Shown here: positions 1 through 64,000 of the stretch, piece by piece
Layout of the letters: each line of letters opens with the position of its first letter
How positions within the stretch are numbered: the stretch's first letter is position 1
Origin: Methylobacter tundripaludum SV96
GTDB taxonomy: Bacteria; Pseudomonadota; Gammaproteobacteria; Methylococcales; Methylomonadaceae
Reading direction: 5' to 3'
Assembly (NCBI RefSeq): GCF_000190755.2
Contig: NZ_JH109152.1
Coordinates: 1,054,001 to 1,118,000, forward strand
Length of the DNA: 64,000 nucleotides
Notes under the pieces: generated by a model
Told to the model about the DNA's origin: nothing
Seen by the model: the letters and a program-made list of their open reading frames with translations, nothing else
The model's database searches: none
Translations under genes and position numbers: made by a program

Positions 1-1479
1 TTGGGCATCCCGGTTTTCCTGTTAGTCATGTATGCGATGTTCATGTTTACCATCAATATCGGCAGCGCCTTCGTCGATTTTTTCGATCAATCCGTGGGCG
101 CTTTATTGATCGACGGCCTGAGGCAGACACTTACCGGCCTGAATTGGCCGCAATGGCTGATTGTATTAATCACCAATGGCGTAGGCGGCGGCATTCAGGT
201 TGTCGCTACCTTTATCCCCATTGTCGGCTTTCTGTTCATGTTCCTGTCGGCGCTGGAAGACTCCGGCTACATGTCCAGGGCGGCGTTCGTGATGGATAGG
301 TTCATGCGCATGATCGGCTTGCCCGGCAAATCCTTCGTGCCGATGATCGTCGGTTTCGGCTGTAACGTCCCGGCGATTATGGCGACGCGGACGCTGGAAA
401 GCCAGCGCGACCGGATATTGACCAACCTGATGAATCCGTTCATGTCCTGCGGCGCCAGATTGCCGGTTTACGCCTTATTTGCCGCCGCATTTTTCCCGGT
501 CGGCGGCCAGAATCTGGTGTTCGGCCTGTATTTGTTGGGTATTGCAATCGCGGTATTGACCGGCTTGATCATGCGCCACACCCTGTTTAAAGGCGAATCG
601 GCCCCCTTTATTATGGAACTGCCTGCCTACCACATGCCCACAGTGCGGGGTGTCTTTATCAGAACCTGGGACCGGCTCAAATCGTTCTTGTTCAATGCCG
701 GTAAAGTCATCGTGCCGATGGTATTAGTGCTGAACTTTCTTAATGCACTGGGTACGGATGGCACCTTCGGACAGGAAAACAGCAATAAATCGGTATTAAG
801 CGAGATCGGCCGCGGCCTGACACCGGCGTTTAAACCGATGGGCATAGAAAAAGACAACTGGCCTGCAACGGTAGGTATTTTTACCGGCGTTTTAGCCAAA
901 GAAGCGGTGGTCGGAACGCTGGATGCTTTATACAGCCAGATGGCAACAGCAGACGCAAGCGTCGAAAAAGCGCCGTTTAATCTTGAGCAGGCTTTGATTG
1001 ACGCCTGTTTAACCGTACCTAAAAATCTGCAGGACGTTGCGGATAACCTGTTAGATCCATTGGGTTTGAATATCGGCACAGTCGATGATGTGGCCGCAGC
1101 AGCCAGCGAGCAGGAAGTCAATGCCGGTACCTTTGCCGCCATGCAGCAAAGTTTTGACGGCAAAGCCGGCGCTTTCGCCTATTTGTTATTTATTTTGCTG
1201 TATGCGCCTTGCGTCGCGGCAACCGCCGCAATCTACCGGGAAACCAATTTTAACTGGACACTGTTTGTGGTGTTCTGGACAACCGGCATTGCCTACATGA
1301 CCGCAACGATTTTTTATCAATCGATGACCTATAGCCGACATCCCGACTATTCTTTGGTTTGGATAACAGCATTAATCTTTGCGTTTTTAGCGGTATTGTT
1401 CGGGCTGTGGCTGCTCGGCAAAAATACTGATGCGGCAGGCGTAAAACCAAGCGGAGAGTCTTTAAGTGATCCTGTCTGA
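1..1479 (+). CDS. feoB: Ferrous iron transporter FeoB, C-terminal part (cut by window edge)
   Basis: Inner-membrane Fe(II) uptake protein. The visible 492 residues are the membrane part only: a series of hydrophobic helices with the FeoB gate region, including the conserved segment GFGCNVPAI followed by ATRTLESQRDR (about visible residues 118-138). The N-terminal G-protein domain is missing because the reading frame runs off the left edge; FeoB is normally about 750-800 residues. The TTG at position 1 is therefore not a true start. The stop codon overlaps the next gene, feoC, by 14 bases, which suggests translational coupling. The family assignment is secure; the 5' end lies outside the window. 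Confidence 0.95.
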   Translation: MGIPVFLLVMYAMFMFTINIGSAFVDFFDQSVGALLIDGLRQTLTGLNWPQWLIVLITNGVGGGIQVVATFIPIVGFLFMFLSALEDSGYMSRAAFVMDRFMRMIGLPGKSFVPMIVGFGCNVPAIMATRTLESQRDRILTNLMNPFMSCGARLPVYALFAAAFFPVGGQNLVFGLYLLGIAIAVLTGLIMRHTLFKGESAPFIMELPAYHMPTVRGVFIRTWDRLKSFLFNAGKVIVPMVLVLNFLNALGTDGTFGQENSNKSVLSEIGRGLTPAFKPMGIEKDNWPATVGIFTGVLAKEAVVGTLDALYSQMATADASVEKAPFNLEQALIDACLTVPKNLQDVADNLLDPLGLNIGTVDDVAAAASEQEVNAGTFAAMQQSFDGKAGAFAYLLFILLYAPCVAATAAIYRETNFNWTLFVVFWTTGIAYMTATIFYQSMTYSRHPDYSLVWITALIFAFLAVLFGLWLLGKNTDAAGVKPSGESLSDPV

Positions 1480-1690
1480 TTTGAGAGCTTATTTAAAGGA
1501 ACAACACCGCATTGCCTTGGCGGATTTAATTATTCATTTCGATATGGATGCCGATGCCTTGCGGGGTATGCTGGATAAATGGATCAGCAAAGGTAAGGTG
1601 CGTAAGCTGCCTTTGACTGCTTCTTGCGGTACCAGCTGTTGCCAGTGCGACACTACCTTGACAGAGATTTATGAATGGGTTGATGAGTAA
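1466..1690 (+). CDS. feoC: FeoC-like small protein of the ferrous iron system
   Basis: A 74-residue protein with a GTG start inside the end of feoB. FeoC proteins are small winged-helix proteins that accompany FeoB and are thought to modulate its stability or expression. Seen here: an N-terminal helix-turn-helix-like stretch (about residues 1-50) and a cysteine cluster CGTSCCQC at about residues 54-61, typical of FeoC versions that bind an iron-sulfur cluster or sense iron/oxygen. The length and the overlap with feoB fit the family. The exact regulatory role is inferred. Confidence 0.85.
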   Translation: MILSDLRAYLKEQHRIALADLIIHFDMDADALRGMLDKWISKGKVRKLPLTASCGTSCCQCDTTLTEIYEWVDE

Positions 1691-2153
1691 ATGTCTCGCC
1701 TACTGTTTTAATAAGGCCGCTTATTTAAAAATATTAGTTACGCGTGATCTCGTCTTTTTTGCGTCTTCACCTCAAGCGCGAAAGGCATGATTGCCAAGCC
1801 ACGAACGGTACAACAATATTCTCGCGCAGGGGAAGAAAGCGGCCATTCCATCCTAATTAAAAGTCTAACGATGATCGACGCCAAGCGGGCGATAACCGTG
1901 TCAGCGCCTGATGACATCACGCGTCTCTTTAGCAAGAGCGGCACCCATCGATAAAATCAGAGAAACTGCCATGCTGTGCGTATAACCTCTTCAGTTAGCC
2001 AATATCAGGATGGTGCCTTAATAGCCATAATCCATTCCGGAACGTTCGCAAGAAAAAGGTTTATTGCTTATTTAAATTCGTTAACAGCCAATTAATCTAT
2101 AATGGTCCAGTCACCCTAATTCACTTTAAAATCATCGAACACGGAAATAACTC
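1691..2153. other. Intergenic stretch without a recognised gene
   Basis: About 460 bases between feoC and a tiny membrane-protein gene. A short open frame on the minus strand (1738-1944) has no ribosome binding site or recognisable motif and I do not call it. A weak hairpin, AATAAG-gccg-CTTATT, lies at about 1710-1726 just after feoC and may end the feo transcript. Nothing else was recognised. Confidence 0.4.
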
Positions 2154-2303
2154 ATGCGTATTCTCTGTATTCTTGCCCTTGCGATCCTCTCGGTTCTTGA
2201 GATCAGTCCCATTCCCATCACCCCGATATTGTTAATTTACGTCGTATTGTTTCGTCCGTTATGGTTTTATGAGTTGGTCGTAAAGATATATAACAAGAAC
2301 TAA
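2154..2303 (+). CDS. Small hydrophobic membrane protein (49 aa)
   Basis: A short frame starting ATG at 2154 behind a GGAA-type ribosome binding site. The 49-residue product is almost wholly hydrophobic, with two likely short membrane helices (about residues 2-15 and 21-35) split by a proline-rich turn SPIPITP, and a charged C-terminus VKIYNKN. It has the look of the small conserved membrane proteins found in gammaproteobacteria, but I cannot name a family or function. It stands alone between feoC and the two-component operon. Confidence 0.5.
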   Translation: MRILCILALAILSVLEISPIPITPILLIYVVLFRPLWFYELVVKIYNKN

Positions 2304-2512
2304 CACCGGCGGTAATATGAAAGATAACGCATTTTTTTTGGAATCGAATGCGGCCAAGATAGGATCGTGTTAACAACGCTTTATTTCAGATAATATGGGC
2401 TTAGCTGATCGTCCGGGAAGATGATAGCATTAGGATATAAAGGCGCCGCCCGGAAGAATTTTGGAAACAGTAAAGTTTCCTGCACTTTTTAAGTTACCTA
2501 TATGAATTTTAA

Positions 2513-3964
2513 ATGAAGCCGATTTTTTACCGTCCTGCCCAGCTGCGTGGCTTGGCCTTTCTAGGTTTGTTGTTGTCCGCTCTCGCCATACTCGGCGGCA
2601 TGATCTGGCGAAATGTGCATCACTTTGAAACGGTTTTTTCTTATGTGAATTATTCGCATCGAATCCAGAATGTATCGGTGGGCTTACAGCAATCGCTGAT
2701 TGAATATCTGACCGAAACGGTATCGGGTTCGCGTCCCGAGGCGCTGACCAAAACGCTGGGTGAGATGGATGCGTTAATGATGGATAACCGCTATTTGTCA
2801 GCAGCGACCCGAACAAGCCTGGAAACGGTCAAAAGCATGCTGATTGATTTGCCCTTGTTGAAAAAAGAAGAAAAGTACAATCGTCTGTTAACGGCGCTTA
2901 AATTAATGAGCGAAACGCTGGATAACGAGGCGCTGCAACGAGAGGAATTGCTTGAGGACATTAGTCGGGATACCCAAACCGAATTGTATATGGCCTTGGC
3001 AATATTCACGGCGATATTGGTTGTGGCGGTATTATTTTTACGCCTCAGAATCCTGCACCCGCTTAATGATTTGAGGGAACTGTTACAGCGCTTGACCGAA
3101 GAAAACTTCACTCCGATCACCACGGATCATCTTGATCCGCTGCTGTTGCCGGTGTTTAACAGTTACAACGAGATGGTTAAGCACCTGGCGGAACTGGAAG
3201 ATGCCAATCGTTTACACGCCCAATCATTGCAGCATGAAGTCAGGTTAGCCACGCAAGCCTTACTGGAGCAGCAATACAGCCTGGCTAGAGCCGACCGGTT
3301 GGCGGCAATCGGCGAAGTGGCAGCGGAATTAGCGCATGAGATACGTAATCCATTGGCCGGAATCCAAATGGCATTTAATAATTTACGTCGCGAAATTGAT
3401 GATATAGACCAGCTGGAGCGACTGGATTTGATTAATGCCGAACTGAAACGGATGGCGAGATTGCTTAACGATATGCTCGATCAAAGCCGTCATTCGCCGG
3501 AAGTGGCTACGGCTTTTGATGTGCGGACGTTAATTCGGGACTTGGTGGCGTTAACACGCTACCAGATTGCCGAATCGATACATCTGGAAATAGAAGCTCC
3601 CTGTGCGTTGCCGGTGCATCTGCCTGAAAGCGGGGTACGGCAAGCTTTGTTGAACCTGATACTGAATGCGGCCGATGCGCTTGAAGGCAATCCCGGAACT
3701 ATCCGTATCAGGGCTCGAACTGACAAACAGGGGTTGCGCATCGACGTGCAGGATGACGGTATCGGATTTTCCCAGGATATGCTGGAGCATGGTATCCGCC
3801 CATTTCGCACCAGCCGTCAACGCGGCACCGGCTTGGGATTGGCTATGGTGCAACGCTTTGTAAAAGACGTCGGTGGTACAATCAGCCTCACCAATCAACC
3901 GACTCATGGCGCATGCGTGTCCATACTGCTGCCCTATGACTGCATTGTTAGAGATAAATTATGA
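2513..3964 (+). CDS. Membrane sensor histidine kinase
   Basis: A 483-residue sensor kinase. Visible architecture: transmembrane helix 1 (about residues 12-32), a helical periplasmic sensor region of about 120 residues, helix 2 (about 158-177), a HAMP-like linker, a coiled coil, and the HisKA dimerisation helix with the phospho-acceptor His275 in AELAHEIRNP. The C-terminal HATPase domain has an N-box (NLILNAADALEGN) and G-boxes (DDGIGF, GTGLGLAMV). It partners the response regulator that starts in an ATGA overlap with its stop codon, so the pair is surely co-translated. The kinase resembles those that feed NtrC-type activators. The signal is unknown. Confidence 0.93.
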   Translation: MKPIFYRPAQLRGLAFLGLLLSALAILGGMIWRNVHHFETVFSYVNYSHRIQNVSVGLQQSLIEYLTETVSGSRPEALTKTLGEMDALMMDNRYLSAATRTSLETVKSMLIDLPLLKKEEKYNRLLTALKLMSETLDNEALQREELLEDISRDTQTELYMALAIFTAILVVAVLFLRLRILHPLNDLRELLQRLTEENFTPITTDHLDPLLLPVFNSYNEMVKHLAELEDANRLHAQSLQHEVRLATQALLEQQYSLARADRLAAIGEVAAELAHEIRNPLAGIQMAFNNLRREIDDIDQLERLDLINAELKRMARLLNDMLDQSRHSPEVATAFDVRTLIRDLVALTRYQIAESIHLEIEAPCALPVHLPESGVRQALLNLILNAADALEGNPGTIRIRARTDKQGLRIDVQDDGIGFSQDMLEHGIRPFRTSRQRGTGLGLAMVQRFVKDVGGTISLTNQPTHGACVSILLPYDCIVRDKL

Positions 3965-5433
3965 TAGAAACCCTGCTCATCATTGAAGATGAAAAATTGT
4001 TAGGTTCCGAGTTATCACGTCATTATCGACAGTCCGGTTGGGAAGTGGCGCTGGCTACCAATCTGAGTGAGGCCAGGGAGTTATTGCTAAAGAAAAAAAT
4101 AGAGCCGTTACTGATTCTGTCGGATATGAATTTGCCCGACGGTAATGCACTGGATTTCATGGAAAAGGTCAGGAAGGATATTAGCTATACCGACGACTCC
4201 AAGGATAGAGGAGGCATGACCTCAGGGAGGAATGTAGAGCGCCGGGAACAGTTGCCTAGAACAATGCCGGGAGCCTATGCCGAATGGCTGTTTTTAACCG
4301 GCTACGGCAATGTGCCGGATTCGGTCAGGGCATTACGGCTGGGCGCTTATGATTTCCTGGAAAAACCCTGCGATTTGGAGCGTCTTGATCTGTTGGTCGC
4401 CAGCGCCGCACGTAGCGCCTCCATTCAGCGACGGGTTGCCGATCAAACCAAGCACCGGCACCGGCGTTATTCGCCGGATGCTTATGTCGGCCATAGTCAG
4501 CAAGCGCAGGGCATACGGCAGTTATTGGCAAAATTGACGCAAGTACCGTTCAGCGCCCTGATTATCGGCGGCGAGAGCGGCACCGGCAAAGGCTTGGCTG
4601 CACGCATATTACACTACGGCGGCTCCCGCGCCCAGCAGCCGATGATTGAAGTGAACTGCGCGGCGTTACCCCGGGAATTGCTGGAATCGGAATTATTCGG
4701 TCATGAACCCGGCGCCTTTACCGGCGCGGCAGGACGACATCGCGGCCTGCTCGAACAGGCCGATGGCGGCACCTTGTTTATGGACGAAATCGGCGAAATG
4801 CCGCTGGATTTGCAGGCCAAGTTGCTCAAAGTGATTGAAGATCATAAAGTTAGGCGCTTGGGCGGGGAAAAGGAAATTCAGGTCGATGTGCAGATCGTTG
4901 CCGCCAGCAACCGCGATCTGGAAAAAATGGCCCAGGACGGCAGCTTTCGCGCCGATTTATACCACCGTTTAAGCGTGTTCAAGCTGATCTTGCCGCCGCT
5001 GCGCGAGGCGGTAGAGGACCTGGACGAACTGGTGCCGTTATTTGTTGCCGAATACAACGCCAAAGCCGGACGCCAGGTTAAAGACATTCCCGACGCGGTA
5101 TGGAGCAAGCTGAAAGCGCATTATTGGCCGGGCAACGTCAGGGAATTGCGTAATGTCATTGAACGCTGCGTATTATTCTCCGATGGGTCGACATTCCCCG
5201 GACAATGGCTGCAATTGCCGGGACAGCCTTCCGTCGAGGCACTACAAACCGAACAAGGTATTTGGTTGCCCTTGGATGGCAGCATGGCGCTGGATGACAT
5301 GGATTGCTTTATTATCAAGACCGCTCTGGAGCGGGCGGATAATAACCTGACAGCAGCAGCCAGGGCGCTGGGAGCTACCCGCGAAACGCTACGCTATCGG
5401 GTGCGGAAATATAACCTGAAAATAGCCGATTGA
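3961..5433 (+). CDS. Sigma-54-dependent response regulator, NtrC type, with an insertion in its receiver domain
   Basis: A 490-residue activator: receiver domain (phospho-acceptor Asp55 in [10 protein letters not shown]), AAA+ ATPase (Walker [10 protein letters not shown], sigma-54 contact loop GAFTGA, Walker [14 protein letters not shown]-finger region) and a C-terminal Fis-type helix-turn-helix (about residues 450-490). It should hydrolyse ATP to open sigma-54 promoters once phosphorylated by the kinase encoded just upstream. Odd feature: about 30 extra residues (roughly 75-105, arginine/glycine-rich) lie between helix 3 and the strand leading to FLTGYG, where ordinary receivers have only a few residues. 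The DNA of this insert resembles a second in-frame insert at about 26.7 kb. Whether the receiver still folds is uncertain. Confidence 0.93.
4190..4280 (+). repeat. In-frame repeat-like insertion inside the response-regulator gene
   Basis: This stretch encodes the residues that ordinary receiver domains lack. It contains CCAAGGAT, then AGGGAGGAATG and CCGGGA-A-CAGT. The same words, in similar order (TGAC-TC-AGGGAGG-AATG, then CCGGGA-CAGT), occur at about 26750-26800 inside an unrelated gene, and CCAAGGAT occurs there too on the opposite strand (read as ATCCTTGG). I infer a dispersed small repeat that has inserted without breaking either frame. Boundaries are approximate. Confidence 0.5.
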
Positions 5434-5439
5434 TAAACT

Positions 5440-5492
5440 CACCCCGAAGAACACGAAGTTTTTACCTTCATGTTCTTCGTGTCTTCGTGGCG
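5440..5492. repeat. Palindromic intergenic repeat (CACGAAG family), copy A
   Basis: An inverted repeat with arms containing CGAAGAACACGAAG and CTTCGTGTCTTCGTGG, lying between two convergent gene ends. Two further copies are at 27234-27287 and 41938-42003. The long stem could end transcription from both sides. Confidence 0.75.
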
Positions 5493-5536
5493 ATATGTTT
5501 TTATAGGATTGACATGCGGGTAAAGTGACGTGGTTG

Positions 5537-5887
5537 CTACCAACGCAGCTTATACAGCAAAAATACCGCTAGACTCGCACCGCCGGTATCGGCAAGCCAA
5601 TCGACAATGTCAGAACAGCGACCTTCGACAAAAGACTGATGCCATTCATCGGATAGGCCGTACAGGCTGCAAAAGGTAATGCTGAGCAAAGCAAGTATAA
5701 TAGGCCGATTGAGCAGGTGTTTAAAACTGCGCCATGCCAACACGCCCATTATAAAATAGGCTCCGGCGTGGAGAACTTTATCTTGCACCGGAAACAAATC
5801 CGGAACCGGCAGGGTAGGATGGTCGGAAAGCCAGAAAATAAATAGGCAATAGAGGAACAGCGACGTGAAATCTAAAATCTTGGTCAT
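5537..5887 (-). CDS. VanZ-like membrane protein
   Basis: A 116-residue membrane protein of the VanZ-like family. It has four hydrophobic segments (about residues 8-22, 40-52, 62-80 and 92-112) and the family signatures FWLSDHPTLPVP near the N-terminus, DKVLHAGAYFIMGVLAW in the middle and a DEWHQSFVEGR-type segment before the last helix. VanZ-like proteins are found widely; apart from a role in teicoplanin resistance for VanZ itself, their function is unclear. It is transcribed away from the DUF455 gene, whose start is only 12 bases from its own, so the two genes share a very short divergent control region. Confidence 0.85.
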   Translation of the reverse strand: MTKILDFTSLFLYCLFIFWLSDHPTLPVPDLFPVQDKVLHAGAYFIMGVLAWRSFKHLLNRPIILALLSITFCSLYGLSDEWHQSFVEGRCSDIVDWLADTGGASLAVFLLYKLRW

Positions 5888-5899
5888 GGTTTTACAATA

Positions 5900-6694
5900 A
5901 TGAAAAATTTATTTGAATTTGCCGAGGCATTTTTTGGTCAAGTCAATGTCGATGAAAAGTTGGCGCTGACCCATCAGGCTTGGCAAACTTGCATTGCCGG
6001 GGAATTAACGTTTACCTCGGACCGGCCTGTATTGCCGATAGAGCGGGTAACGTTTCCCGAGAAGCCGGAGTTATTGGCGCCCCGCCAGATGCCCCGGCGA
6101 AAACTGACCACGCCTGACGGTATTGCGGCTTTTTTTCATGCTATTGCCCATGTTGAGTTTGTCGCTATTTATCTGGCTTGGGATATTTTGTATCGTTTTC
6201 GCGGTATGCCCGAGCAATTCTATCAGGATTGGCTACGTGTTGCCGATGAAGAAGCGCAGCATTTCGCATTAATCAGGACGCATTTACTGGCTATGCAGGT
6301 TGATTACGGCGATTTACCCGCGCACAGCGGCTTATGGGACCATGCCAAAGATACAGCCGATGATTTGCCGGGCAGATTGGCGATGGTTCCTCGCTGTATG
6401 GAAGCGCGGGGATTGGATGTAACGCCTGCTCTGATTGAAAAGTTCAAGATACTGGGTGATGATGCAAGCGTGGCAATTTTAACGCGTATTTTGACTGATG
6501 AAGTAGGGCATGTAGAACTGGGGTCTTACTGGTTCAAGTTTGTGTGTCAGCAACGCAGTTTTGAAGCCGAAGCCAAATACCGGGAGTTAATCGATCGATA
6601 CTATGTTGGCGGCAAACCGAAAGGACCGTTTAACAGGGAATTGCGCAAAGTGGCCGGTTTTTCGGATGCCGAGATAGATTGGCTGGAATGCTAA
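5900..6694 (+). CDS. Ferritin-like DUF455 protein
   Basis: A 264-residue cytosolic protein of the DUF455 group of the ferritin-like superfamily. Four-helix-bundle metal ligands are visible: HAIAHVEFVA (about residues 82-91), DEEAQHFAL (about 117-125) and TDEVGHVELG (about 199-208), giving the Glu and His residues expected of a di-iron centre. Members are often annotated near tRNA-modifying (MiaE-like) oxygenases, but the substrate is not established. It is followed after about 40 bases by the MCE transporter operon, though a functional link is not evident. Confidence 0.85.
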   Translation: MKNLFEFAEAFFGQVNVDEKLALTHQAWQTCIAGELTFTSDRPVLPIERVTFPEKPELLAPRQMPRRKLTTPDGIAAFFHAIAHVEFVAIYLAWDILYRFRGMPEQFYQDWLRVADEEAQHFALIRTHLLAMQVDYGDLPAHSGLWDHAKDTADDLPGRLAMVPRCMEARGLDVTPALIEKFKILGDDASVAILTRILTDEVGHVELGSYWFKFVCQQRSFEAEAKYRELIDRYYVGGKPKGPFNRELRKVAGFSDAEIDWLEC

Positions 6695-6734
6695 TGGCGT
6701 CAGCCTTCAAGGTGAAAGCAATACAATTATCCCT

Positions 6735-7874
6735 ATGACTGATACCTCAACCATTCAGGATACACCGCCTACAGTGGAAGTCGTTGAACAGAGCGACGGG
6801 CAGAGTTGTGTCAAACTGACAGGCAGCTGGAATCTTCGCAGCCTGGTAACAGCAACCGAACTGAACCGGAAAATCAGCTCGCACGCAGCTAATAAAAACA
6901 TTCAGTGGGATTTGAGCTCGATTGAGGTGCTCGACAGCGCCAGCTCCTTGATTCTCTGGAAAGCCTGGGGAAAAAAACTGCCGGTTGCGTTGCAGTTGAA
7001 GCCTGAACATCAGCGATTATTTGACCGCTGGCAAGCCCAGAAAATCCCCGAACCTGAACCGGTCGGATCCAGTTCAAGCCTGATTATTAAATACGGCTAT
7101 CAATTGTTTGCCAATTTTTGGGGACAACTGCTGCAACTGGTGACCTTATTGGGACAGCTGTTTTTGGATATAGGCTATCTGTTGCTGCATCCGGGCGACA
7201 TTCCCTGGTCGGAAATTTCCATTACGATTTATGAATCGGGCGTTCGGGCTTTAGGTATTACGGCGCTGGTGGGCTTTTTGATCGGCATCGTGCTCAGTTA
7301 TTTGTCGGCCTTGCAATTGAAGATTTTCGGGGCGGAGATTTATATCATCGATATTCTGGGTTTGAGCGTTATTCGAGAGTTAGGACCCTTGCTGGCAGCT
7401 ATTCTGGTTGCGGGGCGCTCCGGTTCGGCAATGACCGCGCAAATCGGCATCATGCGAGTGACTGAGGAACTCGATGCATTGTCGGCAATGGGCATATCCC
7501 ATTCCTTGCGCCTGACGCTGCCCAAGGTGATGGCATTGACCATCGTCCTGCCGCTGATAGGCGTATGGACCAGCGCGCTGGCGCTGATAGGCGGGATGGT
7601 TTCGGCGCAAAATACGCTGGACATCAGTTATCAGCAATTTTTTCTTAAACTGCCTGACGTGGTGCCGTTGACTAACGTTTTTATCGGTTTGGGGAAAAGC
7701 GCGGTTTTCGGCTTGATGATTGCGCTGATTGCCTGTCACTTTGGTTTTAGGATCAAGCCCAATACCGAAAGCCTGGGCAATGAAACCACTAACTCCGTGG
7801 TGGCAGCCATTACCGTGGTGATTATGGTCGATGCGGTATTCGCCATTCTGTTTATGAATGTGGGGATGCCATGA
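6735..7874 (+). CDS. MlaE-type ABC transporter permease with N-terminal STAS domain
   Basis: A 379-residue permease of an MCE (mammalian cell entry) lipid transporter. Residues about 12-105 form a STAS-like domain (VKLTGSWNLRSL start, SSIEVLDSASSLIL core) that in the classic Mla system is the separate protein MlaB; here it is fused to the permease. Residues about 120-379 are the MlaE/DUF140 membrane domain with the conserved stretch VIRELGPLLAAILVAGRSG. Such transporters move phospholipids or other lipids between the two membranes of Gram-negative cells. The stop overlaps the next gene (ATGA), so the four genes 6735-10120 form one coupled operon. Confidence 0.92.
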   Translation: MTDTSTIQDTPPTVEVVEQSDGQSCVKLTGSWNLRSLVTATELNRKISSHAANKNIQWDLSSIEVLDSASSLILWKAWGKKLPVALQLKPEHQRLFDRWQAQKIPEPEPVGSSSSLIIKYGYQLFANFWGQLLQLVTLLGQLFLDIGYLLLHPGDIPWSEISITIYESGVRALGITALVGFLIGIVLSYLSALQLKIFGAEIYIIDILGLSVIRELGPLLAAILVAGRSGSAMTAQIGIMRVTEELDALSAMGISHSLRLTLPKVMALTIVLPLIGVWTSALALIGGMVSAQNTLDISYQQFFLKLPDVVPLTNVFIGLGKSAVFGLMIALIACHFGFRIKPNTESLGNETTNSVVAAITVVIMVDAVFAILFMNVGMP

Positions 7875-8671
7875 ACGATCCCTACGCAATACGACTGGAG
7901 CACGTCTGGACAAGCTTTGGTGATCCTAAAAAGGGTACCGATAAAGTTGTTCATCAGGATATTAATCTTTGCCTGGAACATGGCGAGATTTTGGGGCTGG
8001 TTGGCGCATCCGGTTGCGGCAAGACGACTTTACTGCGCGAAATTATCGGTTTGCAAACGCCCAGCCAAGGCGAGATTTTTGTGATGGGACAGTCTTTGAA
8101 AAATGTTAATTCTGATCACGACCAGCGGCTGCGTAACAATTGCGGCGTGCTGTTTCAGAAAGGCGCGTTATTTAGCGTTTTAAATGTTTTTGATAACATT
8201 GCCTTTCCACTGCGGGAGTTGGGTTTCCAAGATGAAGAATTGATTGCACGCATTGTGTTCATGAAGCTAGAAATGGTGGGCTTAGCTGGTAGTGATGCCT
8301 GGTTAAAGCCGGCTGCTTTGTCGGGCGGTATGATCAAGCGGGTAGCGCTTGCCCGCACTATGGTTCTGGAACCGGCGCTGTTGTTGCTCGATGAGCCGAC
8401 CTCGGGCCTTGATCCAATTTCCAGCGAAGATCTTGTCAAACTGTTATCCGAGATGCATAAGGATCTTCATTTTACCGTAGTCATGGTGACCCATGATTTG
8501 GATATATTGAGAGATTTGTGTACCAAGGTTGCAGTGCTGGCTGATAATAAGCTAGTTGCTTTTGGACCGCTGGCTTCTGTTTTAGACTGCAAGCATCCTT
8601 TTGTAGAAGAATTTTTTCACAATAGGCGCGCTGAACGGGTATTTAAATATAAGGAAACTGCTCATGGGTAG
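7871..8671 (+). CDS. MlaF-type ABC transporter ATPase of the MCE operon
   Basis: A 266-residue ATPase that powers the lipid transporter. Walker A is GASGCGKTTL (about residues 45-54), the signature is LSGGM (about 150) followed by IKRVALARTMVLEP, and Walker B is LLLLDEPTSGLDP with the switch histidine in MVTHD. The start overlaps the permease stop and its end overlaps the MCE gene by 8 bases. It is a standard member of the MlaF/MkI family with no visible defects. Confidence 0.93.
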   Translation: MNDPYAIRLEHVWTSFGDPKKGTDKVVHQDINLCLEHGEILGLVGASGCGKTTLLREIIGLQTPSQGEIFVMGQSLKNVNSDHDQRLRNNCGVLFQKGALFSVLNVFDNIAFPLRELGFQDEELIARIVFMKLEMVGLAGSDAWLKPAALSGGMIKRVALARTMVLEPALLLLDEPTSGLDPISSEDLVKLLSEMHKDLHFTVVMVTHDLDILRDLCTKVAVLADNKLVAFGPLASVLDCKHPFVEEFFHNRRAERVFKYKETAHG

Positions 8672-9578
8672 AGAAAATCATGCACTGATTACCGGGCTGT
8701 TTCTGATTGCTTTGGTGACGGCATCGACGGCGATTATTTTCTGGATTGGCACCATGAATCAGGAACGCAATCTCTATGCTATTTCAACTCGAGCCTCAGT
8801 TTCCGGTCTTAATCCTGAATCTACGGTCTTTTACCGGGGCATTGCGGTAGGGAAGGTGCTCAATGTTCAATTCGACCCTTTGGATTCCGGCACCATCCTT
8901 GTTCCGATTGAAGTCGACAAGAAAATCGTGCTGAGTAAGGGAGTTTACGCAACCTTGCGCTTAAAGGGCGTCACCGGATTAACCCAGATTCAGCTGGAAG
9001 ATTCCGGTACTATTTCCGAGGAATTGCCGCCGGGCGATAACCCCATGACCCGTATTCCTTTGGTGCCGTCGTTGACTGACAAGTTGATGGATTCAGGAGA
9101 AGAGCTTTTGCATAAAGCCGACCATTTAATGCAACGGCTTAGTTCGTTATTAAATGATGAAAATGAAAAGAATATCGGCGGTATTTTAAGTAATCTCAAA
9201 ACATTAACCGACAAGCTTTCCGAGTTGCAAAAAAGTGTGGATAAGGCGCTTGCCGGTGTTCCTGAGTTGACCACTGACGCTCGCAAAACCATGAGCAATA
9301 TCGATGCGTTGGCTAACGAGTTACAGGGCTTAACCAGGGAAGTGAAAAACCTCAGCGCAAAAGCGGGGAACCTTGTCGATAGCGGAAAAAATACCGGCGA
9401 TGCTTTGGCGCAGACGACGTTACCGAAAGTGAACAAGCTGCTGACTGAATTACAATCGACAACTCAACAGGTAAAAAGAGTTGCCACGATGCTGGAAAAT
9501 AATCCGCAGGAATTACTGCTGGGGCCAACTCAACGAGATGCAGGGCCGGGTGAGCCAGGCTATAAGGAACAGCAATGA
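8664..9578 (+). CDS. MlaD-type MCE domain protein
   Basis: A 304-residue substrate-binding subunit: one N-terminal membrane anchor (about residues 8-28), one MCE domain (about 38-115, with SGLNPESTVFYRGIAVGKV) and a long helical, coiled-coil C-terminal part (about 130-285). In MCE systems this protein forms a hexameric ring or needle in the periplasm through which lipid passes. The long helical tail is more like the tunnel-forming versions than the short MlaD of E. coli. Overlaps on both sides show operon coupling. Confidence 0.92.
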   Translation: MGRENHALITGLFLIALVTASTAIIFWIGTMNQERNLYAISTRASVSGLNPESTVFYRGIAVGKVLNVQFDPLDSGTILVPIEVDKKIVLSKGVYATLRLKGVTGLTQIQLEDSGTISEELPPGDNPMTRIPLVPSLTDKLMDSGEELLHKADHLMQRLSSLLNDENEKNIGGILSNLKTLTDKLSELQKSVDKALAGVPELTTDARKTMSNIDALANELQGLTREVKNLSAKAGNLVDSGKNTGDALAQTTLPKVNKLLTELQSTTQQVKRVATMLENNPQELLLGPTQRDAGPGEPGYKEQQ

Positions 9579-10120
9579 GATGTTTATTAATCGGCTGGCT
9601 GGTTTTTTTAAGCGCAGGTTGCAGCGTTACTGTCAGGCAGCCAGTGCTGCATGATTTTGGCGTATCTGTGTCAACAGCGACTCAGCAGAGTAAAGCATCG
9701 GTTAGCATCAATGCGCCGACCTGGCTTTGGGATAATCGTATTCGCTATCGATTGTTGTTTTCCTCTCCCTCGCAAGTCAGGTTCTACGGTTTGGATCGCT
9801 GGATTGCCTCGCCGCCCGAGATGTTTGAGCAGTTGCTGAATTTAAGCGGCAAGACTAAGGATTACGCATTGATAATTCGGTTTCAGGATTTTGAACAGCA
9901 ATTTGATGCGCCTGACCGAGCTCGTGTGGTGTTGCGTTTTTCGGTGGAAGCTTATGCTGATAACAATAAACAGAAGATCGGTACGCAGGAATTTTATCTG
10001 CAACGGCCCACTCAAACGCCGGATGCGGCTGGCGCAATCAGTGGCTTTATTGATTTAGTCCATGAAGCTGTTGAGAATATTCGGGATTGGGTTGCAGGAT
10101 TACCGGATCATCAGGAATAG
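9575..10120 (+). CDS. ABC-type transport auxiliary lipoprotein, PqiC/YmbA-like
   Basis: A 181-residue protein with a lipoprotein signal (lipobox LSAGC, Cys16) and the ABC-trans-aux fold typical of PqiC: an early APTWLWDNRIRYR segment that matches the family pattern of strand-turn-strand, and RARVVLRFSVEAYA later. Such outer-membrane lipoproteins dock the MCE needle to the outer membrane. It is last in the operon, overlapping the MCE gene by ATGA. Its presence in place of MlaA/MlaC suggests a Pqi/Let-like bridge and not the classic Mla shuttle; that is an inference. Confidence 0.85.
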   Translation: MRCLLIGWLVFLSAGCSVTVRQPVLHDFGVSVSTATQQSKASVSINAPTWLWDNRIRYRLLFSSPSQVRFYGLDRWIASPPEMFEQLLNLSGKTKDYALIIRFQDFEQQFDAPDRARVVLRFSVEAYADNNKQKIGTQEFYLQRPTQTPDAAGAISGFIDLVHEAVENIRDWVAGLPDHQE

Positions 10121-10164
10121 GCGCTTTATAACTGCATGGAAGCAGGGTGTGCTTGCCTGTAGGC

Positions 10165-10199
10165 AAAAAAAACCTCCCAGTGCCAAAGGCAAAGGGAGG
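10165..10199 (-). terminator. Intrinsic terminator on the minus strand
   Basis: Stem CCTCCC/GGGAGG (10194-10199 with 10173-10178) with an inner TGCC/GGCA stem, followed on the minus strand by eight U residues (10165-10172). On the plus strand the A-tract precedes the stem, so it can only terminate minus-strand transcription. Confidence 0.7.
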
Positions 10200-10395
10200 A
10201 AAGGTGTACAGATACTGGATAGTTCTGAACTTTCACACTACGAGGAGGTATATGAAACTATTGGAGATAAGCTGTTAAGCTTTGATCTCGTGGCACAATG
10301 CTAAAAAATAGCAAGAAAACGATCGCGTAAAAAATAAAGATCAATATTCCTGAGAATATCTTTATAAATCAGTCATGGGGATTATTCTCCGATGA
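10165..10395 (-). ncRNA. Predicted small RNA (about 230 nt) with its own promoter and terminator
   Basis: Read on the minus strand, a TTGTGA / 17 bp / TATAAT promoter is followed about 7 bases later by a 5' hairpin with AGTCAT/ATGACT arms (10372-10399), then about 160 nt without a credible coding frame. It ends in a two-layer stem (CCTCCC/GGGAGG enclosing TGCC/GGCA) and eight U residues. No minus-strand gene lies within 3.5 kb, so the terminator has no other user. I do not recognise the family; it does not look like 6S, tmRNA or RNase P RNA. The ends are predicted, not measured. Confidence 0.45.
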
Positions 10396-10401
10396 CTAAA
10401 G

Positions 10402-10430
10402 ATTATACGTATGTAACTGTATGCTCACAA
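10402..10430 (-). promoter_or_regulatory. Sigma-70-like promoter of the predicted small RNA
   Basis: On the minus strand, -35 box TTGTGA (10425-10430) and a perfect -10 box TATAAT (10402-10407) are separated by exactly 17 bases. This is one of the best promoter matches I noticed in the window. Confidence 0.5.
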
Positions 10431-10807
10431 TAGGGCTGTAAATTAATAGATTGTTTCTATTTTGTTGATAGTTGCTGAAATTTTCTTTGAATTAAACAAG
10501 TGCATGTTTGCAGGATCAAAAATCCAATTTCTTCGATCAATAAACCTTGTTACCTATCCGATGAACCCGTTTTTGAGCTGAACACCTTACACTATCAAAG
10601 CCTTAGGTATTGTGTAACATTAGGTAATTCTACTAATTGTATAAAAAACCAGTCACCTCTATCCTGTAATTGCTTTAAACATACAACTAAATTTTTTGGT
10701 TGGACGGGTTTGGCATGCAATTGACAAGAGGTTTGGGCTTCCATGCTTTTGTCGGTTGGTTTCTTTTTTAGAAAGATTATCACCTACACTTTAATGAGGA
10801 CAAAATC

Positions 10808-11161
10808 ATGAAAAAATCAATATTTGCATTTGCAGGTTTATTGTTATTGCTAGGAACATTTCTAAGTACTGCGGTTTTCGCTGAAGATCATACTAAGGCA
10901 GCTCTGGAACACGCCAGTGCGGCGGTAGATGCGGGTAAAGCCGGTAAGTCTGAAACTTTGGTCGAACACGCAAAATTGGCAATGGAACATACGTTAGCCG
11001 CCGCCATAACAGCCAAGAGCATACCAAAAGGCCATCTGGATGCTGCCGCCAAGGAACTGCAAGACACCATTGATCATGGTAATTTGGGGCACGCCGATGT
11101 GGCCACGACACATGCTGAGGCAGCAGTAGAGCATATAAAAGCCGCCACCAGCAGCAAATAG
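10808..11161 (+). CDS. smbP: Small metal-binding protein SmbP-like
   Basis: A 117-residue periplasmic protein with a cleavable signal peptide (about residues 1-25, ending STAVFA). The mature part is alanine-rich and helical with histidines at regular spacing (EDHTKAALEHAS, LVEHAKLAMEHT, TTHAEAAVEHIK), as in SmbP, the copper-binding four-helix-bundle protein first described in Nitrosomonas. Copper handling would fit an organism that makes copper monooxygenases. The ribosome binding site is AGGA just upstream, and a strong terminator follows, so the gene is monocistronic. Confidence 0.85.
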   Translation: MKKSIFAFAGLLLLLGTFLSTAVFAEDHTKAALEHASAAVDAGKAGKSETLVEHAKLAMEHTLAAAITAKSIPKGHLDAAAKELQDTIDHGNLGHADVATTHAEAAVEHIKAATSSK

Positions 11162-11178
11162 TTTCAATATATTATGAA

Positions 11179-11206
11179 AAGGGCGGAGTATTCCGCCCTT
11201 TTTTTT
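11179..11206 (+). terminator. Intrinsic terminator after smbP
   Basis: Stem AAGGGCGGA / TTCCGCCCTT with a three-base loop and a run of T residues, 17 bases after the smbP stop codon. Confidence 0.85.
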
Positions 11207-11413
11207 GCTTTGAATTCTGCTATCTCTTGAATAGTCGAAATGCTGAAAATACCGCCGGTTAATTCGCAGCAACTTAAGCTAAACGCTCCTGTTACGGTCA
11301 AGCTAGCTCATAAAACTGTTTAATATCCGATAGTTGTTACACTTAAAGACTGTCAAAAAGCCGCATTAAACTATATAATTGCGCATAACATTCATCCAGT
11401 TAATGAGAATAGA

Positions 11414-12670
11414 GTGGATATTAAAGAATACATGAAAACGCTGGGTCAGCAGGCCAGGAAAGCGGGACGGGAAATAAGCCGTACCGAGTCGGGCAAAAAA
11501 AATCTGGCTTTGCTGAAAATCGCCGAAGCGATTGAGAACAGTCATGAACTGTTAATAGCGGAAAATCGTAAGGATTTAGATGCCGGCAAGAAAAACGGCC
11601 TGGATGCGGCTTTGCTGGACAGGCTGGAATTAAAGCCAGTCGGTATTCAAACGATGGTTGAAGGTTTAAAGCAGGTTGCTGCGTTACCTGATCCTGTCGG
11701 CGAAATCAGCGATTTAAGCTATCGGCCCAGCGGCATACAGGTAGGCCAAATGCGCGTACCGTTGGGCGTGATCGGCATTATTTACGAATCCCGCCCCAAT
11801 GTGACGGTCGATGCGGCAGCTCTGTGCCTTAAATCCGGCAATGCCTGTATTTTAAGGGGCGGCTCGGAAGCCATCCATTCCAATCAGGCGATTGCAGCCT
11901 GTATTTCTCAAGGTCTGGAAGCGGCCGGTTTGCCGGTGGAAGCCGTACAAATCGTGGCAACGGCGGATCGTGCAGCGGTTGGCGAATTAATTACGATGGA
12001 TCAATACGTCGATGTGATCGTTCCGCGCGGCGGCAAAAGCTTGATCGAGCGTATTTCCAAGGACGCAACAATTCCAGTCATCAAGCATCTGGACGGCATC
12101 TGCCATGTTTATATTGACGATACAGCCGACATAGACAAGGCGATCAGGATTGCCGTCAACGCCAAAACCCATCGCTACGGTGTTTGCAATGCGATGGAAA
12201 CCTTGCTGGTTGCCGAAAGCATTGCCGCCAAAGTATTGCCGCTGCTGGCTGAAAAATACAGAGAAAAAGGCGTTGAATTACGCGGCTGTCTTAAAACCTG
12301 CTCCCTGATTCCGAGCTGTATCAGAGCGACAGAGGAAGACTGGGACACCGAATATCTGGCGCCGATTTTATCGATCAGGATTGTCGACGGCATCGATCAA
12401 GCGATGGAGCATATCAATCGGCACAGTTCCGGGCATACCGAAGCGATTGTGACCGAGGATTACACTTTGGCTCGCCGTTTTCTGCGGGAAGTGGATTCCA
12501 GCTCGGTGATGGTGAATGCCTCGACCCGCTTTGCCGACGGCTTTGAATACGGTCTGGGCGCTGAAATCGGCATCAGCACCGACAAGCTGCATGCGCGCGG
12601 CCCCGTGGGTTTAAAGGGTCTGACATCGTTGAAATACATCGTTCTGGGTGACGGCCATATCAGGCAATAA
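11414..12670 (+). CDS. proA: Gamma-glutamyl phosphate reductase (proline biosynthesis)
   Basis: A 418-residue enzyme that reduces glutamyl 5-phosphate to glutamate semialdehyde with NADPH, the second step of proline synthesis. It has the aldehyde dehydrogenase fold; the catalytic cysteine lies in [11 protein letters not shown] (about residue 257). The strongly conserved stretches [12 protein letters not shown] and ILRGGSEA are present. The start is GTG at 11414. The length matches E. coli ProA (417). The next gene, nadD, begins at the base after the stop codon, and rsfS follows, an arrangement seen in many gammaproteobacteria. Confidence 0.97.
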
Positions 12671-13303
12671 ATGATCGGCATCTTCGGAGGCACCTTCGAC
12701 CCGGTTCATTACGGACATTTACGTTCGGCGCTCGAAGTTAAGGACATCTTCGGGCTGGGTGAAGTCCGGTTAATTCCCTGCGCTAATCCGCCTCATCGCG
12801 AACAGCCCGCCGTAACCGCCGAAATGCGCTTGCAGATGCTGGAGCTGGCGATAAAAAACCAGCCGGGGTTAAAGATCGATACCAGGGAATTGGACAGGTA
12901 CGATTTGTATCAAGTGCCGTCGTATATGGTCGACACGCTGGAGTCTTTAAGACAGGAGTTTCCAAGCGAACCCTTATTGTTGTTTATCGGAAGTGACGCG
13001 TTTACACATTTAACCGGCTGGCATCAATGGCAGCGGTTATTCGACTTTGCGCATATTGTAGTGATGACTAGGCCGGGCTTTGAAACACAGACGCTCGACG
13101 ATTTTTTTAAAGCCCGACTGGCCGGAGTAAATGAGTTGGCTCAGGCTACCGCAGGAAAATTATGCTTCCAGCAAGTCACCCAGCTGGATATTTCGGCGAC
13201 GGCGATCAGGGACATAATTGCAAGAAAACAGAATCCGGGTTTTTTATTGCCCGATGCTGTCATAGAATACATCAAGCAACACAAGCTTTACGAGACACAT
13301 TGA
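12671..13303 (+). CDS. nadD: Nicotinate-nucleotide adenylyltransferase
   Basis: A 210-residue cytosolic enzyme that joins nicotinate mononucleotide and ATP to form deamido-NAD. Visible motifs: the nucleotidyltransferase GGTFDPVHYGH at residues 5-15 and the C-terminal ISATAIRD (about 175-182), equivalent to the family ISSTxIR. The ATG lies directly after the proA stop codon and rsfS follows 26 bases later, so the three genes are probably one operon. Confidence 0.96.
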   Translation: MIGIFGGTFDPVHYGHLRSALEVKDIFGLGEVRLIPCANPPHREQPAVTAEMRLQMLELAIKNQPGLKIDTRELDRYDLYQVPSYMVDTLESLRQEFPSEPLLLFIGSDAFTHLTGWHQWQRLFDFAHIVVMTRPGFETQTLDDFFKARLAGVNELAQATAGKLCFQQVTQLDISATAIRDIIARKQNPGFLLPDAVIEYIKQHKLYETH

Positions 13304-13329
13304 TCTCATTATTTACACTAGGAATTTGA

Positions 13330-13683
13330 ATGCAAGCAGAAGATATATTGAAAATTGTCCAGGAAGTTTTGGATGAACGCAAAGGACAAAACATAACGAC
13401 ACTCGATGTTCGGGGCAAAACAAGTTTTACCGACTATATGGTCGTAGTAACCGGTACTTCGGATCGTCACCTGAAATCGTTATGTGAGTACGTATCGGAA
13501 AAGCTAAAAGAAAACGGCGTTAAACCTTTAGGCATGGAAGGCGATCTGGGTTCAGACTGGGTGTTGCTGGACGTGGGGGACGTGATTGTCCATGCGATGA
13601 ACGCCCAGGCGCGTGGGTTTTATCAGCTTGAGAAATTATGGTCGGTTGAGGGTTCTAAAGAAGGCGAGCAGCAAGCGGGTTAA
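13330..13683 (+). CDS. rsfS: Ribosomal silencing factor RsfS
   Basis: A 117-residue protein of the RsfS/YbeB/Iojap family. It binds protein L14 of the large subunit and blocks subunit joining when nutrients are scarce. Conserved segments seen: DYMVVVTGTSDRHLKSL (about residues 36-52) and the GDLGSDWVLLDVGDVIVHAM region (about 74-93). Last gene of the proA-nadD-rsfS cluster; repeats follow directly. Confidence 0.95.
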   Translation: MQAEDILKIVQEVLDERKGQNITTLDVRGKTSFTDYMVVVTGTSDRHLKSLCEYVSEKLKENGVKPLGMEGDLGSDWVLLDVGDVIVHAMNAQARGFYQLEKLWSVEGSKEGEQQAG

Positions 13684-13687
13684 TAGC

Positions 13688-13882
13688 TGTAGGGCGGTTT
13701 CGCGCCAGCAAACCGCCGATCGACGCACAACGCCGATGACAGTCGTTCGCAGTTGCGGTGGATTGCCTAGCGGCGAATCCACCCTACAAATCATCCGCCT
13801 TACAGCTTTCCTGCCTTACTACAGTGTTGCAAAAATAATCAGGCTTACAGCGTTTAAGGGCGAATCCGCCTTACAGCTTTAA
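13688..13882. repeat. TGTAGGGCGG-type dispersed repeats
   Basis: A palindromic unit with ends TGTAGGGCGG (13688) and CCACCCTACA (to 13788), followed by partial copies containing CCGCCTTACAGC (around 13796-13882). It fills the whole gap between rsfS and the HEPN-like gene. Such units are typical intergenic repeats; no protein is encoded. Confidence 0.65.
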
Positions 13883-13891
13883 TTGCGTTTG

Positions 13892-14716
13892 TTAAGTCCT
13901 TAACCACGCCGATACCGATGATGTAACGGAGAACAAGTCCGTTACCTTTTTCATAATTTCTGCTGGGGCGCCCAGTATCAAACGCGCCTTGAATGGTGTC
14001 CCCACACCCTCAGTAGAATGCTTAACCAGCGGATGGAGCTTTCTTGAAACTTCATAAATGAAGTTATTTTCAAACACGACCTTTTTATCTCCATGTGGCG
14101 TTAGTTCAGATACCTTTTGTGAATCCGGAAGAGTAAGCGTCCCACCAGTATGAACTATGGAATGACGCAATTGCCATAACACCTTTAAGCGAGCACAGTC
14201 ATCAGAGGAAAATAACTGACGTTTCAATCCGTAGGCATCAAAATACTGATTAACTCGATCTGGGTTATGCCATCCGGTTAAACAATCAGCCATTACAAGC
14301 CCGACAGACTCAGCACCTAAACCACGATGAGCTGATAACCTCACTGGATCAATAACAATTTCAGTCGTTTTTGAAATCTTTTTAAAAAATGCGTCTATAT
14401 CGAATTTTTCTAAATAAGCAGAAGCATCAAACATTCCCGCAAATAGGTAACGCTGATATGTTTCAAAATGCCCCATTATTGCTGGAAGTAAAGCAGAAAC
14501 AATGTGCTGTAAACTATCATGCGCATCTTTTTGATAATCGCCATTTCCTTTTGTGGGAAATTTTCTGGCACATAGATCAACAGCGCTTTTTGCTTCAACT
14601 GTATATTTCAAAAAGGCCGTACCGGGAGATGATAAATAATCTTCATGCCCCACATGAGCATTGGTTGGCTCAGAAATATACTCTTGAAACTCTTTTTTAG
14701 GTTTTCCTTTTGCCAC
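13892..14716 (-). CDS. HEPN-like protein of unknown role
   Basis: A 274-residue soluble protein with a GTG start. The feature I can point to is RHSIVH at residues 184-189 in LWQLRHSIVHTGG, an R-x4-H motif set in a helical context, which is the hallmark of HEPN-fold RNases and of related inactive HEPN proteins. Upstream, residues 60-115 are helical with TYQRYLFAGMF, as in RiboL-PSP-HEPN-like proteins. The gene is AT-richer than its neighbours and sits between a repeat cluster and an IS element, so transfer is likely. No antitoxin or nuclease partner is adjacent. A defence or RNA-cleaving role is an inference. Confidence 0.6.
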   Translation of the reverse strand: MAKGKPKKEFQEYISEPTNAHVGHEDYLSSPGTAFLKYTVEAKSAVDLCARKFPTKGNGDYQKDAHDSLQHIVSALLPAIMGHFETYQRYLFAGMFDASAYLEKFDIDAFFKKISKTTEIVIDPVRLSAHRGLGAESVGLVMADCLTGWHNPDRVNQYFDAYGLKRQLFSSDDCARLKVLWQLRHSIVHTGGTLTLPDSQKVSELTPHGDKKVVFENNFIYEVSRKLHPLVKHSTEGVGTPFKARLILGAPAEIMKKVTDLFSVTSSVSAWLRT

Positions 14717-14909
14717 GATACTTAATTCCTATGGGCCTAACTAATATTAGACATCTTAATAGATGCAAGACATTGCGTCATTTGTTTGCCTGATAATTTA
14801 AAAAATTAAATTGCGTAAATTTTAGTATGTCCAAAATAAATTCAGGTAGTACAACAAAAAAGCACGGGTAATTGAATCATGAATACTCACAACAAACAAT
14901 GGTAATAAC

Positions 14910-16474
14910 CTAGGAGACTGTCGGATTTAGCAGTGCAAAAAGTGTTAAAATAACCCTATCGAAACACCAAATCAAAAAACAAAAATGGCTACCCAATTCA
15001 TCCTGATTGATCGCGATACCCCCTACATTCTGCCCCCGTGTGTTCAGGATTATTTGCCTGAAGATCATATGGCCCGTTTTGTTGTCGAGATTGTCGATCA
15101 ACTGGATTTACGGACGCTATCAGCCGTCTATGCGGGCAAAGGAAAGCGCCCCTATCATCCGGCGATGCTGTTGGCGTTGCTGTTCTACGGTTACGCGACC
15201 GGCGTATTTTCCAGTCGCAAACTGGAGAAAGCCACTCATGACTCGATGGCCTTTAAATACATCTGCGCCAACGAAAACCCAGATCACGACACCATCAACA
15301 GCTTTCGCAAGCGCTTTGGCAAAGAGATCGAAAGCCTATTTGTCGAGATATTGGTACTTGCACAAACCTTGGGGCTGCTTAAGCTGGGTACGGTGAGCCT
15401 GGACGGCACCAAGATTAAAGCCAATGCCAGCAAGCATAAAGCCTTGAGCTGGGATTACGCCAATCAACTGGAAGCCCAGTTCAAACAGGAAGTTGAAACC
15501 TTGATGAAACTGGCTGAAGCCGCCGACAATTCCCCGCTTCCAGAAGACATGGATGTACCCAAGGAACTCAAACGCCGCCAAGACCGTTTAGCAGTGATTG
15601 CCAAAGCCAAACAGGAAATCCAGGCCCGTGCCAAGGCGCGTTACGCGCAAGAAAAGGCCGAGTATGACGAAAAGCAGGCTAAGCGTGAACAACACCTGAG
15701 TGAAACCGGCAAGAAAATGGGCGGCAAAGCCCCCCAAGCGCCTACCGATGCGCCTCAAGGTAAAGATCAAGTCAGCCTGACCGATGAAGAGTCCCGCATC
15801 ATGCCGACCCCTAATGGTTTTGAACAAGCCTATAACGCCCAAGCCAGTGTTGATATTGCCACCCACCTGATCGTTGCTCATCACATCACCCAACACACCA
15901 ACGACAAACAAGAAATCGAACCGGCCTTAGCCAAACTGGAACAGCTCCCGGAATGCTTGGGGAGTGTTGACAACCTGTTGGCCGACACCGGCTACTTCAG
16001 CCAAGCCAATGTAAAGGCGTGTGCTGATGCAAAGATAAAACCGTACATCGCCCAAAAGCGGCAAAGCCATAACCAAGCCCTTGACGCCCGGTTTCAGCAT
16101 CAGCCGGAAATAGGCGAAAGCACCTTACCGCCGGTTGAGGCCATGACCCATCGCTTAACAACCAAAGCGGGCAAAGCACTCTACGGCAAGCGAAAATCTA
16201 CTGTCGAAACCGTGTTTGGCATCATTAAACACGTCCAGGGATTCAGGCAATTCCAGCTTCGAGGCCTGGAATCCGTCCAAAGTGAATGGAATTTAGTCTG
16301 TATAGGCTGGAATTTAAAAAGAATGCATGTATTAAGAGGGTGAGAGAGGAAAAAGAGCATTGAGCTGCCCATAAAACAGAACTATGGGCATTAAAAATCC
16401 CAATAAACCACTTTTTTAAATTTTAATCGTGATTAAGTGGGGAGGCTCGCTCTATTAATCCGACAGCCTCCTAG
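14910..16474 (+). mobile_element. Complete IS1182-type insertion sequence, copy 1
   Basis: An element of about 1557 bp (14914-16470) with imperfect terminal repeats GAGACTGTCGGATT / AATCCGACAGCCTC and a CTAG on each side (14910-14913 and 16471-16474). CTAG is either a 4-bp target duplication or a preferred site. It carries one intact transposase gene. A second copy in the opposite direction begins at 63010, also next to CTAG, with identical protein over the visible part, so both moved recently. Confidence 0.85.
14985..16343 (+). CDS. Transposase, IS1182 family, intact
   Basis: A 452-residue DDE transposase. The N-terminal DUF772-type domain (about residues 15-115, with YHPAMLLALLFYGYATGVFSS split by normal family spacing) precedes the catalytic core: SLDGTKIKANASKH (first Asp, about 140), LLADTGYFSQ (second Asp, about 334) and KRKSTVETVFGIIKH (Glu, about 415). 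A lysine/alanine-rich coiled segment (about 190-250) is inserted between the first two. No stop or frameshift is seen, so it should be active. Confidence 0.92.
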   Translation: MATQFILIDRDTPYILPPCVQDYLPEDHMARFVVEIVDQLDLRTLSAVYAGKGKRPYHPAMLLALLFYGYATGVFSSRKLEKATHDSMAFKYICANENPDHDTINSFRKRFGKEIESLFVEILVLAQTLGLLKLGTVSLDGTKIKANASKHKALSWDYANQLEAQFKQEVETLMKLAEAADNSPLPEDMDVPKELKRRQDRLAVIAKAKQEIQARAKARYAQEKAEYDEKQAKREQHLSETGKKMGGKAPQAPTDAPQGKDQVSLTDEESRIMPTPNGFEQAYNAQASVDIATHLIVAHHITQHTNDKQEIEPALAKLEQLPECLGSVDNLLADTGYFSQANVKACADAKIKPYIAQKRQSHNQALDARFQHQPEIGESTLPPVEAMTHRLTTKAGKALYGKRKSTVETVFGIIKHVQGFRQFQLRGLESVQSEWNLVCIGWNLKRMHVLRG

Positions 16475-16563
16475 GTCCTAGACTCCGCAAACTTTTTAGG
16501 CTGATGTTGGGTTAACGACAATACCCTCTGGGACGCAACAGCCGTTAACCCGAGGCGACTTCT

Positions 16564-17133
16564 TTAAACTTCTTTATGACTAGCCGCCAAAGCTGGCAAT
16601 GACTTGACCAGCTTCATAACTCCATATCCCAAAATCATATAAATCAGGGCGGAACTGACATAAGGCGGGTAATACATGGCTACCCGTGAAAAATACTGAC
16701 CCCAGGATAAATCCGGATAACGGCCTGAAAGCACATAGAAACTGCCGTTTGAAATGACAAATGCCGCCGATGTCGCCAGCGCTATCACACCAAACTGCAT
16801 TAAAAGTTCAGTCGGTTTCAATGATTTAAATACCGAGCAGTAGCGTCCTGCAAACCACATAACCGCATAAGTAGGGATCAGGAAAACATAGGCGGGCGAC
16901 ACGCACCAGCTGCTGGTGCCGTTTGATATGGCGATAGTGTCAATCAATCCAGCCAGAACCAGCAAGAAGGGAAACAAAGCCTTTTTGCGGTAAAAACCGG
17001 CAAAGAAAAAAACCGCCAACGACGCATCGGGCAGATGCAGGACGTCGCCAAAGTGGTGAAAGCGCGTCAGCGTCATCAGCGCGATTAACGGAATCGGTAA
17101 ATACTCGACTTGCAGCCATTGTTTTATGTTCAT
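16564..17133 (-). CDS. btuM: BtuM-like cobalamin transporter membrane protein
   Basis: A 189-residue protein with about six membrane helices. It resembles BtuM, a solitary S-component-like vitamin B12 transporter in which a conserved cysteine coordinates the cobalt and removes the cyanide ligand. Seen here: TRFHHFGDVLHLPDASLAVFF-type N-terminus and a cysteine at residue 77 in SSWCVSPAYVFL, matching the position expected for that cysteine (about 80). It follows btuB by 17 bases on the same strand, behind a cobalamin riboswitch, which strongly supports a role in B12 uptake through the inner membrane. No BtuCD genes are nearby. Confidence 0.8.
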   Translation of the reverse strand: MNIKQWLQVEYLPIPLIALMTLTRFHHFGDVLHLPDASLAVFFFAGFYRKKALFPFLLVLAGLIDTIAISNGTSSWCVSPAYVFLIPTYAVMWFAGRYCSVFKSLKPTELLMQFGVIALATSAAFVISNGSFYVLSGRYPDLSWGQYFSRVAMYYPPYVSSALIYMILGYGVMKLVKSLPALAASHKEV

Positions 17134-17150
17134 GGTGTTTCTCCAAATGG

Positions 17151-18974
17151 TTAGTTGTTGTAGTGGATTGAAAGAAAGAAATTCCGGTTTGCGGTATTGT
17201 AGGTATTGATGGTTTGATACTGTTTATCCAGCAGGTTGTTCAGCTTTGCGCTCAACATCCAGTTTTTATTTAAATGGTAGGCGGTACGTAAATCAACGGT
17301 TACGTAACCGGCAACCTTGGTTTTGTTCAGTGCATCATCAAAACGGTCGGCTTGAGCCAGCACATTAGCGCCCAGATCAAACTGTCCGAATGAGCGCGAT
17401 AAATCGTAAGACAAGGTTTTTTCCGCACGGCGCGGCAGTCGCGCATTAGTCTCCCGGTTTTTAGGACTCAGCAGGTTCATGTTCAACTTGCTGTTCCAGC
17501 CCATCAACTGAGTTCCGATTTCGGCTTCAATGCCGTCAATTTGTGCTTTGCCGACGTTTTCCGCGCTGGATAGAAAGGTTACTGGATTGGTTACCGTCAC
17601 GATCAAGTTGTCGATGTTGGTATGGTAAGCGCGAACTTCCCATTGCAGCCAATCATGGTCACCGGCCAATCCCGTTTCGAAAGATGTTGATTGTTCGGCT
17701 CTCAGAGCGGGATTGCCGAATCCGGGAAAATAAAGCTGGTTAAAGGTCGGCGCTTTGAACGCATTACCGAAACTGGCAAACGGGCTGATGCCGTAGCCCC
17801 CGTTATAACGCCAACCGAAATTGCCGGTCAGCTGTTCGCCAAAGGCTGCGTTTTTATCCCCGCGTACCGATGCGTTGATAAAGTGATTGTCCAGAATGCG
17901 ACTGTGCAACTCGGTAAAAATACCGGCATCATAACGGGAACTTTCGTTGTAGGCGGTTGAGCCGTCGACCTGATCCAGGCGGTAATCTGAGCCGATAACC
18001 AACTGGTGATCGTCAGACAAGGCAACTTCATTCAGCCAGCTGGCATTCCAGCGGGTGCTGTTAAAGCTGCTGGAGAATGTCCCATTAGGCGCAAAGTTGT
18101 CGCCGTCGTCGCGGCTTTGCCCCAAGCGCAGTATTGAGCGCCAGTTTTCAACAATGTTCATGCCGGCTGTCGTGCCGACAGTCTGCTCTACAAATTCGGT
18201 TTTATTTTGGGCAGTACCATCGTATTCGTTTTTTCCCTCAGCCCGCATAAAAAACGTCTCAACTTCGGCATTGTTATCAAAACGGTGGCCTATGCGGGCA
18301 TTCAGCGCCGTATTCAGGTAACCGTCCTTGTCGGGTTGGTTTAAACCTCTGACAGGCGACCGGGCATTAAAACCTTGAGAACCAAACTGCGATGAACCCA
18401 AGGTATACCAGCTGTTTTTCCATTGACCGCTGACAGAACCGGAAGCGCGGTAAGTGTCATAGGAGCCGCCGCCTGCATCCAGGGTGACGCTGGGCTTGTC
18501 CTCGCGCCCGCCTTTGCGGGTAAAAATCTGGATAACCCCGCCGATTGCTTCCGAACCGTAAAGGCTCGATTGAGGGCCGCGAATAATTTCCACCCGCTCG
18601 ACCTGATCGAGCGGAATTAGTTGAAAGGGTGTGGTGCCGGAGGTGACAGAACCGACTTTAATGCCGTCAATCAACACCAGTACATGATCGGAATTGGTTC
18701 CGCGCATGTAAATATTGGTGTCCTTGCCGTAGCCGCCGCTTTGCGCCATGTCGATGCCGGTCGTGCCGCTTAACAGTTCCGGTAAGGTTTTAGCCTGAAG
18801 GCGTTCAATATCCTTTCGGGTATAGACGGTGGCCGCAGCCGCCAGCTGGTTTTTAGCCGTTTCTGTCCGGGTTGCGGTGACAACCAGATCGGGAAGATTT
18901 TGCGGAGTTTCCTGCGCATATAGCTGGGTATTAAAGCCCGTGATTAATAATGAGCCGAAGATGAGTTTTTGCAT
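17151..18974 (-). CDS. btuB: TonB-dependent vitamin B12 receptor
   Basis: An outer-membrane receptor of 607 residues taking the start at 18974, which has an AGAGGA ribosome binding site; an upstream in-frame start at 19019 has none and lies in the regulatory hairpin. After a signal peptide come a TonB box region (LPDLVVTATRTET), a plug domain (IERLQAKTLPELLSGTTGI, VERVEIIRGPQSSLYG) and a 22-strand barrel ending in the aromatic C-terminus LSIHYNN. It imports cobalamin with TonB energy. The cobalamin riboswitch upstream and btuM downstream make the substrate assignment firm. Confidence 0.93.
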   Translation of the reverse strand: MQKLIFGSLLITGFNTQLYAQETPQNLPDLVVTATRTETAKNQLAAAATVYTRKDIERLQAKTLPELLSGTTGIDMAQSGGYGKDTNIYMRGTNSDHVLVLIDGIKVGSVTSGTTPFQLIPLDQVERVEIIRGPQSSLYGSEAIGGVIQIFTRKGGREDKPSVTLDAGGGSYDTYRASGSVSGQWKNSWYTLGSSQFGSQGFNARSPVRGLNQPDKDGYLNTALNARIGHRFDNNAEVETFFMRAEGKNEYDGTAQNKTEFVEQTVGTTAGMNIVENWRSILRLGQSRDDGDNFAPNGTFSSSFNSTRWNASWLNEVALSDDHQLVIGSDYRLDQVDGSTAYNESSRYDAGIFTELHSRILDNHFINASVRGDKNAAFGEQLTGNFGWRYNGGYGISPFASFGNAFKAPTFNQLYFPGFGNPALRAEQSTSFETGLAGDHDWLQWEVRAYHTNIDNLIVTVTNPVTFLSSAENVGKAQIDGIEAEIGTQLMGWNSKLNMNLLSPKNRETNARLPRRAEKTLSYDLSRSFGQFDLGANVLAQADRFDDALNKTKVAGYVTVDLRTAYHLNKNWMLSAKLNNLLDKQYQTINTYNTANRNFFLSIHYNN

Positions 18975-19029
18975 GGTTGTCCTCTGCGCCGCCCGCGCAT
19001 AATGGTTGTGAGTACACAACAGAGGACAA
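18972..19029 (-). promoter_or_regulatory. Hairpin that can hide the btuB ribosome binding site
   Basis: On the minus strand TTGTCCTCTG (19020-19029) is a perfect 10-base complement of CAGAGGACAA (18977-18986), which contains the ribosome binding site two bases before the btuB start. When paired, translation is blocked. It lies between the riboswitch and the gene and is the likely expression platform. The second receptor has the same arrangement. Confidence 0.7.
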
Positions 19030-19094
19030 TGGAAAACGAGAGATGACGCGGAGCTAGACTGTCATTTTCGCTGACAGCCCTCCGCTGTACCGAA

Positions 19095-19295
19095 TTACAC
19101 TTTCGGGCCGGTCTCCGGGCTTATAAGTGGCGTTAACCTGAATCATCACCTTCCCATGCGTAAGCACAGTGGCATCTCGATGAAACTTTTACTTATATAC
19201 CGTTGCGGGGGCAGCGTCGGATTTGGTATTAACCTTACCGACTTCCCGTTTAACCATTGGGTTTGAAAAACCCTCCGGAACCTGAAAGCAAGGCG
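19095..19295 (-). ncRNA. Cobalamin riboswitch upstream of btuB
   Basis: Minus-strand leader with the conserved cobalamin aptamer words in order: AACGGGAAGTCGGT, GCTGCCCCCGCAACGGTA, GCCACTG, GGGAAGGTG and AAGCCCGGAGACCGGCC. The B12 box and core are intact. It is followed by a hairpin with GCGGAG/CTCCGC arms and then by the ribosome-binding-site hairpin, so it most likely lowers translation when cobalamin is plentiful. A near-identical copy precedes the next TonB receptor. Ends are approximate. Confidence 0.93.
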
Positions 19296-19348
19296 CAATT
19301 ATAGGGAGTTAAATCGATAAAGCAAATTTACGGCTGCCGTAAACAAGA

Positions 19349-21415
19349 TTAAAACCTTACCGAAGCCGTCAGCCTTAACATACGCGGTTCCACCGGATGC
19401 TTGAGTATGCCATCCACTCCTTCGGCGGCTTCTCCCGGCAAACGCGACGTATAGGCATAAGCCGTGTCGTTGCTCTTTGAACCCAGCAAGTTGAACAGAT
19501 CGAGTTCAAATTTCAAGTCCTTATGCTGATAGCCAAATCCCCAGTTAACCAGCGTCGTATCGCCTGCGGTCAGGCTGCCTGTGTCATTAAGCGGAATGTC
19601 GCCAAAGTGGCGCAGGCGTAACGATGTAAAGGTATGAAAGGGAAGTTGTACCACCGCTCCGGCGCTGATGACCCGGCCTACCGAATTGGTAATATGGTTA
19701 ACCTCGCGCGGCACGCCGACATAACGCGCTTTTGAAAAAGACAGGTCCGCATCCAGGGTCAGGGTATCGTTGACTTGGTAATAGTTGCTCCATTCCACGC
19801 CGTGACGTTCGCTACGTCCGCTGGGCTCGGTGCTGCTCGCATCGCCGACGAAAATCAGTTCGGAATTGACCTGCATCCACCACAGCGCCACCGTGGAATT
19901 CAGCCCCGGAATAAACTGGTTACGCACGCCGATTTCACCGCCGCGCGACCGTACCAACGGCGATACGGAATCGGCTGGATCGCCGCTGACCGGGTTAACC
20001 CGCAAGGTAGCGCCGCGTGCGTCATTGGAGTGATGACCGTAGCCCAAATTGATAAACACTTCGTTATCAACCCAAGGGCCGAAAATCAGGCTGAGTTTGG
20101 GGCTCAGCAGAGATGCGTTTCGTTGGCCTGAATTGGCTGCGAGTGTCCTGCTGTTAACATTCATATCCAAAAAGTCGGCACGTAATCCGGAAATAGTGCG
20201 GAACTTTTCCAACCACTGAACTTGATTTTTCAGGTAAACCGCTACGCTGGTTTCGCTAATGTCATCCTGGCGCACCGTCTGGAAAATCCGGCGTTGCTCA
20301 GTGCGGTTTAACGCCGCTCCGATGACCTCGTCATGGCGGATTTGCATGCCTACACTGTTGTCGACGTCCATCCCGAACCATTTGGCAAACCAGGTTTGTT
20401 CGCCGTTGCCGCCGGTGACCACGCGGCGCTCGGTTTGATGCACTTGATCGCCTTGCTTGGGGTTGTCAAGAAAACCGGTAGGGTTGGAATAAAGATTCAG
20501 GTCGTAATAAGCAAGATAGGCATTAAAGTCGTTTTTGTAGCTGTCGCCCCTGCTCCAAACGTTGCTCGACAAGCTGTAACGGCTGCTGTCGCCGCCATCG
20601 GAAGGGTCCATGCTGCCGTACAGGTCAAGCATACCGCTATCGATAGCCCGCTCCGGAATCTGGTTAGTTGCGTTCCAGCTGGAGTGGTAGGCTTTGGCGT
20701 TGACCGACAAGCCCCAATCCTTGTTGTCCAGCGTGTAGCGCAACATGCCGTTGTATTTGCCCAAATCTTCCGGCTGTTTCCATACGCCGTTATAAGCATT
20801 GAATTCGCCCGCAGCCAGCAAATCGCCGGCGCCGATTTTTTTGGAATCCGCCAATAGCGCACGGTAATAGCCAAACTCGCCGCCGGTAAATTTGAATAGA
20901 CCTTTGGGTAAACTGCGCATCGTGTGCATCCGCGAATAACCGGCGGAAGAAAAATCCCCGGCATCGGCATAATAAGGCCCTTTGCCGTATTCAATATGGT
21001 CAACCAGTTCGGGAATGACGCTGTTCAAGTCCAGATAACCTTGCCCGTGAGCATGGCTGGGCATGTTCATCGGTACGCCGTCGACCATTACCGAAAAGTC
21101 GGTGCCGTGATCCAGATTAAAGCCGCGCAAATAAAACTGATTGGCCTTGCCCGAACCGCTGTGCTGCGTTGCCAGCGCACCGGGTACTACTTCAACCAAC
21201 TCGCCGGCTCGCGCCAAGGGTCGGTAAGCGAACTCACGTTGTCCGACTACGCCTTGCGATGCCGATGCGGCTATGCCCAACAAATCGGTTGCCCGGCCTT
21301 TGACCTCCATCGCGTCCAGCGTAACGGTTTTTGCTTCATCGGTGGATGAGGCTTGCGAGGGTTGAGTCTGGATAAATCCGGCAATGATTAATGAGCTGAA
21401 GATGAGTTTTTGCAT
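19349..21415 (-). CDS. TonB-dependent receptor under cobalamin riboswitch control
   Basis: A 688-residue outer-membrane receptor using the start at 21415 behind a GGAGGA ribosome binding site (an upstream frame to 21460 lies in the leader). Signal peptide, plug domain (residues about 55-165, with ANQFYLRGFNLDHGTDF and VDGVPMNMPSHAHGQGY) and a barrel ending LRLTASVRF. The plug differs clearly from BtuB; it resembles receptors of the large uncharacterised TonB group. The riboswitch upstream implies that it imports a cobalamin, a corrinoid or a compound needed when B12 is short. The signal peptide and leader are close copies of those of btuB, so the control region was duplicated or exchanged. 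Confidence 0.88.
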   Translation of the reverse strand: MQKLIFSSLIIAGFIQTQPSQASSTDEAKTVTLDAMEVKGRATDLLGIAASASQGVVGQREFAYRPLARAGELVEVVPGALATQHSGSGKANQFYLRGFNLDHGTDFSVMVDGVPMNMPSHAHGQGYLDLNSVIPELVDHIEYGKGPYYADAGDFSSAGYSRMHTMRSLPKGLFKFTGGEFGYYRALLADSKKIGAGDLLAAGEFNAYNGVWKQPEDLGKYNGMLRYTLDNKDWGLSVNAKAYHSSWNATNQIPERAIDSGMLDLYGSMDPSDGGDSSRYSLSSNVWSRGDSYKNDFNAYLAYYDLNLYSNPTGFLDNPKQGDQVHQTERRVVTGGNGEQTWFAKWFGMDVDNSVGMQIRHDEVIGAALNRTEQRRIFQTVRQDDISETSVAVYLKNQVQWLEKFRTISGLRADFLDMNVNSRTLAANSGQRNASLLSPKLSLIFGPWVDNEVFINLGYGHHSNDARGATLRVNPVSGDPADSVSPLVRSRGGEIGVRNQFIPGLNSTVALWWMQVNSELIFVGDASSTEPSGRSERHGVEWSNYYQVNDTLTLDADLSFSKARYVGVPREVNHITNSVGRVISAGAVVQLPFHTFTSLRLRHFGDIPLNDTGSLTAGDTTLVNWGFGYQHKDLKFELDLFNLLGSKSNDTAYAYTSRLPGEAAEGVDGILKHPVEPRMLRLTASVRF

Positions 21416-21470
21416 GTGTGTCCTCCGCGCCGCCCGCGCATGGAAAGTTGTTTTACACAACAGAGGACAA
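21413..21470 (-). promoter_or_regulatory. Hairpin that can hide the ribosome binding site of the second TonB receptor
   Basis: On the minus strand TGTCCTCTG (21461-21469) faces CGGAGGACA (21419-21427), which includes the ribosome binding site just before the start at 21415. Compared with the btuB copy one base of the lower arm changed from A to G, turning an A-U pair into a G-U wobble, so pairing is kept. Confidence 0.65.
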
Positions 21471-21537
21471 AAGAAAACGAGAGATGACGCGGAGCTGTAC
21501 TGTCACTTTCGCAGACAGCCCTCCGCTGTACCGAATT

Positions 21538-21740
21538 AAACTTTCGGGCCGGTCTCCGGGCTTATAAGTGGCGTTAACCTGAATCATCACCTTCCCATGC
21601 GTGAACACAGTGGCATCTCGATGAAACTTTTACTTATATACCGTTGCGGGGGCAGCGTCGGATTTGGCGTGAACCTTACCGACTTCCCGTTTAACCATTG
21701 GGTTTGAAAAACCCTTTGGAACCTGAAAGCAGAAATGATT
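21538..21740 (-). ncRNA. Cobalamin riboswitch upstream of the second TonB receptor
   Basis: Nearly the same sequence as the riboswitch at 19095-19295, with all conserved blocks (GGGAAGTCGGT, GCCCCCGCAACGG, GCCACTG, GGGAAGGTG, GCCCGGAGACCGGCC). Differences are few and lie mostly in variable loops, which indicates recent duplication or gene conversion. It should control the receptor encoded at 19349-21415. Ends are approximate. Confidence 0.93.
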
Positions 21741-21919
21741 ATAAGGGGTGGGGGGGATAAAGCAAATTTGCTGGGATAGGTTTTGTGTAATTAGTTTTTT
21801 ATCTAGGTTTAAGTGTTTATACTTAGGTCGTGGCAAAGAATAAAGAATAAGTCGGTTATGTGCCATTCAAGGCTTTGAATATACTGTCTATTTAACGTTA
21901 GGAAAACGAGATTTAAATC

Positions 21920-22171
21920 ATGAAAGAACGAGAAGTGATGTTTACAGATATAGTGTCGGTTCTTGAATTTGAAAGTTATGACAAGATAAATCGACATCTT
22001 ACATTAGGATGGATTCTACTCGGCGTATTTAGCATTCAGTATTCTGAGCATGGTTATACGTCCCGATATAGCATTGGCTGGTCAAGAAAAAACGGTGATA
22101 TAAAATACCCAGAAAAAACACAGGGAGAGCTATTGCTTGCCGAATATGAAAATGAAGATTGCCCATTTTAA
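21920..22171 (+). CDS. Small hypothetical protein (83 aa)
   Basis: An AT-rich frame for an 83-residue soluble protein. The middle part has the pattern of a small family of short bacterial proteins in which a line such as INRHLTLGWILLGVFS is followed by an aromatic YSIGW stretch; I have no function for it. The start ATG at 21920 follows a GGAAAACGAG sequence that could serve as a ribosome binding site; an alternative start is the ATG at 21938. It lies alone between the riboswitch leader and the RAYT region, and its base composition suggests transfer. Confidence 0.5.
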   Translation: MKEREVMFTDIVSVLEFESYDKINRHLTLGWILLGVFSIQYSEHGYTSRYSIGWSRKNGDIKYPEKTQGELLLAEYENEDCPF

Positions 22172-22203
22172 ATGGGAATTACGGTAGGGCCGTAGCCTAG
22201 TCC

Positions 22204-22325
22204 CGTAGGCCGGAATAAGCCGGTTCGAGCGGTAGCGAGAACTGGTGTTTCCGGCAAGCACCATCCAAACTCGCCGGAAACGCCACCTCGCGCTACGCGC
22301 TTGGACGGCCTTATTCCGGCCTACG
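22204..22325. repeat. 120-bp REP/BIME-like palindrome, copy 1
   Basis: Ends CGTAGGCCGGAATAAG and CTTATTCCGGCCTACG flank a long imperfect hairpin with inner arms GGTGTTTCCGGC / GCCGGAAACGCC. Copies 2 and 3 are at 22443-22562 and 23126-23246; a remnant of the right half lies at about 29010-29044. All full copies surround the RAYT gene, the expected substrate relation. Confidence 0.9.
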
Positions 22326-22348
22326 TCTAATATTTTTAGGGTCTGCCT

Positions 22349-22441
22349 ATGAGCGATTATCGACGCTTATATATTCCCGGCGGGATGTATTTCTTTACCT
22401 TGGTAGGTTATCACCGCAAACCGATCTTTGCTGACAACCCC
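22349..22441 (+). pseudogene. Duplicated 5' fragment of the RAYT gene
   Basis: The first 31 codons of a RAYT gene (MSDYRRLYIPGGMYFFTLVG...), nearly the same as the start of the full gene at 22587, cut off by palindrome copy 2. Palindrome plus fragment (22205-22438) is repeated as palindrome plus gene start (22443-22676), so this is a tandem duplication of about 235 bp. The fragment cannot encode an active protein. Confidence 0.85.
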
Positions 22442-22442
22442 A

Positions 22443-22562
22443 TAGGCCGGAATAAGCCGGTTCGAGCGGTAGCGAGAACTGGTGTTTCCGGCAAACACCT
22501 GCCAAACTCGCCGGAAACGCCACCTCGCGCTACGCGCTTGGATGGTCTTATTCCGGCCTACG
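22443..22562. repeat. 120-bp REP/BIME-like palindrome, copy 2
   Basis: Second copy of the palindrome described at 22204-22325, lying just before the intact RAYT gene and interrupting the duplicated 5' fragment. Confidence 0.9.
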
Positions 22563-22586
22563 CCTAAATGTTTTGAGGGCCTGCCT

Positions 22587-23093
22587 ATGAGGGATTATCG
22601 ACGCTTATATATTCCCGGCGGGATGTATTTCTTTACCTTGGTAAGTTATCGCCGCAAACCGATCTTTGCCGATAGCATACGGGTGGATCAACTCCGCCGG
22701 TCTTTTCGTGAGGTAAAGGCGAAACGCCCTTTTGATTTGTTGGCGGCGGTGGTTTTACCGGATCATCTGCATTGCTTATGGCGCTTGCCGGAGGGTGACG
22801 TCGATTTTTCCACCCGTTGGCAAATGGTGAAGGCGGATTTTTCGCGGCATGTTCCCGAGAAAACCCGAAAAAACGGCGCAAAAACGGTTTGGCAACCGCG
22901 CTTTTATGATCATTGCATCCGCGATGAAAACGACTTCCATAAACATTTGGATTACATCCATTATAATCCGGTCAAGCATGGTTTGGTTTCCATACCCGGC
23001 GAATGGCCGCATAGCTCTTTTGCACGTTTCATCGCGCTTGGTTGGTATTCAAGCGGTTGGGGCGATGTTGCGCCTCCCGATGAACACGAGTAG
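22587..23093 (+). CDS. REP-associated tyrosine transposase (RAYT)
   Basis: A 168-residue single-domain Y1 HUH transposase (TnpA_REP, IS200/IS605-like fold). The HUH metal motif is HLH in VLPDHLHCLWRLP (about residues 58-70), and the nucleophile tyrosine lies in HYNPVKHGLV (about 122-131). The N-terminal YRRLYIPGGMYFFTLV signature is typical of RAYTs. I chose the ATG at 22587, since an upstream in-frame start at 22482 lies inside the palindrome. Palindromes flank the gene on both sides (22443-22562 and 23126-23246). RAYTs are thought to spread such repeats and are usually single-copy. Confidence 0.93.
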   Translation: MRDYRRLYIPGGMYFFTLVSYRRKPIFADSIRVDQLRRSFREVKAKRPFDLLAAVVLPDHLHCLWRLPEGDVDFSTRWQMVKADFSRHVPEKTRKNGAKTVWQPRFYDHCIRDENDFHKHLDYIHYNPVKHGLVSIPGEWPHSSFARFIALGWYSSGWGDVAPPDEHE

Positions 23094-23125
23094 TAATCCA
23101 GGAAAAATGCGGTAGGATGGTTAGA

Positions 23126-23246
23126 GTAGGCCGGAATAAGCCGGTTCGAGCGGTAGTGAGAACTGGTGTTTCCGGCAAACACCTGCCAAACCCGCCGGAA
23201 ACGCCACCTCGCGCTACGCGCTTGGATGGTCTTATTCCGGCCTACG
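23126..23246. repeat. 120-bp REP/BIME-like palindrome, copy 3
   Basis: Third copy, 3' of the RAYT gene, same orientation as copies 1 and 2, with one change in the left arm (GGTAGTGAG instead of GGTAGCGAG). Confidence 0.9.
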
Positions 23247-23343
23247 TCTGGTCATAGCTGAGACAACATCAATATCTTAGCTGACTGCATCACCCCGGCA
23301 GTCAGCTAACAAACTCAACGGGGCAAACTGGAAGGAATAGATC

Positions 23344-23703
23344 ATGAATTGGTATCTGGAAGTTTTAAAAAAGTACGCGGAGTTCAACGGGAGAGCCAGC
23401 CGACAAGAGTATTGGTTCTTTATGTTGTTCAATATTCTTATCAGCGCCTTTCTTGCAACCATTGACTTTTTTGGCGGCTCTTTTAATGTTGAAACCGGCG
23501 TCGGCCTGTTAAGTGGTCTTTACTCAGTGGCCGTCCTGATTCCCGGCATAGCGGTAACGGTTCGGAGGCTTCATGACACTGACCGTAGCGGTTGGTGGTT
23601 GTTGATTCCGCTGATCCCGGTTATCGGCGGGATCGTGCTTTTTATCTTTATGGTTCAGGACAGCACGTCCGGCGACAATCAATATGGTTCTAGCCCAAAG
23701 TAG
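23344..23703 (+). CDS. DUF805 membrane protein
   Basis: A 119-residue inner-membrane protein of the DUF805 family. It has the N-terminal FNGRASRQEYWFFMLFN signature (about residues 14-30), three to four membrane helices and the RRLHDTDRSGWW motif (about 74-85) that defines the family. The role is unknown; family members are common and often near stress or transport genes. The start follows GGAAGGAATAG. It stands alone here. Confidence 0.9.
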   Translation: MNWYLEVLKKYAEFNGRASRQEYWFFMLFNILISAFLATIDFFGGSFNVETGVGLLSGLYSVAVLIPGIAVTVRRLHDTDRSGWWLLIPLIPVIGGIVLFIFMVQDSTSGDNQYGSSPK

Positions 23704-23870
23704 GGCGGCAATGCGCAAGGCGTGGCGGTCGAATAGGGCAGGCCTTCTCCGTATTTTTCTGGCGCGCTACGCTGGGCCTTGCCACCCATGCCGGAGTAAC
23801 GATCTTTTGGTGTCCCGCAGACACTTTTGCGAATGCGAAAAGGGGTTTGACGGGTAAGTTGACTAGAACA

Positions 23871-25688
23871 TCAATCCTCGATGTTCTCTGGCGTAACTCT
23901 TAACATTTCATCAACACTGGTTATCCCCGAAGCTACTTTTTCAGCCGCACTGAGGCGTAAGGGTCTCATGCCTTCAAGCATGGCTTGTTTTTGCAGCACG
24001 GCACTGTCGCAACCGCTGACCATTAATTTTTTCAGCACCGGTGAGTTACTGAATATTTCATAAATGCCGATTCTGCCCGAATATCCTGTGTATCTGCATT
24101 CTTTACAGCCTACTGCTTCGTATATATAAGAAGGGGTTGCCGCTTTATAGGGCGTAATTAATCGGGACCACTGTTCATCGTCTATGCCGACCTGTTTTTT
24201 ACAGTTTCTGCATAAAACCCGTACCAGGCGTTGCGCCATCACGCCTAATAAAGTCAGTTGAATCAAGTAAGCGGGCACGCCAATATCCAGCAAACGAACC
24301 ACTGCCGAGGGCGCATTATTGGTATGCAAGGTGGAAAACACCAAATGCCCGGTAAGCGAGGCCTGAATCGCCATTTCCGCTGTTTCCAGGTCGCGGATTT
24401 CGCCGACCATAATAATATCGGGGTCCTGGCGCATTAAAGCGCGAATGCCGCTGGCAAAAGTCAGCCCGATATTGGCTTTAACTTGCAACTGGTTAAAGCT
24501 GGGTTCGATCTGTTCAATCGGGTCTTCCACGGTACACAGGTTGACTTCGGGGGTAGCCAGATGTTTCAGGGTTGAGTACAGCGTGGTGGTTTTTCCTGAG
24601 CCTGTAGGTCCTGTGACCAGGATGATGCCGTGCGAATGTTGAATCAATCTATTCCAGGTTACCTTTTCGTGGTTGTTAAAACCCAGTTGTTTATAATCGC
24701 GTGTCAGTACTTCGGGGTCGAACACGCGCATGACCATTTTTTCGCCGAAAGCGCTGGGCATCGTGGAAAGTCGTAATTCAATTTCTTTTTTTCCGGATAG
24801 ATGCGTTTTAATGCGGCCGTCTTGCGGCAATCTTTTTTCAGCAATGTTCATCCTACCCAGAATTTTTAACCGGCTCATCACCGGATTCATAACGGCTGCG
24901 GGTAACTGATACACATCATGCAAAATGCCGTCGATTCTAAAGCGCACATTGCCTTGATTACGGCGAGGTTCGATATGAATATCGCTGGCACGCTGATCGA
25001 ACGCGTATTGCATTAACCAGTTGACCAAATTAACAATGTGCTGATTTTCCGCATCGAGATTACTGATTTGCCCCAGTTCAACCAATTGTTCAAAATTATA
25101 AAGGGTGCTGGTTGGCTGATTGGCTGAATTATCGGTCGCCCCTTTTAATGATTTTGCAAACGCGTAAAACTCGCCCAAATAACGTTTAATCTCATCCGGA
25201 TTAGCCAACACACGAGTTATTTGGCCCGGTTGGATTTTTTTAAGGTCCGCCTCCCAAGCCCGAATATAAGGTTCCGCGGTCGCAATGACGGCTTCATCTT
25301 TACTCACTTTGATCGGCAGGATGTTGTAATTTGCAGCATAAGCGTGACTGTAAATTAAAGTCACCGAAGGGATGTCGATTTTTAACGGGTCGATGTAGTA
25401 ATAGGGCAGGTCGACTTTTTTTGCCAACCACTGGGTTAAATTCTCAAGCGTTAAAGGTTTTCCAAGCTGAGTTTGGTCTGTTACATCGCATTCGATAAGA
25501 ATATTGAGCGGGTGTTTGACTTGGCTGGTAGAAGATTTTCCGTATACCCGGCACTTTTCAAGGTCCGCGTCCGAAATCACCCCGTCTTCTTGCAACCAAA
25601 GCAATACCTGCTCAAGCGTTAATTTAGCCTCTTGCTGCTCTTTTGGGTCAGCGAGTGGCGGGCGTTGGTTTAGCAATTGTGTAGACAT
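23871..25688 (-). CDS. GspE/PilB-type secretion or pilus ATPase
   Basis: A 605-residue cytosolic ATPase of the type II secretion/type IV pilus family. N-terminal MshEN-like domain (about residues 20-180), then the ATPase core with Walker A GPTGSGKTTTLYS (about 355-367), Asp box, Walker B (DPDIIMVGEIRD) and His box, and a four-cysteine zinc site (CRNC about 500 and CKEC about 534). Such proteins drive pilus extension or pseudopilus assembly, but no other pil or gsp gene is nearby, so the partner system must be elsewhere. It lies downstream of the lipid-type cluster on the same strand. Confidence 0.9.
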   Translation of the reverse strand: MSTQLLNQRPPLADPKEQQEAKLTLEQVLLWLQEDGVISDADLEKCRVYGKSSTSQVKHPLNILIECDVTDQTQLGKPLTLENLTQWLAKKVDLPYYYIDPLKIDIPSVTLIYSHAYAANYNILPIKVSKDEAVIATAEPYIRAWEADLKKIQPGQITRVLANPDEIKRYLGEFYAFAKSLKGATDNSANQPTSTLYNFEQLVELGQISNLDAENQHIVNLVNWLMQYAFDQRASDIHIEPRRNQGNVRFRIDGILHDVYQLPAAVMNPVMSRLKILGRMNIAEKRLPQDGRIKTHLSGKKEIELRLSTMPSAFGEKMVMRVFDPEVLTRDYKQLGFNNHEKVTWNRLIQHSHGIILVTGPTGSGKTTTLYSTLKHLATPEVNLCTVEDPIEQIEPSFNQLQVKANIGLTFASGIRALMRQDPDIIMVGEIRDLETAEMAIQASLTGHLVFSTLHTNNAPSAVVRLLDIGVPAYLIQLTLLGVMAQRLVRVLCRNCKKQVGIDDEQWSRLITPYKAATPSYIYEAVGCKECRYTGYSGRIGIYEIFSNSPVLKKLMVSGCDSAVLQKQAMLEGMRPLRLSAAEKVASGITSVDEMLRVTPENIED

Positions 25689-25745
25689 TAAATGACAAAT
25701 GATGATTGGCGGGTAATTGTACTCGTCTGTAGGAATTTGGGGCGG

Positions 25746-26336
25746 CTATGGTTGGCGATCATGCCGTACAGAACGCTTTAACACATCCCAAACCGAACGC
25801 AGATTGGATTCAGGTTCAGGCAACAGCAGGGTGATTGCGATCTCTTCAACGGCTGCAAGTATGCACACCACGGCAGCCGCTCGAAACGGCCATGCCGGGC
25901 CGCCCAGAAACAGCACATACAAGGTCAAGCCCATAGCGACCGCGGCGATTTTGACTGCCCAGGTGTGATAGCTGGTAAAACAGCCGAATTTGAGCATGCC
26001 GGCAAGGGCAGGCAACAGGCAACTCGCGACAATCAGGCCGACATAAAGCAATTCTCTACTCACGACATCAGGCCACAGCCACCAGCAACACAAGGCGATG
26101 GTCAGATAGGTGATGACATCCGCCCAGCTGTCAAGAGTAGCGCCAAACTGGGTAACTTGTCCGGTCAACCGGGCCGCCATGCCGTCGAGCAAGTCGGTAA
26201 GAAAGGTAATCGCTAACAGTTCCATAAAGGCAATGCCGTGCCCATGCCATGCTAACCACAGCAATACCGGCGCTGCTACAAAGCGAAATCCCGTCAGCAG
26301 ATTGGGTAAGGTCAGTTTGGAGGTTGTGTTGTTCAT
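25746..26336 (-). CDS. CDP-alcohol phosphatidyltransferase
   Basis: A 196-residue integral membrane enzyme. The catalytic motif D-G-x2-A-R-x8-G-x3-D-x3-D is complete in DGMAARLTGQVTQFG followed by ATLDSWAD. Such enzymes exchange CMP of a CDP-lipid for an alcohol. The ATG at 26336 overlaps the stop of the upstream EEP gene (ATGA), so an upstream in-frame start at 26384 is not needed. The acceptor alcohol is not evident; the protein is not an obvious PgsA or PssA. Together with the CarS-like and EEP genes it forms a minus-strand lipid-type cluster. Confidence 0.88.
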   Translation of the reverse strand: MNNTTSKLTLPNLLTGFRFVAAPVLLWLAWHGHGIAFMELLAITFLTDLLDGMAARLTGQVTQFGATLDSWADVITYLTIALCCWWLWPDVVSRELLYVGLIVASCLLPALAGMLKFGCFTSYHTWAVKIAAVAMGLTLYVLFLGGPAWPFRAAAVVCILAAVEEIAITLLLPEPESNLRSVWDVLKRSVRHDRQP

Positions 26337-27187
26337 AAGGTAAATGAGGCGGTTAATGGCGCATGGTCTGAAAGCACATGCCAAGGCGCGTGGCTTAAGC
26401 GTTCGCAGGATACCGGGGTTAAGCCGCGATAATAAATGCGGTCCATCGGTAAAAAAGGCATCCAGGCCGGAAAGCTGCGCGCATAGCGGCCATGGGTTTC
26501 GCGAAAAACCTCCTGCAACCCCAGATGATCATGGAAAAGCCGATCGGCCTGTCCCAGCCAGTCGTTAAAGTCACCGGCTATGATTAGCGGCGCATCATGC
26601 GGCACATGACTGTCGATACGCGCACATAGCTTGCTAATCTGAAGGCGGCGCTCTTTGCCCGTCAAGCCGAAATGAATGCACACAATATGCACATCCTGAC
26701 TGCTTCCCGACAATCGGTCGCATCGGTTCCCTACCGCTTGCGACACTTCTGACTTCCAGGGAGGGAGGGAATGCCGAGGACTGCCGGGAGCAGTCTCGGC
26801 CGCCATCCTTGGCAGTCGGATAACGCCATGCAACAGGCTGCGACTGGCCCAGGGAAAAGGCGATACGTTAATGTTTTCCCAGCGCTCGAACGGATGTTTG
26901 CTGAGGATAGCATTGCCGTGATGACCGGCATTGTAAATCGCATTCTTGCCGTAGGCATGGTAAGGCCAGATGTTTTCAGCGAGAAACTCAAGCTGGGACA
27001 AAACCGGCCAATCGGCGATTTTTTTCTCATGGCGCAGGTGCTCACCCTGCATTTCCTGCAAAAACATCAAATCGGCATCGGCGGCTATCAAGGCATCCCG
27101 AATCTGGTGCAGCACAAACCGCCGATTGCCGACATTAAAACCTTTATGGATGTTGTAAGTTAATACCCGTAATCCTTGTTTATTCAT
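26333..27187 (-). CDS. Endonuclease/exonuclease/phosphatase (EEP) family hydrolase with an in-frame insertion
   Basis: A 284-residue hydrolase of the EEP fold. Motifs: LRVLTYNIHKG (residues 6-16), LQEMQG (catalytic Glu about 45), GDFNDW (about 214) and LSDHAPL (about 274-280). The family includes phosphodiesterases, sphingomyelinases and nucleases; bacterial versions beside CDP-alcohol transferases are common and are suspected to act on lipid head groups. Residues about 128-163 (proline/serine/arginine-rich) have no counterpart in relatives, where a strand LLHGVIRLP leads directly into QDVHIVCIHFGL. The DNA of this insert is repeat-like. The insertion falls at a surface loop, so activity may remain. 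Confidence 0.87.
   Translation of the reverse strand: MNKQGLRVLTYNIHKGFNVGNRRFVLHQIRDALIAADADLMFLQEMQGEHLRHEKKIADWPVLSQLEFLAENIWPYHAYGKNAIYNAGHHGNAILSKHPFERWENINVSPFPWASRSLLHGVIRLPRMAAETAPGSPRHSLPPWKSEVSQAVGNRCDRLSGSSQDVHIVCIHFGLTGKERRLQISKLCARIDSHVPHDAPLIIAGDFNDWLGQADRLFHDHLGLQEVFRETHGRYARSFPAWMPFLPMDRIYYRGLTPVSCERLSHAPWHVLSDHAPLTASFTL
26700..26812 (-). repeat. In-frame repeat-like insertion inside the EEP gene
   Basis: About 108 bp coding for residues that relatives lack. Read on the plus strand it contains TGACTTCCAGGGAGGGAGGG, an imperfect stem GCCGAGGACTGC / GCAGTCTCGGC and ATCCTTGG. The words AGGGAGG-AATG, CCGGGA-CAGT and CCAAGGAT also occur in the insert in the response regulator at 4190-4280. 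No stop codon arises in the frame used. Limits are approximate. Confidence 0.5.
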
Positions 27188-27233
27188 GCACGCTTTGATG
27201 ATGTTGTTTCAGTTAAAAACTTTAAAATCTTAT

Positions 27234-27287
27234 CACCACGAAGACACGAAGGACACGAAGAAATAAAACTTCGTGTCTTCGTGGTGA
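27234..27287. repeat. Palindromic intergenic repeat (CACGAAG family), copy B
   Basis: Arms CACCACGAAGACACGAAG and CTTCGTGTCTTCGTGGTG with an AT-rich loop. It lies between two minus-strand genes of the lipid-type cluster (CarS-like end and EEP start), so it may attenuate transcription between them. See copies A (5440) and C (41938). Confidence 0.8.
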
Positions 27288-27305
27288 ATAAAAGCTCTGA
27301 TTCAA

Positions 27306-27809
27306 TTAATAAGGCCGCTTGCGGATATGTAACCGGTAAAGAACCGGCGAGATCAATTCCTCAATCAGGAAAAAAAGCGCCACAATCAATATGATGTCGA
27401 TCAGGCTCAGTGCTAGCGGCTCTTTTAACAGTAAGATCGGTAACAATGACTCGGGCACCGTGTCAAGACCGCGCGCTCGACTGCTTTCACTGCAGCCCAT
27501 TCGGCGTTTGATAAAGCTTGCCAGCAAATCGCCGGCCATTGTCAAAGCGCCGAATAATACACCCGTCAACGGTTCTATTCCGCTTAAAAAGGCTACCAGG
27601 GTTGCAAAACAAACAGCCGAGCATAAGCCGCGCCAGGTTTTAGTGTTGCCAAACAAGCGCCGGCCGTCGCGCAGTTTTAACTTATTATCCACCGGCCATG
27701 CCCAGCGCTTGCCCAGTGCTTTGTTGATCAGCACCGGCGCACCGTTCGCCGCAACGAGCAATGCAATAGCCTGGATCATGCAATATAAACACAGCGATAG
27801 CGCAGTCAT
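27306..27809 (-). CDS. CarS-like CDP-archaeol synthase family protein (DUF46)
   Basis: A 167-residue membrane protein with about five helices. It belongs to the CarS/DUF46 branch of CTP:phosphatidate cytidylyltransferases: ANGAPVLINKALGKRW near the N-terminus, LFGNTKTWRGL in the middle, and GDLLASFIKRRMG before RGLDTVPESLLP. In archaea this enzyme makes CDP-archaeol; the bacterial versions are of unknown substrate. Start chosen at 27809 because a GAGGA ribosome binding site precedes it; an upstream frame to 27863 has none. It is the first gene of a cluster with an EEP hydrolase and a CDP-alcohol transferase, which suggests a lipid head-group pathway. Confidence 0.85.
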   Translation of the reverse strand: MTALSLCLYCMIQAIALLVAANGAPVLINKALGKRWAWPVDNKLKLRDGRRLFGNTKTWRGLCSAVCFATLVAFLSGIEPLTGVLFGALTMAGDLLASFIKRRMGCSESSRARGLDTVPESLLPILLLKEPLALSLIDIILIVALFFLIEELISPVLYRLHIRKRPY

Positions 27810-28019
27810 GCTGAATCCTCGGTTGCCTGGAAAAGCTGATCTTATTTGACCATAGATTAACAAACACTGTCGATTCAGGTTACGGGTAATTTCTCCGCCG
27901 ATTGCCGCGCTTGATGACGGACTGGTTCGCGCATAAAACAGGCGGCTTAAAAATGCTGTAAAATGCTGTAAAATGCCTGAAAGGCGAGTTTTGCCACTTA
28001 CTTCAACTACGAGAAAACC

Positions 28020-28214
28020 ATGATAGATAAAAAACTGCTTGATATTCTGGCCTGTCCTTTATGCAAGAGCCCGTTGATTTATGACAAGTCCAAGCAGGAA
28101 CTTATCTGCAAAGCCGACCGTATTGCTTTCCCTATCCGTGACGATATTCCGGTCATGTTGGAAGATGAAGCCCGCGAATTAACCAGCGACGAAATCGACG
28201 CATTAAAAAAATGA
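28020..28214 (+). CDS. ycaR: Trm112-like zinc-ribbon protein (YcaR family)
   Basis: A 64-residue protein of the UPF0434/Trm112 family: [16 protein letters not shown] at the N-terminus with a CPLC pair, and a second half with [14 protein letters not shown]. The second cysteine pair of some members is replaced here (ELICK has one Cys), as often in bacterial forms. The gene overlaps kdsB by ATGA, the usual gammaproteobacterial arrangement; lpxK, often upstream, is absent. The role is probably as a small partner of an unknown enzyme. Confidence 0.9.
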
Positions 28215-28981
28215 GTGTGCGTTTTAAAGTCGTCATCCCGGCAAGATACGGGTCGACAAGATTGCCGGGGAAACCGCTGCTGAAGATTGCAGGCAAGCCG
28301 ATGATTGCGCATGTCTGCGAACGCGCGCAGGAAGCCGATGCCGATGAAATCATTGTCGCCACCGATGATGAGCGGATTTTTCAGGCCGTCACTGATTTGG
28401 GCATTAAAGCGGTCATGACCCGCGCCGACCATCAAAGCGGCACGGAAAGAATTGCCGAGGTCGCAAGGCTTTGCGGCTGGGCCGGTGATGAAATCATCGT
28501 GAATCTGCAAGGCGATGAACCCCTTATTCCGCCTGCCTATATCCGTGATGTCGCTGCGGCTTTAGCCGGTCAAAAGCAGGCGGGTATCGCCACACTGGCG
28601 GCCAAAATCACCGATCCCGAAGAAATTTTTAATCCCAACGCCGTCAAAGTGGTTTTGAACCATGCCGGTTACGCGCTTTATTTTAGTCGCGCGCCGATTC
28701 CTTGGGAAAGGGATGCGTTTACCCGGTCCGGTGGGTTGCCCTCGGGGAAACTGCCTCATCTCAGGCATATCGGCATGTACGCTTACACGGTCGATTTTTT
28801 AAATCGGTATTGTCTATGGGATGCATCGACGCTGGAGTCGGTCGAATCCCTGGAGCAGCTGAGAATACTGTGGCACGGCGAAGCTATTCGGGTGGAAATC
28901 GTAGATCAAACACCGGCTGCCGGTGTCGACACCCAAGAAGATTTGCTACGTGTGGAGCAAGTATTACGCTTGAATCATTAG
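28211..28981 (+). CDS. kdsB: 3-deoxy-manno-octulosonate cytidylyltransferase
   Basis: A 256-residue enzyme that activates Kdo with CTP to CMP-Kdo for lipopolysaccharide core synthesis. The N-terminal nucleotide motif [16 protein letters not shown] (residues 8-23) and [11 protein letters not shown] (about 98-108) are intact, as is YFSRAPIPW. The start overlaps the stop of ycaR. The length agrees with E. coli KdsB (248). Confidence 0.96.
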
Positions 28982-29007
28982 CCTGTCCGGATACTGTTTT
29001 TATTTGG

Positions 29008-29045
29008 CATGGCGTTTCGCTTGGATAGCCTTATTCCGGCCTCCA
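29008..29045. repeat. Remnant of the RAYT-associated palindrome
   Basis: Contains TGGCGTTTCGCTTGGATAG and CTTATTCCGGCCT, the right-hand end of the 120-bp palindromes found near the RAYT gene; the left half is missing. It lies just after kdsB. Confidence 0.6.
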
Positions 29046-29139
29046 AGGCTGTTTCGGTTTGACATAGCTTATTAATAACAGTACCTTGGGCAACATTTTT
29101 TAACTTTAACTTAAACACCGGTTTTTTCAAGAGCAGTCA

Positions 29140-30324
29140 ATGGAACAATTTCAAAGAATAAGTCGTTTACCTCCCTACGTTTTTAATATTGTTACTGATC
29201 TGAAAGCCAAAGCTCGAGCGGCGGGCGAAGATATTATCGATTTCGGTATGGGTAATCCCGATCAGGCCACACCCGACCATATCGTGACTAAATTGATCGA
29301 ATCTGCCCAACGTCCCGACACGCATCGTTATTCGGTTTCCAAAGGCATACCCCGGTTAAGAAAAGCCATCTGCACCTGGTATAAAAACCGCTTTGATGTC
29401 GATTTGGACCCGGATACCGAGGCGATTGTTACCATAGGTTCAAAAGAAGGTTTGGCGCATTTGGCGTTGGCGACTTTAGGGCCTGGGGATGTGGTGCTGG
29501 TGCCGAACCCCGCTTATCCGATCCATCCTTACGGCGTGGTGATTGCCGGTGCCGATCTTAGGCATGTGCCGATGATTCCTGGCGGCGATTTCTTCGAAGA
29601 ATTGCACAAAGCCATTATCGATTCATGGCCCAAGCCGAAAATGCTGATCCTTAATTTTCCGGGCAATCCGACTACTCAGTGCGTGGAGTTGGATTTTTTC
29701 GAGAAAATTATCGCCGTCGCTAAAGAGCATAACATCTGGGTGGTACAGGATATTGCTTATGCGGACATCGTTTTCGACGGCTACAAGGCGCCGTCGATTC
29801 TTCAAGTCGAAGGCGCAAAAGACATCGCAGTCGAGTTTTTCTCGCTGTCGAAAAGCTACAACATGCCGGGCTGGCGTGTTGGTTTCATGTGCGGCAACAA
29901 GGAGCTGGTTTCCGCGTTGGCACGCATTAAATCTTATCTGGATTACGGCACCTTTACGCCGATCCAGATTGCCGCGATTGCAGCGCTTGAAGGCCCGCAG
30001 GAATGCGTTGCCGAAATTGCCGAGATGTACCGCAAAAGACGCGACGTGCTGTGCGACGGCTTAGCGGCAGCAGGATGGCCGGTTGAAAAACCCAAAGCCA
30101 CGATGTTCGTTTGGGCGCGTATTCCCGAAGCGTATCAACACATGGGGTCGCTTGAGTTTTCCAAAAAACTGCTGGCGGAGGCCAAAGTTGCGGTTTCGCC
30201 GGGCATTGGTTTCGGCCAGCATGGCGATGATCATGTCAGGTTCGGCCTGATTGAGAATGAACACCGTACCCGTCAGGCGGTTCGCGGCATACGCAATATG
30301 ATGAAGAAAGACAAGGTCATATAA
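29140..30324 (+). CDS. alaC: Aminotransferase, alanine transaminase AlaC type
   Basis: A 394-residue PLP-dependent class I/II aminotransferase of the AlaC group, which makes alanine from pyruvate with glutamate as donor. Seen: PLP lysine in [17 protein letters not shown] (about residue 239), [12 protein letters not shown] and an arginine near the C-terminus in [11 protein letters not shown] that binds the carboxylate. It sits 23 bases before hom, then thrC, so it is probably co-transcribed with homoserine and threonine synthesis, a common gammaproteobacterial arrangement. Confidence 0.92.
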
Positions 30325-30347
30325 TAATTTTTTAGCTGGAGTTTGAT

Positions 30348-31658
30348 TTGAAACCGGTAAAAGTAGGTGTATTAGGATTAGGTACTGTCGGTGGCGGTAC
30401 CGTCAATGTGTTGAAGCGGAATGCGGCGGAAATCGCCCGCAGGGCAGGTCGTGAAATTATTATCACCCGCGCCTCAGCCAAAGATTTAAACAAGCCGCGT
30501 ATTTGCGACACGCAAGGCATCGCCTTAACGACCGATCCCTATGAAATCATCAATGATCCCGAAATTGAAATCATTCTGGAATTAATCGGCGGGGCCGGAC
30601 CGGTCAAAGACATGGTGTTGAAAGCCATCGAAAACGGCAAGCATGTCGTTACCGCCAATAAGTCGCTGATTGCGTTGCACGGCAACGAAATTTTCGCCAA
30701 AGCCAGCGAAAAAGGCGTCATCGTCGCCTTCGAAGCCGCTGTCGCCGGTGGCATTCCTATTATCAAAGCCATACGCGAAGGCTTAAGCGGCAACCAAATC
30801 GAGTGGCTGGCGGGCATCATCAACGGCACCGGTAATTTCATTCTGACCGAAATGCGCGATAAGGGCCGCGATTTTGCCGACGTATTAGCCGAAGCTCAAG
30901 CTCTGGGCTACGCAGAAGCCGATCCTACCTTTGATGTGGAAGGCATCGATGCCGGCCATAAATTAACCATACTGGCTTCCATTGCTTTTGGCATCCCGTT
31001 GCAGTTTGACAAGGTCTATACCGAGGGCATTACCAAAATCACCCGCGCCGATGTCGAGTACGCGGAGCAGCTGGGTTACCGCATCAAGCATTTGGGCATC
31101 GCCCGCAAAACGCCCGAAGGTATCGAGTTAAGAGTGCATCCGACGCTGATTCCCGAGCGTCGTCTGATTGCCAACGTAGACGGCGTGATGAATGCCGTTT
31201 TGATTAAAGGCGATGCCGTCGGCCCTACGCTTTATTACGGCGCCGGAGCCGGAGCCGAGCCTACTGCATCCTCTGTTGTTGCCGATGTGATCGATGTGGT
31301 CAGAGCCTTAACCAGCGACCCTGAAAACCGCGTACCGCATTTAGCCTTCCAAGCCGATGCCTTAGCCGACATTCCGGTTTTGTCGTCTGATATGTTCAGG
31401 ACTTCTTATTATTTGCGGCTTAATGCAGAAGACAAGCCGGGGGTTTTGGCTGAAGTGACCCGGATTCTGGCCGATCATCAAATCAGCATTGAAGCTATCA
31501 GCCAAAAAGTACCGCTGAACAATGAAACGTCGGTACCGATTATCATGCTGACTCAGATCACGCTTGAAAAAGAAATGAACGCGGCTATCGCTGAAATTGA
31601 AGCGTTAAAAACCGTTACCGGTAAAGTCAACCGCATCCGTCTGGAAACTTTGGGATAA
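30348..31658 (+). CDS. hom: Homoserine dehydrogenase
   Basis: A 436-residue enzyme that reduces aspartate semialdehyde to homoserine for threonine and methionine synthesis. N-terminal NAD(P) site VGVLGLGTVGGGTV (residues 5-18), a catalytic core with GIINGTGNFILTEM (about 160-173) and EADPTFDVEGIDAGHK (about 194-209), and a C-terminal ACT domain (about 355-430) for feedback control. The start is a TTG with a GGAG ribosome binding site, so it is easily misannotated. thrC follows after six bases. Confidence 0.95.
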   Translation: MKPVKVGVLGLGTVGGGTVNVLKRNAAEIARRAGREIIITRASAKDLNKPRICDTQGIALTTDPYEIINDPEIEIILELIGGAGPVKDMVLKAIENGKHVVTANKSLIALHGNEIFAKASEKGVIVAFEAAVAGGIPIIKAIREGLSGNQIEWLAGIINGTGNFILTEMRDKGRDFADVLAEAQALGYAEADPTFDVEGIDAGHKLTILASIAFGIPLQFDKVYTEGITKITRADVEYAEQLGYRIKHLGIARKTPEGIELRVHPTLIPERRLIANVDGVMNAVLIKGDAVGPTLYYGAGAGAEPTASSVVADVIDVVRALTSDPENRVPHLAFQADALADIPVLSSDMFRTSYYLRLNAEDKPGVLAEVTRILADHQISIEAISQKVPLNNETSVPIIMLTQITLEKEMNAAIAEIEALKTVTGKVNRIRLETLG

Positions 31659-31664
31659 AAAAAC

Positions 31665-32744
31665 ATGTCTACGCAAAAACACTACACCGGCTTGATTGAA
31701 CGCTACAGAGACCGTCTGCCGGTCAGCGCAAGCACCCGCATCATCAGCTTGAACGAAGGCAATACGCCGCTGATCCAACTGCAAAATATCCCCCGCTTGA
31801 TCGGTAAGTCGGTTGATATTTACGTCAAGTTTGAAGGCCTGAACCCGACCGGTTCATTTAAGGATCGCGGCATGACCATGGCGGTCACCAAGGCCGTGGA
31901 AGAAGGCAGTCAAGCCATCATCTGCGCCTCGACCGGTAACACCTCGGCCGCGGCAGCAGCGTATGCGGCGCGCGCCGGTATCAAAGCCTTCGTGTTGATT
32001 CCCGACGGCAAGATTGCCCAAGGCAAGCTGGCGCAAACCCTGATGTACGGCGCTGAAATCATCCAGATTAACGGCAACTTCGATAAAGGCATGGCATTGG
32101 TTAAAGAAGTCGCCGAACATGCGCCGGTCACTATCGTTAACTCGATCAACCCGTTCAGGATTGACGGACAAAAAACCGCCGCCTTTGAAATCGTCGACGA
32201 CCTCGGTTTCGCGCCTGACTATCACTGTCTGCCGGTTGGCAATGCCGGAAATATCACCGCCTACTGGAAAGGTTATACCGAATACGCTACCGATCGTGTG
32301 TGCAGTACTCGGCCGGTTATGTGCGGTTATCAGGCGGCAGGAGCTGCACCGTTCGTCGCCGGTCACATGATCGATGAGCCGGAAACCATTGCCACCGCGA
32401 TACGCATCGGTCATCCGCAATCCTGGGATTTTGCCTGGGCCGCGCAAAAAGAATCCGGCGGCTGGTTCGACAAATTCACCGACGAACAGATTCTAGCCGC
32501 GCAAAAAATGCTGTCCCAGTATGAAGGCATTTTTTGTGAACCGGCATCGGCAACTTCATTAGCCGGTGCCTTGCATGACATCGGTTCCGGTAAAATCCCC
32601 GAAGGCAGCAAGATTGTCTGTACCTTGACCGGTAACGGCTTGAAAGATCCCGATACCGCTATCTCGCAATGTGCCGCTGAGCATCCTGTGACGATTGAAG
32701 CTAGTTTGGATGCGGTTAAGCGGGCTATTTTGGATTGTTTATAA
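31665..32744 (+). CDS. thrC: Threonine synthase
   Basis: A 359-residue PLP enzyme that turns O-phosphohomoserine into threonine. The PLP lysine is in GSFKDRGM (about residue 65), with CASTGNTSAAAAAYAARAG after it and the glycine loop PVGNAGN (about 190). It is the short, class II-like form typical of many bacteria with hom upstream. Last gene of alaC-hom-thrC; a palindromic repeat and a terminator come next. Confidence 0.96.
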   Translation: MSTQKHYTGLIERYRDRLPVSASTRIISLNEGNTPLIQLQNIPRLIGKSVDIYVKFEGLNPTGSFKDRGMTMAVTKAVEEGSQAIICASTGNTSAAAAAYAARAGIKAFVLIPDGKIAQGKLAQTLMYGAEIIQINGNFDKGMALVKEVAEHAPVTIVNSINPFRIDGQKTAAFEIVDDLGFAPDYHCLPVGNAGNITAYWKGYTEYATDRVCSTRPVMCGYQAAGAAPFVAGHMIDEPETIATAIRIGHPQSWDFAWAAQKESGGWFDKFTDEQILAAQKMLSQYEGIFCEPASATSLAGALHDIGSGKIPEGSKIVCTLTGNGLKDPDTAISQCAAEHPVTIEASLDAVKRAILDCL

Positions 32745-32772
32745 TAAATTTTCACCGCGAAGTTTTATGTGT

Positions 32773-32888
32773 CGCTGGTTCCTCCCAAGCTCCGGCTTGG
32801 GAACCCAGTAAGCGAAGCTCCAGCTTCGCGAGACGGGAAGCTGGAGCTTCCAAAACCGAATTCCCAAGCCGGAGCTTGGGAACCAGCG
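32773..32888. repeat. Nested palindromic repeat after thrC
   Basis: Outer arms CGCTGGTTCCTCCCAAGC... and ...TTGGGAACCAGCG enclose an inner dyad GAAGCTCCAGCTTC / GAAGCTGGAGCTTC. Each arm is itself a palindrome (CCCAAGC-TCCG-GCTTGGG). This is a dispersed intergenic repeat, not a gene. Confidence 0.8.
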
Positions 32889-32905
32889 AACAATCAAATA
32901 ATTTA

Positions 32906-32929
32906 AAGCCGACAACAGTCGGCTTTTTT
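32906..32929 (+). terminator. Intrinsic terminator between thrC and recJ
   Basis: Stem AAAGCCGAC / GTCGGCTTT with loop AACA and a T run, ending 11 bases before the recJ start. It should separate recJ from the threonine operon. Confidence 0.8.
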
Positions 32930-32940
32930 ATTGGAAACCC

Positions 32941-34686
32941 ATGTATTATCAAGGCGTAAAAAAAACCATCGTTCCCCGTCCGGTCGCTAAAAAACGCGCC
33001 AATCTGGGAGAAATGCATCCCGTATTGGAACGTATCTTTTTAGCCAGGGGCTTAACGTCTACAGCCGAATTGGACCGGACGCTGGCGAAACTTCCGTCGC
33101 CATGGCTGTTATCGGGCATGGAAGAGATGGTCGGTCATTTGATCACTGCCATCAATGAGCAACAACGGATTTGCATTGTGGCCGATTTCGATGCCGATGG
33201 CGCAACCAGCTGTGCGGTGGCTATCAAGGGCTTGAAGTTACTGGGGGCAGGGGAGGTAACATTTGTCGTGCCCAACCGCTTTGAATACGGTTACGGTTTG
33301 ACACCTGAAATTGTCGATTTGGTTAAGCTGCAAAACCCTGATGTCATTATTACCGTTGATAACGGCATATCGAGCATGGAGGGGGTTAGGGTGGCCAAAG
33401 ACCTGGGCATAAAAGTCCTGATTACCGATCATCATTTACCTGCTCATGAATTACCTATTGCCGATGCCATTGTAAATCCCAATCTGGTCGATGATAAATT
33501 CCCCAGCGGCGCATTGGCCGGTGTCGGCGTTATTTTTTATGTATTAATGGCTTTAAGGAGCCGGTTAAGAGAAAAGAACTGGTTCGAGAAGAATCAGCTT
33601 CAGGAACCCAATCTCGCGCAGTTGCTTGATTATGTCGCACTGGGTACGGTCGCCGACGTGGTGGCGCTCGATCAGATCAACCGGGTTTTGGTGCATCAGG
33701 GCTTATTGAGAATACGCACGAGGCGCTCGCATCCGGGGATAAATGCGCTTATCGAGGTGTCGGGCAGAAAGCCTGAATCGATTTTTGCCTCCGATTTGGG
33801 CTTTGCGCTGGGGCCAAGGCTTAATGCAGCCGGACGCATGGATGATATGTCATTAGGGATTCAGTGTCTGCTAACCGAAGATCCGCTTCTGGCAAAAGAA
33901 ATGGCCTTGCAACTCGACGAGCTGAACAATGACCGCCGGGAAGTTGAAGGTCAAATGAAGAACGAAGCGATGGCTTTGTTAGGTGAAATGAAAAAGCTTG
34001 ATGAGCACCATTTGCCTGCGGGCGTCTGCTTGTTCGACTCAAGCTGGCATCAAGGTGTTATCGGCATTTTGGCATCGCGGATTAAAGATCAATTGCATCG
34101 TCCCGTTATCGCTTTTGCGCCTGCCGGGAAAGATGAGATAAAAGGTTCGGCGCGCTCAATTCCCGGCGTTCACATTCGTGATGTATTGAGCGATATTGCC
34201 GCGGCACACCCTAAATTGCTGAGTAAGTTCGGCGGACATGCGATGGCCGCAGGCATGAGTTTAAAAATGCACGATTATCCGCCTTTTGCGTTGGCTTTTG
34301 ATGCTTTGGTCAGAAAGCGTCTGGTGACTATCGACTTGGAGCAGAAAATCTATTCCGATGGCGAGTTGACCGAACAGGAGATGACTATTGAGTTTGCCGA
34401 TTTGCTCCAAAACGCAGGCACTTGGGGGCAGGAATTTCCCGAACCTGTTTTTGATGGGGTTTTCGATGTTATTCAATCGCGCATAGTCGGACAGCGCCAT
34501 CTTAAATTAGTGCTGAGAAAACCGTTCGGCGATTTGTTGATCGATGCGATTGCTTTTTATGTGGATAAGCCGGAGAGCTGGCTGGGTTTGCGGCACATTA
34601 AGGCGGCTTATAAACTGGACATCAATGAGTTCAGGGGCAATCGCAGCGTGCAGTTTATAGTGCAGTATCTGGAAAAAATTACATAA
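32941..34686 (+). CDS. recJ: Single-stranded-DNA-specific exonuclease RecJ
   Basis: A 581-residue 5'-3' exonuclease of recombination and mismatch repair. DHH phosphoesterase motifs: VADFDADGATS (about residues 80-90), TVDNGISSMEG (about 138-148), TDHHLPAHELP (about 162-172) and a DHHA1 region with GRMDDMSLG and ...GFGG-type FGGHAMAAGMS (about 434-444), followed by the OB-fold C-terminus. thrC-recJ order is common in Pseudomonas-like genomes. Here a terminator stands just in front, so recJ must use a promoter within the repeat region or rely on read-through. Confidence 0.96.
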   Translation: MYYQGVKKTIVPRPVAKKRANLGEMHPVLERIFLARGLTSTAELDRTLAKLPSPWLLSGMEEMVGHLITAINEQQRICIVADFDADGATSCAVAIKGLKLLGAGEVTFVVPNRFEYGYGLTPEIVDLVKLQNPDVIITVDNGISSMEGVRVAKDLGIKVLITDHHLPAHELPIADAIVNPNLVDDKFPSGALAGVGVIFYVLMALRSRLREKNWFEKNQLQEPNLAQLLDYVALGTVADVVALDQINRVLVHQGLLRIRTRRSHPGINALIEVSGRKPESIFASDLGFALGPRLNAAGRMDDMSLGIQCLLTEDPLLAKEMALQLDELNNDRREVEGQMKNEAMALLGEMKKLDEHHLPAGVCLFDSSWHQGVIGILASRIKDQLHRPVIAFAPAGKDEIKGSARSIPGVHIRDVLSDIAAAHPKLLSKFGGHAMAAGMSLKMHDYPPFALAFDALVRKRLVTIDLEQKIYSDGELTEQEMTIEFADLLQNAGTWGQEFPEPVFDGVFDVIQSRIVGQRHLKLVLRKPFGDLLIDAIAFYVDKPESWLGLRHIKAAYKLDINEFRGNRSVQFIVQYLEKIT

Positions 34687-34689
34687 AAA

Positions 34690-34714
34690 AAGGGCGGATA
34701 AACCGCCCTTTTTT
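34690..34714. terminator. Bidirectional terminator between recJ and the ppiC operon
   Basis: Stem GGGCGG / CCGCCC (34692-34697 with 34703-34708) with A residues on the left and T residues on the right, lying between convergent genes; it can end transcripts from both sides. Confidence 0.88.
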
Positions 34715-34728
34715 GTATAACGTAACGC

Positions 34729-35760
34729 TTATTTTTTTGTTTCTGCCGGGGCTGCGGGTGCAGGTTCTGCCGCAGGAGTAGCCGGTTTCTCTTCGGCTGC
34801 TGCCGGAGCTTTTTCAATAGCCTTGGCAGGTTCAGCCGCTGCTGGTGCTTCCTCAGCAGTTGGCGTTGCAGGTTCTGCCGGAGCCGTTTCCGCTTTTGGT
34901 GTTTCGTCAGTCAGTGGCACCAATATTTCCACTTTTGCCTGTTTGCGCAATGTTTCGATCATCTCTTGAACTTTTTTGCGTTGCAGGAAAGGCGTCAATT
35001 GCTCTTTAACCGCTTCCAAGGGTGGAGGTGTTACCGGGCGGGAATCTTCTTTCAAAATCACATGAAAGCCAAACTGGGTCTTAACGGGTTCTTTGGTGTA
35101 TTTGCCTTTTTCCAGTGCGGCCACTGCTTCAGAGAAAGGTGCAACCATTTGTGCGGCAGAAAACCAGCCTAAATCACCGCCATTTTGCGATTCTTTAGCG
35201 TCTAATGAATTCTTGTTGGCTAATTTGGCAAAATCCGCCCCCTTATCCAATTCGGTAATCAGTTTTTTAGCTTCGGTTTCGGTTTTAACCAGGATATGAC
35301 GCGCTTTATATTCGGTGCCCTTTTCAGCGGCAACTTTGCTGTCGTATTCGGCTTTGATTTCTGCATCAGTTACCGGATTGGCTTTAATGAAGTTTTGCAG
35401 ATCGGCTTGGGTCAGTAATGCTTTTTTAGCGGCTTCAAGCTGCGCTACAAGTTCAGGTGACTTGTCCAGTTGTTTTTGCGTAGCATCCTGAACCAGCAAC
35501 TCACGTTGAATGAGTTCTTCAACCAGTTTTTCTTTAGGAAATGTTTGTCCGTGGCTACGTTCGGCGATTTCTTTTTCCAAGGTCTCAAGCGTTGATTTGG
35601 CGATATACTGGCCATTAACAACAGCAACAGCATCGGCTTTATCAACCGCAGGTGTGGCGGTTGCAGCTGGAGCGCTGCCGACATTAGTGGCTTTTTCTTG
35701 ATTACAACCGGCAATCAATGCTGTGCCGACAACAAGTAGAGGGATGAATTTTTTTTTCAT
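34729..35760 (-). CDS. Periplasmic peptidyl-prolyl isomerase lipoprotein (parvulin type)
   Basis: A 343-residue lipoprotein: signal with lipobox LIAGC (Cys19), a SurA/PrsA-like helical N-domain, and a parvulin domain (about residues 145-245, with KARHILVKTETEAKK, GGDLGWFSAAQMV and QFGFHVILKEDSR). It should help fold exported proteins. Residues about 275-343 are a low-complexity tail rich in Ala, Pro, Glu and Thr (runs like APAEPATPTAEEAPAA), absent from most relatives; it may be a flexible spacer. The gene is the last of yciB-yciI-bolA-ppiC on the minus strand. Confidence 0.92.
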   Translation of the reverse strand: MKKKFIPLLVVGTALIAGCNQEKATNVGSAPAATATPAVDKADAVAVVNGQYIAKSTLETLEKEIAERSHGQTFPKEKLVEELIQRELLVQDATQKQLDKSPELVAQLEAAKKALLTQADLQNFIKANPVTDAEIKAEYDSKVAAEKGTEYKARHILVKTETEAKKLITELDKGADFAKLANKNSLDAKESQNGGDLGWFSAAQMVAPFSEAVAALEKGKYTKEPVKTQFGFHVILKEDSRPVTPPPLEAVKEQLTPFLQRKKVQEMIETLRKQAKVEILVPLTDETPKAETAPAEPATPTAEEAPAAAEPAKAIEKAPAAAEEKPATPAAEPAPAAPAETKK

Positions 35761-36039
35761 TTATAATCTTCCTTTGGTTTCTTCAGAGGGTGAGAGAGCA
35801 TTAATGCCTAAGGCATGAATTTGTTGTTTCATCATGTCGCCCAACGCATTATAAATAAGCTGATGTCGTTGAACTAAAGATCTGCCTTCAAAAATTTCAG
35901 CGACAATAGAAACATGATAGTGTCCGCCGCCGCTACGCGCGCCGGCATGTCCGGCATGAGCCGTACTGTTATCAATAATTTCTAGAAGCTCCGGTTTAAA
36001 AGCATCATTTAACAGTTGTTTAATGAGTTCGGATGTCAT
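35761..36039 (-). CDS. BolA family protein
   Basis: A 92-residue BolA-like protein with the class II KH-like fold: the invariant [24 protein letters not shown] segment split as [10 protein letters not shown] and [17 protein letters not shown], and [11 protein letters not shown] at the end. BolA proteins bind monothiol glutaredoxins and [2Fe-2S] clusters and can act as regulators. It overlaps yciI (start 36039 against stop 36036), and ppiC starts right after it, so it is part of the operon. Confidence 0.92.
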
Positions 36040-36338
36040 TGTGGAAAGACCTTTTTAAATGGTTTAACGGTAACCTTGGCATAAACCCCGGCATCGATGT
36101 AAGGATCAACGTCCGCCCATTGTTGGGCATCTGTCAGACTGTCAAATTCAGCAACCACCAAGCTGCCTGTAAAACCCGCTGCACCGGGATTGTCACTGTC
36201 AATTGAGGGATGAGGGCCTGCTAATATCAGACGTCCGGCATCCTGGAGCTCTTGCAGTCGCTTAAGGTGCGCCGGGCGTACGGATAACCTTTTCTCAAGA
36301 CTATCCGCTACATCTTCACTGATAATGGCGTATAGCAC
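36036..36338 (-). CDS. yciI: YciI-like protein
   Basis: A 100-residue dimeric ferredoxin-like protein of the YciI family. Seen: the conserved [21 protein letters not shown] segment (as RPAHLKRLQ and GRLILAGP) with its His and Asp, and [20 protein letters not shown]. The reaction is unknown. It follows yciB and precedes bolA, the usual E. coli-like set; overlaps indicate co-translation. Confidence 0.93.
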
Positions 36339-36341
36339 TGC

Positions 36342-36878
36342 TTATTCCTCTGTATCGGGGATGTGTTTATATAAAAAAACCATTTGCAGCAAAATAAAAA
36401 CAACCATTAAAGCCGGTACGCCAAATGTTTTAAAGGTAACCCAATCATCGGTATTGTAATTGTACATCACATAAAGATTGATAAAGCCTACACTGATAAA
36501 AAAGCAGCCCCATAAGGTATTTAATCGTTTCCAGATCAATGCGGGCAAGGTTAAATTGCCCGACAGCATTTTTTCAATGAAGGTTTTTTTACCGACAAAC
36601 TGGCTACCCAAAAAGGCAGTGCCAAATAGCCATTCTATGATGGAGAGTTTCCATTTGATAAATTGCTCATCCTGCAAATAAAGCGTTGCGCCACCCATCA
36701 CCAGAATCAACCCCAGCGTAATCCATTGCATGGTTTCAACCTTGCGGTGTTTAAACCAGGCATAAGCTACCTGGATAATGGTTGCCACAATAACAACGGC
36801 GGTGGCGACATAAATATCGTAAATTTTAAACGCAATAAAAAATAAAAGGATAGGGAAAAATTCGAAAAGCTGTTTCAT
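36342..36878 (-). CDS. yciB: Intracellular septation protein A (YciB/IspZ)
   Basis: A 178-residue inner-membrane protein with five helices, involved in cell-envelope and division-site maintenance. Typical stretches: FFPILLFFIAFKIYDIYVAT at the start and GTAFLGSQFVGKKTFIEKML in the centre; the end carries KHIPDTEE. The length agrees with the family (about 180). First gene of the minus-strand set with yciI, bolA and ppiC. Confidence 0.95.
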   Translation of the reverse strand: MKQLFEFFPILLFFIAFKIYDIYVATAVVIVATIIQVAYAWFKHRKVETMQWITLGLILVMGGATLYLQDEQFIKWKLSIIEWLFGTAFLGSQFVGKKTFIEKMLSGNLTLPALIWKRLNTLWGCFFISVGFINLYVMYNYNTDDWVTFKTFGVPALMVVFILLQMVFLYKHIPDTEE

Positions 36879-36899
36879 AGTAACTGAAGGTAGGGGTGA

Positions 36900-37235
36900 T
36901 CAGGCGTAAGCATCTATTCCTGTTATCAATTGAGCACGTTGGTCTCGCAGCGGTGCATTGAATGCCTGATTATAGGCAGAAAGCGCTCTTAAGGTTCGTG
37001 AGTCGGTTGGTTTAATGATGTTATCTTGGCCTGATAAATCAATGGCTAAGCTAACATTATCCAGTGTTTTTTTAATCTCTTCAGGTGAAGAAGGCTGATT
37101 AAATTTTTTGTTTTGAGTGTCTTTTGTGGCGGCGGATAGTTCATTTTCGTCTTTATTTTTCGCACTATCGGTCCTGCCAACTTTCTGGTTATGGCCGATG
37201 GGCGAAAAAGTTAATGATGAATTATGAACTCTCAT
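36900..37235 (-). CDS. Conserved hypothetical protein (111 aa)
   Basis: A hydrophilic 111-residue protein without signal or membrane segment. The N-terminal half is Ser/Asn/Lys-rich and probably disordered; the C-terminus has a helical conserved-looking motif ALSAYNQAFNAPLRDQRAQ ending LITGIDAYA, similar to short gammaproteobacterial proteins of unknown role that end in a like motif. It lies just upstream of yciB on the same strand, but probably has its own promoter. I cannot assign a function. Confidence 0.6.
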   Translation of the reverse strand: MRVHNSSLTFSPIGHNQKVGRTDSAKNKDENELSAATKDTQNKKFNQPSSPEEIKKTLDNVSLAIDLSGQDNIIKPTDSRTLRALSAYNQAFNAPLRDQRAQLITGIDAYA

Positions 37236-37352
37236 ATTTAAAGCGAGTTGCTACACAAATTTAACACAGTTCATTGTAAAATCTTTACTGAGGAATGTAC
37301 ATGCTTGAATAGTCGTTTCTGCTAGAATATCGATTATTTTTGGAGTAAATCA

Positions 37353-37652
37353 GTGGATAAAAGCACACAAACAGAATTAGAAGCGGCTGCATTCAGACGC
37401 TTAGTCAGTCATTTACAAAAGCACACCGAGGTTCAAAACATCGAGTTAATGATATTGGCGGATTTTTGCAGAAACTGCCTGGCTAAATGGTATATGGCGG
37501 AGGCAGCAGAGCAGGGCATAGCGATGGATTATGAGCAGGCCAGGGAAGTGGTCTACGGCATGCCTTATAAAGAGTGGAAAGATAAATTCCAAACCGAAGC
37601 GACGGACGAACAATTGGCCGCTTTCGACCGCAAACAACAAGCTAAATTATAA
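37353..37652 (+). CDS. DUF1244 family protein
   Basis: A 99-residue cytosolic protein of the DUF1244 family. The signature LQKHTEVQNIELMILADFCRNCL (split: LQKHTEVQNIE and DFCRNCLAKWY), with two cysteines, and YGMPYKEWK are present. The start is a GTG with GGAG ribosome binding site. The family's role is not known. It overlaps the methyltransferase gene by one base, so the two are coupled. Confidence 0.9.
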   Translation: MDKSTQTELEAAAFRRLVSHLQKHTEVQNIELMILADFCRNCLAKWYMAEAAEQGIAMDYEQAREVVYGMPYKEWKDKFQTEATDEQLAAFDRKQQAKL

Positions 37653-38392
37653 TGACCGACAAATCACAATACGACGCCCTATTTTCCGGCGTGATCGGGC
37701 AGGATTATGAACTGCTCAACTTAATCTGTCCCTTAGCAACCCAAATGAGCCGCTTGGTAGGTGTTGCAGCCGCAGAGTATTCCGCGCAGGCAAGCGATAA
37801 CCTGACTGTTGTAGAACTGGGCGGCGGCACCGGCATTACCACCTTATCGCTATTAACCGCGTCAGATAAGCTCAATATCCTAAGTATCGATAACGAACCG
37901 GTTATGCAGGAACAGGCCAAAACGCATCTGAACAAATGGGCGCTAGAAGGCAAACTGGCTTTTTGCGGCGATGATGCCTTGACGGCGTTAACAAACATTG
38001 CAAGCGACAGCGTCGATATGGTGGCTTCGGCGTATACCTTACACAATTTTCTCGATACTTATCGCAAGGAAGTCATACAAGAGATTTTCAGGATTTTAAA
38101 ACCCGGCGGTCAATTCATTAACGGCGACCGTTACGGCTTGGATGATGTTTCCCAACATACGCGCACCATACAGCAGGAAGTCAGCGGTTATTTCAAGGTG
38201 CTGACCCGGATCAATAAACTGGACGTGCTGGAACACTGGATAGTGCATTTGTTTAGCGATGAATCGGAAAATCATGTCATGCGCGAATCGGTGGCGTTAG
38301 ATCAACTACGTGATAGCGGATTTTCAGACATCACCCTTAGCCACAGACTTGAAGTCAATGCGTTGGTTACAGCCACAAAGCCCGGTTTATAA
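37652..38392 (+). CDS. SAM-dependent methyltransferase (class I)
   Basis: A 246-residue soluble methyltransferase of unknown substrate. Motif I VVELGGGTGITTLS (residues 49-62), an acidic SIDNEPVM after beta-2 (about 74-81), CGDDALTAL, and the post-III LKPGGQFINGDRYG (about 149-162). The start overlaps the DUF1244 stop codon (TAATG). Its C-terminus (about 185-246) may bind the substrate. Related enzymes methylate small molecules, but I cannot name the acceptor. Confidence 0.88.
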   Translation: MTDKSQYDALFSGVIGQDYELLNLICPLATQMSRLVGVAAAEYSAQASDNLTVVELGGGTGITTLSLLTASDKLNILSIDNEPVMQEQAKTHLNKWALEGKLAFCGDDALTALTNIASDSVDMVASAYTLHNFLDTYRKEVIQEIFRILKPGGQFINGDRYGLDDVSQHTRTIQQEVSGYFKVLTRINKLDVLEHWIVHLFSDESENHVMRESVALDQLRDSGFSDITLSHRLEVNALVTATKPGL

Positions 38393-38400
38393 AATCACCC

Positions 38401-39642
38401 ATGAAACACATCGTTAACATTTCCTGGCTGCTTATTGTCACAGCCCAACTAAGCGGCTGTGCGAGCCTGGGTAAGGGTATGGCTGAAGCCTTTCTGGAAA
38501 AACAGCAATTGGCCGATACCCGTCTTTGCGAAATATGGGGAAAATCTTTTAAAGGGCTTTCGCCGTTTCTGAACAGTAAGCAAGGCAAAATGAAGGTGCT
38601 CATGGTGCATGGGGTGGGCGATCATTTACCGGGATATTCCACGCAATTTGTCGAAAAGCTGGCCAAAGAGCTGAATCTGCCGGTGATGTCAACGCAGTAC
38701 AAAAACATTACCCTGACCAGTCGACTTGATTCAAGCAAAAATCTGGGCAACTTAAGAATCAACCGGTTGCTAAGCAAAGACAGAAGCAAGGAATTACTGT
38801 TTTATGAATTAAGCTGGTCGGTCATTACCGCCAAGCAAAAAGAAGTGCTGGCCTATGATAATTCGGGGGAATATTCCTTTCGCAGGGCTGAAGTCAATAA
38901 CCTGATGAAGAGGTTCTCCAATGATACCGGTCCTGACCCAATTATCTATCTGGGAGAGAGCAGGGAAGATATACAGGTTTCATTCGGCCAATCTTTCTGT
39001 TGGATGACCAAAAGCAGCTGGGATGATTTGCCTGATGATGTGACGCAAGCCTGTTCATTTAATGACGACACAGCAGCGGCTAATACTCATATCGATCAGT
39101 ATGCCTTTATTTCGCACAGCCTGGGCAGCCGCATAATTATCGATGGAATGCAGCGCATTGCTTCTTTACTGGATAAGCGCGATGTCGATTTCTCAGAGGC
39201 ATTAAAGACTAAAGAAATCCCCATTTATATGATGTCCAACCAACTGCCCATGTTGCAGTTAGGCCGTAAATTACCCGATGTAAGCAATCAAAAATCTGCG
39301 TATTGTCAACCGAATGGCGAAAAATATAATCAACGCATGTTGGCTAAAACGCCCATCATTGCCTTTAGCGATCCAAACGATTTATTAAGTTATGCGATTC
39401 CACATGGTTTTGTAGAAAAGTATCTGGACTCAAGACTCTGCATTGATGTGACTAATATCAATATCAATGTTGCGACCATCCTTGACGCATTCGGCTTGGG
39501 TAAATTCGCCAATCCTATTGACGCGCACGTAGGTTATGATACCGATGATCGAGTGGTTGCGCTCATCGCTAAAGGCATTGGCAACAAGAATACAGCCAAT
39601 GTTGTGAATGACCGTTGTCGGTGGGTTGAAACGATAGAATAA
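38401..39642 (+). CDS. Alpha/beta-hydrolase-like lipoprotein
   Basis: A 413-residue exported lipoprotein: signal peptide with lipobox LSGC (Cys20). An alpha/beta-hydrolase pattern follows: MKVLMVHGVGDHLPGYS (oxyanion region, about residues 64-80) and the nucleophile elbow ISHSLGSR (Ser about 240). The central part is long and poorly conserved. It could be an esterase or a lipase-like protein at the outer membrane. The gene starts eight bases after the methyltransferase and may share its mRNA. Confidence 0.75.
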   Translation: MKHIVNISWLLIVTAQLSGCASLGKGMAEAFLEKQQLADTRLCEIWGKSFKGLSPFLNSKQGKMKVLMVHGVGDHLPGYSTQFVEKLAKELNLPVMSTQYKNITLTSRLDSSKNLGNLRINRLLSKDRSKELLFYELSWSVITAKQKEVLAYDNSGEYSFRRAEVNNLMKRFSNDTGPDPIIYLGESREDIQVSFGQSFCWMTKSSWDDLPDDVTQACSFNDDTAAANTHIDQYAFISHSLGSRIIIDGMQRIASLLDKRDVDFSEALKTKEIPIYMMSNQLPMLQLGRKLPDVSNQKSAYCQPNGEKYNQRMLAKTPIIAFSDPNDLLSYAIPHGFVEKYLDSRLCIDVTNININVATILDAFGLGKFANPIDAHVGYDTDDRVVALIAKGIGNKNTANVVNDRCRWVETIE

Positions 39643-39670
39643 AAACGGGAAGGTAAGGGGGCAATAACGC

Positions 39671-40126
39671 TTAATTTTCTTGCTGATTCCCGTTTATAAA
39701 GCTTAATTGACCTATTTCATGCTCGTTTTCATCCCACATAATAAGTAATCCATTTTTCTTCCCATCTTTATAATTTGTTTCAATATATTTCTTTTTATTT
39801 GAATGATATTTCTCATGTTTGCCGGTGAATGGTTTATCCTCATTAGGCATATAAGCAAGATCATTTCTAATTTCCAGTTCTTCTGAGGTCACTATTTCTT
39901 TAGGTTTTGTATCTTGTAAAACGTTGCTTTTATTCGGGGCTATTTTTTTTGGCTTTATATGTTTTGAAATAGTGCTTTCAGCCTTAACTTTTTTCTTCGC
40001 TTTCTTGTTTTTCAAAGCCTTGGACTTGGCGTTTGCTTGGGATATTATTTCCGCCAAAACTCTAGCGTCAGCGCCACAATCTGAAATAAAAAAAGCTATA
40101 ACTAATATAAATATTATATTTTTCAT
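39671..40126 (-). CDS. Exported protein with a MORN-like C-terminus
   Basis: A 151-residue AT-rich gene product with an N-terminal signal/anchor (about residues 1-18, ending FFISDCGA, possibly a lipobox-like Cys). A lysine-rich linker (about 30-70) is followed by a repeat-like segment: PFTGKHEKYHSNKKKYIETNYKDGKKNG and then LLIMWDENEHEIGQLSF, as in MORN/YwqK-type repeats (given here in split form because only the pattern matters: TGKHEKYHSNKK, YKDGKKNGLLIMW). Such repeats appear in surface proteins and in the YwqK antitoxin group. Function unknown; composition suggests acquisition. Confidence 0.6.
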   Translation of the reverse strand: MKNIIFILVIAFFISDCGADARVLAEIISQANAKSKALKNKKAKKKVKAESTISKHIKPKKIAPNKSNVLQDTKPKEIVTSEELEIRNDLAYMPNEDKPFTGKHEKYHSNKKKYIETNYKDGKKNGLLIMWDENEHEIGQLSFINGNQQEN

Positions 40127-40185
40127 TAAAATAATTTAAATAAGTTGGTCTTAGACTTATGAAGTGCAGCTTTTCAGATTTATTC

Positions 40186-40291
40186 ACTGATGTTACGCAC
40201 GGATGGTATGCCGCGCCGAGCACCGGAGCTTTTATCGAGAACAGCCCGAATGTTAAAGCGGTCGAAATTCGGCTAACTGCGTAACATCAGT
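40186..40291. mobile_element. Possible MITE with perfect 14-bp inverted ends
   Basis: ACTGATGTTACGCA (40186-40199) is exactly repeated in inverse as TGCGTAACATCAGT (40278-40291), enclosing 78 bp without coding capacity. The terminal-repeat form suggests a miniature transposable element; no matching transposase is in the window. Confidence 0.5.
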
Positions 40292-40396
40292 TATTCAGTG
40301 ACATTTATGACAAAGCACCGCTAAAGACGCAACAAGTCTAGCATAGCCCCATGCCACCTTGGTACAGCATAATAATAGACACAGCATTTATTTAAC

Positions 40397-40529
40397 TTCG
40401 GCTGCGAGACAAGAGTCGAGTAGTCCCCAGAAGCGATAGTGCATGTGTTTTCACGAACCGTCTTTTTGCGTAGTGAAAATGAGGCTTTCCGAAATTGCGT
40501 CGAGTCATTGTGAGAATGCGGTTAGATAC
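40397..40529. repeat. 130-bp dispersed repeat, copy 1
   Basis: Shares with 61889-62017 the words GAGTCGAGTAGTCCCCAGAA, CATGTGTTTTCACGAA, GCGTAGTGAAAATG and GTCGAGTCATTG in the same order, with scattered differences. It lies in non-coding DNA in both places. Confidence 0.8.
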
Positions 40530-40812
40530 TGCTGATCGACGCAATTTCTTCCATCCGCCGTTACAATTTGGCATTGGCTGACACATTCTGAGCCATTTGC
40601 TGACGGTCGCGACTGACTGCTTTATGGCGATGAATATGGCGGAATGAAGTTCGGCAATACGCCAAGACCGGACTGACATGATTTTATTTGAATATCCGCT
40701 GTCGCCCCCGGCCTCACAAAATTTATAAATACCGCCATGAATAAAGATCATTTAACAGCCTTGACTCGACGGAGTAATGTTTTCAATGAATCTTTTTCCA
40801 ATGGAGCTATTT

Positions 40813-41907
40813 ATGAATACCCTCGTTAAAGTCACCGCCCTTTTATTGATGTTCGCATTTGAAGCGGCGGCACAACCCGATTCAAAATTCGACGTCATCG
40901 CCAATCTCGATACCGGTCCGGGCAATGTTACCGTTACCGATAATGGCCGCATCATCATGAGCATGCATCAGTTTTATCAGCCTAAATACACGGTGGTTGA
41001 ATATAAAAATAATGCGCTGCTGCCGTTTCCCAACAAAGAACTGGCGGATTCCGATTCAATATCGAATCTGAAGCTGGATTCCGTGCTGGGCATCCGAGCG
41101 GATGCCTACGGCATCGTGTGGATGCTGGATAACGGCATGCGCAGCAGCGTCACGCCTAAGCTGGTGGGATGGGACACTCGCAGCAATAAACTGCATCAGG
41201 TTATCCATTTACCGACACCGGTAGCGCCCAAGGATGCTTTTGTTAACGATTTCGCGGTCGATATTCGGCACAATCATATTTTTATCAGCGATCCGGCCGG
41301 TGGCGCAAATGCGGCGCTGATTGTCGTCAACCTAGGCACAGGAACGGCAAGACGCGTACTGGAAGGTCATCACAGCGTTATTCCCGAAGAGGTCGATTTG
41401 ATTATTGATAATGTACCGGTTCAAGTTAAAGATAAAGCCGGAAAATGGGTTAGGCCTCATATCGGAGTCAACCCGATCACCGAAGACCTGAGCAACGAAT
41501 GGGTTTATTTTGGCCCGATGCATGGATTCAGCCTTTATCGGATAAAGGCGGACGATCTGGTCGATGAAAGCCTGGATGCCGGGATGTTGGCAAATCGCGT
41601 TCAACGCTACAGCGATAAGCCGATTTCAGACGGCATCACAATCGACAAGGATAACAACATCTATCTGGGCGAGTTGGCGGCCAATGCGATCGGCGTTATT
41701 TCGGCCGATAAAAAGTATCAACGACTGGCTCAGTGCCCGCGCCTTTCGTGGGTGGATTCGTTCAGCTTTGGGCCAAATGGGCAACTGCTTGCGGTAGTCA
41801 ATCGACTGCATCAGTCAAGTACGCTTAATGGCGGCGTAGCGGCATCAAAACCGCCGTATTACCTGTTACAGATAAAAGCCCTGGCTGCCGGATTGCCCGG
41901 ACGGTAA
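40813..41907 (+). CDS. Secreted Yellow/major-royal-jelly-like protein
   Basis: A 364-residue exported protein of the MRJP/Yellow family, a six-bladed propeller found in insects and some bacteria (annotated as L-dopachrome tautomerase-related). Signal peptide about residues 1-20 (ending FEAAA). Conserved parts: LDSVLGIRADAYGIVWMLDNG (split: LGIRADAYGIVWMLD), AFVNDFAVDIRHN, IFISDPA, PHIGVNPITEDLSNEWVYFGP and KPISDGITIDKDNNIYLGE. Start taken at 40813, which has a GGAG ribosome binding site; an upstream in-frame ATG at 40777 has none. The substrate is unknown. It ends next to the LysR gene that regulates in the other direction, close to the pxm operon. Confidence 0.82.
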   Translation: MNTLVKVTALLLMFAFEAAAQPDSKFDVIANLDTGPGNVTVTDNGRIIMSMHQFYQPKYTVVEYKNNALLPFPNKELADSDSISNLKLDSVLGIRADAYGIVWMLDNGMRSSVTPKLVGWDTRSNKLHQVIHLPTPVAPKDAFVNDFAVDIRHNHIFISDPAGGANAALIVVNLGTGTARRVLEGHHSVIPEEVDLIIDNVPVQVKDKAGKWVRPHIGVNPITEDLSNEWVYFGPMHGFSLYRIKADDLVDESLDAGMLANRVQRYSDKPISDGITIDKDNNIYLGELAANAIGVISADKKYQRLAQCPRLSWVDSFSFGPNGQLLAVVNRLHQSSTLNGGVAASKPPYYLLQIKALAAGLPGR

Positions 41908-41937
41908 ACAATTTCTCATTAATCACAAATCTTTTAT

Positions 41938-42003
41938 TCACCACGAAGGCACGAAGAACACGAAGTTTTATTTTTTTCGTGTTCTTCGTGCCTTCGTGGT
42001 GAA
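41938..42003. repeat. Palindromic intergenic repeat (CACGAAG family), copy C
   Basis: Arms CACCACGAAGGCACGAAGAA / TTCTTCGTGCCTTCGTGGTG around an AT-rich loop, lying between two convergent genes, like copies A and B. Confidence 0.85.
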
Positions 42004-42021
42004 TTATTTTAAGCTTTAAGC

Positions 42022-42945
42022 TCATGAACCAGTAATGTTCCGGCCTATCGCTATTATTTTGTCCCGCAGCCAAAGATGGGCCGGATCTTTGTCATGTAAC
42101 GGATGCCAAATCATGACTAACTGGTAAGAAGGAAGCTCGATAGGCACGGGAAATATTTCCAGCGGCGCAAATTTTTTAAACTGCTCGGCAATTCGATAAG
42201 GTAGCGACAATATCATATCGGTTTCGGCAACGATCAGCGGTGCGGAAAGAAAGTGAGGGACGATCAGCTTGATGCGCCGCTCCAATCCCCGTTCAGCCAG
42301 TTTTTGATCGATTAAGCCGACGTTGCTGCCTGTTCGGGAAATCAACATATGGGGAACTGCCAAATACTCTTCCAACGAAGGCGGTTTTGTTATCAGCGGA
42401 TGATCCTGCCTGACCACGCAGGCCATCTGGTCGCTAAATAAATGTTCGCAGTGTAAATGTGGAGGTGGATTGAGTACCGATTCGAAACCGAGCACGACAT
42501 CAAGACTGCCGTTTTCCAATTGTGCGGCCGGGAATGACGATTCGGTGCGTTTAAGGTGGATATCAATACCGGGGGCGATTTGGCCGATCAATCCCAACAG
42601 CTCGGGTATTAACAGCAATTCCATATAATCCGTGGCAGCAAGTACAAAGCGCCGCTGACTCGTTCCGGCTTCAAATTCCAACGGCGGCTGAATCAGTTGC
42701 TCCATCTCATTCAGTAAGCTCCTGATCGGCTCAATCAAGGTCAGCGCTCTTTCAGTGGGTTTCATTCCGGACGGCGTTTTAACCAGCAGAGGATCATCCA
42801 GCTGTTGCCGTAGTCTCTGCAAAATATGGCTCATCGCCGATTGCGTGATAAACATCTGTTCCGCAGCACGGGTAACGTTCAACTCTCGCATCAGTACATC
42901 GAAGGCCACCAATAAGTTCAAGTCAAAGGTTCTTAAATTAGACAT
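42022..42945 (-). CDS. LysR family transcriptional regulator divergent from pxmABC
   Basis: A 307-residue regulator. N-terminal winged helix-turn-helix (NLLVAFDVLMRELNVTRAAE, then QSAMSHILQRLRQQL, about residues 8-50) and a LysR substrate-binding domain (about 90-300) of the NodD/NahR-like group (FVLAATDYMELLLIPELL). Start chosen at the ATG 42945; an upstream TTG at 42960 is possible. Its 5' end faces pxmA across about 260 bases, the classic LysR divergent arrangement, so it is the prime candidate for control of the monooxygenase operon. The inducer is unknown. Confidence 0.9.
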   Translation of the reverse strand: MSNLRTFDLNLLVAFDVLMRELNVTRAAEQMFITQSAMSHILQRLRQQLDDPLLVKTPSGMKPTERALTLIEPIRSLLNEMEQLIQPPLEFEAGTSQRRFVLAATDYMELLLIPELLGLIGQIAPGIDIHLKRTESSFPAAQLENGSLDVVLGFESVLNPPPHLHCEHLFSDQMACVVRQDHPLITKPPSLEEYLAVPHMLISRTGSNVGLIDQKLAERGLERRIKLIVPHFLSAPLIVAETDMILSLPYRIAEQFKKFAPLEIFPVPIELPSYQLVMIWHPLHDKDPAHLWLRDKIIAIGRNITGS

Positions 42946-43073
42946 AGGAGTACTTTTCAATGTTGGTTCGGGTCAGGATAACAAAAACACAGCATGCCTC
43001 GACCATGAATTGTGTCAATGACGGGATGAAATATAAACATTTAACAAAGCCGTTCTTTCAACCTACTGTATCA

Positions 43074-43131
43074 CTCAAGCGTGTTGTTTAGCTTGAGTCG
43101 GCTCAGTTCCCCCTCAATGAGCTGCCGATAA
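43074..43131. promoter_or_regulatory. Inverted repeats upstream of pxmA
   Basis: A perfect dyad CTCAAGC-10 nt-GCTTGAG (43074-43097), followed at once by a second imperfect dyad (CGGCTCA ... TGAGCTGCCG, about 43100-43131). They lie between the LysR gene and pxmA. They may be operators for the regulator or hairpins in the pxm leader. No -35/-10 pair stood out. Confidence 0.4.
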
Positions 43132-43204
43132 AACTTACGACACGCTGACTCTTTTGGATAAGCGAATCAGCCTTATCTATCGCTATTTGGTAGGAGAAGC
43201 AATT

Positions 43205-43957
43205 ATGTCAGTAAATATTTCAAACCGGTCATTTCGACCTTACACAGGAGAAAAAGCGCGGATTACCCGCGCTTACGATTACCTGATCCTGGTATTGGCT
43301 CTTTTTCTGTTTATCGGTTCTTTCCATCTTCATTTTGCGCTGACTGTCGGCGACTGGGATTTCTGGGTGGACTGGAAAGACAGACAATGGTGGCCGCTGG
43401 TGACGCCGCTGATGGGCATTACTTTCCCGGCGGCGGTGCAGTCGGTCATGTGGACGAAGTTTCGCCTGCCGATGGGCGCTACCTTGTGCGTGGCTGCGTT
43501 ATTGATAGGTACCTGGATCACCCGCATATTCGCCTATCATTATTGGAATTATTTCCCCATTAACATGGTCTTGCCCGCCACCATGTTGCCCGGTGCGCTG
43601 GTGCTGGACGCGATCCTGATGTTGAGCAACAGCCTGACCGTCACTGCGGTTTTAGGGGGCGCGTCTTTTGCGTTGCTGTTCTACCCCAGCAACTGGCCCC
43701 TGTTCGGCATGTTTCATGTGCCTGTCGAGTACGGCAACGGCCAATTGACGGTCGCCGATTTGTTCGGCTTCGAATACATACGCACCGGCATGCCGGAATA
43801 TTTACGCATCATCGAGCGGGGTACCTTACGCACTTACGGCCAATACGCAGCGCCGTTAGCGGCATTTTGTTCGGCGCTGTTATGCATCCTGATGTACACC
43901 TTATGGTGGTTTATCGGGAAGTGGTTCGCAACCGTTCGTTACCTTAATAAAATCTGA
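43205..43957 (+). CDS. pxmA: Copper membrane monooxygenase subunit A, PxmA type
   Basis: A 250-residue polytopic membrane protein homologous to PmoA/AmoA. Family stretches seen: LTVGDWDFWVDWKDRQWWP (near residues 42-60), TFPAAVQSVMW, YFPINMVLPATMLPGALVLD (split in the family as FPINxVxPAxxxPGA), and VPVEYGNGQLTVADL. Compared with PmoA several positions differ (for example WKDRQWWPLVTPLMG), as in the pXMO group. Start set at 43205, with AGGAG 13 bases before it; an upstream in-frame start (43154) lacks one. Because A is the first gene, followed by B and C, this is the pxm order. Its substrate (methane, another alkane or ammonia) is not settled. Confidence 0.95.
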   Translation: MSVNISNRSFRPYTGEKARITRAYDYLILVLALFLFIGSFHLHFALTVGDWDFWVDWKDRQWWPLVTPLMGITFPAAVQSVMWTKFRLPMGATLCVAALLIGTWITRIFAYHYWNYFPINMVLPATMLPGALVLDAILMLSNSLTVTAVLGGASFALLFYPSNWPLFGMFHVPVEYGNGQLTVADLFGFEYIRTGMPEYLRIIERGTLRTYGQYAAPLAAFCSALLCILMYTLWWFIGKWFATVRYLNKI

Positions 43958-43971
43958 GGGGAGGGCAATTT

Positions 43972-45213
43972 ATGAAACAGCTATTAATCAAGTGCATGGC
44001 ATCTCTCGGGTTTATCCTTTCGCTGTACACGCTGAATATCGCAACTGTGATGGCGCATGGGGAAAAGGCTTTAGAGCCGTTTATCAGAATGCGCACGATA
44101 CAGTGGTACGACGTGCAATGGGACAAACAAAAATTTAATGTTAATGAGGAAGTCAGCGTTAGCGGCAAATTCCATGTCGCCGAGGATTGGCCGGTCAGCG
44201 TGCCCAAACCTGAAGCGGCGTTTTTGAATATATCGACGCCCGGCCCGGTGCTGATCAGGACCGAACGCTATCTGAACGGTAAACCGTTCATGAATTCGGT
44301 GGCCTTGCAGCCCGGAGGCGATTACAACTTCAAGATTGTGCTCAAAGGGCGATTGCCGGGCCGTTACCACATCCATCCGTTCTTTAACCTGAAAGATGCC
44401 GGACAGGTGATGGGGCCGGGCGTATGGCTGGAAATTACCGGCAGTCCGTCGGATTTTTCCAATAAGGTCAAAACCATCAACGGCGAGGTAATCGATATGG
44501 AAACCTATGGCCTGGGCAACGGTATATTCTGGCATCTGTTCTGGGGCTTATTGGCAACGGCCTGGCTGCTTTGGTGGCTGCGGCGGCCGTTGTTTATTCC
44601 ACGCTACAGAATGCTGCAAGCCGGTGGTTTGGAAGATGAACTGGTCACGCCGAACGACCGTTTAATTGCAAAAGCGATGCTGGTCGGCGTGCCCTTGTTG
44701 GTGTTGGCCGTCAATGCAATGACGATAAGCGAATATCCAAATGCCATACCGTTGCAGGCTTCGCTGGACCAGATTTTGCCGCTATCCGCCCAGGTCAATG
44801 CCGGCGTGGTCGATGTCGAGACTTTGAAAGCCGAATACCGGATACCGGAACGTTCAATGGAGTTCACTGTAAAGGTCAATAATCGCAGCGAAAATCCTGT
44901 TCAAATAGGCGAGTTTTCTACCGCTAATGTGCATTTTTTGAACAAGGATCTGCAAGCGGCGTATCAAGGCGATTCAACAAGCATGACAGCGTTTGAAGGC
45001 TTGAGCCTGGAGAATCCTGCACCGATACAACCCGGCGAACAGCGCACGATGACGATAACCGCGAGGGATGGGTTTTGGGAATCCGAAAAACTGAACGGGC
45101 TGATTCGGGATGCCGACAGCCGGATCGGCGGCCTGCTGTTTTTGTACGATTCGGTAACAGCCGCGCGTTATATCTCCAGCATAACCGCCGCAGTGATTCC
45201 GAAATTCAATTAA
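43972..45213 (+). CDS. pxmB: Copper membrane monooxygenase subunit B, PxmB type
   Basis: A 413-residue subunit with a signal peptide ending at about residue 28 (ATVMA). The mature N-terminus begins HGE, so His29 becomes the N-terminal histidine, and GRYHIHPFF gives His133 and His135: together these are the three ligands of the Cu-B site of particulate methane monooxygenase. Two cupredoxin-like domains flank two membrane helices (about residues 180-200 and 225-250). The gene starts 14 bases after pxmA with a GGAGGG ribosome binding site. Confidence 0.95.
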   Translation: MKQLLIKCMASLGFILSLYTLNIATVMAHGEKALEPFIRMRTIQWYDVQWDKQKFNVNEEVSVSGKFHVAEDWPVSVPKPEAAFLNISTPGPVLIRTERYLNGKPFMNSVALQPGGDYNFKIVLKGRLPGRYHIHPFFNLKDAGQVMGPGVWLEITGSPSDFSNKVKTINGEVIDMETYGLGNGIFWHLFWGLLATAWLLWWLRRPLFIPRYRMLQAGGLEDELVTPNDRLIAKAMLVGVPLLVLAVNAMTISEYPNAIPLQASLDQILPLSAQVNAGVVDVETLKAEYRIPERSMEFTVKVNNRSENPVQIGEFSTANVHFLNKDLQAAYQGDSTSMTAFEGLSLENPAPIQPGEQRTMTITARDGFWESEKLNGLIRDADSRIGGLLFLYDSVTAARYISSITAAVIPKFN

Positions 45214-45233
45214 ACCGTTAAGAGGCTTACATC

Positions 45234-46007
45234 ATGGCTACAACATCCGAACAATTACCTTTAGTGGTAGAAAATAAAAACGCAGAACCCTGGTATATCA
45301 AGGATTTACCGATGTACCTGAAAGGCTTTGCCATGCTGACGGTTATCTATATCGGGCTACGCTTATATCAAGGCGCTTTTGCCGTTGCGTCGGGATTGGA
45401 CTCGTCCGAACCGGCGTTTGAACAGTACTGGATGCAGCTGTTTTACGTTGAATTAGGCATTCTTGCTGTATTCGTGACCGGTGTATGGGGCTATTTATGG
45501 CTTTCGCGTGATCGTAACCTGGACAAGCTGGAACCGAAGGAGGAAATCAGCCGCTATTTCACCCTGACCATGTGGATCAGTATTTACACCTTTGCGGTGT
45601 ATTGGGCCGGTAGCTATTTTGCCGAACAGGATAATTCCTGGCATCAGGTCGCAATCCGCGACACGCCTTTTACGGCCAATCATATTATCGAGTTTTATTT
45701 TAATTTTCCGCTGTATGTGATTTTAGGCGGTTGCGCCTGGCTATACGCCAGAACCCGGTTGCCGCTCTATGCCAAGGGCATTTCGCTGCCGTTGACGTTG
45801 GCCGTATTCGGGCCGTTTATGATATTGGTTAGCGTTGGCTTTAATGAGTGGGGACATACCTTTTGGTTCAGGGAGGAATTTTTCGCCGCGCCTATTCATT
45901 GGGGCTTTGTGATCGGCGTCTGGTTTGCGTTGGGCGTAGGCGGCATATTGCTTCAGGGCGTAACCCGTTTGATTGAATTGCTTGATGAGTTGGAAGACGC
46001 GCCATGA
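45234..46007 (+). CDS. pxmC: Copper membrane monooxygenase subunit C, PxmC type
   Basis: A 257-residue membrane protein homologous to PmoC/AmoC with about six helices. Ligands of the Cu-C site are kept: Asp133, His137 and His150 in DNSWHQVAIRDTPFTANH (spacing D-x3-H-x12-H). Those of the proposed Cu-D site are also kept: Asn204, His208 and His222 in NEWGH and APIHWGF (spacing N-x3-H-x13-H). This argues for a functional enzyme. It is the last gene of pxmABC, 20 bases after pxmB, and no extra pmoD-like gene follows. Confidence 0.95.
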   Translation: MATTSEQLPLVVENKNAEPWYIKDLPMYLKGFAMLTVIYIGLRLYQGAFAVASGLDSSEPAFEQYWMQLFYVELGILAVFVTGVWGYLWLSRDRNLDKLEPKEEISRYFTLTMWISIYTFAVYWAGSYFAEQDNSWHQVAIRDTPFTANHIIEFYFNFPLYVILGGCAWLYARTRLPLYAKGISLPLTLAVFGPFMILVSVGFNEWGHTFWFREEFFAAPIHWGFVIGVWFALGVGGILLQGVTRLIELLDELEDAP

Positions 46008-46075
46008 TTTATGGATAACGGAGTGGTCAAAGCGACACAGAATCCTCTCTCCCTCCGAGCATAGATGTTACCACC

Positions 46076-46270
46076 CTCGTTCCCACGCGCTGCGCTCGTC
46101 TTTATACACAAGTCTCTAAGTAACGCGTCATACTCGCCGGGAAGCGGGTATCCAGTGCCATGGATGGCAAACTGTGTACGTCCATGTAGCCTGGATCCCG
46201 GCAATCCCTGCCGGGATGACGTGCTTTTCAATACTTATGTATAACGACGAGCGCAACGCGTGGGAACGAG
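46076..46270. repeat. Repeat nested within a repeat
   Basis: Outer arms of 25 bp, CTCGTTCCCACGCGCTGCGC... (46076-46100) and its inverse (46246-46270), match at 24 positions. In their loop sits another palindrome, CGTCATACTCGCCGGGAAGC ... CCCTGCCGGGATGACG (46126-46221). One dispersed repeat thus seems to have inserted in another. It fills the gap between pxmC and the MFS gene. Confidence 0.8.
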
Positions 46271-46306
46271 ATAATTATTTTAACCATTTCGAATACGTCG
46301 CTAATC

Positions 46307-47524
46307 ATGACAACCATTAAACGCACCGGCATTCATTATGCATGGATCGTACTCGCTGTTACCTTTATCTGTTTGTTTGTTGCATCAACGCTTCGGTCCG
46401 TTCCGGGCATCATTATGCTGTCGCTGGAGCATGAATTTAATTGGAGTAGAGAAACAATAAGTGGCGCCGTTTCGGTCAATCTGCTTTTATTTGGGCTGGC
46501 CGGTCCTTTTTTAGGCAGATTGATGGATTTATACGGAACTAAAGCCATCACCGTGATCATGCTTACCCTGGTCACTTTAGGGGCGGGCGGCAGCATCTTC
46601 ATGCAGGAGCCCTGGCAACTGTATTTGTTTTGGGGCGTGATCATCGGCGCAGGTTCGGGAGGCACCTCAATAGTGATGGGATCGACCGTTGTCAATCGCT
46701 GGTTTCGGCAACGGCGCGGTCTGGCTTTGGGGATTTTGGGCGCCGCCTTTTCATCGGGCCAGTTAATTTTTACGCCTATTATAATGAACCTGAACATGCA
46801 GTTCGGCTGGCGGGCGGTAACGCTGTTTATAGCGTTGATGCTGGGCTTGGTCGTATTACCACTGGTTATGATGTTTATGACTAATAATCCCGGCATAAAG
46901 GGATTGCAGCCTTATGGCGACAATGGGGACGCTGCACCTGAAGTTCGTCCTGACCCGAACCCGATGCGTTCGGCAATGGCCAATCCTCAGTTCTGGTTGC
47001 TGGCTTTCAGCTTCGGTATCTGCGGTTTTACCACCTCAGGCCTGTTTCAGACGCACTTGATTAGTCACGGCATCGAACACGGTTTTCCGGAAATGACGAT
47101 GGCCGTGTCATTAGGCGTAATGGGCGCGACCGATATTGCAGGTACCGTTTTCTCCGGCTGGTTATGCGATCGTTTTGGTAAGTGCTGGCCGCTGGCGATT
47201 TATTACGCGCTGCGGGGCGTTTCATTATTGTTGCTGCCTTATGTCGAATCGACCGGGCAACTGATGGCCTTTTCCGTTGTCTATGGGCTGAATTGGTTGT
47301 CGACGGTTCCGGCAACCTCAGCACTCACAGCGGATCTGTTCGGCAAACAAAATGTCGGAGTCGTTTTTGGCTGGATCTGTTTTGCCCATCAGGTCGGCGC
47401 AGCGTTAGCCAGTTACGGGGCAGGCTATTTACATGGCTTGTTCGGGAATTACACCTTGGCCTTTATGACCTCCGGTCTTTTTGCCTTAGCGGCTACCGGG
47501 CTGGTCATGAATATACGGGAATGA
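46307..47524 (+). CDS. MFS transporter
   Basis: A 405-residue permease of the major facilitator superfamily with 12 helices. Visible: the A-type motif between helices 2 and 3 (GRLMDLYGTKAI), NRWFRQRRGLALGILGAAF before helix 5 as in monocarboxylate/oxalate-formate antiporter-like members, and DIAGTVFSGWLCDRFGKCW between helices 8 and 9. The substrate cannot be told; family members carry small organic acids. It lies 300 bases behind pxmC, with repeats between, so it may or may not be part of the operon. Confidence 0.85.
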   Translation: MTTIKRTGIHYAWIVLAVTFICLFVASTLRSVPGIIMLSLEHEFNWSRETISGAVSVNLLLFGLAGPFLGRLMDLYGTKAITVIMLTLVTLGAGGSIFMQEPWQLYLFWGVIIGAGSGGTSIVMGSTVVNRWFRQRRGLALGILGAAFSSGQLIFTPIIMNLNMQFGWRAVTLFIALMLGLVVLPLVMMFMTNNPGIKGLQPYGDNGDAAPEVRPDPNPMRSAMANPQFWLLAFSFGICGFTTSGLFQTHLISHGIEHGFPEMTMAVSLGVMGATDIAGTVFSGWLCDRFGKCWPLAIYYALRGVSLLLLPYVESTGQLMAFSVVYGLNWLSTVPATSALTADLFGKQNVGVVFGWICFAHQVGAALASYGAGYLHGLFGNYTLAFMTSGLFALAATGLVMNIRE

Positions 47525-47662
47525 ATAAAATTTAAAGGGACCGCTATTTTGTCGTGCCCTAGACAGTAATGCATTAGAGATTTTTCAGCTTATAAAATAA
47601 TATGTACTGGCTATTCGTATAGAATTTACAACAATCCCCCATCATTCACTGGAGAAACCTTT

Positions 47663-48169
47663 ATGTCATTGACTATGTACCAAGCATCCATCCCCGTTTT
47701 TGTGCGTATGTTGGATAATTTATCCGGGATACTCGACAAAGCTGCCGCCCATGCCGAAGCAAAGAAAATCGATCCAGCCATTTTTGTAAACGCGCGTCTG
47801 GCACCCGATATGTTTCCGCTGAGCCGCCAAGTACAAATTGCGACTGATATGGTCAAAGGTTGCGCCGCTCGACTGGCTGGCATTGAAGTGCCCAGTTATG
47901 AAGATAATGAAAGCACTTTTTCCGAGTTGCAAGCGCGTATCGCCAAGACCAAGGCGTTTATAGAAAGCGTCAGCGCGTCGCAAGTTGACGGCAGTGAAGA
48001 GCGCAAAATCACGCTGAAATTTGGCAGCAAAGAGCTCAGTTTTTTGGGACAAGCTTACTTGCTTGATTTTGTGTTGCCCAATTTCCATTTCCACCTCACC
48101 ACCACTTACGCCATACTGCGGCATAATGGCGTGGCAATTGGAAAAAAGGATTACACCGGCGATTATTAA
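47663..48169 (+). CDS. DUF1993 family protein
   Basis: A 168-residue cytosolic protein of the DUF1993 family (DinB-like four-helix bundle). Seen: MSLTMYQASIPVFVRMLDNLSGIL, then ARLAPDMFPLSRQVQIATDMVKG and, at the end, FVLPNFHFHLTTTYAILRHNGV, which are family signatures (each only part of the longer conserved blocks). Conserved histidines suggest metal binding. The function is unknown. It has a GGAGAAA ribosome binding site and its own promoter, no operon partner. Confidence 0.88.
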   Translation: MSLTMYQASIPVFVRMLDNLSGILDKAAAHAEAKKIDPAIFVNARLAPDMFPLSRQVQIATDMVKGCAARLAGIEVPSYEDNESTFSELQARIAKTKAFIESVSASQVDGSEERKITLKFGSKELSFLGQAYLLDFVLPNFHFHLTTTYAILRHNGVAIGKKDYTGDY

Positions 48170-48356
48170 TCTGCGTGGGTTAATCGCCTTCGGCCAAAAG
48201 CTGCCTTTGGCGATTTCCCCCAAAGCTAACACTTGGAATTGCCATCAGAAGCCTCTTGTAAGATACTCACAAACGGCGGGCAATTCCCTTTTTCATTTAT
48301 TTCCCTGAAATAGAGCAGCCCCTTTTTTTCCTTATATGCATGAGGAGATCGAAATC

Positions 48357-48941
48357 ATGAACACACGTGCGAACTTCAAGTCCTTACAGGAGGGCACCAA
48401 GGAAGATTGGCAACTGATTTTTAGCGAATTCAGTCGATTTGCCAAAGGGCTTCCTGACCGGGTGATGGCCCACCTTAAACTTCTGGAGGGTGACTTTGGC
48501 GGTTTTCCGGTAGACCGTTACATCCACTCACTGCAAACAGCCACCCGCGCGCTGCGTGATGGCCGGGATGATGAATATGTTGTCTGCGCTCTGCTGCACG
48601 ATATTGGCGATACGCTGGGAACGTACAATCATCCCGACATCGCGGCTGCCATTCTCAAGCCCTTTGTCAGTGAAGCCAATCTTTGGATGATCCAACACCA
48701 TAACATTTTCCAGGGCTACTATTTCTTCCACCATATCGGCATGGATCGCAACATGCGTGAGCAATTCCGCGACCATGTTCACTTTGAGCGCACAGCCGAG
48801 TTTTGTGAGTTGTACGATAGCCCGGCCTTTGACGCTCATGCCGAAACCTTACCCATCAGCGAATTCGAATCCATGCTGAGGCGAGTTTTTACCAAACCGG
48901 TCAATTCACTCTATAAAGCTGCGCTGGAAGCGGCCAATTGA
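48357..48941 (+). CDS. HD-domain protein
   Basis: A 194-residue protein of the HD superfamily. Metal ligands visible: His in RYIHSLQTATRALRDG (about residue 52), the HD pair in CALLHDIGD (about 79-80), and further His in QHHNIFQGYYFFHHIG (about 111-123). The set resembles a group of single-domain HD proteins close to the di-iron HD oxygenases (PhnZ, inositol oxygenase), but it could equally be a phosphohydrolase. Start set at 48357, where AGGAG stands 9 bases ahead; an upstream ATG at 48336 would overlap that site. Confidence 0.82.
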   Translation: MNTRANFKSLQEGTKEDWQLIFSEFSRFAKGLPDRVMAHLKLLEGDFGGFPVDRYIHSLQTATRALRDGRDDEYVVCALLHDIGDTLGTYNHPDIAAAILKPFVSEANLWMIQHHNIFQGYYFFHHIGMDRNMREQFRDHVHFERTAEFCELYDSPAFDAHAETLPISEFESMLRRVFTKPVNSLYKAALEAAN

Positions 48942-49019
48942 GGAGCGGGGTAATTTTGTCCACAAAATGGAGGGCTTAAGGCTTTGAATATTGGCGATAT
49001 AATCCTTTAAAAAAGCAGA

Positions 49020-52000
49020 TCAAATCGGCAGGCGAGCAGTATGTTGGTAAGCGGTTAAGTTCGGTTTACGCAGCAACGCATTTTTAATCCGCCATTCATC
49101 CTGCAGTTCAAGTTGTACAAGGAAATTGATTTTACTTTGCGCGCTATGGGCAATCGGAATTCCGTCACGGTATAAAATGCGCTGACCCGGCTGCCCCGGT
49201 ACGCGTTGTCCCGGCGTAACCAGGCCGGTTAAATTCAACGGATCGGCAGCGCTGATGGCAATGAGATCGCCCTGTCTGGATTGTTTGCGGATTTCTCTCA
49301 GGGCGCTAACCGCTTCCGGCAAGGCATATTGCTCCCCGGCGAAGCCCTGCACGAAGCGGCCGCCGCGCAGCTCGCCCCGCGCCTCCATGCGCCGGAACAC
49401 ATATAACAATTCCCGCCACGGGGGCAGAATGTCTTCCTCATCCAGCAGCTTACGAAAGATAATGCCGTAACGACGCAGCAGGACTCGGGCGATGTGTTCG
49501 CAGTGTTGATAGCGGTCGGTTTCGACCGGCTGATTCGACCGGTTTAACGACCAGCGGCCGGAGGCGGCGAACGGATCATGATGCGGATATTTTTTGCTGC
49601 GGCGTTGCTGGACTTTCTGCGGCGTGATCAGTGTGCGCAAACCCTGGAAACTGTCAGCCGTAACCAGTCCCCAGGCCGCCAGTTCCGCCAGCGCTTCTTC
49701 CAGTTGCGATTTGAGCAGGCCGGTTTCTGCCAGCAGGTCTTCGAAGAAGCTGGCGCCCCATTGCTTCAGCGCATCGTAGACTTTTTGCCCCTTGCCCGAT
49801 AAATCCAGCGCCTCATTGTCCGGCAGCGGCGCATAGGCGCGCCAGTGAGGAAGATTAGGCCGACTGATAAAGCTGATTGAGGTGGATTTTCCGGCCGGGT
49901 TTTTGCGTTTGTTCAACGCAGTCCCGCTAGGAGCTTGCAGACGCAGCCAGGTGATTTTGCCGGAGCTGCACAATTTATCCAGATCGGAAGACAGATAGAA
50001 ACGCATTCTGGCCGGCAGAATATCGGCTTCCCAGCATACGGCCGGAAGACAGAGGCCTTCCAGTTGCAATAATCGCTGTTGCAAGGCGGCTTCTCCTTCA
50101 CCCGGATGATCCAGACCGTGCCAGCGAAACAGGAAACGCATGAAATCCGCCGGAGCAACCGGCTCGATTTCAGTGCGCAATTGTTTGAGCGTATAGCGAT
50201 GAATACGCGCCAATAAGCCGCGTTCGCACCATTCGGTCGCAGTGTTTTCCTGGGTAAATCTTCCTTGAATCACGAAGCCTTCCTGTTGCAACGCGATTAA
50301 GGCGCGGTCAATAGTGGCGATGTCCAACGTCAGCGGGGCAGCCAGCTGCGCTACGGTGACCGGTCCCAATCCTTCCAGGCGGCTGCGAACGATTTCCCTG
50401 ACGGCGCTGTCCGGATCGATTGCTTCATCAGCGGCAACCGCTTCGATGGCGGGATGAATCGGAGCCCGCGGAAACAGCAGTTGCAAAACCTCCAATCGTT
50501 CGGCCGCAATCCACAGGCGCGTGTCATCGACAAGAGTCATGACGGTTGCGCGCTTGCTCTTTTGCAGGCTTTCCATTAGGTTGGTCCAGCCGTGGGCAAG
50601 ATTGTCGTGCAGGTTCGAAAGCGGGCCGCGTTCTCCCTCGGCTTCGGTCAGAAATCCCAGAACCACCAACGCATCGTGAAGTTCATCCGGGGTATGGGCT
50701 TCCGGCCAGGCTTCGATGCGTACTCTTTCGATGGCTTCGGGATTCAAGTGGCCGATGTCGGCTGCGCTTTGCGGGTCCATGAAGCGCCGTTGCTGCACAG
50801 CCAGCGTCCTGCGTTCCTCGGCAGGGGCATCGTCTAAAAAGGCATAGGGCCGGGCGTTCAGTATTTCCAGGGCCAACGGTGAAGGGCTGGCCAAATCCCT
50901 GGCGATGACGGTGATCGTTCCCCGTTCGATGCCTGTCAACAGCCGTTCCAGGCCGTCGATGTCCATCAACTCGTGCAAACAGTCGGACAAGGTCTGATTG
51001 ACCAGCGGGTGATCGGGGATCTCCCTGTCTCCGGCGATGTTTTCCTGGCAGGCGAGCTGGTCCGGAAAGACCAGGGCGATAAGGTCTTCGGCGTCGTTGC
51101 GTTGAAAATAGGCGGGAACTTTCTTGCCTGCGCGGTTGCGCGGCACGGCCAGCGCGGTGTTGGCAACCCAGCGCCAGCGCGACGGAAACATCGGGGCGGC
51201 TAAAAGCGCCTGGATCAGGATGCCTCTGACCGTAGCCGCTTTAAGATAATTGGCCGGTTCATCCAATGGAAAACTGTGGGTTGGACCTAGCGACAACACA
51301 ATGCTGTCTTCGCCGGCGGCGGCCTGTAGTTCGAAGTTGAAGCGGCGGCAGAAGCGTTTTCGCAATGCCAGACCCCAGGCCCTGTTAATCCGGGAACCGA
51401 AAGGCGAGTGGATGACGAAATGCATGTCGCCGGTTTCATCGAAAAAGCGTTCGAACACGATTTGCTGTTGGGTAGGCAATACCGTCAAAGCCGCCTTGGC
51501 CGCGGCTAGATATTGCGCCAGTTGTTCCGCGGCGGCATGGGGAAGCTGCAAGTCCTCTTTCAGATAATGGTAAGCCGCATCTTCTCCCTGTTCGAGCTTG
51601 GCATTCACGGTTGCGCGTAAATTCGATACCGCAAGCGACAGTTCATCGCTACGGCCGGGTGCTTCACCCATCCAGAACGGGATATTGGGCGGCTGTCCGT
51701 GGGCATCTTCAACAAATACCCGGCCCTGTTCGATCTTGAGCATTCGATACGAGCTGTTGCCCAGTTGAAATATATCGCCCGGCAGACTTTCAAACGCGAA
51801 GTCTTCATTCAAGGTACCGACAAAAATACCTTCCGGTTGCAATATCACATCGTAATCGAATTGGTCGGGTATCGCGCCACCGTTAAGCAACGCAGTCAGT
51901 CCCGCACCTTTGCGTGGACGCAGCATGCCGTGAACGGCATCCCTGTGCAGATAGGCGCCACGCCTACCGCGCCGTGTGTGAAAGCCGTCGCTGAGCATTT

Positions 52001-53348
52001 TGACGACGTCTATAAACTGCTCGTGGGTCAGTTCCCGATACGGCCAGGCAGCGGAAAAAGCCTGATAAAGTTCGTTTTCGTGCCACTCGCGGCAGGCAAT
52101 CTCGGCGACGATTTGCTGCGCCAGTACGTCCAGCGGATGATCGGGAATCGAGATGTGGTCCAGTTCATCCCGTTGAATCGCCGCCATCATGGCCGTGCAT
52201 TCCACCAGATCATCGCGCGACAACGGAAACAAGCGGCCTTTCGGCGTAGCGCCAAGTTGGTGACCGGAGCGCCCGACCCGTTGCAGAAAGGTTGATATCG
52301 CATGCGGCGAGGCCAGCTGGCAAACCAAGTCCACTTCGCCGATATCGATGCCGAGCTCAAGTGAAGCCGTCGCCACCAGGGCTTTGAGCGTACCTTGTTT
52401 TAAGCGCTGTTCCGCTGCCAGCCGGTGTTCCTTGGCCAGACTGCCATGATGGGAAGTGACAAATTCTTCGCCCAAGCGTTCGGCCAGCGCCGCAGCCACG
52501 CGTTCGGCCAGACGGCGGGTATTCACAAAAATCAAGGTCGTGCGGTGTTGCTCGATCAACTGTTCAAGACGATTGTAGATTTCGCCCCAGACTTCCGCCG
52601 CCATGACCGCTTCCAGCGGCGAGCCGGTGACTTCTATCTGCAAATCGCGTTGCCGTTTATGGCCGGTATCGATAATCGTGCAGTGCGTTGTCTGGGTTCC
52701 GGTCAGAAAATGCGCCATCAATTCGACCGGTTTTTGGGTGGCGGATAAACCGATGCGCACCGGCGGCGTTGCTGTCAGCTGCGCCAGACGTTCCAGGGAA
52801 AGCGAAAGATGCGCGCCACGCTTGTTGCCTGCCAGCGCATGAATCTCATCGACTATAACGCTACGCACCGAGCTCAACATCTCGCGTCCTGAATCCGAGG
52901 TGAGCAAAATATAAAGCGATTCCGGCGTGGTGACCAGAATATGCGGAGGATGGCGCTTCATTGCCGCGCGTTCTGCCGTCGAGGTATCGCCGGTGCGGGT
53001 TTGAGCCCGGATGGCGACATCGGGCAGACCGTTTTCCAGTAGTGCAAGGCGAATGCCGTTCAGCGGCAGTTCCAGGTTTTTGTGAATGTCGTTAGACAGC
53101 GCTTTGAGCGGCGATATATAGAGAATCCGGGTTTCATCCGGCAACGGCGATTCCAGTCCCTGTTGCACTAACTGGTCGATGGCCGCAAGAAATGCCGCCA
53201 GGGTTTTACCCGAGCCGGTAGGGGCAGCGATCAGCGTGGATTCGCCCGCACGAATCGCAGGCCAAGCCTGGCGTTGAACGTCCGAGGGGGCGTCGAAATG
53301 GGTATTGAACCACTGGGCGACGATAGGATGGAACGATGTTAACGGCAT
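49020..53348 (-). CDS. lhr: ATP-dependent helicase Lhr
   Basis: A 1442-residue superfamily 2 helicase of the Lhr group, acting on DNA or RNA-DNA in repair. Walker A APTGSGKTLAAFLA (about residues 38-51), DEIH box in SVIVDEIHALAG (about 168), and motifs IV-VI with TASLELGIDIGEVDLV and QRVGRSGHQLGA (about 330-365). Next come a winged-helix domain and the long bacterial C-terminal part (about 870-1442). The size suits full-length Lhr (E. coli 1538). It stands alone with a short palindromic tail downstream. No frameshift is visible. Confidence 0.95.
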   Translation of the reverse strand: MPLTSFHPIVAQWFNTHFDAPSDVQRQAWPAIRAGESTLIAAPTGSGKTLAAFLAAIDQLVQQGLESPLPDETRILYISPLKALSNDIHKNLELPLNGIRLALLENGLPDVAIRAQTRTGDTSTAERAAMKRHPPHILVTTPESLYILLTSDSGREMLSSVRSVIVDEIHALAGNKRGAHLSLSLERLAQLTATPPVRIGLSATQKPVELMAHFLTGTQTTHCTIIDTGHKRQRDLQIEVTGSPLEAVMAAEVWGEIYNRLEQLIEQHRTTLIFVNTRRLAERVAAALAERLGEEFVTSHHGSLAKEHRLAAEQRLKQGTLKALVATASLELGIDIGEVDLVCQLASPHAISTFLQRVGRSGHQLGATPKGRLFPLSRDDLVECTAMMAAIQRDELDHISIPDHPLDVLAQQIVAEIACREWHENELYQAFSAAWPYRELTHEQFIDVVKMLSDGFHTRRGRRGAYLHRDAVHGMLRPRKGAGLTALLNGGAIPDQFDYDVILQPEGIFVGTLNEDFAFESLPGDIFQLGNSSYRMLKIEQGRVFVEDAHGQPPNIPFWMGEAPGRSDELSLAVSNLRATVNAKLEQGEDAAYHYLKEDLQLPHAAAEQLAQYLAAAKAALTVLPTQQQIVFERFFDETGDMHFVIHSPFGSRINRAWGLALRKRFCRRFNFELQAAAGEDSIVLSLGPTHSFPLDEPANYLKAATVRGILIQALLAAPMFPSRWRWVANTALAVPRNRAGKKVPAYFQRNDAEDLIALVFPDQLACQENIAGDREIPDHPLVNQTLSDCLHELMDIDGLERLLTGIERGTITVIARDLASPSPLALEILNARPYAFLDDAPAEERRTLAVQQRRFMDPQSAADIGHLNPEAIERVRIEAWPEAHTPDELHDALVVLGFLTEAEGERGPLSNLHDNLAHGWTNLMESLQKSKRATVMTLVDDTRLWIAAERLEVLQLLFPRAPIHPAIEAVAADEAIDPDSAVREIVRSRLEGLGPVTVAQLAAPLTLDIATIDRALIALQQEGFVIQGRFTQENTATEWCERGLLARIHRYTLKQLRTEIEPVAPADFMRFLFRWHGLDHPGEGEAALQQRLLQLEGLCLPAVCWEADILPARMRFYLSSDLDKLCSSGKITWLRLQAPSGTALNKRKNPAGKSTSISFISRPNLPHWRAYAPLPDNEALDLSGKGQKVYDALKQWGASFFEDLLAETGLLKSQLEEALAELAAWGLVTADSFQGLRTLITPQKVQQRRSKKYPHHDPFAASGRWSLNRSNQPVETDRYQHCEHIARVLLRRYGIIFRKLLDEEDILPPWRELLYVFRRMEARGELRGGRFVQGFAGEQYALPEAVSALREIRKQSRQGDLIAISAADPLNLTGLVTPGQRVPGQPGQRILYRDGIPIAHSAQSKINFLVQLELQDEWRIKNALLRKPNLTAYQHTARLPI

Positions 53349-53542
53349 GGCATCGGATTCAGCTTGAGAATACGGGATCCAGTATGAACGGAATTAGAGT
53401 ATCAATCCAGCCACTACTCGGATTTCTGTCATCCCTGTAAATCAGCATCCATTTTCCAGGCAAGTAAGACGGCGGTTATTTTAAAAACAATGAGATAGAA
53501 AGGAGAGCAGGTAAGTCTTGACGGATAGGAACAGGCACGCAG

Positions 53543-54052
53543 TCACTGCTTTTTAGTCAACGAGGACAAGGTATCATCCTCAACATTAATTGTGTAGGCC
53601 CGGCCAAAACCCGCAACATATCGGCCGCTTTGCGGGCATAAAGCAAATAAGTGAAAATCGGATAACGACCTTAATACACTGACAACTTCGCCGAATTTAT
53701 CCTGCAACGCCATTAGCTGTGCCGTATAAATTGGCTCATCACGATCCAGCTCTTTGACTGTACAGTTGAATACCGCACGTTCGCGCGCAAAAAGATTGCG
53801 AGTTTCGGATTCCGGGCGAATAAACATGACCGAGGCTTGCGGATGATTCAATAAATTGGCAGTATGACTAGCGAGTTCGCTGACAAAGATATAGAAACAC
53901 CCTGCCTGGTCCCGTACAAACGGAGCGTAGCTAAGATCAGGAATACAGCTTGCCGAAGCCGTCGATAGCAACAGCGTTTGCTGCGAGGTAAGCAGTTCCT
54001 GCAATTCAATTGTCCTTTCGCTTAGGTCTTCTGTTCCGTTCATTTTATGCAT
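53543..54052 (-). CDS. HugZ/HutZ-like heme-binding protein of the pyridoxamine-phosphate oxidase fold
   Basis: A 169-residue split-barrel protein related to HugZ and HutZ, which bind and help break down heme. Seen: TLLLSTASASCIPDLSYAPFV at the start of the barrel, FYIFVSELASHTANL, and the typical end FALCPQSGRYVAGFGRAY, as GRYVAGFGRAY in the family. The C-terminal extension of larger HugZ is absent. Another in-frame ATG at 54043 could be the true start. It is not in an operon. Confidence 0.85.
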   Translation of the reverse strand: MHKMNGTEDLSERTIELQELLTSQQTLLLSTASASCIPDLSYAPFVRDQAGCFYIFVSELASHTANLLNHPQASVMFIRPESETRNLFARERAVFNCTVKELDRDEPIYTAQLMALQDKFGEVVSVLRSLSDFHLFALCPQSGRYVAGFGRAYTINVEDDTLSSLTKKQ

Positions 54053-54509
54053 ACCATTAGTGTGTTAGGTACATGATCTTAATTGAGATAGGCGATCTTT
54101 AACAATCGGTGTCTCAGATTATGTATAACTACAATCCGCCGAATGGATGAGGGCCATTTTTTTCAATCTGCAAATCTGTGTGTTTACCCATAAGCCGCAC
54201 CTTTCTGATTTTGTATGATGTCGGCTTTTAAGGTGAGGGTAGTGCTTTACCTTTTCATACGCACGAACTTACAACCTTCTCGACCGAAGACCGCAGTGAA
54301 TGCAGCGCCATATCAATGCGGCATTAAGGACTAATGATTAAGCATTACGCTATCAAATTTCTCATTGATATAAACAAAACACAGTGATCAGTTTTAAATG
54401 TTCAGATTTGATTTGGTAATATGACACAGGTACTGACAGCGAATGGCTTCAAGCGCCCAGAAAAAGACACTTGTTAGTTGCAAGACCGGTTCGATGGACA
54501 GGCAGGTCC
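54053..54509. other. Intergenic stretch with nothing recognised
   Basis: About 460 AT-rich bases between the HugZ-like gene and an ISAzo13-like element. A minus-strand frame at 54394-54624 crosses the IS end and is not a gene. Confidence 0.5.
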
Positions 54510-55842
54510 TTAGGATATGGCTAACTATTACTTCCCGAAATCGAGTTGGCATACCGAAACCAGTTAAGTGATAATTACTGGAAAATTCACACTGAAAAAA
54601 GTTATAGAGTGACAGCATACCCAAAGGACATTGAACTAAAAATGCAACGGTTGTTTGCGAGGCTGTCAGAAAAAGATAAGCGAAGTTATGCGGCGATTGA
54701 GTCAGTCAAGTTAGGGCATGGTGGCATTGAATATGTGTCCGGGCTGTTTGGCATTGATCCCAAAACGGTGCGACGTGGATTGTCCGAATTGGATGTAGCG
54801 GAGGATCCCGCACCCAACCGGATCCGAAAAAAAGGGGCGGACGGAAAGGCATAAACGGGCAAAGTGAGTCGCTGGAAAGCAACTTTCTCAAACTGCTTGG
54901 CGAGTTCACAGCGGGCGATCCGATGCGTGAAGGCGTGTTATGGACGAACTTGTCGCGGAGCGAGATCAGCCGACGACTGGCTGAAATGGGGTCGCCAGCG
55001 AGTCGGCGCACGGTTCGCAAGCTATTGAAAAAGCACGGCTTAGGACAGCGTAAAGCGCGTAAGAAAAAGTCGCTGGGCAATCACCCTGACCGAGATGCGC
55101 AGTTTCAAAATATTGCCAAACTCAAGGCGGCGTATCAGAATGCAGGTGATCCGGTCATCAGCATGGACACCAAGAAGAAAGAGTTTCGGAAATTTTGCCC
55201 GCGAAGGCCACACCTATACGCAGACTCAGGTGGATACGCTGGACCATGATTTTCCCAGTGCCGGCGAAGGCAAAGTGATTCCGCATGGCCTTTATGATTT
55301 GGCGCGAAACGAGGGCTATGTCCACCTCAATACCAGCCACGACACCAGTGAGTTTTGCTGTGACAGTGTTGCACATGGGTGGCAGCAGCATGGCTGCACG
55401 CATTATCCTAATGCCCGCCGTTTGTTGCTGCTTTGTGATGGTGGCGGTAGCAACGCCAGTAATCGGCATGTCTTCAAGGAAGCGTTACAAAAGCTGGCCG
55501 ACCGGCTGGGACTGGACATACGTATAGCGCACTATCCACCGTACTGCTCGAAACACAATCCCATCGAACATCGGTTGTTTCCGCATATTACGCGTGCTTG
55601 TCGGGGTGTTGTTTTTCATTCGCTCACCATCGCCAAGCAATTTATGGAGAAGGCGAAAACTAACACGGGATTGAACGTGACGGTTGATATTTTGACAGCG
55701 GTCTATGCGACGGGTAAAAAATGCGCCACTGATTTCCTCAAAACCATGACTATTGCGTTTGATGACTATCTTCCTCGTTGGAACTACCGAGCCATCCCTA
55801 AAGATTACTGATTTCGGGAAGTTATTTTTAGCCAAATCCTTA
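54510..55842 (+). mobile_element. ISAzo13-like insertion sequence, decayed
   Basis: Ends GGATATGGCTAAC...CTTCCCGAAATC (from 54513) and its inverse (to 55839), about 30 bp with 25 or so matching, make an element of 1327 bp. TTA stands on both sides (54510-54512 and 55840-55842), a likely 3-bp target duplication. The transposase reading frame is broken twice. A short derivative with the same ends lies at 61521-61707. Confidence 0.85.
54546..55811 (+). pseudogene. ISAzo13-family transposase, two frameshifts
   Basis: Three consecutive frames make one transposase: 54546-54854 (helix-turn-helix, GIDPKTVRRGLSELD), about 54840-55190 (RRLAEMGSPASRRTVRKLLKKH... with the first catalytic Asp in VISMDTKKKE) and about 55180-55811 (second Asp in LLLLCDGGGSN, Glu in KHNPIEHRLFP). 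Breaks lie near 54842 and 55187. The catalytic triad is intact in the pieces but no single protein can be made, unless by frameshifting. Confidence 0.88.
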
Positions 55843-56473
55843 GGGACCATTCCTCCTCAGAAAGTGATAAGTGTATTTTATGCTGTGAATTTACAATTAG
55901 AATATAAGTGTCATTACTTATGCTGATGCACCATGGCTACTTCAACAGTAGCCTGTGCCCAAATTGGGCAGTAGTGTTATCTTTCTTATTGTTCTTTATA
56001 AGCTCTTAGCAACAAGTTAGCCGGTAAAGGTAATTTTTCTGACGGCATATTTGCTGGAACCGTCAGAGGAATCAATACATGCGAACTTTTTACAAGGCGC
56101 TTAACACTAGTTCCTGGCTTGCCTGGAAAAACGGATGCTGAAGGGGCAAATATCGGACGTTTTTTTACAGGCACAAATTCCACTTGAACGATTTATCGCT
56201 CTTGTTCGAGAGAATCCGCAGTTTACAAAAAAGTTATGGAGGATATTGAGCCATCTATTAGGAAGGCAATATCGAATTTTTGCACCAGTTCTTCGGCCCT
56301 GATTGAAGCCACCTGGAGTTGACAAAGCCCTTCAACTGCACACGACGCCCTTGTATGTTTTAACATTTGGGACATCAGGTCCATCTTGGGATGTCCGGCG
56401 GTAAATAGTATAGCCGTACCGCCGGAGCCCTTGACAACAGCGTTAAGTCAGAATCATAAAATGAAACCAACGA
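55843..56473. other. Intergenic stretch with one doubtful short frame
   Basis: About 630 bases. A plus-strand frame at 56135-56302 could encode 55 residues (MLKGQISDVFLQAQIPLERF to ...YRIFAPVLRP); its look is protein-like (amphipathic helices), perhaps the tail of a lost gene, but it has no clear ribosome binding site. A minus-strand frame (55986-56183) has no support. Confidence 0.35.
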
Positions 56474-56674
56474 TCAACTTTGAGTCTTCTCCCAGTCCTT
56501 GACCTGCTTTTCGGCTTCCTCTTTTGCGATCCCATATTTCTCTTGGACCTTACCAACGAGAATGTCGCGTTTTCCTGCGATTTGATCGAGTTCATCATCA
56601 GTCAAATCGCCCCATTTTTCTTTGACCTTACCTGTGAATTGTTTCCAGTTACCAGCTACTTGATCCCAGTTCAT
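56474..56674 (-). CDS. CsbD family stress protein (YjbJ-like)
   Basis: A 66-residue soluble protein of the CsbD family: MNWDQVAGNWKQFTGKVKEK at the start, WGDLTDDELDQIAGKRD in the middle and YGIAKEEAEKQVKDWEK at the end, as in E. coli YjbJ. Such proteins are abundant under stress; their job is unknown. The start at 56674 follows AGGAG; the longer open frame up to 56752 lacks such a site. It stands alone amid IS remnants. Confidence 0.92.
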   Translation of the reverse strand: MNWDQVAGNWKQFTGKVKEKWGDLTDDELDQIAGKRDILVGKVQEKYGIAKEEAEKQVKDWEKTQS

Positions 56675-57064
56675 ATCTATTCTCCTAAATTGTTTATAAA
56701 AAAATAAACTTCCCCTAACAGGCAAGCTAAGCTTAGAGGCGAACAGTTGCACATTCCACTATAAACTCAAAAACAATCTAGCATCTGGATCAGAAGATGT
56801 CCGTACGGTAACAGACATAATAATTCATACACAGCCGATAAAATTCATATAGGCAAAAAAACCTCGCTATATGGGTAAGAAAGCTGGTGCTATAAGTATT
56901 CGTACATATAGCAAATCACTAAATTAATGCTTAATCTACACTATTATCCATTGATGATATTTAGAGTCCCTCATGGGGAACAAAGCAATCTCATTCCCCT
57001 CTTTTCTGTATTTTAATTTAATCGGTTCATCTGGTTGCTAAAGCTTTTTGGCAATAGAATTACT
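56675..57064. other. Intergenic stretch with nothing recognised
   Basis: About 390 AT-rich bases between the CsbD gene and an IS630 fragment. It should contain the CsbD promoter; I could not pick a clear one. Confidence 0.4.
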
Positions 57065-57307
57065 ATGACAACACACATTGAATTTACTTCAGAAACATTA
57101 GGAATCTTAAAAAAGGAAAGGCATACTCACCCAGTCCCTTTAGTTCGGCGGCGCTTAGAAGCATTATGGCTAAAAAGCCGCGGTCTATCTAATAATAGGA
57201 TTGCCTTATTGGTGGGCATTTATGAAAGTACTTTGTGTGATTACTTTCAGTTGTATCAACAAAGCGGCGTAGAGGGCTTGAAAAGCCTTTACTTTTGTTT
57301 CGGTTAA
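57065..57307 (+). pseudogene. IS630-type transposase, N-terminal fragment
   Basis: About 80 residues of the helix-turn-helix domain of an IS630-like transposase (VRRRLEALWLKSRGLSNNRI, then IALLVGIYESTLCDYFQLY and GVEGLKSL), ending early at YFCFG and a stop. The catalytic domain is absent. An upstream in-frame start (57035) is possible, but the homology begins near 57065. Confidence 0.7.
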
Positions 57308-57670
57308 AACCAAATCAATGCTTGCAAACAGCCAAATACGGAGCATCTTTGCGCCGTTGTTGTATCTTACGCGTATGTCCTCCGATGATGTCAACAAGCA
57401 CGGTATGATTAGGTTTGAATCGCCAGCATGATAACTTGGCCGTTGAGTTCCGACCCACTTACCCGAAATCGAACAAGACGCCACAGGTCGCATTATTAGC
57501 CAATTTATGGCTATCGGTTTTGAATACCCCCCGTATCGGTTAAGTACTCTCATAAGGCTAACTCTGCATTACGCAACAGAGCCATTTAGTCCCTTTATTC
57601 CTTAGCGACGTTTTTTTCAGAGTGTCTATTACGCCCCCTTAAACAGTTTTTTAACAGGACAAGCTTAACT
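57308..57670. other. Repeat-like DNA before the ATP-grasp gene
   Basis: About 360 bases. An open frame on the minus strand (57206-57553) overlaps the IS630 fragment and gives a protein that looks like a translated repeat, not a gene. The last 100 bases (AT-rich) must carry the promoter of the ATP-grasp gene. Confidence 0.4.
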
Positions 57671-59155
57671 ATGGCACACACCCTTCTGGTGGTTGACAAT
57701 CTATCTGACTGGGCTCCATATTACCCAAGTGAACAGTTGATAACCTTTGAAGACTATCTCGCGACCGAGCAGGTTGCATCCGATCAGCGCGTACGAGTTA
57801 TCAATTTGTGCCGCAGTTATTGTTACCTGTCCGACGGCTATTTTTGCTCATTACTGGCGGAAGCAAGAGGTCATAATGTCATACCCTCAGTTAAAGTTAT
57901 CAGCGATTTAGACCGGAATGAACTGTATCGGCTGCATTTAGAAGATTTATCCCAAGCCTTGTCAAAAGCCGTTAAAAGCCAGGATCAACAAACTAAAATT
58001 ACCCTCCACAGCTATTTTGGCATCCCTCCGGAACCCGCTTTTCAAGAGCTGACGCGTATCCTGTTTGAACGCTTCTCATGCCCGGTGTTGGAAATCACCC
58101 TACAGCATTTTCCCTCCGTAAATAAGTGGGAAATTAGCGAATTACAGGCTATCTCGCATCATAGTTTAGATGAAGTCGCCGAAACTCATTTTGCGGCAGC
58201 CCTGGATAAATTCAGCAAAAAAGTCTGGCGCAAAGATCGGCCGAAGAAATCCTCTCGCTTCGACCTTGCCATGCTCATCAACCCTGAAGAAAAAATACCG
58301 CCCAGTAACCGCGGCGCCCTTAAAAAATTCATTACCGCTGGAAGACAACTTGGCATCGACGTTGAGCTCATTTCGCCGCAACATTACGTGCGCTTACCGG
58401 AATTTGATGGTCTCTTTATTCGCGAAACCACCGGTATTAACCATCATACCTATCGTTTTTCTAAAAAAGCCGAAGCCGAAGGCTTAGCAGTGATTGATGA
58501 TCCCACCTCCATGCTCCGTTGCACCAATAAAATTTATCTGGCGGACTTATTTCGTACCCATCGGGTACCTGCTCCTAAAACGTGGCTGCTGCATAAAGAT
58601 AACGCCTCGCATTTGGATAATCTCGAAAAATCTACAAACTTCCCCATTGTCATTAAAATTCCCGACGGCTCTTTTTCACGCGGCGTAGTCAAGGTTCAAA
58701 ACCGTCAAGAGCTAGAAGTAAAAGTTGCCGAGTTATTTAAACAATCTGCATTGTTACTGGCGCAGGAATTTTTATACACCGATTTCGACTGGCGTATTGG
58801 TATTCTTAACAATCAAGCCCTGTATGCTTGCCGTTACTACATGGTAAAAAACCATTGGCAAATTTATCGCTACGGCGGCAGTAAAGTGGATATGGGTAAA
58901 TTTGATACCTTGCCGACCTTTGAAGTCCCTAAAGCAGTTTTAGAAGCAGCCTTAAAGGCCACGCAGCCAATCGGCAACGGCTTGTACGGTGTCGATATCA
59001 AAGAAAAAGATGGCAAAGGCTTTGTGATTGAAGTCAATGACAATCCCAGTATCGACCGGGGTGTTGAAGACCTATATCTGGGTGATGAGTTGTATCATCT
59101 CATTATGGCTGAATTCTTGCGTCGTATGGAAAACCGTCGTAACGGTAATAAATAG
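57671..59155 (+). CDS. RimK-like ATP-grasp ligase with N-terminal RLAN-type domain
   Basis: A 494-residue enzyme. Residues about 1-150 match the RLAN domain (RimK-like ATP-grasp N-terminal): TLLVVDNLSDWAPYYPSEQLITFEDYL start, and VRVINLCRSYCYLSDGYFCSLLAEARGH, each only in part. Residues about 195-485 form a RimK-type ATP-grasp: FPIVIKIPDGSFSRGVVKV (ATP lysine and glycine loop), LLAQEFLYTDFDWRIGIL, and FVIEVNDNPSIDRGVE (metal-binding Glu and Asn). Such ligases add amino acids, often glutamate, to peptides or small acceptors; the acceptor is unknown here. It is intact, unlike its neighbours on both sides. Confidence 0.88.
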   Translation: MAHTLLVVDNLSDWAPYYPSEQLITFEDYLATEQVASDQRVRVINLCRSYCYLSDGYFCSLLAEARGHNVIPSVKVISDLDRNELYRLHLEDLSQALSKAVKSQDQQTKITLHSYFGIPPEPAFQELTRILFERFSCPVLEITLQHFPSVNKWEISELQAISHHSLDEVAETHFAAALDKFSKKVWRKDRPKKSSRFDLAMLINPEEKIPPSNRGALKKFITAGRQLGIDVELISPQHYVRLPEFDGLFIRETTGINHHTYRFSKKAEAEGLAVIDDPTSMLRCTNKIYLADLFRTHRVPAPKTWLLHKDNASHLDNLEKSTNFPIVIKIPDGSFSRGVVKVQNRQELEVKVAELFKQSALLLAQEFLYTDFDWRIGILNNQALYACRYYMVKNHWQIYRYGGSKVDMGKFDTLPTFEVPKAVLEAALKATQPIGNGLYGVDIKEKDGKGFVIEVNDNPSIDRGVEDLYLGDELYHLIMAEFLRRMENRRNGNK

Positions 59156-59251
59156 TTATTCCTCGCACCTCAACAACGGCACAGTGGCTGCAAAAGAACG
59201 ATCAAGCTTTATTATGCTGATTGATCTTGCCCGAATTTCACGAACACTTAA

Positions 59252-60100
59252 CTAAGCGACTTTTTTAGCTTCAAAAGTTTCTGGGCTGACATAGCCCAAT
59301 TTGGAGTGAAGCCGTTTGCGATTGTAATACACTTCAAACTATTCGAATACTTGATACTTGGCTTCCGAACGCGTCAAAAACCGTTCGCCATGCACCGCTT
59401 CGACCTTAAAGCTATGGTTCCAGCTTTCCATTGCCGCATTATTGTAACAATCACCTTTCTTGCTCATGCTACAAACCAATTGATGTTGCTTAAAAAGTTT
59501 CTGATAAGCGCAGAACAATACTGGCTGCCCCGGTCTGAATGCACAATGACACCCTTCGGCATGTGACGACGCCACAATGCCATTATCAAAGCATCACAAA
59601 CCAACGCGGCTGTCATACGTTCTCCGACAGCCCAACCAATCCACCCGGCGGGAATAAAGCTCAAGCACCACCGCCAAATACAACCAGCCTTCTTCGGTCC
59701 AAATATAAGTGATGTCCGACACCCACTTTTGGTCAGGCACATCCGCAGTAAAATTTTGTTCCAACAGGTTGGGCGCAACAGGCAAGGAGTGCTTGCTGTT
59801 GGGTGTGGCTTTGTATTTCTTGGCGGCTTTCGCACGCCAACCATTGTCCCGCATCAGTTTAGCTACACGGTGCCGGCTGGCCGGTTTGCCTTCTTCTTGA
59901 AGCCGCAGGGTGATTCTGGGTGAGCCCGGTCGGCCTTTTTCGTCATCAAAGACACGTTTGATTTCAGTCAGAAGCTTTTGGTTGGCTTGATCTCTGCCGG
60001 AGAGTGGTCGATTTTTCCAACTGTAGTAATCACTGCGTGAAACCGATAGCAGGCGGCACATCATACCCACGGGATAATGATCTTCGTTGCCCTTAATCAT
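59252..60100 (-). pseudogene. IS3-family transposase OrfB, broken
   Basis: The integrase-like core is split in three frames: 59594-60100 ([23 protein letters not shown] with the first Asp), 59464-59844 ([17 protein letters not shown] with the second Asp) and 59339-59575 ([21 protein letters not shown] with the Glu). A stop codon follows in KYQVFE, after which the frame continues to FEAKKVA near 59255. Two frameshifts and one stop make it inactive. Confidence 0.85.
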
Positions 60101-60458
60101 GGCGTACTTCTCGGCAACTGCTCCTGCGTTGCTCTACCTCCTGCATCCATGCAGTCGACTTGGGCATTTTTGCAAAGTACGCTGCCGCCTTTTTTAAAAA
60201 GGCCACCTCTTCCTCAAGACGAGCGTTTTCTCGTTTCAGGCGCGCCAGTTCAGCTTGTTGGAGCTTTTGCTCTTCAAAAGGCTGGCCTGTCTGACGGCGT
60301 ATTGACCGCCATGAATATAGCATTGATTCGGCAACTCCCAAATCCTGGGCTACCTTGGGGATACCATCACGATCGGCACGTACCAATGCCTGTTCTTTAA
60401 ACTGGGCTGTATATTTGTGGCGAACAGCGGGGGAGATTGATTCTTTTTTTGTTTTCAT
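60093..60458 (-). CDS. IS3-family transposase OrfA
   Basis: A 121-residue protein with a helix-turn-helix (YTAQFKEQALVRADRDGIPK, DLGVAESMLYSWRSIRRQ, about residues 17-57) and a leucine-zipper-like coiled coil (about 62-92, LQQAELARLKRENARLEEEV) ending in AFLKKAAAYFA. It is intact and overlaps orfB by 8 bases, as expected for programmed frameshifting, but its partner is broken. Confidence 0.88.
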   Translation of the reverse strand: MKTKKESISPAVRHKYTAQFKEQALVRADRDGIPKVAQDLGVAESMLYSWRSIRRQTGQPFEEQKLQQAELARLKRENARLEEEVAFLKKAAAYFAKMPKSTAWMQEVEQRRSSCREVRHD

Positions 60459-60668
60459 TATTGACCTCGGTTTTAGAGATTACTCTCTCAGCCGAGTGTC
60501 CGCTAGATCGGGGCAAGATCAAAACGCACCCAACAGTTGATCATGTTCGTTAGCGCACAGATAAAATTCAGTTTTGCATGTAGTATTTTCGTTAAGTGAT
60601 GGGAAACATAATTCCGTACTTTAAACATGGCTATCTAGTAATGGCTAAATAATAATCAGGAGATACTC

Positions 60669-60908
60669 ATGAACAAAAATCAATTAAAAGGTAGGGTCGA
60701 AGAAGCCAAAACTAAAGTCAAGGAAGCTAAAGGGAAAGTCAAGGAAGCCAAAAGTAACGTCAAAGAAGCTAAAGGGAAAGTCAAGGAAGCCAAAAGTGAA
60801 GTTAAGGCAGCTAAAAGGAAAGTCAAGGAAGCTAAAGGGAAAGGCGACGAAGCCGGTGATGTGATACTGGATGACAAGGATAACCGCCGGTATATCCGTC
60901 CTTCTTAA
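60669..60908 (+). CDS. CsbD-like protein with an expanded lysine-rich repeat
   Basis: A 79-residue protein behind a good AGGAG ribosome binding site. It begins like CsbD (MNKNQLKGRVEEAKTKVKEA) but the rest of the family domain is replaced by a tandem repeat: KVKEAKG and KVKEAKS units alternate about eight times (residues about 17-57), encoded by a 42-bp DNA repeat. This gives a long, highly charged helix. The end (GDEAGDVILDDKDNRRYIRPS) is unique. Probably derived from a CsbD gene by repeat expansion. Confidence 0.75.
   Translation: MNKNQLKGRVEEAKTKVKEAKGKVKEAKSNVKEAKGKVKEAKSEVKAAKRKVKEAKGKGDEAGDVILDDKDNRRYIRPS
60708..60845 (+). repeat. Coding tandem repeat, 42-bp unit
   Basis: Units of two 21-bp halves (AAAGTCAAGGAAGCTAAAGG and AAAGTCAAGGAAGCCAAAAG types) in the CsbD-like gene, about three and a half copies. 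Confidence 0.8.
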
Positions 60909-60999
60909 TTCTACTTTGTCAGATTAACCCATCTGGCCAAAATAGAAGGTTTAATGTATAATAACTTATTGTTTCATATAGCCTAATAACGATGGCGCC

Positions 61000-61440
61000 G
61001 TGAAAATACAACAAATACCCTCAGCGATGTCCTACAAGGGCTTCCAGAAACTCGTAATGTCCATTTGGCGTCTTTTTCATCTTTTTTCGTGTCTTGCACC
61101 CGCGATGCCACAGCCACGTTTGAGGCCATATGCGCGGACTGTTCCAATCCGAACGAGCCAATATGCTGCGTATGCGCGAAGTTAACGAGGTCGACGCATC
61201 AAGCGATGCTTTGTTGGGTGGGTCGGAGTCGGTATTGATCTTTGATGAAAGCGCCTTTGCCAAGAAAGGCACGGCATCGGCGGGTGTGGCTCGGCAGTGG
61301 AATGGTCGGCGAACTGTCAGGTCGGTGTATTCGCGACCTTGTGCCGAGGCGAGATGGCTAGGCAACCGATGGAGACGGCTTTGCCATAGATTAAAATATC
61401 AGAACCCGGAGCGGTGCGCCCCCCCCCTGCCTGGCATGTA
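61000..61440 (+). pseudogene. Remnant of an IS701/IS4-type transposase
   Basis: Fragments: RGLFQSERANMLRMREVNEV (61130 on), ESVLIFDESAFAKKGTASAGVARQW (only part of which is conserved: FDESAFAKKGT with the catalytic Asp), then, after a frameshift near 61310, NCQVGVFATLCRGEMARQP and a stop at about 61390. Typical of IS701-like elements with FDESG-KKG. The rest of the element is gone. Confidence 0.7.
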
Positions 61441-61889
61441 AGAGGTCGAATCCGTTGGGGTAATTTAGTTTCATTGACAAGTGGTAATGGCTATTGGGAT
61501 TCAGCTCCACGATGCGGTAAGGATTTGGTTGAAAATAACTTCCCGAAACCACTATTTTCCATCGTCGAGCCGTTCGTGCTGAGCTTGTCGAAGCATGATC
61601 GGCTTGACGCGGTAGGCCGAAATTTTCCCGCTCACCCTTCGACAAGCTCAGGGCGAACGGAAAAATTTCACTCAATCCATATCGGGAAGTTATTACTGAC
61701 CATATCCTAAATGCCTTCAGGTACTTGCCTGTCGCCTTGGCGCAATTTGGGGCCGGCCACGCCGCTGGCGGCCTAGATGTAATAGTCGCGAATGAAGCGG
61801 AACTCACCGCTGTCCCTGGCCCATAGTTCCAGTTTTTTTTCCTGTTTCAAGGCGATGAAGATGACTTCCCGGGGGGATAGGACACCTTC
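61440..61889 (-). pseudogene. L,D-transpeptidase-like gene remnant, cut by a MITE
   Basis: On the minus strand EVIFIALKQEKKLELWARD, then EFRFIRDYYI, a stop codon (where a lysine codon is expected), AASGVAGPKLRQGDRQVPEG, then a 187-bp element, then YRIVELNPNSHYHLSMKLNY and PNGFD. These are successive parts of a murein L,D-transpeptidase (YafK-like) domain. Removing the element with one TTA joins EGI to YRI in frame. N- and C-terminal parts are lost to other repeats and to the IS701-like remnant. The gene is dead. Confidence 0.75.
61518..61710. mobile_element. Non-autonomous element derived from the ISAzo13-like IS (MITE)
   Basis: A 187-bp element (61521-61707) with ends GGATTTGGTTGAAAATAACT... 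and ...CCATATCC that match the ends of the ISAzo13-like element at 54.5 kb. Each side bears TAA/TTA (61518-61520 and 61708-61710), the same 3-bp duplication. Inside lies another palindrome (GAGCTTGTCGAAG / CTTCGACAAGCTC) and no coding frame. Confidence 0.8.
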
Positions 61890-62017
61890 GCTGCGAGACA
61901 GGAGTCGAGTAGTCCCCAGAAGCGATAGCGCATGTGTTTTCACGAAGCGTTTTTTGCGTAGTGAAAATGCAGGCTTTCCGAAGTCGCGTCGAGTCATTGC
62001 GAGAATGAAGCTGGATA
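61889..62017. repeat. 130-bp dispersed repeat, copy 2
   Basis: Second copy of the repeat at 40397-40529, in the same direction. It adjoins the L,D-transpeptidase remnant and produces a false frame on the minus strand (61773-61997). Confidence 0.8.
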
Positions 62018-62318
62018 TCCCCTCGCTGGGTATCCAACGAATGAAGCAGGACGGCTGGGGCAGCCGCAGGCATTAGCGGTCGCGTAGCTTTTGCCGCTTG
62101 TTGGGCACGGATGCCCATAAAAGCTTTCGCAAAAATAGCGACTCCCCGGCTCAGTAACGCGAAGACAATCAATCTCTAAAGGAAATTCTGATTATGCCTT
62201 TCGGCAAGCTCAGGACGAACGTTACTAGTTGAGTCAGTGCGTCCTGAGTTTTCCGAACCATGAATGGAATCAACTTGTTCGGTGTTTTTTAAAACTGGAA
62301 ATAATACGCGGGCGGCAC

Positions 62319-63009
62319 ATGAACTCAATACATCTGACTGATCAACCCATTTTTGATTATGGCATTGCGCTAGGAATCGGTCTGCTAATCGGTGCCGAAC
62401 GCGAACGGCGCAAAGGAACTGGCCCAACTCGTTCATCGATGGGGGTTGGACCTTCGCCACGGCTTCTCTTCTGGGTGCCGTGAGCCTAACGCTTGGCGAT
62501 GCGATGCTGCTTGCTGTGATGGCACTGGCTATTGCAGGGCTTTCCTTGATGGCGTTTCGGCTCAGCCATGAGAAAGACCCAGGTTTGACGACTGAAGTGG
62601 CACTGTTACTAACACTGCTACTCGGCGGCTTGGCGATGCGCGAGCCTGCTTTGGCGTCAGGAGTGGCTGTCCTTCTGGCCCTATTACTGACCGCACGAAC
62701 CGTCCTTCACCGTTTTGTCAGCACAATCCTGAGTGAGGCCGAACTCAATGATGCGCTGATTCTCGCCGCTGCGGCGCTGGTTCTGTTACCCCTCGCACCA
62801 GACCAGTACCTGGGTCCTTTCAATGCCTTGAACCCTCGGACAATCTGGAAAATTGTTATCCTCATCATGTCAATCAGCGCCACAGGATACATCTCACTGC
62901 GAGTAATGGGGCCACGTATCGGTCTTCCCATCACCGGTCTTGCTTCAGGCTTTGTGTCGAGTGCTGCCACCATTAGCTCAATGGGAGCTCGAGCCGCGAA
63001 GGAGTCTAG
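62319..63009 (+). pseudogene. MgtC/DUF4010 family membrane protein, frameshifted and cut by an IS
   Basis: The N-terminal MgtC-like part (GIALGIGLLIGAERERRKG) is in the frame starting at 62319; after a one-base loss near 62449 the sequence continues in the next frame as TFATASLLGAVSLTLGDAML and on through the DUF4010 domain (ITGLASGFVSSAATISSMG). At 63006-63009 the IS1182-type copy 2 cuts the gene before its C-terminus. So there are two independent lesions. Confidence 0.85.
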
Positions 63010-64000
63010 GAGGCTGTCGGATTAATAGAGCGAGCCTCCCCACTTAATCACGATTAAAATTTAAAAAAGTGGTTTATTGGGATTTTTAATGCCCATAGTT
63101 CTGTTTTATGGGCAGCTCAATGCTCTTTTTCCTCTCTCACCCTCTTAATACATGCATTCTTTTTAAATTCCAGCCTATACAGACTAAATTCCATTCACTT
63201 TGGACGGATTCCAGGCCTCGAAGCTGGAATTGCCTGAATCCCTGGACGTGTTTAATGATGCCAAACACGGTTTCGACAGTAGATTTTCGCTTGCCGTAGA
63301 GTGCTTTGCCCGCTTTGGTTGTTAAGCGATGGGTCATGGCCTCAACCGGCGGTAAGGTGCTTTCGCCTATTTCCGGCTGATGCTGAAACCGGGCGTCAAG
63401 GGCTTGGTTATGGCTTTGCCGCTTTTGGGCGATGTACGGTTTTATCTTTGCATCAGCACACGCCTTTACATTGGCTTGGCTGAAGTAGCCGGTGTCGGCC
63501 AACAGGTTGTCAACACTCCCCAAGCATTCCGGGAGCTGTTCCAGTTTGGCTAAGGCCGGTTCGATTTCTTGTTTGTCGTTGGTGTGTTGGGTGATGTGAT
63601 GAGCAACGATCAGGTGGGTGGCAATATCAACACTGGCTTGGGCGTTATAGGCTTGTTCAAAACCATTAGGGGTCGGCATGATGCGGGACTCTTCATCGGT
63701 CAGGCTGACTTGATCTTTACCTTGAGGCGCATCGGTAGGCGCTTGGGGGGCTTTGCCGCCCATTTTCTTGCCGGTTTCACTCAGGTGTTGTTCACGCTTA
63801 GCCTGCTTTTCGTCATACTCGGCCTTTTCTTGCGCGTAACGCGCCTTGGCACGGGCCTGGATTTCCTGTTTGGCTTTGGCAATCACTGCTAAACGGTCTT
63901 GGCGGCGTTTGAGTTCCTTGGGTACATCCATGTCTTCTGGAAGCGGGGAATTGTCGGCGGCTTCAGCCAGTTTCATCAAGGTTTCAACTTCCTGTTTGAA
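63006..64000 (-). mobile_element. IS1182-type insertion sequence, copy 2 (cut by window edge)
   Basis: Begins at CTAG (63006-63009) and GAGGCTGTCGGATTAATAG; identical to the right end of copy 1 as far as I compared. It lies in opposite direction to copy 1, 47 kb away, and runs off the right edge. Confidence 0.9.
63137..64000 (-). CDS. IS1182-family transposase, C-terminal part (cut by window edge)
   Basis: The last 287 residues of the transposase seen complete at 14985-16343, identical over the shared part, including the second catalytic Asp (LLADTGYFSQ) and the Glu (STVETVFGIIKH). The N-terminus lies beyond the window. The identity shows a recent insertion. Confidence 0.92.
   Translation of the reverse strand, partial: FKQEVETLMKLAEAADNSPLPEDMDVPKELKRRQDRLAVIAKAKQEIQARAKARYAQEKAEYDEKQAKREQHLSETGKKMGGKAPQAPTDAPQGKDQVSLTDEESRIMPTPNGFEQAYNAQASVDIATHLIVAHHITQHTNDKQEIEPALAKLEQLPECLGSVDNLLADTGYFSQANVKACADAKIKPYIAQKRQSHNQALDARFQHQPEIGESTLPPVEAMTHRLTTKAGKALYGKRKSTVETVFGIIKHVQGFRQFQLRGLESVQSEWNLVCIGWNLKRMHVLRG

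Follow-up and report, generated by a model that had tools for sequence, protein, structure and literature searches.

The pXMO-type monooxygenase genes pxmABC of Methylobacter tundripaludum SV96 lie at the core of a conserved gene cassette

The closest described relative of the locus analyzed here is the pXMO (pxmABC) of methanotrophs, reportedly described by Tavormina et al. in 2011; the two share A-B-C gene order, a separate clade, the same ligands, and coexistence with pmoCAB, and the enzyme itself shows no difference. Canonical pMMO resembles it in subunit folds, by homology, and in the CuB, CuC, and CuD ligands, but has C-A-B gene order and a separate clade, and the conserved neighbors of pxmABC were absent from all three pmoCAB loci checked as a control. 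Bacterial AMO (structure 9leg) shares a Gln at the CuA position and membership of a wider phylogenetic group with Pxm but differs from it at residues in subunit C. The genes for the verrucomicrobial PMO3, pmoCAB3, belong to a C3-compound cluster, and oxidation of acetone by this enzyme has been demonstrated (PMC8630023, in its accessible text). Compared by gene context rather than by sequence, PMO3 is likewise a divergent CuMMO found beside a pMMO, with gene neighbors that hinted at an organic substrate; it differs in its C-A-B order and its C3-pathway neighbors, those of pXMO belonging to other families.

The substrate of pXMO is described as open in the accessible portions of PMC4594100, PMC12662621, and PMC8630023, while models and surveys, as far as accessible sources go, tend to class pxmABC as a methane monooxygenase. 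The pxmABC operon of M. tundripaludum SV96 is already known, and the accessible text of PMC12662621 records the strain with both pmoCAB and pxmABC. The more informative part of the locus is its conserved neighbors, which an earlier note on this DNA overlooked. Neither the cassette of LysR, MRJP, and MFS genes nor the PxmC residue signature reported below was found described in the open literature on pxm, subscription papers aside; the LysR text in the accessible part of PMC3404531 is about CbbR, not pxm.

The window analyzed is a 64,000-nucleotide stretch of the SV96 genome (4,848,329 bases in 3 contigs), which also carries canonical pmoCAB (L113), with a PmoA 53% identical to PxmA. Translation of the window gave intact reading frames for pxmA, pxmB, and pxmC with zero internal stops (Table 1). 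The A-B-C order and tight spacing reported in the earlier note were borne out, the intergenic gaps being 14 bp (pxmA-pxmB) and 20 bp (pxmB-pxmC). The best solved-structure matches were 6cxh_B for PxmA (7.5e-91), 3rgb_A for PxmB (1.6e-109), and 7ev9_C for PxmC (9.1e-76). Each match of a subunit to a solved pMMO or AMO subunit was near full length, so the identity of the genes is not a matter of chance.

Table 1. Positions in the window of pxmABC and of the features surrounding it
Feature	Coordinates	Strand	Description
MRJP-family protein	40777..41907	+	376 aa, PF03022
LysR-type regulator	42022..42945	-	307 aa, PF00126 + PF03466, divergent from pxmABC
Palindrome	43073..43098		ACTCAAGC-N10-GCTTGAGT, candidate LysR site
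pxmA	43205..43957	+	250 aa, membrane subunit, PmoA/AmoA family
pxmB	43972..45213	+	413 aa, signal sequence preceding His29
pxmC	45234..46007	+	257 aa
MFS transporter	46307..47524	+	405 aa
DUF1993 protein	47663..48169	+	PF09351, optional neighbor

A phylogeny was built from 143 PxmA-type rows, of which 63 were dropped (short re-fetched loci, rows without a full-length A, B, or C, and identical rows) and to which one AMO was added, leaving 81 rows: 51 in ABC order, 29 in CAB order, and the AMO. The AMO row came from the 9leg alignments (a class-wide search of 274 genomes yielded no nameable nitrifier row), and EmoA is absent from the tree. All 51 ABC-order rows formed one clade in the A+B+C tree (UFBoot 99), outside a separate clade of 18 pMMO rows (UFBoot 100). 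The proposed comparison of PxmA with PmoA agreed, the PxmA-only tree uniting the ABC-order rows in one clade with support of 0.93, AMO being represented by one row. The 46 core Pxm rows were united alone at a weak node (59), and together with a clade of 71% identity at 100. The window's pxmABC thus has neither the C-A-B order nor the PmoA-clade membership of canonical pMMO, and Pxm and AMO form no exclusive cluster in this tree with its one AMO row. On sequence grounds, pxmABC can be assigned to pXMO both by order and by phylogeny, in keeping with the view that A-B-C order marks this group. Describing the group as gammaproteobacterial understates its range: pxm is also present in alphaproteobacterial loci, those of Methylocystis and one with a Methylocapsa label, a distribution that accessible sources had already published.

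The tree also bears on the proposal that pXMO is mainly an ammonia monooxygenase supplying hydroxylamine or NO chemistry in the methanotroph, which we regard as distinctly improbable. A wider group of 61 rows (UFBoot 100) holds Pxm with AMO and unassigned CuMMOs and not with pMMO, Gln44 of PxmB is common to AMO, and all three subunits exceed the NCBIfam AmoABC cut-offs. The PmoABC proteins of the same genome exceed those cut-offs too, however, so the models do not discriminate and the AmoABC naming was dropped as evidence. The single AMO row groups with unassigned CuMMOs while Pxm keeps its own clade, and support for the AMO-containing sister group is 70. At PxmC positions 148, 149, 199, and 213, moreover, Pxm is as distant from AMO as from pMMO.

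The ligands of CuB (PxmB His29, His133, and His135), CuC (PxmC Asp133, His137, and His150), and CuD (PxmC Asn204, His208, and His222) are all present in the window (9/9) and invariant across the 46/46 core Pxm rows aligned, and the alignment check for ligand loss accordingly revealed none among these nine. The earlier statement that all copper ligands are kept therefore stands for CuB, CuC, and CuD at the positions named, but is slightly overstated in that the pMMO-type CuA histidine is absent. PxmB Gln44 aligns with the CuA (bis-His) histidine of M. capsulatus pMMO, which we take to be His48. Gln occupies this position in 51/51 ABC-order rows and in 9leg. Since the position also varies among the 18 pMMO rows (9 His, 5 Asn, 2 Gly, 1 Gln, and 1 gap), Gln44 is no argument against function.

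Residues adjoining these ligands in sequence (not a spatial distance), at PxmC positions 134, 149, and 199-213, separate the 51 ABC rows from the 30 other rows of the tree. Asn134 is found in 51/51 ABC rows, where the others have Gly (20) or Ala (10); Asn149, which adjoins His150, in 51/51 as opposed to 0/30 (Ser 27, Thr 2, Trp 1); and Arg213 in 50/51 (one gap, thus 50/50 readable), where the others have Met (28) or Ala (2). Ala148 and Val199 each occur in 49/51 ABC rows, with Pro in 30/30 of the others at both positions. Canonical pMMO carries Pro148, Ser149, Pro199, and Met213 (PxmC numbering), and AMO (9leg) likewise Pro, Ser, Pro, and Met, where Pxm has Ala, Asn, Val, and Arg. PxmA differs as well, with Ala110 (Asn 20, Gly 10 in the others), Tyr111 (Phe 29, Trp 1), and Tyr211 (Phe 30) each in 51/51 ABC rows. 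As read from the alignment, residues near the copper ligands of Pxm differ from those of both pMMO and AMO.

Gene neighbors were surveyed in 51 related loci (PxmA at least 76% identical), counting matches anywhere in the locus. LysR was found in 45/46 loci with at least 1.3 kb of upstream sequence, MRJP in 40/41 with at least 2.7 kb upstream, and MFS in 34/44 with at least 3.4 kb downstream, and three genes just outside the window's cassette, used as a control, in 0/51. The strict order MRJP+ LysR- pxmA+ was seen in 31/41 loci; nine of the ten non-strict loci are rearranged with MRJP and LysR both still within 8 kb. Other neighbors are optional: a tautomerase in 13/51 loci, a CMD-like protein in 4/51 (Pfam score 19.7, below the cut-off of 23), a DUF1993 protein near 3/51, and a mandelate-racemase/muconate-lactonizing-type (MR/MLE) gene in 6/51, these being the six alphaproteobacterial loci; the Methylocystis-type loci have extra tautomerase and MR/MLE genes. 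Two observations count against a cassette: MFS is absent from 10/44 loci, including all six alphaproteobacterial ones, and one locus (L007) has neither LysR nor MRJP in 8 kb of upstream sequence. In a divergent ABC clade (PxmA 57-60% identical), MRJP lies beside xmoABC too, with a TetR regulator instead of LysR, and an MRJP match was absent from the loci fetched for the 71% clade. Collectively, these counts place pxmABC at the center of a conserved cassette that comprises an MRJP-type protein, LysR, pxmABC itself, and usually MFS. The N terminus of the window's MRJP protein is hydrophobic and, by eye, resembles a signal peptide. The nearest NCBIfam models for the MFS transporter are of monocarboxylate types, SfMCT L-lactate (149.6 bits) and oxalate/formate (104.5 bits), both scores lying below the cut-offs.

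For co-occurrence, 231 family genomes were taken from a larger group; 52 of them were scored pxm-positive (PxmA at least 77% identical) and 57 MRJP-positive, two matches of 30-31% identity having been set aside. By raw counts that ignore relatedness, MRJP was present in 49/52 pxm-positive and 8/179 pxm-negative genomes. The three pxm-positive genomes lacking MRJP have a contig edge nearby: in G005 and G202 the sequence stops at LysR or shortly beyond it, and in G036 the contig starts 330 bases before pxmA. Among the eight MRJP-positive genomes without pxmA, six (G022, G028, G039, G070, G146, and G154) show truncation or a broken frame in MRJP, and G028 retains LysR, MFS, pxmC, and a shortened pxmB, having lost pxmA. 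In G026, MRJP, MFS, and a shortened LysR are present, and a 4.8 kb block occupies the pxmABC position. An intact MRJP alone, without pxmA, was found in G003 and counts against the cassette. Stop codons beside MRJP matches were rejected as a sign of breakage: the stop in G146 lies upstream of the start codon, and several pxm-positive genomes also show one. Some reported stops thus not being true breaks, truncation and frame change were counted instead. The cassette genes decay together. Outside the family, MRJP matches at 1e-40 occurred in 2/298 other Pseudomonadota genomes (38% and 35% identity). The match to PDB 2qe8, an uncharacterized structure, at 1.3e-111 indicates that the MRJP subfamily extends beyond pxm loci. 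Selection acts on these genes jointly, which makes a functional enzyme very likely, and the earlier claim of function is in this sense supported by conservation.

The neighbors could instead persist through synteny, or as parts of a mobile block inherited together, in which case they would carry no information on the substrate. Such an origin gains from the fact that most loci come from one family, and block transfer to alphaproteobacteria would bring passengers along. Mirror-tree distance correlations with PxmA were 0.92 for PxmB, 0.91 for MRJP, 0.78 for LysR, and a weak 0.36 for MFS, the last counting against a cassette, but these Spearman values ignore the species tree. The LysR tree groups the alphaproteobacterial rows (5 rows, 0.64; 0.98 with L032 and L036); in the midpoint-rooted MRJP tree, all 41 rows descend from the last ancestor that these rows have in common, and under this rooting MRJP gives no support to joint transfer to alphaproteobacteria. 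The absence from every related locus of the genes just outside the cassette, the retention of the set in rearranged loci, the joint decay, and the presence of MRJP in a second ABC clade all speak against passive conservation, which we consider improbable.

The earlier note had also linked pXMO to denitrification. According to the accessible text of PMC4594100, pxmA transcripts of M. album BG8 rise with nitrite and hypoxia; the same paper cites an increase of approximately 10-fold for M. denitrificans FJG1 in denitrifying conditions. This transcriptional link, reported for two strains, is not contradicted here, but it did not extend to gene content. In the 231 genomes, narG was found in 9/52 pxm-positive and 63/179 pxm-negative genomes, nirK in 7/52 and 67/179 (20 of the 74 genomes with nirK scoring below the model cut-off), the cytochrome d1 family in 38/52 and 110/179 (PF02239 at 1e-40 also catches NirF-like proteins), and either nir type in 39/52 and 130/179. 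These are raw counts that ignore relatedness, and norB was outside the search. In SV96 itself, narG and the cytochrome d1 family were matched, and nirK gave no match at 1e-40. With narG and nirK not enriched alongside pxm, the link was rejected as a gene-content rule, and on these counts pxm does not track denitrification genes across the family.

In the main rival to an organic substrate, pXMO would serve as an alternative methane monooxygenase when oxygen is low or when nitrate or nitrite is the electron acceptor, and its neighbors would be regulatory or accessory. The induction in BG8 and FJG1 is what this rival would lead one to expect, as are the nine ligands identical to those of pMMO, the presence of narG in 5/5 pxm-positive genomes of the window's genus, and a lake MAG with pxmABC as its sole pMMO-type enzyme (accessible text of PMC11218250). 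It fits poorly with the narG and nirK frequencies, which are below those of pxm-negative genomes, with a pxmA transcript in BG8 three orders of magnitude under that of pmoA (PMC4594100, accessible text), with clade-specific residues that adjoin the copper ligands, and with neighbor genes that are neither C1 nor respiratory. We regard this alternative as possible but rather doubtful.

LysR regulators, tautomerases, MR/MLE enzymes, and carboxylate-type MFS transporters are neighbors typical of organic-compound pathways. An organic substrate is favored by the kinds of neighbor genes, the residues near the copper ligands, and the PMO3 precedent, and is further supported by the non-enrichment of narG and nirK with pxm; the published induction by nitrite and hypoxia is not an organic-substrate signal and counts against it. 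We infer that pxmABC is under LysR control and encodes an active enzyme whose substrate is organic rather than chiefly methane. The whole statement, that pXMO is a working, LysR-controlled copper membrane monooxygenase with an accessory cassette, acting on an organic substrate and not on bulk methane, is given a probability of about 0.5. In the proposed mechanism, LysR would sense a small organic effector, either substrate or product, and switch on pxmABC. A trimeric pXMO, whose catalytic copper would sit, like that of pMMO, within the membrane close to its periplasmic side, would hydroxylate a small organic or co-substrate molecule, and the product would pass to the MRJP propeller and the transporter; in some hosts a tautomerase or MR/MLE-type enzyme may also handle it.

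A stricter joint version, in which pXMO would have no methane monooxygenase role whatever and would instead supply the oxygenase for an undescribed periplasm-facing catabolic or signaling pathway for a small organic molecule, is more tentative and, taken as a whole, seems rather unlikely. There, the adjacent LysR would sense the molecule and the MRJP protein process it; Arg213, Asn149, and Asn134 would form a more polar catalytic pocket for a functionalized substrate; and A-B-C order would mark an ancient non-methane CuMMO branch of at least three sub-lineages (core Pxm, the 71% clade, and the 57-60% clade). Should pXMO act on something other than methane, environmental surveys ought not to take pxmA reads as a sign of methane oxidation. 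Specific comparisons and mutants follow from the genomes with decayed cassettes and from PxmC residues 134, 148, 149, 199, and 213.

The conserved LysR offers a testable handle, as its effector should indicate the substrate of pXMO. LysR regulators serve non-catabolic genes as well. The 263-base interval between LysR and pxmA contains a perfect palindrome (Table 1), a candidate LysR site that is best treated as a lead rather than a finding. Among 55 intergenic regions, several of them re-fetched from the window itself, occurrences of the palindrome beyond those copies were confined to L003 and L010 (8-base arms) and L008 (7-base arms), and an arm of at least 8 bases arose in 8/300 single-base shuffles of the region. 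Perfect in this locus and close relatives only, it makes a weak case for a conserved LysR box and was not adopted as one; its half site is partly conserved in other loci. According to the accessible text of PMC6977074, which assigns four consecutive genes (3483-3486) to PxmABC in strain 21/22, PxmABC transcripts in that strain are lower without tundrenone.

The repeat element downstream of pxmC is MITE-like, with arms of 38 bases that are 92% complementary and lie 119 bases apart. Within its own genome the element has 93 matches, full or partial, and the top other copy matches at 93% over 192 bases. The HD-domain protein scored 29 bits against the phosphonate HD-domain oxygenases (cut-off, 214.6) and was found in none of the 51 related pxm loci, those with PxmA at least 76% identical to that of the window.

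Features in the window near pxmABC
Feature	Window position	Remark
Inverted repeat, MITE-like element	46076-46270	between pxmC and MFS gene
HD-domain protein	48336-48941	weak similarity to phosphonate HD-domain oxygenases

In the counterpart locus that lacks pxmABC (L126), the expected pxmABC position is occupied by a block (L126:2307-6878) whose genes include those for a D12-class adenine methyltransferase and a leucine-rich-repeat protein; the block is flanked by a shortened LysR gene and an intact MFS gene. G036 (locus L121), a MAG that is 97% complete, gave a pxmA match, with the query otherwise unmatched at 1e-20; pmoCAB may simply be absent from this bin. Two further MAG records, L074 and L075, carry xmoCAB under the title Klebsiella pneumoniae, a label that looks wrong.

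More distant A-B-C operons were also seen. An additional xmoABC operon with PxmA 71% identical (L114, L115:3439-6246, L116, and L117) is held by genomes G111, G213, G117, and G221, in three of which it is a third CuMMO alongside pmoA and pxmA; TetR-type genes lie upstream and a truncated xmoC copy is close by. Loci L052/L118 and L119 contain an MRJP-xmoABC-CMD-like cluster whose PxmA is just 57-60% identical. In L052 this cluster shares its contig with a LysR-pxmA locus (87% identical across the part that is present), giving a tandem of two ABC-type cassettes.
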